The position numbers and the translations under genes were made by a program. Under the pieces are notes generated by a model. It was not told the DNA's origin and did not search any database. It saw nothing but the letters and a program-made list of their open reading frames with translations. From the NCBI GenBank assembly GCA_016182555.1, contig JACPGJ010000007.1:256053-293379 (forward strand): a stretch of 37,327 nucleotides of DNA. Direction: 5' to 3'. Below, in pieces: positions 1 to 37,327 of this stretch (position 1 is its first letter; each line of letters begins with the position of its first letter). This DNA is from Candidatus Kerfeldbacteria bacterium (GTDB lineage Bacteria; Patescibacteriota; Patescibacteriia; UBA9570; XYC2-FULL-38-9).

Positions 1-10
1 GCCAACAAAT

Positions 11-1720
11 ATGCCACCGATGCCGGAAGAAGAGCAAGAAGATGATGCGTCTTCTTCAAGCAGCCCGGCGCAGTTTGCAGTTGCCAAAAAAATGGAAGAG
101 ATTCGTTTATCGGAAGAAGAAACAGAAACACAAACACGGGCAGCAGCCTATACCCTGCCATATATTGATTTGGAAGGTTTTCCGATTGGCCCAGAAATTT
201 TATCGCTTATTTCCGAAGACCAAGCACGCGCGCACCAAGTGCTTCCCTTTTTTCGCTTAGATAATGAAATGCGGTTAGGTGTGGTGAATCCAGATGACCC
301 AGGAGTGCATGATATTGTGGCACAGCTACAACATGCCCATGACCGCGCCCATATTGTGCTCTATCTCATTTCTCCGCATAGCTTTATGCAAGCAGTGAAA
401 TTGTATAAAAATGTGGCAAAGGTGATTACCCGAGAATACGGCGTGAAAATTACTCCAGATCAATTACAGAAATATCAAACTGAATTGAGTTCATTTTCGA
501 TGCTCGAACAAAAAATAGTACAGTCGAACATGACCGATGCGTTTGCCATGATTATTTCGATGGCGTTGAATGCCGATAGTTCGGATGTGCACATTGAAGC
601 TGAAGAAGGAAGTTCCGTTATTCGTTTCCGCATTGACGGAGTGTTGGTGGAAGTAGCACATATTCCGACGGCGATTCTCACTCGTTTAGTGAACCGCATA
701 AAAGCCATTGCCGAACTGAAAATGAATGTGACAGAGATTCCGCAAGATGGACGTATCAGCATCAAAATGGGCAAAGGCGGCGACTTGGATATTCGTGTCT
801 CTACACTGCCATCCGCATTTGGAGAAAGTATTGTATTTCGTTTATTAAAATCCTCTTCTGTTGGGTTAACGTTTGAACAATTAGGCATGCGCCCACCGAC
901 CTACGCTCGATTGAAAGCGGAAATGGAGAAACCGAACGGCATGATTATTACCACTGGCCCAACCGGTTCCGGTAAAACAACCACGCTCTATGCCATTTTG
1001 AATACCCTCAATGACGCCGGGACAAAAATTATTACGCTGGAAAACCCGGTAGAATATAAATTGAAAGGGATTGTACAAAGCCAAATTGACCATTCGAAAA
1101 ACTATACCTTTGCCTTGGGTCTGCGCGCTATTCTGCGACAAGACCCCGATATCGTGATGGTCGGTGAAATTCGTGATTTAGAAACCGCACAAACGGCCGT
1201 AGATGCTGCGCTGACCGGACACTTGTTGCTGTCCACGATTCACACCAATGATGCTGCAGGCGCCGTACCGCGGTTTTTGGGGATGGGTGTACAAGGCATA
1301 TTTTTAGCGCCGGCGTTGAATGCCGTGATTGGCCAACGCTTGGTGCGCCGTGTGTGTAGCCAGTGTAAGCAAGAATATACACCTTCAGCTGAAGAACGAC
1401 AAAAAATGAAAGAATGGATTGAACGCATTCCAGAAAATTCTGGTGAAGTTCGACCAGATATTTCGACAGTAAAATTTTATAAAGGAGCAGGTTGTGGTGT
1501 TTGCGCAAAAACTGGGTACAAAGGCCGCGTTGGTATTTATGAAGTGTTTACCATGCTGCCTGAAATTGAACAACAAATTTTAAGCGGTGCCGTTTCGGAA
1601 TATCAAATGAAAGAAATTTTACATCGCGCTGGCATGGTGACGATGGGACAAGACGGTATGTTGAAAGTGATTGATGGATTAACCACACTCGACGAAGTTT
1701 TCCGAGTGGCAAAAGAATAA
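11..1720 (+). CDS. pilB: Type IV pilus assembly / type II secretion ATPase (PilB/GspE family), 5' end possibly cut by the window
   Basis: Cytoplasmic hexameric ATPase that powers pilin polymerisation. Walker A (GPTGSGKTTT) starts near residue 316. It is followed by the Walker B region DPDIVMVGEIRD and the His box TGHLLLSTIHTNDA. A zinc-type tetracysteine arrangement (CSQC, then CGVCAKTGYKGR) lies in the C-terminal part, as is usual for PilB. Residues 1-40 are acidic, Ser-rich and low in complexity. The N1 region before the ATPase core is shorter than in proteobacterial PilB, which fits the CPR form. The frame is open to the left edge (the preceding codons read PTN), so the true start may lie upstream. 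It converges on the next gene with 11 bases between stop codons. Family assignment is firm; pilus versus secretion role is inferred. Confidence 0.93.
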   Translation: MPPMPEEEQEDDASSSSSPAQFAVAKKMEEIRLSEEETETQTRAAAYTLPYIDLEGFPIGPEILSLISEDQARAHQVLPFFRLDNEMRLGVVNPDDPGVHDIVAQLQHAHDRAHIVLYLISPHSFMQAVKLYKNVAKVITREYGVKITPDQLQKYQTELSSFSMLEQKIVQSNMTDAFAMIISMALNADSSDVHIEAEEGSSVIRFRIDGVLVEVAHIPTAILTRLVNRIKAIAELKMNVTEIPQDGRISIKMGKGGDLDIRVSTLPSAFGESIVFRLLKSSSVGLTFEQLGMRPPTYARLKAEMEKPNGMIITTGPTGSGKTTTLYAILNTLNDAGTKIITLENPVEYKLKGIVQSQIDHSKNYTFALGLRAILRQDPDIVMVGEIRDLETAQTAVDAALTGHLLLSTIHTNDAAGAVPRFLGMGVQGIFLAPALNAVIGQRLVRRVCSQCKQEYTPSAEERQKMKEWIERIPENSGEVRPDISTVKFYKGAGCGVCAKTGYKGRVGIYEVFTMLPEIEQQILSGAVSEYQMKEILHRAGMVTMGQDGMLKVIDGLTTLDEVFRVAKE

Positions 1721-1731
1721 TCCTCTGACAA

Positions 1732-2436
1732 TCAGTTGTTCATCCAATCATCGAATTGGATATCTACATAATCGGTACGAATCCCAACCGTTCCCGAATG
1801 AAGATCGGTATCCGTTGCAGAGAGCATTAACTGGTCATTGACGATAAATTGCAATGTATCGTTATTTGAAATAAGTGCGAGTGTATATGGTGTATCTAGC
1901 TGTGGTGTACCGTAATATCGATTGGCTAATGTTGTATAGACGCCATTAATTTTTTTCTTGATAGTCATGTTACCATCATACCGCCAAGACGCAACGTATA
2001 AATTGTTTTCATCTTGATAACGACCAAAAATATGTATGCCAGCGTATGAATAATCTGCTGCCATGTCATGCCAACGAATAATCTTGGCTGTGTATTGTGG
2101 CCGTTGATCCGCCCACCACAATGTTTTACCACGCTGTGTTTTTGCTGCGGCTATTGCTCGAAAATTATATGTTGTGGTGTACCCAAAATGATTATATTCC
2201 TCGACGCCTGTGTATAAACAACCCGAAGTCACATCAATTCGTGCTTCTGTTGTTTTGTCAGATGAACATTCAATGAACTCTTGATCTACGTAATTTTCCC
2301 ACACTGAACCAGACCATGAACAGAGCGTTGAAGAAGGGCAAACGGTTGACGCGCTTGTTTTCGAAATGAATTTCGCCAAGGTCACCGACGGTATTGCTAT
2401 ACAGATGAACATTGATAATGCAATGATTGAACGCAT
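1732..2436 (-). CDS. Secreted LamG/concanavalin-like domain protein
   Basis: The 234-residue product begins with a classical signal peptide (MRSIIALSMFICIAIPSVTLA), so it is likely exported. The region after it has five Cys residues (CPSSTLC, C in FIECSS, C in SGCLYTG) that could form disulfides, which agrees with the DsbA-like protein encoded elsewhere in the window. The C-terminal 150 residues alternate short beta strands with the pattern GIHIFGRYQDENNLYVASWR and end in DTPYTLALISNNDTLQFIVND and SGTVGIRTDYVDIQFDDW. This is the usual layout of LamG-like/DUF1080-type jelly rolls that bind glycans. No catalytic residues can be named. It is transcribed away from hicBA and ends against pilB. Function beyond surface or secreted binding is unknown. 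Confidence 0.7.
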   Translation of the reverse strand: MRSIIALSMFICIAIPSVTLAKFISKTSASTVCPSSTLCSWSGSVWENYVDQEFIECSSDKTTEARIDVTSGCLYTGVEEYNHFGYTTTYNFRAIAAAKTQRGKTLWWADQRPQYTAKIIRWHDMAADYSYAGIHIFGRYQDENNLYVASWRYDGNMTIKKKINGVYTTLANRYYGTPQLDTPYTLALISNNDTLQFIVNDQLMLSATDTDLHSGTVGIRTDYVDIQFDDWMNN

Positions 2437-2525
2437 AAAAATAAAGTTATTTATTAGTAATTGCTGGATACAACCGCTGCGACCCTACGATACAACTGTA
2501 ACGAAGTAATGGCCGCCCGTTTTAC

Positions 2526-2732
2526 TTATCTCTTAAAATCTTTTTCTGATAATTGCGATTGGCGCAGAATAGATCGAAATGTGCCGTATGGTATTTCTTT
2601 TCCATGCATAGGGACAATAACTGTGTTGCTTCCTTTTCTAAATTTTGCATGACTCCCTTTTTGAGAAACAAAAAAGAAGCCGTGTTCTTGAAGTACTCGT
2701 ACAACCTGTTTTGTTAATGCCGGGCTAGGCAT
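2526..2732 (-). CDS. hicA: HicA-family mRNA interferase toxin
   Basis: The 68-residue product matches the length and pattern of HicA (YcfA-like) toxins: a double-stranded-RNA-binding-like fold with the catalytic His in KGSHAKF (His28) and the C-terminal IPYGTFRSILRQ segment. Family members cleave mRNA and are blocked by HicB. The start overlaps the end of the upstream hicB reading frame by 8 bases, so translation is probably coupled. A second overlapping frame of about 60 codons here is a shadow, because it lacks the GSH motif. The gene looks intact. Confidence 0.85.
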   Translation of the reverse strand: MPSPALTKQVVRVLQEHGFFFVSQKGSHAKFRKGSNTVIVPMHGKEIPYGTFRSILRQSQLSEKDFKR

Positions 2733-2943
2733 GGCTCAATGTGAGAGAGATAAGGTTGGGCCGTTCAACCTGGGTCACTTTTGGAACCTTTACATCTTCA
2801 AAATATAACTGTAATGCCTCTTCAAGATTTGCTAACGCTTCCTTTTTAGTATTACCAAAACTAGAAACATCCACATTTAAACATTGAGAAACATAGTATT
2901 TCCCCTCTTTCCAGACAACTGTTTTAAGAGCTATTTTACGCAT
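2725..2943 (-). CDS. hicB: HicB-family antitoxin
   Basis: The 72-residue product carries the HicB core (CLNVDVSSFGNTKKEALANL followed by EEALQLYFED), the partial RNase-H-like fold that occupies the HicA active site. No helix-turn-helix or ribbon-helix-helix follows, so DNA binding is not evident. This is the short antitoxin form. It precedes hicA and overlaps it, forming a bicistronic toxin-antitoxin unit. The leader is A/T-rich and has no Shine-Dalgarno sequence. Confidence 0.85.
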   Translation of the reverse strand: MRKIALKTVVWKEGKYYVSQCLNVDVSSFGNTKKEALANLEEALQLYFEDVKVPKVTQVERPNLISLTLSHA

Positions 2944-2967
2944 ATAATAAAGCTATTTTATACTATT

Positions 2968-2995
2968 ATCTTATAGAAAATACAAAATACGTCAA
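2968..2995 (-). promoter_or_regulatory. Candidate hicBA promoter
   Basis: On the minus strand TTGACG (2995-2990), a 16-base spacer and TAAGAT (2973-2968) lie just upstream of hicB. The -35 is strong and the -10 is moderate. Confidence 0.45.
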
Positions 2996-3002
2996 GCCGA
3001 AG

Positions 3003-3042
3003 AATAAAAAAAGAGGGCACGGTCATTGCTGATACGTGCCCT
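3003..3042 (-). terminator. Intrinsic terminator on the minus strand
   Basis: An 8-bp perfect stem (AGGGCACG at 3014-3021 with CGTGCCCT at 3035-3042) has a 13-base loop. On the minus strand it is followed by a T-rich run (positions 3012 down to 3003). It faces leftward traffic and sits just before the hicBA promoter. Its right arm is also the first codons of the truncated regulator frame on the other strand. Confidence 0.7.
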
Positions 3043-3442
3043 GAACACTGAATTGCTAGTAGACGATACGCTCCTTATTCCAAACAGCGAAATATTATTT
3101 ATGAGTTCACTGACAGATATATACCAACTGCTCACTGCGGCGTATGATGAAAAACACTACATTCCTGCTCGTTTAGAAAACAATATCCGATTTCGAGCAT
3201 TAGTCCGAAAAGATATTCGCACACTACAATTGGCAAAAAATAACCCGAAAGAAATGCGCGAATCAAAATTCTTACCCGAGAACATTTCATTCACGGCAAC
3301 ACAATTTATTTATCAAAACAAAATAGCCTACATCTCTCCTAAAAAAGAACCAATGGGAGTAATTATTGAAAGCGCAGATTTAGCTCAAATGGAACGACAA
3401 AAATTTGAATTACTTTGGAATGCATGCGCACCAAGGAAATAG
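3026..3442 (+). pseudogene. C-terminal fragment of a TrmB-type transcriptional regulator
   Basis: The frame (TTG start, 138 codons) matches only the effector/C-terminal half of TrmB-like regulators as I know them from CPR. It has the patterns RFRALVRKD and KEMRESKFLPENISF, then QIFIYQNKIAYIS-like strands, then the signature PMGVIIESADLAQMERQKFELLW. The N-terminal winged helix (about 100 or more residues) is absent. The first codons of the open frame coincide with the arm of a minus-strand terminator hairpin, so the start is not a natural gene start. The fragment ends directly against the stop of the AAA_14 gene on the other strand with no spacer. It is most likely a remnant left by a rearrangement. 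A short regulator-like protein without DNA binding is less likely. Confidence 0.6.
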
Positions 3443-4606
3443 CTATAACCCAATAGCTTCCACTGCTTCTTGCCATGGGCACACCAATACTGGTCCAACT
3501 TTTCTTTTCCGTGGTTCTCGAGAAATGCATATGCCTTCACTTTGTGGCATATCTTTCACTATAGAAATGAGTGAACGCAATTCTGTATTCTTGACGTGTT
3601 CACTTGATTTAATTTCTACAAACAACAGCGGCTTACCCGGTCGCTCAACAACGAGATCTATTTCAATATTCTGAGTCGCAAAATATGAAAAAGAATAATC
3701 TGTCTGTTTATAGGCATTTACACGTACCAATTCTGTAACAAAAAAATGTTCAAATGCTTTTCCATATTCGCTGGTACCAGGGACAAGTGGAATATTCAAC
3801 TCTTGGGCAAGCGCACGCTTGACTCCGGTATCAAACAAATAAAATTTTGGATGCGTTTTCTGTCGTTTACGAATTGCACGCCGACATGCCGGCAGTAAAA
3901 AACCTAATAGCGTATCTTCCAATATTTCAAAATATGAACGAATGGTATTGACGCTCATGCCAACTTCCTGAGCAATATTCTGCAACACCAATATATTGCC
4001 ATTTTCTTTACCCACTATCGGCAAAAAACGTCGGAACCCCTGTAGGTTACGAATCAATCCCTCATTTTGCACTTCCTCTTGCACATACGTCGTCGCGTAT
4101 GAACGAAGAAATAATTTTTTCTCTTCCTCTTGTTCTTGCGAAAATGAGAAAATTTTTGGAAGTGTACCAAAAGACAGGGCTTGATCAAGTTGAAATTCGG
4201 TGCGTAATTCAGCTGCTGTTAAGGGAAATAAAGAATAACTAAACGCGCGACCCGCCAATAAATTTGCCTGACCTCGTTTCAACTTTCGTGCACTGGAGCC
4301 AGTGAGCGCAAAATACAGATGCGGATACGTTTCAATATGCTTATGGACTTCATCTAACAGCTTGGGAATTTTTTGTACTTCATCAATAAAAATCCATTTG
4401 ATTGATTGGGGCAGTGCGGCAAGCACTTCGCTAAATTCCTGTGGCCTGTTAAAAAAACGATTTTCTGTATCAAAATCGAGCAAATCAATGGTATATGTCT
4501 GTTCTTTGGGTAAAGACTCTTTAATAAGCGTTGTTTTTCCGGTTCCACGAGGGCCAAAGAGGAAAAAAGAGTGATTTTCAGGTGGTTTGAATAATCTGAT
4601 TATCAT
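3443..4606 (-). CDS. AAA_14 / DUF4143 ATP-binding protein
   Basis: The 387-residue product has the AAA_14 domain at its N-terminus: Walker A GPRGTGKTTL (residues about 19-28), Walker B IFIDEVQ and a sensor-1-like ALTGSSARKL. A helical region with a winged-helix-like segment (NILVLQNIAQEVGMSVNTIR) follows. The C-terminal DUF4143 domain contains a PD-(D/E)xK-like core (IEIDLVVE, then LLFVEIKSS). Such proteins are widespread, often mobile or accessory, and their role is not established. Toxin-like or defence-like functions have been suggested for the family. The gene lies 103 bases downstream of valS but has its own strong promoter, so it need not depend on valS transcription. It appears intact and full length. 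Confidence 0.85.
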   Translation of the reverse strand: MIIRLFKPPENHSFFLFGPRGTGKTTLIKESLPKEQTYTIDLLDFDTENRFFNRPQEFSEVLAALPQSIKWIFIDEVQKIPKLLDEVHKHIETYPHLYFALTGSSARKLKRGQANLLAGRAFSYSLFPLTAAELRTEFQLDQALSFGTLPKIFSFSQEQEEEKKLFLRSYATTYVQEEVQNEGLIRNLQGFRRFLPIVGKENGNILVLQNIAQEVGMSVNTIRSYFEILEDTLLGFLLPACRRAIRKRQKTHPKFYLFDTGVKRALAQELNIPLVPGTSEYGKAFEHFFVTELVRVNAYKQTDYSFSYFATQNIEIDLVVERPGKPLLFVEIKSSEHVKNTELRSLISIVKDMPQSEGICISREPRKRKVGPVLVCPWQEAVEAIGL

Positions 4607-4670
4607 AATGCTCTATTTTAAGTGTATTTTAACAGTATACTATATAAATTGTCATGCAAAACATAAGTAC

Positions 4671-4699
4671 AGTATACATTATGCATGCTTTTTTGTCAA
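4671..4699 (-). promoter_or_regulatory. Strong candidate promoter for the AAA_14 gene
   Basis: On the minus strand TTGACA (4699-4694), a 17-base spacer and TATACT (4676-4671) lie in the gap between the valS stop and the AAA_14 start. A second TATACT copy (4639-4634) lies nearer the start codon. The leader from the first promoter would be about 60 bases and has no Shine-Dalgarno sequence. Confidence 0.7.
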
Positions 4700-4709
4700 T
4701 ATAACTATT

Positions 4710-7361
4710 TTATACTTGAATATTGCGCAATTCGTCTTGTTTTGCAGACAATTTTTGCTGCGCTTGAGCGAGTTTTTCACGCTCTTGTTCTACAACTGCG
4801 GCAGGAGCATTGGCCACAAATTGTTCATTATCTAATTTCTTTTCAATACTAGCAATATATTTTTCTAAATCAGCAATTTCTGTACCTAATCGTTGCTGCT
4901 CTTTCTCCACATCAATCAATTCTGCCATGTTCACAATGAAATTATATTGCGCATTCATGATGTGCATTGTGCCTTCCCCTTGTGGTTGAATTTCTACACG
5001 ACCAAGGCGTTGAATAATCATCGCTGCTTCACCTTCTGCTGCGCCAATCATCGGAAACGTTTTTTGATAACTGATATTGTATTGCGCACGTAAATTACGA
5101 ATTTGGATCACCATGTCTTGAATTGCGCTGAACTGTTGTTCAATAGTTTCATCATGCTTCCATTGCTGCTGCGGCCAGTCAGCCACCATCAATAATTCTG
5201 TATAGCCCATTTCTCTCCAAATTTGTTCGGTGACAAAAGGAATAAATGGATGAGCGAGCTTGAGAATAGTTTCGAGAATTTTGCGAGTGAGCGGCTGGTT
5301 CGGCAAAAATTTCGTAATTTCAATATACCAATCAGCAAAATCGTGCCACAAAAATGCGTATATTTTTTCTGCCGCTTGGCTAAATTGATATTTTTCTAAA
5401 TCTTGCGTTACTTCCTGCACAATCCACGCTGCACGTGATTGAATCCACTGATCAGCAATACTATATGACGATTCTTTCGCGCCAATTCCTCGCTCACTCA
5501 TTTCGCTTTGCGAAAAGATGCTCGCTGTGGAATTGCCGCTAAGATGCGTCAAATCATCTTGCTGTGATGTCAACACAAACCGTGCCACATTCCATAACTT
5601 GTTTACGAAATTCCGGGCGTCGGCAACTTTTTCTTCGTAAAAACGCGCATCGTTGCCTGGCGCAATCCCTTTAATAACACTCAAACGCAGCGCATCAGTG
5701 CCATACTGCGCAATAACATCCAACGGGTCAATGCCATTGCCAAGGGATTTCGAAAATTTTTGCCCATTTTTGTCACGCAAAATACCGTGAATGTAGACAT
5801 CACGAAATGGAATAGTATCCAACGCATACGTCGTCATTAAAATCATTCTTGCCATCCAAAAAAATAAAATCTCATGCCCCATTTGCATCCAATTGCTTGG
5901 GTGAAAATCTGCTAAATCTTTCGTTTTTTCTGGCCAACCTAGCGTAGAAAATGTCCACGCCGCAGAAGAAAACCAGGTATCAAGCGTGTCTGGATCTTGC
6001 TCCCAACCTTCTCCTTCCGGCATCGTTTCGCTATAGAACATTTCTTTTCCACGATACCATACCGGAATTCTATGCCCCCACCAAATTTGGCGTGAAATAC
6101 ACCAGTCACGTAAATTTTCTATCCAGTGTGCATAGATATCTGCAAAACGATCTGGCGTAATAGTTACTTTTTGTTTTGGATCACCGTTATGTCCAGTCGT
6201 GACTGCTTCTGTCATGAACTGTTTCAACGTTTTTCCGCGACCAGGAATTTCTTTATTCACGGCCACAAACCACTGTTCCATTGGCAACGCCTCCACAACA
6301 TCTCCAAAACGATCAGAAGTGCCCACATTCTGCGTAATCTCCTCTTCACCAATCATCAATCCTTCAGCACGCAACCACGCAACAAATTTCTCACGCGCTT
6401 CTTCAACAGTTAAATCCGCATACGCTGTGCCGGCTGTTTCCAACATGCGTCCATCCTTACCAATCACTGGAATAATGCCAATTTCTAAATTCTTCTGATA
6501 CATTTCAAAATCAATGGCACTATGTGCAGGGGTCACACCAAGCGCGCCCGTTCCAAATTCTGGATCCACGCCCGCATCTGCAATAATAGTGATTGTCAAC
6601 GGTTGCGCAGCACCTACATCCACCGTAAATTTCTGACCAATATACTCCAAATAGCGTGAATCCTGCGGGTGTACAGCAACAGCCGTGTCTCCCAATTTTG
6701 TTTCCGGGCGAGTGGAAGAAATAGTAATAGGAAAATCTGCCGCATACTTGAATGTATACAACTTTGCGGGCCGTTCAACCGAAACTAATTCATCATCAGA
6801 ACAGGTCGATTGCCCTTTCACGGACCAATTCACTACGCGATAACCGCGATAAATCAATCCATCATCATACATACGGCGAAACAATTCATTTACGGCGCGT
6901 GAACGAGTTTCGTCAAACGTATATGCTAAACGTGACCAATCTGCACTCGTGCCCATTTTACGAATTTGGTTCAAAATAGTGCTTTTTGATTCTTCTGCGT
7001 ATTCACGAATTTTTTCTACTAACCCATCACGCCCTAATACCGCACGCGGATTGACCATACCAGCCGCCTGCAAATTTTTCTCTACACGAGCCTGTGTTGC
7101 CACAGCCGCATGGTCTGTACCCGGAATCAACAATGCTCGTTTTCCACGCATGCGTTGATACCGCACTTCAATATCCATAATCGAATTTTCTAGCGCATGA
7201 CCCAAATGTAATACACCGGTCACATTCGGCGGTGGCATCATGATACTATATGGTTCACGCTTATCAGCATCAGGTAATTTATCTGGATTAAAATAGTCAC
7301 TGTCTTCCCACTGTTTGTATATCTCGTCTTCGTGATTCTTTGGATTGTATGCTTTATCCAT
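4710..7361 (-). CDS. valS: Valyl-tRNA synthetase
   Basis: Class Ia synthetase that charges tRNA-Val and edits mischarged threonine. The 883-residue product has the HIGH-type motif HLGH at residues 52-55 (within PPPNVTGVLHLGHALE) and the KMSKS-type motif as KFSKS in QKFSKSLGN. The CP1 editing region (SSTRPETKLGDTAVAVHP) lies in the middle, the anticodon-binding domain follows, and a C-terminal coiled-coil arm (about residues 815-880) is present. The length is typical for bacterial ValRS. The start is the first ATG that leaves a complete N-terminus; no Shine-Dalgarno sequence precedes it. A structured element lies between this gene and the upstream HD gene, but it lacks the T-box sequence (GGGTGG-type) that often regulates synthetases elsewhere. 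Confidence 0.97.
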   Translation of the reverse strand: MDKAYNPKNHEDEIYKQWEDSDYFNPDKLPDADKREPYSIMMPPPNVTGVLHLGHALENSIMDIEVRYQRMRGKRALLIPGTDHAAVATQARVEKNLQAAGMVNPRAVLGRDGLVEKIREYAEESKSTILNQIRKMGTSADWSRLAYTFDETRSRAVNELFRRMYDDGLIYRGYRVVNWSVKGQSTCSDDELVSVERPAKLYTFKYAADFPITISSTRPETKLGDTAVAVHPQDSRYLEYIGQKFTVDVGAAQPLTITIIADAGVDPEFGTGALGVTPAHSAIDFEMYQKNLEIGIIPVIGKDGRMLETAGTAYADLTVEEAREKFVAWLRAEGLMIGEEEITQNVGTSDRFGDVVEALPMEQWFVAVNKEIPGRGKTLKQFMTEAVTTGHNGDPKQKVTITPDRFADIYAHWIENLRDWCISRQIWWGHRIPVWYRGKEMFYSETMPEGEGWEQDPDTLDTWFSSAAWTFSTLGWPEKTKDLADFHPSNWMQMGHEILFFWMARMILMTTYALDTIPFRDVYIHGILRDKNGQKFSKSLGNGIDPLDVIAQYGTDALRLSVIKGIAPGNDARFYEEKVADARNFVNKLWNVARFVLTSQQDDLTHLSGNSTASIFSQSEMSERGIGAKESSYSIADQWIQSRAAWIVQEVTQDLEKYQFSQAAEKIYAFLWHDFADWYIEITKFLPNQPLTRKILETILKLAHPFIPFVTEQIWREMGYTELLMVADWPQQQWKHDETIEQQFSAIQDMVIQIRNLRAQYNISYQKTFPMIGAAEGEAAMIIQRLGRVEIQPQGEGTMHIMNAQYNFIVNMAELIDVEKEQQRLGTEIADLEKYIASIEKKLDNEQFVANAPAAVVEQEREKLAQAQQKLSAKQDELRNIQV

Positions 7362-7386
7362 AATAGTATCTATAAATTAGTAAAGT

Positions 7387-7473
7387 GATCCGCAGAGGTG
7401 TGTGTGCACTGCGATTTGTCGGCTGTCCCCGCTAGGGGAAGACGCTAGCAGTAGCACACACCTCGAGAGGATC
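7387..7473. other. Structured intergenic element (long nested hairpin) upstream of valS
   Basis: The 87 bases fold into one nested hairpin. GATCC (7387-7391) pairs with GGATC (7469-7473), and GAGGTGTGTG (7395-7404) pairs with 7455-7464 perfectly over 10 bp. ACTGC (7408-7412) pairs with 7448-7452, and CCCC (7427-7430) pairs with GGGG (7435-7438) around a GCTA loop. Because the stems are Watson-Crick, the strand cannot be decided. There is no T-tract on either side, so it is not a plain terminator. I could not match it to a T-box, SRP RNA or another known class. It could be a small RNA, a leader of valS or a palindromic repeat. Confidence 0.55.
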
Positions 7474-7479
7474 AACATA

Positions 7480-8463
7480 TTATCGAATAATTTTTACAAA
7501 ATATCCTTTCTTCATACGAGCAACAAATTCTTCATTGCTTTGCTTTACTGCAGGCGAACAATCGCTCAAACGTTCTTTTTCTTCGTGCTTACCGCTGCGT
7601 ACAAGCACAAATGGATCCACTACCCGAATCTTTGATTTAAAATGAAAATCATATTGTTCTTTGTCTTCCACAATTTCAATATGTTCCATGTCATTCAACA
7701 ATTTTAAAATGTCTGGGCGGCCGGAATGCTTCATTTTATCATACACTTCTTGATCGGTAGTGAATAAATCATTGAATGTGATAACGCCCTCTTCCAACGC
7801 TAATTTCATGGCATGGGCCAACAAATAGTATAACGCCGACTGCAGTGGATGCGCCCACAATTTTTCGTTGGCACTGCGGTAGGTTATGGCAAACTGTTCA
7901 GCATTTGCCTGCGTTTGAAAAACGATATCGCCATCAAACACGCTCATGTCGCGCAAAATCTTTCCTGCGTCTTCCAGCGACAATTGATTATCGGTTACAC
8001 AATCGCGGAAAAAATAATCAATACGGTCCGCACACAAATCCGGCAAATCCCGTTCAGCCAAACGAAACGCTTTTTTATCAAACAATTTCCATACCGATAA
8101 TCCATGTTTTTTTAATATCTGCGGAATTTCGGATTCAAAAATAATTTTTTCATGAAATTTTTCATGAAATGTTTGAGATGCATCTCCAAAAACCACATCT
8201 GAAACATGTGAAAAAGCGGTGTGCGGGGCATCGTGCAGCAATCCGGCAATCTGTTCAATCAATGAAGCTCCCAATGTGCGCAAAATATAATACACACCGA
8301 CGCTATGCTCAAACCGCGTGGTAGTAAGGTGCGGAAAACGATAAAAAGCGGCGCCATATTGGTTTACGTCTTTCAAGCGTTGCAAGGGTGCACTCTGCAA
8401 TAATTCATCAATCACCGGTTCGTCGATCATGAATGTGCCGTAAATTTTGTCGGTGTACTTCAT
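7480..8463 (-). CDS. HD-domain phosphohydrolase
   Basis: The 327-residue product has the metal-binding HD signature. His53 lies in RFEHSVGV, His77-Asp78 in GLLHDAPHTAFSH, and a downstream Asp in CADRIDYFFRD. This is the arrangement seen in SAMHD1/YdhJ-type HD hydrolases, which act on nucleotides or phosphodiesters; the substrate here cannot be read from sequence. The C-terminal part (about residues 250-327) is mixed alpha/beta and ends in a basic segment. The protein is soluble. It is transcribed toward valS and separated from it by the nested hairpin element. The start ATG has no Shine-Dalgarno sequence. Confidence 0.85.
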   Translation of the reverse strand: MKYTDKIYGTFMIDEPVIDELLQSAPLQRLKDVNQYGAAFYRFPHLTTTRFEHSVGVYYILRTLGASLIEQIAGLLHDAPHTAFSHVSDVVFGDASQTFHEKFHEKIIFESEIPQILKKHGLSVWKLFDKKAFRLAERDLPDLCADRIDYFFRDCVTDNQLSLEDAGKILRDMSVFDGDIVFQTQANAEQFAITYRSANEKLWAHPLQSALYYLLAHAMKLALEEGVITFNDLFTTDQEVYDKMKHSGRPDILKLLNDMEHIEIVEDKEQYDFHFKSKIRVVDPFVLVRSGKHEEKERLSDCSPAVKQSNEEFVARMKKGYFVKIIR

Positions 8464-8522
8464 AGTTGATATTTTACCCGATATCGTTCAGTTCGTATAC
8501 AGTTCCCAACGAAGGACTCATG

Positions 8523-8550
8523 AAAAAAAGGATAGCTCTTGGCCATCCTT
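8523..8550 (-). terminator. Intrinsic terminator of the small GC-rich gene
   Basis: On the minus strand AAGGAT and ATCCTT arms (8550-8545 with 8533-8528) close an 11-base loop region and are followed by a run of seven T (8529-8523). It ends the transcript of the small gene at 8600-8812 and also insulates the HD gene promoter region. Confidence 0.75.
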
Positions 8551-8554
8551 GTTA

Positions 8555-8596
8555 CCCTGCGTCAGCGGGGCCATTTCGTTCTCCCCGCAGGCAGGG
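8555..8596 (-). other. Two-tier hairpin directly after a stop codon
   Basis: An outer stem of CCCTGC (8555-8560) pairs with GCAGGG (8591-8596), and an inner stem of GCGGGG (8565-8570) pairs with CCCCGC (8583-8588). It begins 3 bases after the stop codon of the small gene and precedes the separate terminator hairpin. It may protect the 3' end of the mRNA or be a recombination or repeat structure. Confidence 0.5.
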
Positions 8597-8599
8597 CGT

Positions 8600-8812
8600 T
8601 TAATCGGGAGCCTGCTTCAGCAGTTCCCCGACGGTCGCATGTTCAAGGTCAGCGACCACAACCTCGCGGTTCGATGCGGTGGCTACCAACGCCGCAGCGA
8701 TGAAAACATGCTCACCGAGAGGGGTGCTCTCGGTCAGTTGCTCGGTCGTGGCCCCGAGCAACTGGGCAAGGATGTCCAGCACCTTGCCCCGTTTTCCGGT
8801 GGGCATTTCCAT
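8600..8812 (-). CDS. Small GC-rich hypothetical protein with weak acyl-carrier-like pattern
   Basis: The 70-residue product has no clear family. Its pattern (VLDILAQLLGATTEQLTEST, then LG, then ADLEHATVGELLKQ) loosely resembles the helices of an acyl carrier protein. The DSL serine that carries phosphopantetheine is missing, so it cannot be a working carrier as read. Third codon positions are mostly G or C, in sharp contrast with neighbours, and it has a clear Shine-Dalgarno sequence (GGGAG about 8 bases before ATG), unlike most genes here. It has its own candidate promoter, a leader hairpin (GGCTA/TAGCC, 8829-8842) and two hairpins after the stop. These signs suggest horizontal acquisition of a self-contained unit. 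Function unknown. Confidence 0.6.
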   Translation of the reverse strand: MEMPTGKRGKVLDILAQLLGATTEQLTESTPLGEHVFIAAALVATASNREVVVADLEHATVGELLKQAPD

Positions 8813-8848
8813 TTTTTGCTTCTCCCGCGGCTATTATTAGCCAAAATA

Positions 8849-8877
8849 AACCTAACGTTGTCATCTTGTTGTGTCAA
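8849..8877 (-). promoter_or_regulatory. Candidate promoter of the small GC-rich gene
   Basis: On the minus strand TTGACA (8877-8872), 17 bases and TAGGTT (8854-8849). The -35 is consensus and the -10 is weak. It lies between the inverted repeat arms at 8854-8862 and 8906-8914. Confidence 0.4.
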
Positions 8878-8914
8878 GCCTGCACCTGTTAATCCTACAT
8901 CATCAGACAACGTT
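8854..8914. repeat. 9-bp inverted repeat pair (AACGTTGTC / GACAACGTT)
   Basis: AACGTTGTC at 8854-8862 and its exact complement at 8906-8914 flank 43 bases between the ABC permease stop and the small GC-rich gene. The AAC/GTT cores recall integron attC arms: the minus-strand right side reads GTTAGGT, fitting GTTRRRY. The left side does not fit RYYYAAC, so this is not called an attC. Confidence 0.4.
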
Positions 8915-8918
8915 CACT

Positions 8919-9710
8919 CTAATTAAAACGTGCTAAATTTCGTTTTTTACTATAGGCAAATGACCGCACAAAAAACCATATCGCCAAAAAAATATAGCAT
9001 ATATTCAACACCGCACAGATAAACATAAAATACTTGGGTGTTGTACCGGTATACACCAAACTACGCATGGTTTCAAAAATATACGTCGGTGGTAATAAAG
9101 CGCTCACTCGTTGTACCTGCTCCGGCAACTGTGCTAACGGAAAATAGACCGCGCACAGTGGAAAAAATATACCGGGCAGCGACCAAATAATCGATTGTAC
9201 CTTTGGTCCAAAACGCATCACAATACCCGCAGACACAAACCCAATGCTCCAACCCGATATCATTGCGTTCAAGAAAAACGGCAATACCCACCACCCCAAC
9301 GTAAACATGTTGAGCGTGTACAACAAAAAAATAGTACCGATCACTGCGCCTGAAGTAATACACATTTTCACCACCGATTGAATCAACACGGAAATGACCC
9401 ATTCAGAAATTTTAATTGGTGTGGAAAATAAATTCACTAAATTGGCATTCCACACTTCGTCCATCAAATTTCGTGATACCTCGCTTTGCGAACGCCAAAT
9501 AATATTCCACAATACCAACGCAAACAATATACCAAACACCACGGCGCGTGTATCGTTTTGATTTTGCGTCATCCATACACTAGTAAACCCCCACGTGATG
9601 GTATCAATGATTGGCCAATACAACATTTCGTTGAGTAAATCAAAGTCTCGCCGCAGCGGATAACTGTGACGGAGGATTAACGCATATATTCGGTACCAAC
9701 TCATCATCAT
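8919..9710 (-). CDS. ABC-2 type transporter permease
   Basis: The 263-residue integral membrane protein has about six hydrophobic segments and the ABC-2 features: an amphipathic N-terminal helix, the NLVNLFSTPIKISEWV segment and a C-terminal LPEQVQRVSALLPPTYIFETMR block that is typical of DrrB/NodJ-like exporters. It pairs with the ATPase encoded immediately upstream; their frames overlap by 4 bases (ATGA), so translation is coupled. The substrate is unknown. Members export drugs, polysaccharides or lipids. Confidence 0.88.
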   Translation of the reverse strand: MMMSWYRIYALILRHSYPLRRDFDLLNEMLYWPIIDTITWGFTSVWMTQNQNDTRAVVFGILFALVLWNIIWRSQSEVSRNLMDEVWNANLVNLFSTPIKISEWVISVLIQSVVKMCITSGAVIGTIFLLYTLNMFTLGWWVLPFFLNAMISGWSIGFVSAGIVMRFGPKVQSIIWSLPGIFFPLCAVYFPLAQLPEQVQRVSALLPPTYIFETMRSLVYTGTTPKYFMFICAVLNICYIFLAIWFFVRSFAYSKKRNLARFN

Positions 9711-10654
9711 TGTTTTTTCTTTTTTGCCATGTGTAAAAAATATTCTTCCAAATCCGGCTTATCTATTTCTATCTGCGTATACAGCATGCCCACTGCGTGT
9801 ATTTCACGGAGCAATGCCGGAATATGATCTTCATGAATATCTATAGTGACCGTGCGGCCTTTCAGTCGAAATCGATACTTTTTCTGCGCACAATATGCAC
9901 GCAAATGTTTCAATTCTGTCGGCGTAGCAACAACCAGGCGAACACGGTCAATAGAAATAGATCGTGCTAATTTTTGCGGCGTATCAATCGCGATAATATT
10001 TCCATGTTGCAAAAATACCACGCGATTACACACCTCTGTTACTTCATCCATATTATGTGAGGTATATAAAATAGAAAGACCATATTTTTTCTGTTGGTCC
10101 AACACAAACCGCCTCACTTCATGAGAAATATCTGGATCCAGTGATGCTGTAGGTTCGTCTAACAACACAATGCGCGGACGAGGAATAAACGCTTTGGCAA
10201 GCATCAAACGAGTGATTTGCCCAGCCGACAAACCGCCAATCGTTTTATTGCGTTGTTCCCAAACACCAAAAAGCGTAAGCAATTCTTCAGCTCGTTCCAT
10301 AAATATTTTTTTTGGTACTTTATAGAGCAACGCATATACTCGTAAATTTTCTAACACCGTCAATCTCCACGGCATGCGCACATACGTACTGGCAAAAGTC
10401 ATGGATTGCAAAATATCACTACGATGTGTAAAAAAATTCTTTCCAAATACAGTAATCACGCCAGATGTTGGAGTTAACACACCCAATAACAACGAAATCG
10501 TTGTTGATTTTCCTGCACCGTTTGGGCCAAGCAACCCAAGAATTTCTCCTTCATTCATGGAAAAAGAAATGCCATTCAGTGCACAAAATTCTTTTTGTTT
10601 TCTGCGCGCAGGATATATTTGTGTGAGTTTTTCTACTGTCAGTATATGAGACAT
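9707..10654 (-). CDS. ABC-2 type transporter ATP-binding protein
   Basis: The 315-residue ATPase has Walker A GPNGAGKST (residues 43-51), the signature motif as LSAGQITRL, Walker B as RIVLLDEPTASLDP and the switch His in LYTSHNMDEV. The C-terminal 90 residues form the DrrA/NatA-like accessory domain (RLVVATPTELKHLRAYC onward). It drives the permease whose gene overlaps its stop by 4 bases. The signature has A in place of the usual G (LSAGQ for LSGGQ), a known tolerated variant. No Shine-Dalgarno sequence is visible before the ATG. Confidence 0.95.
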   Translation of the reverse strand: MSHILTVEKLTQIYPARRKQKEFCALNGISFSMNEGEILGLLGPNGAGKSTTISLLLGVLTPTSGVITVFGKNFFTHRSDILQSMTFASTYVRMPWRLTVLENLRVYALLYKVPKKIFMERAEELLTLFGVWEQRNKTIGGLSAGQITRLMLAKAFIPRPRIVLLDEPTASLDPDISHEVRRFVLDQQKKYGLSILYTSHNMDEVTEVCNRVVFLQHGNIIAIDTPQKLARSISIDRVRLVVATPTELKHLRAYCAQKKYRFRLKGRTVTIDIHEDHIPALLREIHAVGMLYTQIEIDKPDLEEYFLHMAKKKKQ

Positions 10655-10717
10655 TATCGTAGCATATCATAAAAAATGACAAACTTGAAAAAAATGAAGT
10701 GCCATACTACCGGGCGA

Positions 10718-10737
10718 ACGTGTAATGACGTGTAATG
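10718..10737. repeat. Tandem 10-base direct repeat
   Basis: ACGTGTAATG occurs twice in succession, one helical turn apart, immediately upstream of the -35 of the antitoxin promoter. It may be part of an operator. Confidence 0.5.
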
Positions 10738-10739
10738 AT

Positions 10740-10768
10740 TTGACACAGTTGTTTACATAGTGTACACT
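10740..10768 (+). promoter_or_regulatory. Promoter of the Phd-type antitoxin gene
   Basis: TTGACA (10740-10745), a 17-base spacer and TACACT (10763-10768). The leader is about 25 bases and has no Shine-Dalgarno sequence. Confidence 0.7.
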
Positions 10769-10780
10769 TTAGTAGCTACT
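10760..10780. promoter_or_regulatory. Twin palindromes over the -10, likely antitoxin autoregulation operator
   Basis: GTGTACAC (10760-10767) and AGTAGCTACT (10771-10780) are both perfect palindromes. The first covers the -10 and the second covers the transcription start. Phd/YefM antitoxins bind palindromes at their own promoters, so this placement fits autorepression. Confidence 0.55.
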
Positions 10781-10799
10781 TAAAATTATCTATTCAATT

Positions 10800-11048
10800 A
10801 TGATTACCACACAACTTATCGGTTTAAAACAATTTCGCGCCAATATCAGCACATTATGGAAAAAATCTCAAAAAAAGAATATTCGTTATATTGTCATGAA
10901 TCATGCGCGGCCAATTTTAGAAGTGCGACCAGTGCAAGATGCTGATATTCTGATGAAACTCGCCAATGATATCGCTCACTCTCGTAAACAAGTAGAAGAG
11001 GGAAAAGTCTATACCCAAAAAGAATTACGACAAATACTCGATTTATAA
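10800..11048 (+). CDS. Phd/YefM-type antitoxin
   Basis: The 82-residue product fits the Phd/YefM family: an N-terminal DNA-binding region (IGLKQFRANISTLWKKSQKK), the strand pair YIVMNHARPILEVRP and a helical toxin-binding tail ending in YTQKELRQILDL. It would repress its own promoter, where two palindromes overlap the -10. The expected partner toxin is present only as a truncated RelE remnant that continues in the same frame right after this stop codon. The antitoxin itself looks intact and may act as an orphan regulator or protect against other RelE toxins. Confidence 0.8.
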   Translation: MITTQLIGLKQFRANISTLWKKSQKKNIRYIVMNHARPILEVRPVQDADILMKLANDIAHSRKQVEEGKVYTQKELRQILDL

Positions 11049-11237
11049 AAACAATATGGGGCGTCACCAAAAGAACCCTTATATTTTGCCAAAGCCTTAC
11101 AAAATAGCACTTTTGGAAGCTATCGTTTTCGCATAGGAGACTATCGAGTGATTTTTGATATCAATGCATCTGGAGAAATAATCATTTTACTTATTTTATC
11201 CGTGAAGCACCGGCGTGAAGTATATAGAGACCTCTGA
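11049..11237 (+). pseudogene. RelE/ParE toxin remnant lacking its N-terminus
   Basis: The stretch has no usable start codon. It reads in the same frame as the antitoxin, directly after its TAA, and ends in TGA. Translation gives the C-terminal two thirds of a RelE-type toxin: a helix (FAKALQNS), then FGSYRFRIGDYRVIFDI, then IILLILSVKHRREVYRDL. The last segment is the hallmark end of RelE/ParE toxins (GDYRV with HRREVYR). The roughly 30 N-terminal residues (first strand and helix hairpin) are gone, so no functional toxin can be made unless the antitoxin stop is read through. Confidence 0.8.
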
Positions 11238-11288
11238 TTGCATCAACCGTATGACAAAATAGAACCAATATGCTGTAATGCACACAGT

Positions 11289-12179
11289 ATGAATATTGAA
11301 GAATTACATATACAGCCAGGACAAGAACGCAAAGGAGCTGTGCATGAAAAACGCACACGCGAAGAAAGTATAGAACGCATTCACCAAGCGTTTATTGAAG
11401 CAGGCAAAACAAACTTGGTGGAGTGGCTAAAAACGCCAGAAATGCATGACGTCTATGAACGAATTATTTTTCTGGATCAATATACCGAATTTGTGCAAGA
11501 TGAATTGAATGGTATCCTCGGTGGTGAAGAGGTGATTGCGACATTGGAACAAGAAGGAAACAGATGGAACAAAAATGAATGCGAGGCATTTGAAAAAGGA
11601 TCACTACTCTCTGACATCAGCAAAACCGGGCCACACGAAGCCACCCATGAAGAACAACTCTTGATTATTGAAATGTACAGCAAAGAAAACATTCGTGTGA
11701 CCATGACCATTGGTGAATTTTTTGATGAAAAATTTCCACGTGATGCAGCACAGCGAAAAGCACAATTCGCACACATGAAAGACAAAATGCACTTCGGTAA
11801 AACAGATGTACTATCACTCACGATGGAAGATTTTTATAATCAACATAGCCAGTGGACATACAATTTCGTCAAAACACTTTCTATTGCACCAGCGGTACAA
11901 CGCGCCGCCAGCTTGCACCATAAACTGAAAGGTGATTTTGTACCGGAACTCGTTACTGCACCCTATGACCGCGTTGCACAACTGGTAAACTTAATGGATT
12001 TATATGACGCCTTTACTACTCGCAGCCGCATGGAACCAGCACAAGCTCTTGATATAATTAAAACCAAATTCATTGATCTTCCTCGTAACGCGCAATACTC
12101 CGGAGAACTCCATACTCTCTATTCTGCGATGCAAACAACATTTCTCAGTGAGCAAATACCGATGCGTACTGCCGCATAA
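11289..12179 (+). CDS. Degenerate HD-GYP-like protein
   Basis: The frame opens with TTG at 11238, but the ATG at 11289 (MNIEELHIQPGQ) is a better start and clears the toxin remnant; it gives 296 residues. The C-terminal half follows the HD-GYP layout. ASLHHKLKGDFVP aligns with the HHE-GxGYP element, and QLVNLMDLYDAFTTRSRM with PAQALDII aligns with the vaDvyDAlts-R-Y and eAl segments of cyclic-di-GMP phosphodiesterases. The GYP triad and the early HD pair (near KTGPHEATH) are not convincing, so catalysis is doubtful. It is a soluble protein. It may be a signalling domain that has lost its enzymatic role. Confidence in the family is moderate. Confidence 0.6.
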   Translation: MNIEELHIQPGQERKGAVHEKRTREESIERIHQAFIEAGKTNLVEWLKTPEMHDVYERIIFLDQYTEFVQDELNGILGGEEVIATLEQEGNRWNKNECEAFEKGSLLSDISKTGPHEATHEEQLLIIEMYSKENIRVTMTIGEFFDEKFPRDAAQRKAQFAHMKDKMHFGKTDVLSLTMEDFYNQHSQWTYNFVKTLSIAPAVQRAASLHHKLKGDFVPELVTAPYDRVAQLVNLMDLYDAFTTRSRMEPAQALDIIKTKFIDLPRNAQYSGELHTLYSAMQTTFLSEQIPMRTAA

Positions 12180-12189
12180 AAACCACCTA

Positions 12190-12218
12190 TTGACCATAGG
12201 TACAAGCACTGATAAACT
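12190..12218 (+). promoter_or_regulatory. Promoter of the BlaI/M56 pair
   Basis: TTGACC (12190-12195), a 17-base spacer and TAAACT (12213-12218). The start codon at 12227 is about where transcription should begin, so the mRNA would be leaderless or nearly so. ACTACA (12216-12221), a BlaI-like half site, overlaps the -10. Confidence 0.65.
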
Positions 12219-12226
12219 ACAGTTAT

Positions 12227-12607
12227 ATGAAACTTGGCGATCTCGAAAAAAAAGTCATGAACACTATTTGGAATGACCTGGGTGGCCAATCGTTTAGCGT
12301 TCGTGACATTATGGATTTGCTGAATTACACCGCACCAAAGCAGTATGCGTACAACACCATTCTCACCGTGATCACCCATTTATATCAAAAAGATTTACTG
12401 CGCCGAGAAAAAAGCGGCAAAACCTTTACGTATAACGCCAAACTCTCGCGGGAATTATTTGTGGCAAAAGCCTCACGCGCCGTTTTTGACCAAATGCGCC
12501 GCGACTATGGCAATCTCGCTATCGCCCATTTTGCGCATATCGTCGAAGATATTGACCCAGCATTACTTGCAGAAGCACAAAAAGAAATTGACAACGCGCA
12601 ACAATGA
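12227..12607 (+). CDS. BlaI/MecI-family transcriptional repressor
   Basis: The 126-residue winged-helix protein has the family pattern LGDLEKKVMNTIW, then YNTILTVITHLYQKDLLRRE, with a C-terminal dimerisation helix region. Members repress promoters until a partner M56 metallopeptidase cleaves them or relays a signal. The M56 gene follows and overlaps by 4 bases, which makes this the standard sensor-repressor pair. No beta-lactamase gene is nearby, so the target is probably not antibiotic resistance. Confidence 0.88.
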   Translation: MKLGDLEKKVMNTIWNDLGGQSFSVRDIMDLLNYTAPKQYAYNTILTVITHLYQKDLLRREKSGKTFTYNAKLSRELFVAKASRAVFDQMRRDYGNLAIAHFAHIVEDIDPALLAEAQKEIDNAQQ

Positions 12608-13653
12608 ACTACTCGCGCTTATTTCGCATTCATGAATGGGGATTCATTGTGATTGTCACCACCTTACTTGCACTGAGTGCATACCTTCTCATACATTCTT
12701 GGGCAGACCTCCACATTATTACATCACAATTATTGCAACGGCATATCGTTACCTGTGGGTGTGCACAATTTGTTTCGATTACAGAACATCCATACTTCAC
12801 CGCTGGTCTTTTGACCGGTAACCTTCTTGCCGCATTCTTTCTCACAACATTTTTCGCTGCGTTGGGGAAACAATTTTTTGCCACTCGCCGTTTCCTGCAA
12901 TCGCTGGTGATTGTGGATACGAGAACACTGAATAAACGCATACGCATTGCATATATACAATCGGAAAAAAAAGAAATATTCACGGCTGGTTGGTGGAAGC
13001 CAACTATGTATATTTCAACCACCGTACGCCATATACTCACATCAACGGAATTAGAGAGTGTCATTCTGCATGAAATTGGCCACATTCGCCATTTCGATAT
13101 TATAAAAAAATATATACTCTTTTCTGCTTTTTCTAGCGTTCGTTGGATACCAGGAATCCGCAAAATCCAAGAATCTATTAACCTTGCACAAGAATTTTCG
13201 GCCGATGCATTCGCTATTCAAAAAACAGCACGCACAACACTCCTGGCCGCGTTTACAAAATGTATTCAACCGAATTCCATGAACACAGCAACATGGCCCT
13301 ATCCTTTGTTCATTGCTACTTTTACTAGCGGAGAAGCACGGTTACAAAATTTATTACTCTACCCGGTTCGCTTTCCCTATCGTCGATTGTTACTCCGCAC
13401 CATGCTGCTGTTCGTTATGTTCACCGGCGCATCAATTATTCTTTCGCGTGGGTTCAGCCTTTTTGATACGGCTCATGCGGCTACGTGGAGCGGACTCACG
13501 GCAAAACAATGTGTAGAAGATCAAAAACAAATTCTCATTCCTGTAACACCGGCAACCAAAAACTTACCGCTACTCTGCCCAGAGCAACCAGCGACAACAC
13601 GAAATAATTTTTCATCTTCCGAACTGACTCCAACCGTGATGACGCACTATTAA
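12604..13653 (+). CDS. BlaR1-like M56 family membrane metallopeptidase
   Basis: The 349-residue protein has about three to four membrane segments (near residues 10-35, 60-90 and 260-285) around a zinc protease core. HEIGH sits at residues 156-160 and a second acidic element, AQEFSADAFA, about 40 residues later. It resembles the protease half of BlaR1/MecR1 but lacks a penicillin-binding sensor domain; only a short extracytoplasmic tail (about 70 residues, two Cys) follows the last membrane segment. Its gene overlaps blaI-like by 4 bases, so it is presumably the signal-dependent inactivator of that repressor. Its stop overlaps the stop of the convergent minus-strand gene (13650-13653). Confidence 0.85.
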   Translation: MNYSRLFRIHEWGFIVIVTTLLALSAYLLIHSWADLHIITSQLLQRHIVTCGCAQFVSITEHPYFTAGLLTGNLLAAFFLTTFFAALGKQFFATRRFLQSLVIVDTRTLNKRIRIAYIQSEKKEIFTAGWWKPTMYISTTVRHILTSTELESVILHEIGHIRHFDIIKKYILFSAFSSVRWIPGIRKIQESINLAQEFSADAFAIQKTARTTLLAAFTKCIQPNSMNTATWPYPLFIATFTSGEARLQNLLLYPVRFPYRRLLLRTMLLFVMFTGASIILSRGFSLFDTAHAATWSGLTAKQCVEDQKQILIPVTPATKNLPLLCPEQPATTRNNFSSSELTPTVMTHY

Positions 13654-16583
13654 GCAGAAATGCCACGCTTTTCCAGCACCGTATCAATCACGCGAACACG
13701 TGCATCCACTTGTTGAATACGCTGTTGTGCTTGTGCAAATCGAGGATCCGTTTGTGGAATACGAACATACTCTGCTCTGCGTGCCAGTAAATCGCGTCGT
13801 AAATTAGTAATTCCCTGACTTGTGGTTCTGTCAATGGCAGTACGATACTCTCTTGCATTAAAAACAGGCGCGTCTTTTTGATTTTGTGCCACTAATTCTG
13901 GTGTTCTCACTATCCGTTCTTGTGCCTGTTGTTGCTCAAGTTGGATCCGTTGCTGTCTACGAGCCTGTCGAGTTTCTTCGTCTATTTGCTGTTGCAATGC
14001 TTCTGCCGCAGCACGTAATCCTTCAATATATTGTGTCGCTATACGAATACGATCCTGGAGTATTTCACGTTCAATAGCATCAACTGGAAGCTGTGCGTAG
14101 TTGCGTTGCATTTTCATCACCTGCTCCGGTAATGTGCCCTGATTCGTATTGTTTACCAATTCTGTACGATATTGTCGTTGTGTTTGATTAATAACATCAT
14201 TCACTGCTTGCATTTGTTGACGTAACGACTCTCTAAGCGCAGGGAGCGTATTGCGTTCATAAGCCAAAAGAGGTCGTGCTCTTTCCATGCTCGCTAATTT
14301 CTGGCGCAGGCTTGCACGCGACTCGTAATTACGACGAACCTCAACTGGAAAATCGAGTTCTATGCGTGTACGTTCTGGAGTTGTAGCTATCTGTTTCAAT
14401 TCTTGTATACGATTCTGAATAAGTTGCAAACGCTCTGTGTGCTGCGCTAACTCACGTCGATTGCGTTCACGATTGAATATATGGAAACCTTGTCTTCGGC
14501 GTACTTCACCTTCTTCATATTCCTGGCGTCTTTGCAGATCTGTAATATTTTCGATGCTTTGAATACGCTCTGCGTATGTCGGGATTGGTAGTTCAGATTG
14601 CACGGTTTGTGGTCGAGCCATTGATTCAAAACTCTGCACGCTTTCTGATGCAGGCGAATACTGCGGTAACTCTTCGTCGGTTCCTACGCGTACCCGATGA
14701 GTAACTGTAGCCTCATTGTTTTCTGGAACACGCATAGAAGAGTCCATAGCACGCGAACGAGCCGCGTCGTACCGGGCACGTGCACTCGCCACCTGTTCAC
14801 GCAATTGAATAATGTGTATATCCAATGCTCGCAACTGTTGTTCCACTCGAGGAATAGCAAATACATTTCGTAATCGTGTCCAACGCGTTGCGGTCATTCT
14901 CTCTACATCTGCTCGAAGCGTCTGTTGTTGCTGTTGGGCATTGCGTAAAGCAGTTTCTGCCGCCAATACATCTGCATTTGCGTTGAGTTGTTCTGTCGCT
15001 AAATTTTCTGCTGCGGATGCTTGCGCATCATACTGTTCCTGGTGTTGATATAAATTCGCCATCGCAGATTCTGTATACTGCGGTTCTTCATCACCTGGCG
15101 CACGACGAGTCTCTGCGGCTGGCGGTCGTGAATCAACTTTCAAATATTGTTGTGCTCGTGTTTCTAATGGAATCGAGCCATCAACCCTCCCTGCTGCTAT
15201 ATCTTCTTGTGAAGCCTCAGATGCTTCCATGTCAGGCACAATATCGGTTAATAATTCCGCATCTTCATCGGGATCTGATCCAGCTTCCAAAGTTCTGTCT
15301 CCTTCTTCAATCAGTTCTGTATCGTCTTCAGAATCATCATCCGAAGCTGGCCCAGCTTCCAAAAGAACCTCCTGTGAAGCTGTTGTTAAAACAGTATTCA
15401 CTGCTAATCTAATGGTTGTATATAAAGATGGAGTGATATTTGATGGTAGTTTACCAGGATTGGTCGTATCTCTCATGTAGTCGGTAATCGCTTGGCGAAA
15501 TAATAGAACACGCTGTTCATCGGTTAATTGACGTTCCGCTAATTCTTCTACAGACAATGCTTCATAGCGTTCAAATACACCATGAATAAATTCTCGAATG
15601 AGCTGTTCGATGGTAGAAATAAAATCTGGAGAATCCAATGCTTCTTTAATATTGTGAATAGCAGAAGACTCAACCCGGGTACCAGCATTTTTATTTTCAA
15701 CTAAACGACCTAATGCGATTCTGTAATCGTGCATAACCCTATCACGTGCCGTCGCAATAACCACATCATCATCTTGATCATTTCTGACACGTTCTATAAA
15801 TTGTAATGCCTCTCCATAATTGGTAGAATCTTTTATCGTTTCAGCTCCTAAAGAAGCCAATGCGGGTTCTTCCGCACCCCGTTTACGCGCAACACCACCT
15901 GATACGCGTTCCTGCACCGCACCTCCTGTTCGGTGTTGTGCTTCTAATACTGCCTGTGTTTTTTCTTGTGTTTTTAACTCTTGAACAAAATATCTCAACA
16001 CCTCACGCTCTACTAAAAACGGAAATGTGTCATTTTCTCCAGCATTTTTACTGACCGCAGGATCAAGCAACTTCGCTACCCGCTCCAGTGCCTGTTCTGC
16101 AACTAGCAATCTATTATTTTGTTGATAATAACGATCCAGGATTTCTTCAATTCTACCGCTTAGCGCATTATCTGAATTCATGCTATCAACATTTTGAGCG
16201 GCCTGAGGAAACAGTAACTGATATTGTTCGCGAATGCTTGCCAAAATCAATTTTATAGCTCGTGCTCGATCTGTTTCTGGGTAACGTTCAGCAGTTTCTC
16301 GCGGTGTTTGGAAGTCGAATTCGTCAACATAATGGGGTACGCGGGCAACGTGCGTGTGCGATTCTATTGGCGTTTGTAAATCAGATCCTCTGATTGGGAT
16401 TTTTTTCAGTAATTCTCCTGTTCGTCTCTCAATTTCAGCGTATGACAATTCAGAAGAAACGGGAATCCTCGCTGATTCTTGCCTTCGTCCACTCACCATT
16501 GCCATCACTTCTTCATCTGATAAATCAGCAGGAGATGGGTGCGCTCTCTCTTGTTTTCTTGTCGAACCTGGGCCTGTTTCCAT
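13650..16583 (-). CDS. Large soluble coiled-coil protein, unknown function
   Basis: The 977-residue product has no signal peptide or membrane segment and no family I recognise. Residues 1-130 are polar and contain a helical stretch (RAIKLILASIREQYQLLFPQ). Residues about 130-400 are helical. Residues about 405-470 are strongly acidic (GPASDDDSEDDTELIEE and similar). The rest is Ala/Gln/Arg-rich coiled coil (for example ETALRNAQQQQQTLRADVER and LRREVEQ-like heptads) to the C-terminus. Base composition is like its neighbours, so recent transfer is not indicated. It is the last of three consecutive genes of similar character and has its own good promoter. A structural or scaffold role is an inference only. 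Confidence 0.75.
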   Translation of the reverse strand: METGPGSTRKQERAHPSPADLSDEEVMAMVSGRRQESARIPVSSELSYAEIERRTGELLKKIPIRGSDLQTPIESHTHVARVPHYVDEFDFQTPRETAERYPETDRARAIKLILASIREQYQLLFPQAAQNVDSMNSDNALSGRIEEILDRYYQQNNRLLVAEQALERVAKLLDPAVSKNAGENDTFPFLVEREVLRYFVQELKTQEKTQAVLEAQHRTGGAVQERVSGGVARKRGAEEPALASLGAETIKDSTNYGEALQFIERVRNDQDDDVVIATARDRVMHDYRIALGRLVENKNAGTRVESSAIHNIKEALDSPDFISTIEQLIREFIHGVFERYEALSVEELAERQLTDEQRVLLFRQAITDYMRDTTNPGKLPSNITPSLYTTIRLAVNTVLTTASQEVLLEAGPASDDDSEDDTELIEEGDRTLEAGSDPDEDAELLTDIVPDMEASEASQEDIAAGRVDGSIPLETRAQQYLKVDSRPPAAETRRAPGDEEPQYTESAMANLYQHQEQYDAQASAAENLATEQLNANADVLAAETALRNAQQQQQTLRADVERMTATRWTRLRNVFAIPRVEQQLRALDIHIIQLREQVASARARYDAARSRAMDSSMRVPENNEATVTHRVRVGTDEELPQYSPASESVQSFESMARPQTVQSELPIPTYAERIQSIENITDLQRRQEYEEGEVRRRQGFHIFNRERNRRELAQHTERLQLIQNRIQELKQIATTPERTRIELDFPVEVRRNYESRASLRQKLASMERARPLLAYERNTLPALRESLRQQMQAVNDVINQTQRQYRTELVNNTNQGTLPEQVMKMQRNYAQLPVDAIEREILQDRIRIATQYIEGLRAAAEALQQQIDEETRQARRQQRIQLEQQQAQERIVRTPELVAQNQKDAPVFNAREYRTAIDRTTSQGITNLRRDLLARRAEYVRIPQTDPRFAQAQQRIQQVDARVRVIDTVLEKRGISA

Positions 16584-16609
16584 AAATGGTATTTAAAGTA
16601 AAACGGTAT

Positions 16610-16638
16610 TATATACTATAAAAAAAGAAATTTGTCAA
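16610..16638 (-). promoter_or_regulatory. Promoter of the 977-residue coiled-coil gene
   Basis: On the minus strand TTGACA (16638-16633), 17 bases and TATATA (16615-16610), followed by a start codon at 16583. The -35 abuts the end of the preceding gene (stop at 16643). Confidence 0.65.
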
Positions 16639-16642
16639 TGGT

Positions 16643-17083
16643 TTACCAGCCACCTCTTTTTTCTGCGCCGTCCATTCTTAAGTCTTTCTTCCATGGGGTT
16701 CGGGATTGTGCTGGCTTTTCTTCCTCTGGAGTATCCCAAGACGTTAATGCCTCTTTCCGCGGCGTCGCTGGCGCAGGTGCATCGGTAGGAAGTTCTGAAA
16801 CACTTTGCATACCCGCGACCGGCGGTAATTCAGAAGTGGCTCTCATTTTGGTAGACGCGTCTGATACTTCAGGCGGCATGTCCCAAGAAGAAGGTTTGCC
16901 AGTTGTTTTTTCTGGTTTATCTTTATGGCGAGGCATATCCCAAGATGTGGGTTTATTTCGTCCGCCAGTTGGTTGAGCCGTACGGCGGCGTGCATCTATT
17001 TCGGCCATGAGTCGTGTAAGCATATCTTGCTGTTCATCGCCTTGAGGATTCAATTCTTCTTCATTGTGTTGTGTCTGAGGCAT
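16643..17083 (-). CDS. Disordered protein with repeated SWD[MT]P motifs
   Basis: The 146-residue product is rich in Pro, Glu, Lys and Arg and is predicted to be mostly disordered. A short helix (QDMLTRLMAEIDARRR, residues 19-34) opens it. Then three copies of a hexamer follow: TSWDMP (46-51), SSWDMP (65-70) and TSWDTP (114-119), plus paired SELPP (84-88) and SELPT (96-100). It ends KRGGW. Repeated short linear motifs with an invariant Trp suggest multivalent binding to a partner, perhaps one of the two flanking proteins; that is inference. The flanking gaps are 49 and 59 bases. No family recognised. Confidence 0.65.
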   Translation of the reverse strand: MPQTQHNEEELNPQGDEQQDMLTRLMAEIDARRRTAQPTGGRNKPTSWDMPRHKDKPEKTTGKPSSWDMPPEVSDASTKMRATSELPPVAGMQSVSELPTDAPAPATPRKEALTSWDTPEEEKPAQSRTPWKKDLRMDGAEKRGGW

Positions 17084-17132
17084 AAGGGTAAAAATAATTA
17101 TTGGTAGTATACTATTCTGTATTTAGACTATC

Positions 17133-18818
17133 TTATGCAGCAATATCCACATCATCTTCTAAATCCTTCCGCACATCCCATGCTTCGCTCTTAAATTGCC
17201 TTACCTGTTCTGCTGACAGCGCTCGCATTGGCCGTTGAGCTTCAGCCAAACGACGTTGTAATTCTTTATAGCTTTGTTGCTGCTCCGCTTCTTTTGTATA
17301 GCGTTCACGTTTTGGGGCAATGCGTTCTTTGGCAGCGCGCAATTGTTTCCGTTGTTCGCGTGTCAAATTTTTCTTTCCTTGAAATTGATCAATAATACGC
17401 ATATCTGGTTCGGTTTGGCTGTCTGCTCGTAATGCCACTTCTGTAAGCAATTTTTTCACTTGCACTATATCGGAATGAATTTCATCAATCAATGCATATT
17501 GATCTTCATATTTTTCTGCTGTACGAATCGGTTCAAACCGTTGTGGTCGATCGCGTAATTCCTGCTGATACGCCGCTTGATTGATTAAGTGTCGAACAAT
17601 ACGTTGATGGCGCTCTGTCCGTGATGCCCGTGTTTCACCGCTCGAGGTAAGGAGAGCAGCTTGAATATTGAATTGGTCTATTTCTGTTCCAACATGGGCG
17701 AGTTCACCGTCTGTCATCTGACGGTAATCCGCACGCTGCTGACGCAGTTCACGACGAATTCCCTCTTGCGCTCCAGGGGTGAATAGCTCATCGATTGAAG
17801 CCCCTGCTGGTCGATGAAATAAACGCGCATATTCCGCGGCAACAACGCCAAACAAATTTTCGATAGCTGGATCGTTCGTTTCAAATTGTGAACCTTCGCG
17901 TGGTTCTACCGTCTGCATTTGCTCAGCTGTGTGCTGTTCTGGTTCACCCTGCTCGTCTTCAATAATGACTAGCGCCTCTTCGTTATTATGAATAGGATAT
18001 GAAGCCTGAGCCTCCAAGCCACCTTCCGCTTCGCCAATATCCAAATCGTCTTCACCATGATCGACTACAGGAGCAGTATCTCCATTCTTTTCAACGGAAG
18101 CACTCCTGCTATTCGCAGGATAATTTTGTGGATCTCTACTGGCAGCAATGGCTGATATTTGTTCTGCCGTGTTATTATTTGGATAACTATAGAATGGTCG
18201 TGACTCTGGTTGAGGAGCTGCTTTCATTACAGCTTTAACTTTTGGCGAAATGTGTGCAACCTTTTGTAAACGCGCTGTTGCTTCTTTCATGGTTTGTGGA
18301 ATCGAAGAAGCCAATTCGGTCATCAATTCTTCCCGCACGGCACCGGCCATCATATAATCAAACATTGTGCGGCGTGCTTCTTCCAGTTTCGGATTATTCA
18401 ACTCCTGCACAGCTAAAAAAATCTCTACAGGTTTAAATGGGTTTAATTTGTATATTTCCAACAGTTGAATGGCTTCTGTCACCGCGCGTGGTTGTTCTGG
18501 TTGCATCGCAAAAGATTCTAGCTGTTCTGTTCTGCCACGAAACAGGGCAGCCATGCTGTCTCGAGCAGTTTCAACCGCTGCTCCCCATAACTTTTTGAAA
18601 CGCCCCCTCCAGCCTTCTTGGGTTGGATGTTGCAATTCTTCAGCCACAATGGTTTGTGCGGACAAATTCAAATCAGCCACTTCACCCTGTGCGCGTCTTT
18701 CCCTAAAACCGCGGCTTTTTTCATCAAAAGGTAATACATTATCGCGTGGTGGTGTTGATTCAAGTCCACGTTGATTTGTGCTCCCTTTTTTTGTTTTGCG
18801 CACGGTTGATTCCATCAT
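17133..18818 (-). CDS. Charged soluble protein, unknown function, first gene of the three-gene block
   Basis: The 561-residue product has no membrane segment or signal. A basic N-terminus (about residues 1-40) is followed by an amphipathic region (GRFKKLWGAAVETARDSMAA), a helical domain (AVTEAIQLLEIYKLNPFKPV through residue 200) and an acidic low-complexity linker (about 250-310). A C-terminal Arg/Gln/Glu-rich coiled coil (RKQLRAAKERIAPKRERYTK and on) ends DVRKDLEDDVDIAA. I recognise no family. Two adjacent ATGs open the frame, and transcription from the promoter upstream would begin at the first one, giving a leaderless mRNA. It is divergent from the DsbA-like gene. Confidence 0.7.
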   Translation of the reverse strand: MMESTVRKTKKGSTNQRGLESTPPRDNVLPFDEKSRGFRERRAQGEVADLNLSAQTIVAEELQHPTQEGWRGRFKKLWGAAVETARDSMAALFRGRTEQLESFAMQPEQPRAVTEAIQLLEIYKLNPFKPVEIFLAVQELNNPKLEEARRTMFDYMMAGAVREELMTELASSIPQTMKEATARLQKVAHISPKVKAVMKAAPQPESRPFYSYPNNNTAEQISAIAASRDPQNYPANSRSASVEKNGDTAPVVDHGEDDLDIGEAEGGLEAQASYPIHNNEEALVIIEDEQGEPEQHTAEQMQTVEPREGSQFETNDPAIENLFGVVAAEYARLFHRPAGASIDELFTPGAQEGIRRELRQQRADYRQMTDGELAHVGTEIDQFNIQAALLTSSGETRASRTERHQRIVRHLINQAAYQQELRDRPQRFEPIRTAEKYEDQYALIDEIHSDIVQVKKLLTEVALRADSQTEPDMRIIDQFQGKKNLTREQRKQLRAAKERIAPKRERYTKEAEQQQSYKELQRRLAEAQRPMRALSAEQVRQFKSEAWDVRKDLEDDVDIAA

Positions 18819-18824
18819 GTAAAT

Positions 18825-18853
18825 ATGATACCATAAAAATAAGAAAATTGCAA
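18825..18853 (-). promoter_or_regulatory. Promoter of the three-gene block, leaderless geometry
   Basis: On the minus strand TTGCAA (18853-18848), 17 bases and TATCAT (18830-18825). The first ATG begins 7 bases beyond the -10, at the expected transcription start. Confidence 0.6.
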
Positions 18854-18920
18854 GTTTTTGTAATTTTAGCCATTATTTGATATGCTAGACGAACTCATCA
18901 ACAGACGAATAAGAAGCCAT

Positions 18921-18949
18921 TTGACGATATTTTTAAAATCAACTATTCT
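18921..18949 (+). promoter_or_regulatory. Promoter of the DsbA-like gene
   Basis: TTGACG (18921-18926), 17 bases and TATTCT (18944-18949). The leader is about 30 bases and lacks a clear Shine-Dalgarno sequence. Confidence 0.65.
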
Positions 18950-18986
18950 ATATAGTAGATAAATAACTACCTAAAAAAGATACCTT

Positions 18987-19826
18987 ATGGAAGATCACTC
19001 TTCATCCAAGCCATCCCATGAACATGGGCCAGAGCACCACGCACATGAACCAAAAAAACCAACACCTGGCTCAATGTTTGCGATGATGCCATCAAAATTC
19101 GCCTTTTGGGCTGGTTTTATTACTGCCGTTGCCGCCATCGCGGTTATTGGCTGCATTATTATGCTCACCTTCGTCTTCCAGGGTGGCACCATTAATAAAG
19201 GCACAAAAACAACGAATACGAACGTTGCTGCGGCAAATAGCAATAAAAATGGAAACACTAACACTCAACCAACCGCAACGGCAACCGTGAATATGGACCA
19301 GCTCACCAACATACAAGGCAGCGGTGATACCATTTTTCTTGAATATTCAGATTTAGAATGCCCGTACTGTAAACAGTATCACAACACCATTGAAGATGTA
19401 TACGTTTCCTACAAAGACAAAATGAAACGTGCATACAAGCATTTCCCACTCAACCGCCATCCAAAAGCAAACCGCGAAGCACAAGCGAGCGAATGTGCAG
19501 CAGAACAAGGTAAATTCTGGGAGTATACTGATCGTATATTTGACATTACTCCATCAAACAACGGTTTGGAAGATAGTGCACTCTACACGGTAGCGGATGA
19601 GTTAAAACTCGACCGCACAACATTTGATTCTTGTTTAGATTCAGCAAAATATAAAGATAAGGTTGCCCAAGATGGCGCAGAAGCTCTGAAAATGGCGTGT
19701 TCCGGCACACCGTGTTCATTCATTATTGATAGCACCGGCAACGTGTTAGAAAAAATTGGTGGTGCAGATGGTGGCGCATTATCGGCTGATGGCTTGAAAG
19801 CGACCTTAGATCAATACGTGAAATAA
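18987..19826 (+). CDS. Membrane-anchored DsbA-like thiol-disulfide oxidoreductase
   Basis: The 279-residue product has a His-rich cytoplasmic N-terminus (residues 1-35), one membrane segment (about 38-67) and an Asn/Thr-rich linker (about 70-100). A thioredoxin-fold DsbA-like domain follows, with the CPYC active site at residues 125-128. The cis-Pro loop reads SGTPCSF, and EAQASECAAEQGKFWEYTD is the family helix. It would oxidise or exchange disulfides in exported proteins, such as the Cys-containing secreted products in this window. A terminator follows the gene, so it is transcribed alone. No DsbB/VKOR partner is visible here. Confidence 0.92.
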   Translation: MEDHSSSKPSHEHGPEHHAHEPKKPTPGSMFAMMPSKFAFWAGFITAVAAIAVIGCIIMLTFVFQGGTINKGTKTTNTNVAAANSNKNGNTNTQPTATATVNMDQLTNIQGSGDTIFLEYSDLECPYCKQYHNTIEDVYVSYKDKMKRAYKHFPLNRHPKANREAQASECAAEQGKFWEYTDRIFDITPSNNGLEDSALYTVADELKLDRTTFDSCLDSAKYKDKVAQDGAEALKMACSGTPCSFIIDSTGNVLEKIGGADGGALSADGLKATLDQYVK

Positions 19827-19848
19827 AGATAGCGTAATATGCAAAAAA

Positions 19849-19876
19849 ACAGTGCCGAGAGTCCGGCGCTGTTTTT
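19849..19876 (+). terminator. Intrinsic terminator after the DsbA-like gene
   Basis: A 10-position stem (AACAGTGCCG with CGGCGCTGTT, one G-U pair) has a short loop and is followed by TTTTTATTT. Confidence 0.85.
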
Positions 19877-19945
19877 ATTTGCCCATGTTAGCCTTATTTT
19901 TTACGTGGGCGAAACCGGCGGAACCAGACGGAACCACCAGTACTA

Positions 19946-19973
19946 TTGACAAAATGGGTTTTTCTGCTATACT
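19946..19973 (+). promoter_or_regulatory. Candidate promoter of the MopE/P-domain gene
   Basis: TTGACA (19946-19951), 16 bases and TATACT (19968-19973). A second TATAAT (20039-20044) without a good -35 lies nearer the start at 20078, so two start sites are possible. Nothing else is seen in the 200 bases before the gene. Confidence 0.55.
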
Positions 19974-20077
19974 CGTCTGTTTTCTGGATCAAAAACGTAA
20001 CCTGATGCTTACCACTGTATTATCGCATAAATATACGTTATAATCTAAACTAATCTGATCAATACATTATCCACTTT

Positions 20078-22159
20078 ATGAAAACACTTTTATCACGTCT
20101 GTTCTCTAAAACATTGTCTGTTGGCCTAGCCACTGCTGTTATTTGTGTCACATTCGCACTACCTACAACCAGCTATGCAACGAGTGATGTATGCGTGGAT
20201 ACAACTGTGACCACCATTCCCGCAACAGATATTGGTTCAGCCATTGGCACAACTGTAGCCACCGGAACAACCGTTGGACAAGTGAATGACACAATGGGCA
20301 GCTGCGCGGGCACCGAGTCAGAAGATGTTGCGTTCACTTGGACAGCACCAGCGAACGGCGAATATACACTGGATACCATTGGATCCACTTTTGATACGGT
20401 ACTCTATTTACTCGATGGCACAACATCTGCCGCATTGGAACTCACCAATGCATGTAATGATGATGCGGTTAATTCACAATCCAGCCTGACAAAAACATTC
20501 ACAACGGGGCAAACCATCACTATTGTCATTGATGGATATACAATGGGGACATCAACCTCTGCTGGTGATTTTATACTCAACATTGCATTCACTCCTGCTG
20601 CAGATAATGATGCTGATAGTTTCACAAACCCAGGCGAAGATTGTGATGATACCAATTCAGCCATTCACCCCGGTACTACTGATACCGATAACGACATTGA
20701 TGACGATTGTGATGGCATTGTTGATGAAGATGTTGATTTGGATGCCGATGGATACAGCACGCCACTTGGTGACTGTGACGACACGAACGCTGCAGTGAAC
20801 CCCGATGCATTTGAAATTATAGATTTCATTGATAACAATTGTGATGATGCAGTAGATAATGGGATGCTTGAAGTAACGAACAGTAATACCTATACCGTTC
20901 CCAATGATAAATGTGATACCGCTGAGCGAGAATCGAGTGGCACAACTATTGCGACGCTCGATATTTCAGATTCTTATACCATTGTGGATGTTAATGTTGC
21001 TGTGGATATTACCCATACCTTTGCTGGTGATTTGACACTATTTCTCATCAGTCCAGACGGAAAAACTATGACATTATCCACCAACAATGGAACTGGTGGA
21101 AAAAACTATACACAAACTATTTTTGACGATGAAGCGAATGTAGCGATTTCTACTGGAGCAGCACCCTTTACAGGCAGCTTTCAACCAAATTCACTGTTAT
21201 CTGATATCGACGGTAGCCTAACCGCTGGTACATGGACGTTACAAATAGATGATGTCGCCAGTGCTGATTTTGGAACCTTGAATAGTTGGTCACTCTATTT
21301 TACTGTTGCGGCAGACCAAGACCAAGATGGGTATATTGATGCATATCTTGACGGTTTGGATTGCAATGATACAAACGCGGCATTGAACCCAGGAGTCACC
21401 GAGATTGATGATGACATCGATAATAACTGTGATGGCACAGTCGATGAAGGATTTACCCAAAAGACAGAACCCCCTGTTGAAGAACCCATTACTGAAACAC
21501 CACCGACTACTGAAGAACCAACGACCGAAGTTCCGCCAACCACTACAGAACCCACTGAAGAAACTCCGACAAATACTGTGGATGGGAACAGTGGTGACGA
21601 ATCGCCAGATGAAACCGAGGAAACGAATGAAAATGAAGAAGATGCAACATTGAATTCTGTAGCCGTTACCGATGTGCAACCAACAAAACGCGGAATGATT
21701 GTGACTCTCAGTGATGGTACATCACAAACATATAACCTCTTTCATAAGCGAAAAAGGAAAACCGCACTCTCGGTGTTGAATGACCACCTCGTTGCCGTGG
21801 TTCAACCAAATGGAAAATCACTCAAGCTGTTCAATTATGTTACTGGTGAAACATTGCAATCACAACAGCTGGCTGATGAAACGTATAGACACTTAGCCGT
21901 GAAAGTGGAAACCATTCAAGACAACAAATTCTTTATCTTAACAGCGAAAGACAAAACAAACGGCGTGCGGTTGTCGGTAGTACGGTTGAAACTGAAAAAA
22001 GAACGCTTCGGTGCATATTCCTCTGCGCGGCTTGAAGGCGGTAATATACAAATTAAGAAAACGAAAATAAAAAAATCGCATATTTTATTGAAAAACGCTG
22101 ATGGCGATACCGTATTCAGCTATAAAATAAATAGCGAATTTCAACTCCAAGCCGAGTAA
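20078..22159 (+). CDS. Secreted modular protein: PPC-like domain, MopE metal-binding repeats, P-domain
   Basis: The 693-residue product has a signal peptide (residues 1-35, ending SYA). A PPC-like beta domain (about 42-170) comes first. Two MopE-type putative metal-binding repeats (about 176-217 and 219-261; pattern DGDCDDTN...NPDA...DNNCDD) follow, then a proprotein-convertase P-domain (about 270-408; DITHTFAGDLTLFLISPDG, ending GTLNSWSLYF). A third MopE repeat (about 411-458), a Pro/Thr/Glu linker (about 461-525) and a beta-rich C-terminal domain end the protein. No protease domain is present, so the P-domain and PPC modules act here as adhesion or stability units. Calcium or copper binding through the Asp-rich repeats is inferred from the family. 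It probably sits on the cell surface. Confidence 0.85.
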   Translation: MKTLLSRLFSKTLSVGLATAVICVTFALPTTSYATSDVCVDTTVTTIPATDIGSAIGTTVATGTTVGQVNDTMGSCAGTESEDVAFTWTAPANGEYTLDTIGSTFDTVLYLLDGTTSAALELTNACNDDAVNSQSSLTKTFTTGQTITIVIDGYTMGTSTSAGDFILNIAFTPAADNDADSFTNPGEDCDDTNSAIHPGTTDTDNDIDDDCDGIVDEDVDLDADGYSTPLGDCDDTNAAVNPDAFEIIDFIDNNCDDAVDNGMLEVTNSNTYTVPNDKCDTAERESSGTTIATLDISDSYTIVDVNVAVDITHTFAGDLTLFLISPDGKTMTLSTNNGTGGKNYTQTIFDDEANVAISTGAAPFTGSFQPNSLLSDIDGSLTAGTWTLQIDDVASADFGTLNSWSLYFTVAADQDQDGYIDAYLDGLDCNDTNAALNPGVTEIDDDIDNNCDGTVDEGFTQKTEPPVEEPITETPPTTEEPTTEVPPTTTEPTEETPTNTVDGNSGDESPDETEETNENEEDATLNSVAVTDVQPTKRGMIVTLSDGTSQTYNLFHKRKRKTALSVLNDHLVAVVQPNGKSLKLFNYVTGETLQSQQLADETYRHLAVKVETIQDNKFFILTAKDKTNGVRLSVVRLKLKKERFGAYSSARLEGGNIQIKKTKIKKSHILLKNADGDTVFSYKINSEFQLQAE

Positions 22160-22161
22160 TA

Positions 22162-22761
22162 CTATTGCAAATACCATGGTCCGAGCTTGTCAGACATTTG
22201 CACAACGACAATCAACAACAGAATAAACCACACGAGTAGAATATCTGGGCTGAACCGTGTGGTTTTTTCGTCTCCGGCTATTTTTTTGTTCAACACCATC
22301 ATCCCTTTTGCAAAAAAGAATATACCGAACACGAGCGATAATCCAATCATGACACCATTCATTAGTTGAATGAAACCGATACCGTCTGTAGTCCATGTGA
22401 AAAACCAAGAGATTGGAGCCAGGGCGAGGAGAACAATCGCGCTTGTTGCAAGCATACCGCAAAGCAATTGTGCAAGTTCAGGGAGAGGGACACGCGAACC
22501 GCGAATCGTGCTAAATACATACAATGATGGAGTGCAAATAATAGTTGGCCCCCACAACAGGGCGATCATTTTCCAGCTCAACTGCCCCGTGAACCACCAA
22601 TGCGGAGTGAGCGTGGAGATAACAACACCGAATAGTGCGAACCCGACCAAGCTGAGTAATACAAATTGCGCGGTAATCGCATTCCATTTACGTTTTTCGT
22701 GAATAAACGTAAAAATTTCTTCTTTGTGTTTGAGTAACAAGGACAATGGTTGTTTGTTCAT
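22162..22761 (-). CDS. Multi-pass membrane protein (YIP1-like), last gene of the PadR operon
   Basis: The frame extends upstream, but the ATG at 22761 (MNKQPLSLLLKHKEE) is the likely start: it lies 7 bases after the stop of the preceding gene and gives 199 residues with five to six membrane segments. The core (STIRGSRVPLPELAQLLCGM, then TSAIVLLALAPISWFF) resembles the membrane half of the upstream 404-residue protein, so the two genes share a module. The layout recalls YIP1-like six-helix proteins of unknown role. It converges on the MopE/P-domain gene with only 2 bases between stops and no terminator seen. Confidence 0.7.
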   Translation of the reverse strand: MNKQPLSLLLKHKEEIFTFIHEKRKWNAITAQFVLLSLVGFALFGVVISTLTPHWWFTGQLSWKMIALLWGPTIICTPSLYVFSTIRGSRVPLPELAQLLCGMLATSAIVLLALAPISWFFTWTTDGIGFIQLMNGVMIGLSLVFGIFFFAKGMMVLNKKIAGDEKTTRFSPDILLVWFILLLIVVVQMSDKLGPWYLQ

Positions 22762-22768
22762 AACGAGA

Positions 22769-23983
22769 TTATTTAGTTGATAAACGATGAAACGTATTAA
22801 GCAGTTCGATAAAGACATTGCCGCCATACAACCGAGAAAAAGGAATGGTCTGCTGTACAGGGTCGACGATACCCACCCATGGGCGCAGTAACCAACCGAG
22901 TTGTAACAACACCACACCGTAGAGCACCACCCACACACCAAAGACGAGAAGAGTTTTGGCACTGCCTTCTTTCTGCCACAGCCATTGCAGGAATCGCGCA
23001 GCACCAATAGCACAAGCGGCACCAAAGAAGACTAACACCCAGAGTAATAATTGGTCGTGTGTAAAACGGGTGGTGATATAAAAGATCACAATAGGAGCAA
23101 ATGCGGCGAGGACAAGTGACGTCGTCGCAATCACGCGTAGGGCTTGCATGCAGAGTGCTTGTAGCGACGCACGAACACCAAGCAGCGAAGAAAGAATAGC
23201 ATTGGAAGTGATAGTAAATGCAAACGCACAGAGGAAGAGAAATGGTAACTTGATAAGGAGATAGATGATTTGCGCACCACCGTTATACCCACCAAGTATT
23301 GCGCCAAAGATAGATGACCAGAAAATAATGACAAGCATGGAAAGAGTGGCTTGCCGCAGTGTAGGTGAGTGTTGGTCTTGCCCAGGTGTTTGAATGAGGA
23401 GTTGTTTCGTTTCGGTGAATAACTCACGTAGGCGAATACGCTGATACAGCAACCCACCAAACGCCGCCAAATACATACAGAGGATAGCAATAAAAAAAAT
23501 GTATAAACGTGTGTTTGATTGCTGTGAATAGACAAAATACACCCCACCAATATCAGCGGATAATAGCGGCACTGTTTCTGGTTGGAAAAGGATCAGTCGA
23601 ATTTGCGGGTAGCGCGTGACATCAATGGTATGCAGGTCAATTGTCGCCGTTTCTAGTTTGGTGGCAATAAATCCAGGAACTATTTGATTTTCGCTATCCC
23701 AAATTTCGAAATAATAGCCTGCCCCAACCCAACTGCTCGGTAACGTGAGTTCTTGCCAATGATATACTTGCAATGGATCAAGCGCGATGGTCGCATACGT
23801 ACTTGGGTAGACATTCTGCGAATCAATAATGGTGGGAATGATACGCGTTACTTGCGTGTGCGCTTGTGGTTCAGCAGCATGAGCAGGAGGCGACCAAACA
23901 CTAAAAATACACACGATACTGAAGATGAGTATACACCGCTTGAGATGTGACCAATGTTTATCTGTTATAAAACAAGGCTTCAT
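22769..23983 (-). CDS. Exported-domain plus multi-pass membrane protein in the PadR operon
   Basis: The 404-residue product begins with a signal peptide (residues about 15-36, ending AHA). A beta-rich extracytoplasmic domain (about 37-155) follows, then a membrane segment (about 160-178), a short cytoplasmic loop and five membrane segments (about 210-385). The last part contains ITSNAILSSLLGVRASLQAL and TTSLVLAAFAPIVIFY, matching the layout and motif (LAxxAPI) of the next gene. The extracytoplasmic part has a sheet pattern of the kind seen in carbohydrate-binding jelly rolls, but I cannot name a family. It lies 17 bases downstream of the HAAS/DUF4214-type gene. Confidence 0.65.
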   Translation of the reverse strand: MKPCFITDKHWSHLKRCILIFSIVCIFSVWSPPAHAAEPQAHTQVTRIIPTIIDSQNVYPSTYATIALDPLQVYHWQELTLPSSWVGAGYYFEIWDSENQIVPGFIATKLETATIDLHTIDVTRYPQIRLILFQPETVPLLSADIGGVYFVYSQQSNTRLYIFFIAILCMYLAAFGGLLYQRIRLRELFTETKQLLIQTPGQDQHSPTLRQATLSMLVIIFWSSIFGAILGGYNGGAQIIYLLIKLPFLFLCAFAFTITSNAILSSLLGVRASLQALCMQALRVIATTSLVLAAFAPIVIFYITTRFTHDQLLLWVLVFFGAACAIGAARFLQWLWQKEGSAKTLLVFGVWVVLYGVVLLQLGWLLRPWVGIVDPVQQTIPFSRLYGGNVFIELLNTFHRLSTK

Positions 23984-24000
23984 AGGTAAAAAAATATCAT

Positions 24001-25191
24001 TTATGGTATTGCTTGTTCACGCAATTCTGCTTCAATTTGTTTAACAGATTTTCTATTTTCTATATACGCAGCTCCCTCTGCTTCAGTGGCATGGCGATGC
24101 AATATTTCTTGATAGAGCAAATCAATTTTTAACTGTCGTTCATAAGACGCATACAACACATCGCGCACTTTTTCCATATTCTTATACGATGCGGTCACCG
24201 CATAAAAATCAATATCTTTCTGTTCTGGTGCACGCCCCAGCACCTCTTCATACGCAAAATAAATTTGCGCTTTCCACGGTACAATATCTAATTCACCGTA
24301 GTTGTTCACATTATGCACCAAGGTAGGTGTCACGGGCATGGCCACCAACACCGCACTGAAGGCAATTTTTCTATATAACGCTGTAGCGGAATTTTGAATA
24401 TAGTGAGACCAAAATAATACCATTGTTGGAATACCAATAATCAATACCACATAGATCGGTAGGAGCAATTCACTTTCCAGTGGAACCTGCTGGCACTTCG
24501 CTAATGCACCAGTGAGAGGGATGGTATCTGGCGTGAGGAACAAACACCGAGCCGTGCCAACAAATTGAAAAATGGGTCTTTCTAACAGCGTCATCCATAT
24601 CACGAATGCGCTTGCACCAAATACGAGCGCGCGCTTCAGCAATAGTGCACTCTGCTCCCATCGCCATCGCAAAAATACATAGGTCATCAAGAGAAACAAA
24701 ATAGCATGCAGATTCACTTCAAAATTATCAATATCAAGGACTGCCGTAATGGAAAAACTCAATAGTAAAATGAAGAGAAAAACCATACGAACGAAGCGGT
24801 GGTCACGATATCCTCTATATTCACTTATCCAATGAACACACATCATGCCAATAGCCGTGATCCCAACAAATGCCCACCATAACATGATTGGTTCTAAACG
24901 AGCAGCGTTCACGCTTCGACCAAGCGCAAACCGCAGTAATACGAACGTCAGCGCAATCAGCAAATAACTTGCGCCCAACACAAGAAAGGGATTTGCGCGG
25001 TGCCAGAACGATTGACGGTGCTGTGCACAGACCTGCTGTTCAATGGCATCAATATGACCAAATGTTTCTTCGGCCGTACGGCGAGCGATCACTCGTTCCA
25101 TGCCTTCCAATACTAAATCATCCGTCATATCGGCGATATGCGCTTCCAGCTCCTCCCGCACCAACTGGTTGTGGTACGATTGTTTCGCCAT
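24001..25191 (-). CDS. PadR-partner membrane protein (HAAS-like N-terminus) with DUF4214-like tail
   Basis: The 396-residue product starts with a soluble helical segment (YHNQLVREELEAHIADMTDD, then RTAEETFGHIDAIEQQV) of the HAAS/DUF1700 type that normally pairs with PadR regulators. Seven or so membrane segments (about 65-295) follow. The C-terminal 85 residues contain two copies of a DUF4214-like motif (YFAYEEVLGRAPEQKDIDFY and IDLLYQEILHRHATEAEGAAY). DUF4214 units usually occur in secreted surface or glycan-linked proteins, so finding them fused to a HAAS-type membrane protein is unusual. It follows padR by 6 bases. Confidence 0.7.
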   Translation of the reverse strand: MAKQSYHNQLVREELEAHIADMTDDLVLEGMERVIARRTAEETFGHIDAIEQQVCAQHRQSFWHRANPFLVLGASYLLIALTFVLLRFALGRSVNAARLEPIMLWWAFVGITAIGMMCVHWISEYRGYRDHRFVRMVFLFILLLSFSITAVLDIDNFEVNLHAILFLLMTYVFLRWRWEQSALLLKRALVFGASAFVIWMTLLERPIFQFVGTARCLFLTPDTIPLTGALAKCQQVPLESELLLPIYVVLIIGIPTMVLFWSHYIQNSATALYRKIAFSAVLVAMPVTPTLVHNVNNYGELDIVPWKAQIYFAYEEVLGRAPEQKDIDFYAVTASYKNMEKVRDVLYASYERQLKIDLLYQEILHRHATEAEGAAYIENRKSVKQIEAELREQAIP

Positions 25192-25197
25192 ACTATT

Positions 25198-25521
25198 TTA
25201 TGAAGAAAGAATCGTATTCACTGCAGCGGAGAACTCGTTCCATTCCTCTCGTTTTTCTTGCAGTGCTTTTTTTCCTTGTTTGGTAAGCGTGTAATATTTC
25301 CGTTTGCGCCCATCCACTTCTTGCCAATAGCTCTCGACCCAATGTTGCGCTTCTAGTTTATGCAAAATCGGATAGAGCGTTCCTTCACCCATCATAAATA
25401 ATTCGTTGCTCAACTGTTTAATGCGTTTCGCTATTTCGTATCCATACAGCGATTCTTCAGCGAGCACGGCGAGTACGGCAACATCGAGCGAACCTTTTAA
25501 TAATTCTTTGCTAATTTTCAT
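25198..25521 (-). CDS. PadR-family transcriptional regulator
   Basis: The 107-residue winged-helix protein has the PadR pattern: LKGSLDVAVLAVLAEESLYG, YEIAKRI, GTLYPILHKLEAQHWVESYW, then GRKRKYYTLTKQGKKAL. It lacks the long C-terminal dimerisation extension of classic PadR (subfamily-2 length). It is the first gene of a four-gene minus-strand operon and lies upstream of its HAAS-type partner. One of the few genes here with a Shine-Dalgarno-like AGGA at proper distance. It probably represses its own operon through the inverted repeat upstream. Confidence 0.9.
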   Translation of the reverse strand: MKISKELLKGSLDVAVLAVLAEESLYGYEIAKRIKQLSNELFMMGEGTLYPILHKLEAQHWVESYWQEVDGRKRKYYTLTKQGKKALQEKREEWNEFSAAVNTILSS

Positions 25522-25538
25522 ACGTGAATCCTACAATA

Positions 25539-25553
25539 CATCGGTAATCGATG
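25539..25553. promoter_or_regulatory. Candidate PadR operator
   Basis: CATCG-N5-CGATG lies 18 bases upstream of padR; the arms extend by one further matching base after a mismatch. Its position near the start of the operon fits PadR autorepression. The remaining bases up to 25719 hold no gene I can support. Confidence 0.45.
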
Positions 25554-25719
25554 CAAGTTGTGTTATCCACACCTGCAAAAACAGAATTTCAGATGCGTCT
25601 GTTCAACTATTAGATGCCTCATTAGAAGATGAGCCAGAACCCACGATCTCTGCCTCTGCGGAACATGATCAAAAATTATTTGATGACGACCGCGATAAAG
25701 ATGAATAGCCGAATGAAAT

Positions 25720-27723
25720 TTATTTATCTGTAGAATAATACATAAATGCAAGGACATCTGGACAACGCCAATGTGTTGAAGAAACGGGTTCAAAGCCAAG
25801 GTGTAATTGTCTCGCTTTATCACGATGCATATTGAAGATGCACGGGTCTTCAAAACTATCTAAAGGTATCGGTTCCATACCAAGCGTAATCATTTCTCCA
25901 CATGGCTGAGTAGTATATTGCAACCTATACTGTAAAGCAATTGCTGTAGAAACTGACCTGAGATTGAATGCTTGTGCTCTCCACAACACACTTTCTAATG
26001 AGCTATCTGTAGTAAAATTTGATGTATTACCAATGGGACGTTTTTTTAGACCAAGATCTTCCAATCTTAACATAACAATTGTCACAGAGGTACCTTGTGG
26101 TATTGGTATATGGACAAGATTCTCCTGCTGCAGAAATGATTGTGTACCTTGATCAATGTGAAAAGGTCTTTTGGATAAATCTATGATTAACTGCTCTTTG
26201 GTCATATCACTTACCTGAATGGGTAGACGACGAATTTCGCGATCTGGAAACCGAGTATATATATGTTCTACGTGCTTCAATTTTTCAAAGATACCTGGAA
26301 ATAATGGGCCGTCATAAACTTTCGTATCCTCTGTTATTTCAGTATGACTATGAGCAATTTGATTTAAGCTACTACAATCAAAAATCATCATCATATCTTG
26401 TTCTCCATTTCGCCGCTGGCGCAACGTATCAATACGAGGGTCACTTTTTTCACCGAAACCTTCAATTGGCGTCTTAATACCATATAAAAAAATAAGATCA
26501 TCTTTATTCAGAGGTTCATTTTTGTCAATTTTTTGCTCAAGAGCTGCTAATAGCTTCATATCATCTAAAGGTTTTTGAAATAATTCACTGTCTGGAAATT
26601 CCTTTAGCTTTTCTTCAACTACTGGAGTAATATATGAATCTAGATTTTGTTTATATTTAATACCTCGCACCTCAGCAATACGATCATCTACTATATGAAT
26701 AGCTGCTCTAGGAAAAATAGGTTGCTGTTGTTCATTGTTAGAAAAAAATACATAGATATCCCCTGTATTAATATACTGTCCTGCGTCTCTGTCTCCAGTG
26801 ATGCATAAGCCTGAGGATTTACCATGAAGATCCTGAGTGAGAATTGCTGGATCAGAATTTTTAGGATAAGGCTTCCATTCACCGTGTACTTCCGGTAACA
26901 AATGTTCTGGTATAGGATTGATAAACTCATAAGCCCAGGCATAGAGATCAGCAAATTTTTCCGTTTCAAGATAGTGCTGGAAAAGTTCATATTCTTCTGA
27001 TTGAATATCAATACCAAATTCTTCTTCACTAAAATCGATTACTTTGCCTTGGTGTTTTTTAATCATCGCATCAAATACAACCTGTAAAGATTTTGGGTGT
27101 AATTCAGGAAATTTCTTTAAGGATTCTTTTGAGCGTCTATGAAATACAATCCGTGAACTATCTTTTCCTTTTTCAAATGTCTTTAACTGGACAAGACTTC
27201 TGAATGCCCAATATTTTAAAGCATCTGGAATATTATCTGTCTCCGATGATAGAAAGTAGTCTAACCATTTTTCAAGTGATTTTCTTTGATCAGTGAGTAA
27301 CGGCAGCACATCATTCTTCTGCATCTGTTCTTTTTTTTCTTTATTAGAATGAGTCCATTCATTTAGTCGCCCTTGACTTGGCAAGAAATTTTCTTTATAC
27401 GATTGCCAATAACTTAATGGAATATCGTCGTATGCTGTAGTATATTTATCCAAGATGACGGTCTTAAACATTGTTCTTCTTCGTTCCCTTTTGGCTAGTT
27501 CTTTTCTATCTTTTCCTATGTCACCCGATACACCAAAATCATGTAATGATTGAAGGTAATTATCAATTCGACCTGAAAAATCTTGTTCTGAAAAATGTTT
27601 CCCAGTGCGTAAAGCCGTTAACCGAGCTGCTGAATTAACTTCTGAACTGATATTTAACCCCGGCATTTCCCCTTGTGTTTTATACTTCCTATGAAGAAAC
27701 GATGGAAAGTCTGGATGTTGCAT
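25720..27723 (-). CDS. Conserved CPR-type hypothetical protein, about 667 residues
   Basis: The open frame extends to 27765, but the ATG at 27723 (MQHPDFPSFLHRKYK) is the likely start because the extension is poor in conserved features. The C-terminal 450 residues match a family I recall from CPR genomes, recognisable by PRAAIHIVDDRIAEVRGI, QNLDSYITPVVEEKLKEFPD, FLYGIKTPIEGFGEKSDPRI and YDGPLFPGIFEKLKHVEHIY. No catalytic motif or membrane segment is seen. The function is unknown. The conserved IAEVRGI/NLD...VVEEK block suggests a ligand- or partner-binding domain. The gene is transcribed downstream of tRNA-Glu on the same strand, about 80 bases away. Confidence 0.8.
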   Translation of the reverse strand: MQHPDFPSFLHRKYKTQGEMPGLNISSEVNSAARLTALRTGKHFSEQDFSGRIDNYLQSLHDFGVSGDIGKDRKELAKRERRRTMFKTVILDKYTTAYDDIPLSYWQSYKENFLPSQGRLNEWTHSNKEKKEQMQKNDVLPLLTDQRKSLEKWLDYFLSSETDNIPDALKYWAFRSLVQLKTFEKGKDSSRIVFHRRSKESLKKFPELHPKSLQVVFDAMIKKHQGKVIDFSEEEFGIDIQSEEYELFQHYLETEKFADLYAWAYEFINPIPEHLLPEVHGEWKPYPKNSDPAILTQDLHGKSSGLCITGDRDAGQYINTGDIYVFFSNNEQQQPIFPRAAIHIVDDRIAEVRGIKYKQNLDSYITPVVEEKLKEFPDSELFQKPLDDMKLLAALEQKIDKNEPLNKDDLIFLYGIKTPIEGFGEKSDPRIDTLRQRRNGEQDMMMIFDCSSLNQIAHSHTEITEDTKVYDGPLFPGIFEKLKHVEHIYTRFPDREIRRLPIQVSDMTKEQLIIDLSKRPFHIDQGTQSFLQQENLVHIPIPQGTSVTIVMLRLEDLGLKKRPIGNTSNFTTDSSLESVLWRAQAFNLRSVSTAIALQYRLQYTTQPCGEMITLGMEPIPLDSFEDPCIFNMHRDKARQLHLGFEPVSSTHWRCPDVLAFMYYSTDK

Positions 27724-27801
27724 AATGCATAATATATAACAAAAAAGAACCTGAGCGTCTACCACTCAAAATGAAAACATCACTTATTGATAAATTCTTA
27801 G

Positions 27802-27873
27802 TAGCCGCACGGGGAATCGAACCCCGATTGCCAGGATGAAAACCTGATGTCCTAACCATTAGACGATGCGGCC
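27802..27873 (-). tRNA. tRNA-Glu (anticodon UUC)
   Basis: On the minus strand a full cloverleaf of 72 bases. The acceptor stem is GGCCGCA with TGCGGCT (one G-U pair at position 1). The D arm reads GTCTAATGGTTAGGAC. The anticodon stem CAGG/CCTG has loop TTTTCAT and anticodon TTC. The T arm is CGGGGTTCGATTCCCCG with discriminator A. CCA is not encoded. A weak hairpin plus T-run lies downstream, before the next gene. Confidence 0.97.
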
Positions 27874-27900
27874 AAATAGACCAAAATAATTCGCTTGCAC

Positions 27901-27929
27901 AGTATAGGGAACTATTTGCTTGTCGTCAA
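27901..27929 (-). promoter_or_regulatory. Promoter of tRNA-Glu
   Basis: On the minus strand TTGACG (27929-27924), 17 bases and TATACT (27906-27901). Its -35 lies inside the spacer of the divergent hsp20 promoter. Confidence 0.75.
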
Positions 27930-27944
27930 GATATATTGTATACT
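27916..27944 (+). promoter_or_regulatory. Promoter of the Hsp20 gene
   Basis: TTGCTT (27916-27921), 17 bases and TATACT (27939-27944), overlapping the divergent tRNA-Glu promoter. No CIRCE-type inverted repeat is seen. Confidence 0.6.
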
Positions 27945-27966
27945 ATAGTCCAGAAAAAAGAGAATT

Positions 27967-28518
27967 ATGGCAAACACAAACATATTTACAAATAAGCTCA
28001 AAGAGCTCACTATAGAAGAAATTGAATATACGGAAGATTTCTTTCAACGTGCTTTTAGCAACCCGACAGAAACAGACGTAGCAATCATCAAACGCAGCGC
28101 CACGCAAGGGCACCGCGATATTTCCACCGAATATTCGGATGAAGATATTGATGAGAATTGGTTACAAAATAATAATACTTTTGACGGACAATTAGCAGTC
28201 GATGTATTCCAAACAGAGACAGAAATCATTATTACCTCCACCGTTGCCGGTGTACGCTCGGCAGACCTCGATATTGATATGAACGGTGATATGATTACCA
28301 TTCGCGGCATCCGCCGGCAGCGCTTCCCTGAACTCACTGATGATCAATATTTTATTCGTGAATGTTATTGGGGTGGTTTTTCTCGTTCAATTATTCTCCC
28401 CATGGATATTCAGCATGACCGGGTTGAAGCCATGTTGGAAAACGGTCTCCTCACGATTCGGTTACCAAAATCACTCCGTTCACGCAACGGCAAAATTGCT
28501 GTTCAGGAAATTGCTTAA
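27967..28518 (+). CDS. Hsp20/alpha-crystallin small heat-shock protein
   Basis: ATP-independent holdase chaperone. The 183-residue product has a divergent acidic N-terminal arm (residues 1-70). An alpha-crystallin domain follows (about 74-170; QLAVDVFQTETEIIITSTVA, DIDMNGDMITIRGIRRQ, ECYWGGFSRSIILP, then MLENGLLTIRLPK, the signature A-x-x-x-n-GvL). The C-terminal I-x-I/V tail motif appears as IAVQEIA. It is a long N-terminal arm version, common outside model bacteria. It lies upstream of a small gene and vanW with a 21-base gap. Confidence 0.93.
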   Translation: MANTNIFTNKLKELTIEEIEYTEDFFQRAFSNPTETDVAIIKRSATQGHRDISTEYSDEDIDENWLQNNNTFDGQLAVDVFQTETEIIITSTVAGVRSADLDIDMNGDMITIRGIRRQRFPELTDDQYFIRECYWGGFSRSIILPMDIQHDRVEAMLENGLLTIRLPKSLRSRNGKIAVQEIA

Positions 28519-28539
28519 TCCGATCACCTCATTTCTGTT

Positions 28540-28791
28540 ATGGCTCAGTTTATCACCGTACGTATTCACTCCGTCCAACCCGATGTGCTTATACTCTCAT
28601 TGCCCGATGGCCAACAACTCACTTGGCCACTCAATCAATCCGACAAATTAGAACGCACATCCTTCACTGTCGGCGATGAATATATTTTAACTCTGACATC
28701 TTCCATTGATGTCATCAATGAACTGCTTGAACAGAAACAACCGAAGCATGGCGACACTACCGAACAAAAAACCGCGCAAAAAAAAGAATAA
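28540..28791 (+). CDS. Small beta-rich conserved hypothetical protein
   Basis: The 83-residue product reads as alternating strands (TVRIHSVQPDVLILSLPDGQ, then LTWPLNQSD, then VGDEYILTLTS) with a charged, low-complexity tail. It suggests an SH3-like or OB-like small barrel; no family is recognised. I recall similar small proteins near vanW in CPR genomes, which is memory and not a search result. The end overlaps the vanW start by 44 bases, so the two may be co-translated. Confidence 0.65.
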   Translation: MAQFITVRIHSVQPDVLILSLPDGQQLTWPLNQSDKLERTSFTVGDEYILTLTSSIDVINELLEQKQPKHGDTTEQKTAQKKE

Positions 28792-30880
28792 TACGGCTGT
28801 TGAGACCCCACAGGATCTTCCGGTGGTAAAGAAAAAATACCGTTTTGTATTGAGCGCAAGACACCAACACCTATTGCACGTCACACTACTGACCGTGAGT
28901 ATGAGCATATTTGTGATGGTCGGGCTAACAAGCGCTGGATATGGGTATTTTTTAGAACGTCATCATAACCGTTTTTATCCGGGCGTTCATATTGGTGGGC
29001 TCGACTTGTCTGGCATGACCTACAAGGAAGCGCTTGATATCGCTCAAGCACGAATTGATGAACTCAATAAAGACGGCTTAATTATTCAATATCCTGTTGC
29101 ACATACGGCATCAGCATCCAATGAAAACAGCGGCTATCCCACCCTCCACTTAACTCCCGTAACGATTCCGCTGAATGCTGCAGATAATGAACGAATAGTC
29201 TACAGCCTGGATATTGATCAAACATTGCGCAACGCATTCGCCATTGGCCGAAGTGGAAACCGTTGGGAAAATGCTCAACAACAATATTGGGCAGCACGCT
29301 ACCGGCGACCAATACAAATCAAACTCCAATTTGATGATGCGTATGTGAAAGAATTACTGAATACCACTTTTGCAACATTCACCACTCCGGCAACGAACGC
29401 GGATATTCATATTCAAGAAAATGGCGAAGTGCAACTGGTACCAGAATCGCTTGGAAAAATATTTGATATAGACGCAATCACTGATGAGATACGTGCTCAC
29501 TTATTCACCTTCAATCTCGAACCAATCTCTATAGGCTTACACACCGACTACCCGGCAGTCACGGCGGAAGATATTCAATCTGACCGCCGCTTAATTGATT
29601 CGTATCTCAACCAAACACCCATCCGGCTATCGTGGAATGGCGATGGGCAAGATCACCAATGGGAATTCAATCGAACAACCGTGGCATCTTGGCTATCCTA
29701 TGAATCTGGCACATTGTCTATCCATCCGAAAGCGTTAGAACAATCATTGCAAGAGATATCAGCGGTCATTACGATTGATGCGCCAGAACCACGTTGGACT
29801 GTGGTCAAAGATGAGAACGGAAAATTAGTAGATATTCAACCCATGGCTGAAATACAAACAGGCCGAACAATACACTATAAACAAACTGCCAATGCAATCA
29901 TGGCTGCATTGAAAGCCGCGGCGGCAGGACGAACATCAACTGCGGAAGCAATTCCGATTACCGTGAAAGAAAAAGAACCGGCATTTACGGCTGAAAATAT
30001 TCACGATTTAGGCATGAGTGATTTGCTGGGCACCGGCCAATCAAATACCACGACACATACCTCGGTGAACCGTCGAAAAAATATTCAACGTGGAGTAGAT
30101 GCGTTGAATGGTATGCTCATTGCTCCGGGTGAAGAATTTTCTCTGCTCCGTGTGCTGCGTCCATTCACCTATGAAAATGGATATGTATCTGAGCTGGTGA
30201 TTAAAGGGGACCGAACGACACCAGAAATTGGTGGTGGATTGTGCCAAGTGGGTTCGACATTATTTCGCGCTGCCATGAATTCGGGCTTAGATATTACGGC
30301 ACGCACAAATCACTCATTTGCCGTTTCCTATTACAATGATCCACGCAATGGCCAGCCCGGAACCGATGCCACCATCTATGACCCAGCTCCCGATTTCAAA
30401 TTTATCAACGATTCCGGAAATTATATTTTGCTGCAAACGCGCATGGAAGGAAATGACCTCTACTTTGATGTGTGGGGAAAAAATGATGGCCGTGTTGGTT
30501 CGTATACTGCACCCACAACCTATAATTGGATTTCACCACCACCAATGAAAGAAATTCCTTCTACTGAATTAGCTCCTGGCCAGCGTAAATGTACCGAAAA
30601 TGCGTTTGCCGGCGTGACCGCGGAATTTACCTACAATATTGTTTACGGTGATGGGAGCACGCATGCCGAGGTGTTCAAATCTGTTTACAAACCGTGGCAA
30701 GCGGTCTGTTTAGTCGGTGTGGATCCGAATGCGCAACAAACACCGGTCGATGATGATACTACTGATGACAACCCAACGAACACAAACAATAACACGAATG
30801 CCAACACAAATAGTAATAGCAATGCAAACACCAACAAAAATACGAATAATTCAAATTCCAACACCAATAAAAAAAAATAG
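28748..30880 (+). CDS. VanW family protein with peptidoglycan-binding-like domains
   Basis: The frame begins earlier, but the ATG at 28748 (MATLPNKKPRKKK) gives a normal basic cytoplasmic start and 710 residues. A membrane segment (about residues 35-60, TLLTVSMSIFVMVGLTSAGY) anchors it. PG_binding_4-like repeats (about 70-430) and the VanW domain follow; the latter includes NIQRGVDALNGMLIAPGEEF, EIGGGLCQVGSTLFRAA and DITARTNHSFAVSYYNDPRNG. The last 50 residues are Asn/Thr low complexity. VanW proteins are linked to the cell wall, although their reaction is not established. This is the usual size class for CPR VanW. It converges on the anti-sigma-like gene with 5 bases between stops. Confidence 0.9.
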   Translation: MATLPNKKPRKKKNNTAVETPQDLPVVKKKYRFVLSARHQHLLHVTLLTVSMSIFVMVGLTSAGYGYFLERHHNRFYPGVHIGGLDLSGMTYKEALDIAQARIDELNKDGLIIQYPVAHTASASNENSGYPTLHLTPVTIPLNAADNERIVYSLDIDQTLRNAFAIGRSGNRWENAQQQYWAARYRRPIQIKLQFDDAYVKELLNTTFATFTTPATNADIHIQENGEVQLVPESLGKIFDIDAITDEIRAHLFTFNLEPISIGLHTDYPAVTAEDIQSDRRLIDSYLNQTPIRLSWNGDGQDHQWEFNRTTVASWLSYESGTLSIHPKALEQSLQEISAVITIDAPEPRWTVVKDENGKLVDIQPMAEIQTGRTIHYKQTANAIMAALKAAAAGRTSTAEAIPITVKEKEPAFTAENIHDLGMSDLLGTGQSNTTTHTSVNRRKNIQRGVDALNGMLIAPGEEFSLLRVLRPFTYENGYVSELVIKGDRTTPEIGGGLCQVGSTLFRAAMNSGLDITARTNHSFAVSYYNDPRNGQPGTDATIYDPAPDFKFINDSGNYILLQTRMEGNDLYFDVWGKNDGRVGSYTAPTTYNWISPPPMKEIPSTELAPGQRKCTENAFAGVTAEFTYNIVYGDGSTHAEVFKSVYKPWQAVCLVGVDPNAQQTPVDDDTTDDNPTNTNNNTNANTNSNSNANTNKNTNNSNSNTNKKK

Positions 30881-30885
30881 ACTGA

Positions 30886-32238
30886 TTAGTAATACAATAT
30901 ATTGAATAGGCTATACGTGGCATAGAGATTTCCATCGCGTGTTGCATCTATATACAGTTCAAATGTATTTTCAGTACCGTGTTCTTTTCCTTGAATTCTA
31001 TACAGTGGAATCAAACGTATATCATCTACACCTTTTTCTACTTCATGAACCAATACTTCATATTGCAAATTTATTGCCTCAATATCAATTTTTTTATTTG
31101 ATGTATCAATACCCATATCTGAAAGAACTCTGTGGTCCGGAGGAACAAACACCCAATCAAATGCATTCTCTTCTTCACCGGTCATGTGTGAAAAATCTTG
31201 CACCATGCGATCATACACTTCTTCTTGAGAAATAATGTCATACTGCTGAACAGATGGTTCAGATACAAACAATTGACCATACAAAGAAACAAGCTTGCCA
31301 TTCTTTAGGGCCGCGTGCCACGCATACGGATAAAACGGAATCGTTGTTTTTTCTTCCACCGGTAGGTAGATTGTATAGTATTGATCAAATATGGTGGTTT
31401 GAGCATACGAGTCTGTTTCAAGCACTACTGGTTCAATAATGAAAGCTGCTTCCGGGATTCCCGTGATCTGATGAATATCATTCGTTGCTTCTTTTAGTGG
31501 ATCGGCTTGTGCTGCCGTTTCTGTTTGTTCTAAATCAACCAAACCGCGACTATTGATAAAAAGGCAGCGTGGTGTTGTTAAAGGAACGTTTTGTTGCCAA
31601 TGACGAGCTCCTCGACAACCCGCTGTTTGTTGCTTTGGGACTGTCGTCAAATAACTATCCCAACCAAGAGTGGTCACCGCAGTCAGTTGGTCAGAAATAG
31701 TAAAGGCTTCAGCGATATCACGCATCTGTTTTTCACTCAATGGTTCTACCGTATATTCGGTAGCAACAAATTGATCGGTGGAAAGGGTTTTGGAGTAGGA
31801 AAATGTCCAACTAGCGTAATCGGTATCATCCGGGCCCCCACCACGACCGTCTACTAATAATTCATCAATAATCATTCTGGCTTCGGTACGACCAGCGTTG
31901 GCAATGGGTGTTGGCACTTCATCAATCTGTGTATTGGTGTTGTTTGTATTTTCCGTATTCGTATTTGTTTGTTGCGCAATATGTTCTTGGGCTGGAGTTT
32001 CGTAACGCACGCTGACAATAAAAATCACTACAGCTAATGCAACAGCGGGAATACCTATCAATAACCAAAATCGTTTCCACCAAGGTTTCGGTTCTGCTGC
32101 AAGGTGTTCAATGGTTGGTGCTGAGTGTTGTTCCTGAATACGCAACCACAAATCCTGTTTTTTCTGGGATGATAAAACACGCGGAATCCGACGGCTCTGC
32201 TGCAATAATTCTTCTATGTTTTTATGTGGCTTGTTCAT
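30886..32238 (-). CDS. Membrane protein, probable anti-sigma factor partner of the ECF sigma
   Basis: The ATG at 32238 (MNKPHKNIEELLQQS) is preferred over the earlier start; it gives 450 residues and overlaps the sigma gene end by 17 bases. A short cytoplasmic N-terminus (residues 1-65) contains VLSSQKKQDLWLRIQEQ. A membrane segment (about 70-92), an Asn/Thr linker (about 100-120) and a large extracytoplasmic region of beta-type follow. Position after sigma, single membrane pass and a large external part are the layout of anti-sigma or sensor proteins. I see no zinc-type HxxxCxxC anti-sigma motif, so binding to sigma is inferred from synteny. Confidence 0.6.
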   Translation of the reverse strand: MNKPHKNIEELLQQSRRIPRVLSSQKKQDLWLRIQEQHSAPTIEHLAAEPKPWWKRFWLLIGIPAVALAVVIFIVSVRYETPAQEHIAQQTNTNTENTNNTNTQIDEVPTPIANAGRTEARMIIDELLVDGRGGGPDDTDYASWTFSYSKTLSTDQFVATEYTVEPLSEKQMRDIAEAFTISDQLTAVTTLGWDSYLTTVPKQQTAGCRGARHWQQNVPLTTPRCLFINSRGLVDLEQTETAAQADPLKEATNDIHQITGIPEAAFIIEPVVLETDSYAQTTIFDQYYTIYLPVEEKTTIPFYPYAWHAALKNGKLVSLYGQLFVSEPSVQQYDIISQEEVYDRMVQDFSHMTGEEENAFDWVFVPPDHRVLSDMGIDTSNKKIDIEAINLQYEVLVHEVEKGVDDIRLIPLYRIQGKEHGTENTFELYIDATRDGNLYATYSLFNILYY

Positions 32239-32755
32239 AGGTGTGTTGCAGTTTATCGATAGTGCGGGAAACAAGCGTACGAATGGCTCCCGATTTTTTA
32301 TCTACTATCTGAGCAATTTCATCGTAAGACAAATCTTCCAAATACCGCAGTTCAAATATTTCTTGCACCTCTGGGGGAAACTCGCGCAACCGTTGCCACA
32401 ACAGATGAATATCCGTTTGTGTTTCCATAGAGAGCGAACGTTCATCTTTGACCACAACGGTTTCAATGTCTTCTACGACTCGCTGTTTATAATAATCTTG
32501 GCACACAGACCGCGCAACGGAATATAAATACGCCGAATACGGATACCCTTGCCACATAAATGTAGGCAGCGTTTTTAATGCGCGAGTAAATACTTCCGCC
32601 GTGGCATCCTCAGCGGCTTCTTGGTGTTGACCTGTGCGATAATAGACAAATTGAAAAATACGATCAACATATTTATCATATAACGCGGCAAATGCATCCG
32701 GTTGCTGTTGAGCTCGTGCAATCAGCTCCTGATCTTCGTGCGGTTGCGCCTCCAT
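32222..32755 (-). CDS. ECF-type RNA polymerase sigma-70 factor
   Basis: The 177-residue product has region 2 (FAALYDKYVDRIFQFVYYRT, then EDATAEVFTRALKTLPTF and YSAYLYSVARSVCQDYYKQR) and region 4 (FPPEVQEIFELRYLEDLSYD, EIAQIVDKKSGAIRTLVSRT). No region 3, so it is an ECF sigma. The start ATG has no Shine-Dalgarno sequence. It forms a pair with the membrane gene downstream, whose start overlaps its stop. The structured RNA at about 32804-32965 lies just upstream on the same strand and ends in a U-tract before this gene. Confidence 0.93.
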   Translation of the reverse strand: MEAQPHEDQELIARAQQQPDAFAALYDKYVDRIFQFVYYRTGQHQEAAEDATAEVFTRALKTLPTFMWQGYPYSAYLYSVARSVCQDYYKQRVVEDIETVVVKDERSLSMETQTDIHLLWQRLREFPPEVQEIFELRYLEDLSYDEIAQIVDKKSGAIRTLVSRTIDKLQHTYEQAT

Positions 32756-32803
32756 AATATATAAAAGAGTAGAGATATGTTTGTTACCAAACCATTATAA
32801 CAC

Positions 32804-32965
32804 AACAAAAAATGCCCCACACTATACAGCAGGCAAGAGAATGTATTCTCGGAAGATTCGAGCCGGAGCCTGAATTTTCCGCGAAAAATACCTTCCCATG
32901 CTTGTCGTGCCTGCTGAACAGTAGGGAGCACCACAGCGTCATTTCGTTATGGAGTACGACAATGA
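32804..32965 (-). ncRNA. Structured non-coding RNA, about 160 bases, class unassigned
   Basis: The 366 bases between the sigma gene and ruvB hold no convincing gene but contain this RNA. On the minus strand 24 positions (32931-32908) pair with 32835-32812: 22 pair, four of them G-U, with two mismatches. Read on the plus strand the four G-U pairs would be A-C mismatches, so the minus strand is favoured. The helix closes a 72-base apical region with an internal GGAAG/CTTCC stem and a GAGAA-TACA-TTCTC hairpin, and is followed by a run of six U. A near-perfect promoter starts it about 34 bases before the helix. Size and closing helix recall 6S RNA, but I do not see a certain 6S central bubble, and the SRP domain IV consensus is absent. 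Confidence 0.65.
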
Positions 32966-32971
32966 CAAACA

Positions 32972-33000
32972 ATAATAGCGCCTTTTCACGTGTTTGTCAA
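32972..33000 (-). promoter_or_regulatory. Near-consensus promoter of the structured RNA
   Basis: On the minus strand TTGACA (33000-32995), 17 bases and TATTAT (32977-32972). Transcription should start near 32965. Confidence 0.8.
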
Positions 33001-33080
33001 GAGTATTCCCACACAGCCTGTACACATGATCTACACATCATCAAAAAAATCCTGAAAACACTATAAAATAAGCTCAAAAA

Positions 33081-33109
33081 TTGCACTTTGAACACTTTTC
33101 CGCTATAGT
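33081..33109 (+). promoter_or_regulatory. Promoter of ruvB
   Basis: TTGCAC (33081-33086), 17 bases and TATAGT (33104-33109). Transcription should start near 33116, only about 6 bases before the start codon. Confidence 0.65.
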
Positions 33110-33121
33110 AATTGCATATTT

Positions 33122-34147
33122 ATGAGTATAGAAGTCGTTACAACCCCGGAACAGAAGGAGGATGACAAAACCCTAGACGCCACCCTGAGACCAGCATGGC
33201 TCAGCGAATATATTGGCCAAGAACAGGTCAAAAACAATTTGCATATTTTTATTGCGGCTGCAAAAACCCGCAATGAGCCGATTGAGCATGTATTGCTGCA
33301 TGGAAACCCAGGTCTTGGGAAAACCACGTTAGCCTACATTATTGCCAAAGAAATGGGTACGAATATTCGCGTTACCTCTGGCCCGGCCATTGAACGCACG
33401 GGTGACCTAGCCGCAATTCTCACGAACTTACAGGAAGGTGATATTTTATTTATTGATGAAATTCACCGATTACACAAAACCATTGAAGAAATATTATACC
33501 CAGCAATGGAAGATTATGTACTTGATGTCATTGTTGGCAAAGGCCCGGCCGCACGCACACTTCGCCTCGAACTCCCCAAATTTACGATCATTGGTGCCAC
33601 CACACGCATGAGCCTCATTTCCGCTCCGCTGCGTGATCGTTTCGGCGGTCAATATAAATTGGAACTCTATGGTGAAGATGAGATTGAACAAATTATTCAT
33701 CGTTCCGCACGAATCCTCAGCATTGATATTGACAAAGACTCAGCACAAGAAATCGCTCGTCGTGCACGCCGAACTCCACGCATTGCCAACCGTTTACTCA
33801 AACGCGTGCGTGATTATGCACAAGTGAAACATGCCGGTCATATTTCCCATGCTGCTAGCGTTGCAGCGCTGGCGTTATTGGATGTTGACCACCTTGGGTT
33901 GAACATGGTAGATCGGAAATTACTGCAAACCATTATTGAAAAATTTAATGGCGGACCGGTAGGAGCGCAAACGATTGCCGCAGCAACTGCCGAAGAGCAA
34001 GAAACCATTGAAGAAGTCTATGAACCGTTTCTGATGCAACTCGGATTTCTCGCTCGTACTCCCCGCGGTCGCGTGGTCACCGAACATGCCTATCGCCACC
34101 TCGGTATGCATGTTCCGCAAAACGTGCAAGAAAAATTAGCCATCTAA
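33122..34147 (+). CDS. ruvB: Holliday junction branch migration ATPase RuvB
   Basis: AAA+ motor that drives branch migration with RuvA. The 341-residue product has Walker [10 protein letters not shown] at residues 61-69, Walker [11 protein letters not shown], the sensor-type GATTR and the RuvB-specific C-terminal winged helix ([20 protein letters not shown], then [12 protein letters not shown]). Length is normal. The ATG at 33122 is preceded by an A/T-rich region and no Shine-Dalgarno sequence, fitting a near-leaderless mRNA. ruvA and ruvC are not in the window. Two small membrane genes and queA follow in the same direction with short gaps. Confidence 0.97.
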
Positions 34148-34152
34148 CTCGC

Positions 34153-34428
34153 ATGGAAATCCCGTATTACATTTTTGGCATTCCCTATCTGCTCGCATTA
34201 TTCTTTTTTAGTATGCGATTTTTCTTTAACCTGTATCACATTATTAAATTTGGCTTTTTTGATTTTAGCGGAAAAATGAACACATTCTTTTTTGTCGCAC
34301 TCACTATTGTGTTACTATGGATCACCATATTATTACTCAAAAATGTTCCGTGGTTAGACACATTTACTCTTGACACCCTCTTCTCCAGTGATCTATTGAC
34401 TAATCGCACGGCAGATTTTTCTTTATGA
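34153..34428 (+). CDS. Small two-pass membrane protein
   Basis: The 91-residue product has two hydrophobic segments (about residues 5-28 and 42-65) and a polar C-terminus; no family recognised. It starts 5 bases after ruvB and overlaps the next gene by 4 bases, so it is part of the ruvB-to-queA transcription unit. A role next to the PH-domain membrane protein is suggested only by this coupling. Confidence 0.7.
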   Translation: MEIPYYIFGIPYLLALFFFSMRFFFNLYHIIKFGFFDFSGKMNTFFFVALTIVLLWITILLLKNVPWLDTFTLDTLFSSDLLTNRTADFSL

Positions 34429-35114
34429 CCAACCAACTCCCACAGCATCATCAATTACGATTTCCGACACAACGCCCGGGAGAACATGTGGTGTTATTAT
34501 TGCGTAGAAATTGGACAGTACTTGCACGCAATATTTCCTATTTAATATTATTACTTATTATTCCACCACTGCTATTTATTGGTATGTATGTGTTTACTGA
34601 ATTTCGTATTAACCCAGCGTCTGTTTCGTATATTCTCATTGTCGAAGGTGTCAGCATTTACTATCTATTTTCTTTATTGGCGTATTTTCACAGCTTTGTG
34701 GATTATCATTTAGATATTTGGGTAGTCACAGATCAACGTATCGTTTCTATTGAACAAGAAGGATTATTTCAACGCGTTATTTCTGAGTTGAATATTTTAA
34801 AAATACAGGACGTGACTTCGGAAGTAAAAGGGAAAGTGCAAACATTTTTAGATTATGGCCAAGTGTATATTCAAACGGCTGGGAAAGCAGAACGTTTTAT
34901 ATTTGAACAAGTTTCTCACCCGGCAGAAGTGGAAAAAATTATTCTTCAGGTACACGACCGTGCAAATAAAATGAATGAACTGGAACAGGTACGTGAAACT
35001 GAACAGTATCGTCATGAGATTGATGAACAATATGATGCCACACATGTAGCTCCGGGTAGTGTGGCTGGTGCGGTCAAGCCCATTGCTCCGGGTGAGGAGA
35101 AAACAAAAAAATAA
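34425..35114 (+). CDS. PH-domain membrane protein (bacterial PH, YdbS/YdbT-like)
   Basis: The 229-residue product has two membrane segments (about 35-58 and 65-92) followed by a bacterial PH-like domain (about 98-170). The domain shows WVVTDQRIVSIEQEGLFQRV, ISELNILKIQDVTSEVKG and FLDYGQVYIQTAG, the hallmark of bPH_2 proteins. A C-terminal Pro/Gly tail ends the protein. Function is unknown in most bacteria, with membrane-stress or sorting roles proposed. It overlaps the previous gene by 4 bases and is followed by queA after 8 bases. Confidence 0.85.
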   Translation: MTNQLPQHHQLRFPTQRPGEHVVLLLRRNWTVLARNISYLILLLIIPPLLFIGMYVFTEFRINPASVSYILIVEGVSIYYLFSLLAYFHSFVDYHLDIWVVTDQRIVSIEQEGLFQRVISELNILKIQDVTSEVKGKVQTFLDYGQVYIQTAGKAERFIFEQVSHPAEVEKIILQVHDRANKMNELEQVRETEQYRHEIDEQYDATHVAPGSVAGAVKPIAPGEEKTKK

Positions 35115-35122
35115 TTTTCACT

Positions 35123-36166
35123 ATGCAAATCAGTGAGTTTGATTTTGTGTTACCGCCAGAACTCATTGCAAAAGAGCCAATCCTTGGTGCGCGCGATCAA
35201 TCTCGATTGTTGGTGGTAAAACCTAGTATAGCGACATTGTCGCATCATCGATTTTTTGAATTACCAACACTGTTGCAACCAGGAGATCTCCTGGTGATGA
35301 ATAATTCAAAAGTATTTCCGGCGCGTTTAATAGGAAAAAAAGAAACTGGTGGACGTGTGGAGTTTTTATTAGTACGAGCGCTTGCAGAAAACGCAGCGGA
35401 GTGGGAAGTCATGATTGGTGGAAAAGTGCACCAAGGAATACGCGTAAAATTTGACGACAGTGAATACATACTCTCTGCCACTATTGGTGAGCGCCTGTCT
35501 CCAGAAACATGGAGCGTGACGTTTAACCACAACGGTGATGTATTGCGAAATGGGTTTGAACGATTGGGTCAAACACCTATTCCACCGTATGCCAAAGGCG
35601 GCAGCTTGTCAGAAGAAGCGCTGCGAAAACAATATCAAACGGTGTACGCCACTGAAGAAGGCTCGACCGCTGCACCAACCGCGGGTTTACATTTTACTCC
35701 ACAATTATTAAAAACACTGCACACACGCGGCATTCAAATGACGACCGTAACTTTGCATGTTGGGCTTGGCACCTTTCTTCCAGTAAAAGTAGAACAGACC
35801 ACGGAACACAAGATGCACGCTGAACGAGCAATTATTTCAGCCGAAACAGCCACACTGGTGAACCGCGCAAAACAAGAAGGTCGACGCATTATTGCTGTGG
35901 GTACCACAAGCGTACGCACGCTCGAAAGTTTTATGGAGAATGGCAAACTGCAGAGTGGCGAACGTTTCACTGATATATTTATTACTCCCGGTTTTCCGTT
36001 TCAATGTATCGATGCCATGATCACGAATTTTCATTTACCCAAATCCACACTGCTCATGCTGGTTTCTGCGTTCGCTGGCAGGGAATGTATTTTACGTGCG
36101 TATCAAGAAGCCATCCAACAACACTACCGCTTCTACAGCTTTGGTGACGCGATGCTTATCCTTTAG
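35123..36166 (+). CDS. queA: tRNA preQ1(34) S-adenosylmethionine ribosyltransferase-isomerase
   Basis: Converts preQ1 in tRNA wobble position 34 to epoxyqueuosine using the ribosyl group of S-adenosylmethionine. The 347-residue product is full length, with the family blocks LPPELIAKEPILGARDQSRL, DLLVMNNSKVFPARLIG, RLGQTPIPPYAKG, EGSTAAPTAGLHFTPQLL and the C-terminal FITPGFPFQCIDAMITNFHL. It acts after preQ1 insertion by TGT, which is not in the window. The start at 35123 opens right after the previous gene. Stop codons of queA and the convergent SpoIID-like gene overlap by 3 bases. Confidence 0.96.
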   Translation: MQISEFDFVLPPELIAKEPILGARDQSRLLVVKPSIATLSHHRFFELPTLLQPGDLLVMNNSKVFPARLIGKKETGGRVEFLLVRALAENAAEWEVMIGGKVHQGIRVKFDDSEYILSATIGERLSPETWSVTFNHNGDVLRNGFERLGQTPIPPYAKGGSLSEEALRKQYQTVYATEEGSTAAPTAGLHFTPQLLKTLHTRGIQMTTVTLHVGLGTFLPVKVEQTTEHKMHAERAIISAETATLVNRAKQEGRRIIAVGTTSVRTLESFMENGKLQSGERFTDIFITPGFPFQCIDAMITNFHLPKSTLLMLVSAFAGRECILRAYQEAIQQHYRFYSFGDAMLIL

Positions 36167-37155
36167 TACCGCGACGTTATTTTCACGCCGGTATAATAAT
36201 ATTTCAGAATTTTTTTCCAGCCCCAACCGAGGTCCGCAAAATATCGCGCACCTTCACCACTTAAACCCACACCGTGGCCATACAATGTTTCACCGCTGCA
36301 GCACGGGTCTGCAACAGATACTGCCCATGGGTAATCGCCATTCCACACCTCACTCCAAGAACGCGTGCGGCCATCAGAATGGGAAAAATACGGTGCAATA
36401 ATGGGTTCACTATCATACGTAATCACCATGCCGCGTGTGGCCAGCTGCGCCTGCACCACCAACGGTGCACGGTGAGTGTACCCCGCACCTTTATACACTT
36501 GGCTGTTTGCGGTGGCATCTAAACAATATGGTTGGCCAGGAAATTTTGTGCAATGCTCAATGTTATATAACGCGTATGTTCGTGCGGCAGTAAGCAACGC
36601 TTGCACATAACTCAGGTTGGTTTCGCCACCGGTTTCCGCAATACCACTGACATATCGCTCCAACCCAATTTCATTCACCAAGAGCGTTCGGTTCGATGAA
36701 GCAGAATAGATCACCTTCACCGTATGAAAAAATATATTGTCATTGAGTGTCGTGTTCCACGCTGGTCGGTTTTCAAAATTCAAAATCTTTACCACCTTGC
36801 CACCCCGCAATGGCGTTACTTGCACCGGCAGCTTCGCCACTATTGTTTCTTGTGGCCCGCGAACCGTATATGTTCCATTCTCATAGGTAATTTCTACCAC
36901 CTCACTTTTTTTCAACGTCATCAATACTTTTTGGTGTTCATTTTCTACAACAAAACGACTTGTCGCTGTAAACTGTGTAGGCTGTAGCGCATCACCCAGT
37001 AACACGTTCATAATCGGGTTTGCAGGATGATGCACGTGAACAGGCTTCTGTTCTTCAACCGCTTGCGATTGCATAGGCAGCGTGCAGAATAAAAAAATAA
37101 AAAAGAGCATTGCTGCTCTCATTTTTTGTCGAATTGTGCTGAAAAAATACCACAT
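36163..37155 (-). CDS. SpoIID/LytB-domain secreted protein
   Basis: Cell-wall enzyme family (lytic transglycosylase-type glycan hydrolysis is known for SpoIID). The 330-residue product has a signal peptide (residues about 12-32) and an exported beta-rich region (about 40-180). A SpoIID-like core follows: ERYVSGIAETGGETNLSYVQ, then ALLTAARTYALYN, and TANSQVYKGAGYTHRAPLVV. The key E of the family (Exxx[SG]) appears as AETGGE. The C-terminal YGHGVGLSGEGARYFADLGW is the matching family end. The start at 37155 agrees with the nearby extended -10; an alternative ATG at 37122 would also keep the signal peptide. Confidence 0.85.
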   Translation of the reverse strand: MWYFFSTIRQKMRAAMLFFIFLFCTLPMQSQAVEEQKPVHVHHPANPIMNVLLGDALQPTQFTATSRFVVENEHQKVLMTLKKSEVVEITYENGTYTVRGPQETIVAKLPVQVTPLRGGKVVKILNFENRPAWNTTLNDNIFFHTVKVIYSASSNRTLLVNEIGLERYVSGIAETGGETNLSYVQALLTAARTYALYNIEHCTKFPGQPYCLDATANSQVYKGAGYTHRAPLVVQAQLATRGMVITYDSEPIIAPYFSHSDGRTRSWSEVWNGDYPWAVSVADPCCSGETLYGHGVGLSGEGARYFADLGWGWKKILKYYYTGVKITSRY

Positions 37156-37167
37156 AATTTCAAATAT

Positions 37168-37176
37168 ATTATAGCA
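37168..37176 (-). promoter_or_regulatory. Extended -10 of the SpoIID-like gene
   Basis: On the minus strand TGC-TATAAT (37176-37168) lies 12 bases upstream of the start at 37155, giving a leader of about 6 bases. No -35 is visible because an insertion-like sequence begins about 12-20 bases beyond. Confidence 0.6.
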
Positions 37177-37185
37177 AAAAATTCA

Positions 37186-37327
37186 CTGTTAGGGAAAGTT
37201 GAAAACCGGACTGTGTAAAGTTCAAAAGTGGACTATAGTTTTGAGTTGTTGAAGCGGGAGATGTTGAGTGCCAAGGAAATCACCAGCATGCCAGAATCTA
37301 ATTTGGGCAATATTTTTTTCAAGGATT
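37186..37327 (+). mobile_element. Probable left end of an insertion sequence, cut by the window
   Basis: Two 18-base copies (37195-37212 and 37217-37234, differing at 3 positions, with period 22) stand next to a TGTTAGG-like border near 37187-37193. Spaced terminal iterons with a TG border are typical of IS21-like elements. Downstream, a frame opens around the ATG at 37261 and runs to the window end (MLSAKEITSMPESNLGNIFF), preceded by GGGAG, but too short to assign to a transposase. Confidence 0.4.

Follow-up and report, generated by a model that had tools for sequence, protein, structure and literature searches.

A rod-shaped RNA family with its own promoter, near-universal in the ABY1 class of Patescibacteria, and its possible 6S-like function

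Structured RNAs that are near-universal in a bacterial class are few, and comprise rRNA, tRNA, RNase P, tmRNA, SRP RNA and 6S RNA. 6S RNA binds sigma-70 RNA polymerase and templates pRNA synthesis. In 6S RNA, a -10-like element on the 3' strand of the central bubble is key to binding, and the 6S-1 RNA of B. subtilis has a 'central bubble collapse helix' (PMC8876501). Ms1, which is widespread in Actinobacteria, a lineage without a recognised 6S RNA, sits in a conserved gene context, is reported to be structurally related to 6S and to bind the core of RNA polymerase (PMC9130861). The SRP subunits, in turn, are reported to be absent in many CPR (PMC8080830).

Here, we compare with these systems an RNA encoded in a 37,327-nucleotide stretch of a Candidatus Kerfeldbacteria genome, referred to below as the window. 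This rod RNA represents a new family with its own promoter that is near-universal and usually single-copy in ABY1, a class of ultra-small bacteria, and it possibly has a 6S-like function.

The RNA gene and its covarying fold

The initial annotation had read the locus as a dedicated RNA gene of about 160 bases, marked by a TTGACA-N17-TATTAT promoter, a closing helix with G-U pairs that work only on the minus strand, a 72-base apical region and a six-U tail, and our analysis bears this out. The promoter is present at 33000-32972 and the UUUUUU run at 32812-32807, both on the minus strand; the closing helix has 23 pairs over 25 positions (22/24 without the last G-U pair), encloses 72 nt and contains G-U pairs that work on the minus strand only; and homologues, covariation and upstream promoters strongly support the gene as such (Table 1). 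The predicted transcript is ~160 nt long and runs on the minus strand from ~32965, a start inferred from the position of the -10 box, to ~32807. We consider the existence and the structure of this RNA gene practically certain.

Table 1. Features of the rod RNA gene and its conserved neighbours in the window
Feature	Position	Strand	Remark
-35 element TTGACA	32995..33000	minus	Found in the window; TTGACA also upstream of most homologues
-10 element TATTAT, spacer 17 nt	32972..32977	minus	Seen in the window and in homologues
Predicted transcript, hairpin in 5' leader	32939..32965	minus	From the fold; not conserved
Closing helix, 5' arm (ends ...CAGCAGGCA)	32908..32932	minus	23/24 helix 1 pairs change on both sides
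Unpaired 10-nt internal loop CGACAAGCAU	32898..32907	minus	Nearly invariant; from 91-homologue alignment and pairing probabilities
Apical hairpin GGC-UCCG-GCU	32861..32870	minus	Conserved G.U (90/91) and G-C (87/91) pairs
UUCUC 3' strand and one unpaired U, facing the loop	32836..32841	minus	Family members keep tandem G.U wobbles
Closing helix, 3' arm	32811..32835	minus	From the fold and homologue covariation
UUUUUU run, probable intrinsic terminator tail	32807..32812	minus	
VanW/PG_binding_4 protein gene	28706..30880	plus	Conserved convergent neighbour in the class; here 1.9 kb off
ruvB, divergent neighbour	33122..34147	plus	Also near the RNA in 14/88 loci and in two other-class relatives

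The minus strand of 32804-32965 folds at -62.3 kcal/mol, against a mean of -42.4 for shuffled sequences (z = -5.4), and none of 200 shuffles folds as well. The conserved family model covers the rod at ~32932-32811, which is ~129 nt long and nearly constant in model length among homologues, and leaves the hairpin at 32965-32939 outside. The distance from promoter to rod differs between homologues, which argues that the leader is not conserved.

Upstream of the rod, a scan of 150 nt at a threshold of 10/12 finds promoter sites of at least 10/12 in 72.5% of homologues and in 5.7% of shuffled upstream regions; the promoters of the homologues are strong and of the sigma-70 type. Downstream, a U-run (6/8) stands at the end of the closing stem in 42/91 homologues, compared with 24/91 at the other end on the opposite strand, and a separate simple terminator lies at most 90 nt away in 28/91 homologues, as against 1 in shuffled sequences.

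Covariation, for which the initial annotation had suggested a test, is strong over the 91 homologues gathered. Two-sided compensatory change occurs at 40/44 pairs of alignment A3, the covariation score is 0.734 vs 0.203, and no covariation measure was reached by shuffles (0/500). Paired cells make up 91.4% of A3, compared with 62.9% on shuffling and 41-51% on sliding, a percentage that is biased towards the structure inasmuch as A3 was fitted to the covariance model; in the first MAFFT alignment, which was not fitted to the model, two-sided change is already found at 34/44 pairs. Read on the RNA strand, the homologues hold 528 G-U cells vs 99 A-C cells, an excess that assigns the RNA to the minus strand of the window. 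Short ORFs overlap the region, and what is conserved there is base pairing, not codons.

While the helices change freely, the bases of the internal loop are almost fixed: most bases of CGACAAGCAU are identical in 91/91 homologues and the remaining ones in 85-90/91, with an unpaired probability of 0.74-0.96, and the G.U wobbles adjoining the loop are kept in 86/91 and 65/91. The first eleven homologues differ in their helices but have CACGACAAGCATGGG in common, little changed, as well as TTCTTG on the 3' strand. At the apex, likewise, the tetraloop is variable while the G.U and G-C pairs are kept. An alternative CAAG/CUUG register, though feasible, has a predicted ensemble probability of only 0.015, and the main register is favoured by four sequences in which a flip is compensated. 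A loop so nearly fixed suggests base-specific recognition, and its ten bases are probably a binding site, judging from their conservation in sequence.

Such recognition could also be by base pairing, with the loop pairing to a conserved RNA, an example being CAUGGUUGUCGU, a universal segment of 16S rRNA close to helix 34. The stretch ACGACAAGCAUG (32897-32908, minus strand), which comprises the loop and one base on each side, is complementary at 11/12 positions to the genome's own 16S rRNA, a match reached by 11 of 1500 shuffled 12-mers on either strand (~0.7%), and a universal target would account for the invariant loop. We nevertheless think this unlikely, as all 91 homologues keep the sole mismatch, a G facing a G, which selection would be expected to have eliminated, the target site sits in structured rRNA, the match was noticed after the fact, and the genes around the RNA show no enrichment of loop-complementary sites. 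In the genome from which the window comes, a ~720-base insertion splits the 16S rRNA gene (L273:6093-8461, minus strand).

Distribution and gene neighbourhood

Searched for DNA similarity, 57 relatives yielded eleven sequences at ten loci, one of which carries two tandem copies, and the covariance model R1 was built from these first eleven homologues. R1 matches in 250/286 genomes of the same class (nearly 90%), with E-values down to 1e-33, and the RNA is mostly single-copy per class genome. Taken with the strong covariation of 91 homologues, this spread rules out a chance origin. In an independent draw, 31/33 class genomes have the RNA vs 5/347 other genomes of the phylum, the latter matching a second model, R2, weakly. 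An exact scan for the loop pattern finds it in Uhr-, Magasanik-, Kerfeld-, Falkow- and Buchananbacteria, which we take to make up the GTDB class ABY1; the same pattern was not found in viral contigs.

Each of the ten genomes sampled from a single family (f35, Buchananbacteria) carries two or three copies. In the loci of this family that were read (L011:1416-1759, L067, L094 and others), the copies lie in tandem, ~215 bases apart. A class genome without an R1 match, L255, has a divergent candidate beside vanW. Three further matches were set aside: the two in Alphaproteobacteria fit the DNA pattern without fitting the covariance model and were taken as chance, and the L010 match is coding-like and lacks the loop motif.

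For the relatives in other classes, the context of four of the five was examined, and a good promoter is present in each; G327, the fifth weak match, is apparently an inverted repeat with no relation to the RNA. The RNA is convergent with vanW in L239 and L240 and lies beside ruvB in L240 and L242. These relatives keep the rod, and in L239 and L240 a short bulge replaces the loop, which argues that the loop is not needed for the task of the older rod. We infer from these sequences an older rod RNA whose loop may have been added or enlarged in ABY1.

Within the class, a vanW homologue lies at most 2 kb from the RNA in 68/88 loci, and in 51 of the 88 it is the next downstream gene, in convergent orientation and often less than 100 bases away; clpP is near the RNA in 32/88 loci. 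The identity of clpP comes from inspection of the sequence, those of vanW and ruvB from family assignment. With a vanW setting that recurs in two other-class relatives, the element might be thought to serve vanW in cis, as a shared bidirectional terminator or a 3' UTR structure, and we regard this as quite improbable: in 20/88 loci a span of 2 kb turned up no vanW, the RNA is still intact in the window, where vanW is 1.9 kb off, and promoters on the RNA strand, strand-specific G-U pairs and a near-invariant loop require a function on that strand.

At 30886-32755 (minus strand) the window holds an ECF sigma gene; the next ORF, of 462 aa, overlaps it, has no Pfam match and possibly encodes the anti-sigma partner. 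Among the loci read, these two genes separate the RNA from vanW in this genome only, and no ECF sigma homologue is found in the other RNA loci, which makes the sigma link a local accident; a role tied to the adjacent sigma factor, as first proposed, thus finds no echo at the other loci, where the recurrent neighbour is convergent vanW. That the RNA is an mRNA leader or riboswitch of the sigma gene, which does lie downstream on the same strand in the window, is most improbable and is already contradicted by the differing synteny of other loci: sigma homologues are missing there, the downstream gene is usually convergent, and in the window the U-run terminates the RNA ahead of the sigma start.

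Comparison with 6S, Ms1 and SRP RNAs

The initial annotation had left open a divergent 6S RNA or a new CPR RNA class; the second reading is strongly supported, and membership in 6S is not. The Rfam check that it proposed matched no family: at permissive thresholds, Rfam 15 has no match for the window or 20 homologues, its hits being isolated, at chance level and common to none of the homologues. Even with E allowed to reach 10, RF00013 matches none of the 20 homologues, while 6S genes from CPR classes other than ABY1 score ~30-60 bits with this model. Canonical CPR 6S RNAs (L177-L191) mostly fall under the Rfam gathering score.

In anatomy, the rod RNA shares with 6S a rod of comparable size with a closing stem, an internal loop and an apical arm, and a sigma-70-type promoter of its own; a 6S-type rod with closing and apical stems, 150-200 nt long and with its own promoter, is indeed what is found here. 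Both are near-universal in a class and usually present in one copy, apart from the single family with two or three rod RNAs. It differs in that its loop opens on the 5' strand only and has a fixed sequence, and in that it lacks a CCCACCU-type 3' strand. The rod RNA has no central bubble that opens both strands and presents a -10-like sequence on the 3' side: its loop faces one unpaired U, and alignment columns 135-139 of the 3' strand are paired with a probability of ~0.9 or more. Both the RF00013 score and the shape of the bubble thus speak against canonical 6S membership.

Synteny gives no support for orthology to 6S either: outside ABY1, CPR 6S genes mostly adjoin a gene that is presumably site-2-protease-like, judging from its HEFSHAW-type motif, and not vanW, ruvB or clpP. 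Where true 6S and the rod RNA were sought in one genome, the 6S-bearing genomes showed no clear rod RNA next to vanW. 6S was detected in 19/222 genomes of other CPR classes (three above the cut-off) vs 0/192 ABY1 genomes, with a Fisher p of ~5e-6 that ignores phylogeny; this distribution carries little weight as an argument, given the non-independence of related genomes and the insensitivity of RF00013 in CPR, so that the absence of 6S from ABY1 may be false.

Like Ms1, the rod RNA is widespread in a class without detected 6S and has a conserved gene context; Rfam searches, however, reveal no relation between the two. With bacterial SRP RNA (RF00169, RF01854; 100-260 nt) it shares the character of a single-copy, rod-like housekeeping RNA, but the SRP apical motif is not seen in it. 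RF00169 and RF01854 match in 0/57 and 0/38 relatives, the genome of the window included, and the Ffh M domain (PF02978) was detected neither in that genome nor in the 240 Patescibacteria genomes searched, against 14/14 controls. We therefore reject an SRP identity, as searches of the lineage turned up neither SRP RNA nor the Ffh M domain, in agreement with the report on CPR (PMC8080830).

Candidate partners and meaning of the rod RNA

Near-constant rod length and two conserved patches suggest a protein ruler, and we propose, tentatively, a substitute for 6S that binds RNA polymerase in the manner of 6S or Ms1. The proposal has four parts: (i) the RNA would be an abundant housekeeping RNA that forms a rigid, protein-binding rod; (ii) recognition would take place at the near-fixed 10-nt loop of the 5' strand, which a conserved G.U-rich helix flanks; (iii) a second contact would be made by the GG/CU element at the apex, some two helical turns away from the loop; and (iv) the likeliest partner would be RNA polymerase, with the RNA replacing 6S in this lineage as Ms1 does in Actinobacteria.

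Polymerase is the first choice because of the complementary distribution with 6S and the precedent of Ms1. The reading is consistent with a rod, an internal loop and an own promoter as in 6S, with ABY1-wide spread, covariation, strong promoters and a class in which 6S goes undetected, and with the CAAG/CUUG alternative pairing, which resembles the collapse helix of B. subtilis 6S-1. Against it stand the lack of a -10-like 3' bubble strand, where one U is unpaired, the loop-poor relatives of other classes that keep the rod, the possibly false absence of 6S given the insensitivity of RF00013 in CPR, and the rarity with which the CAAG/CUUG pairing is populated.

The anatomy and the conservation also fit a housekeeping RNA-protein particle in which the RNA acts as scaffold or decoy for a partner other than RNA polymerase, and here the tested 6S features fail and no known family fits. 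Such a particle seems to us somewhat doubtful, as nothing points to one protein and the recurrent vanW neighbour may merely reflect an old gene order. Without a commitment on polymerase, the rod RNA may, at a similarly guarded level, be part of an ABY1-universal RNA-protein particle that is neither 6S nor SRP, has a partner and a task of an undescribed kind, and occurs in an older, loop-poor form in other Patescibacteria.

As an RNA family, the rod RNA is new with respect to Rfam 15 and the open-access papers searched, none of which holds a description of it. It adds an unrecognised near-universal structured RNA to Patescibacteria, whose genomes are reduced and have no detectable SRP, and it is a specific candidate to take on the function of the missing 6S. 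Its near-invariant loop makes the search for a partner directly testable, and if binding to polymerase were shown, the rod RNA would join the kind of RNA represented by 6S and Ms1.
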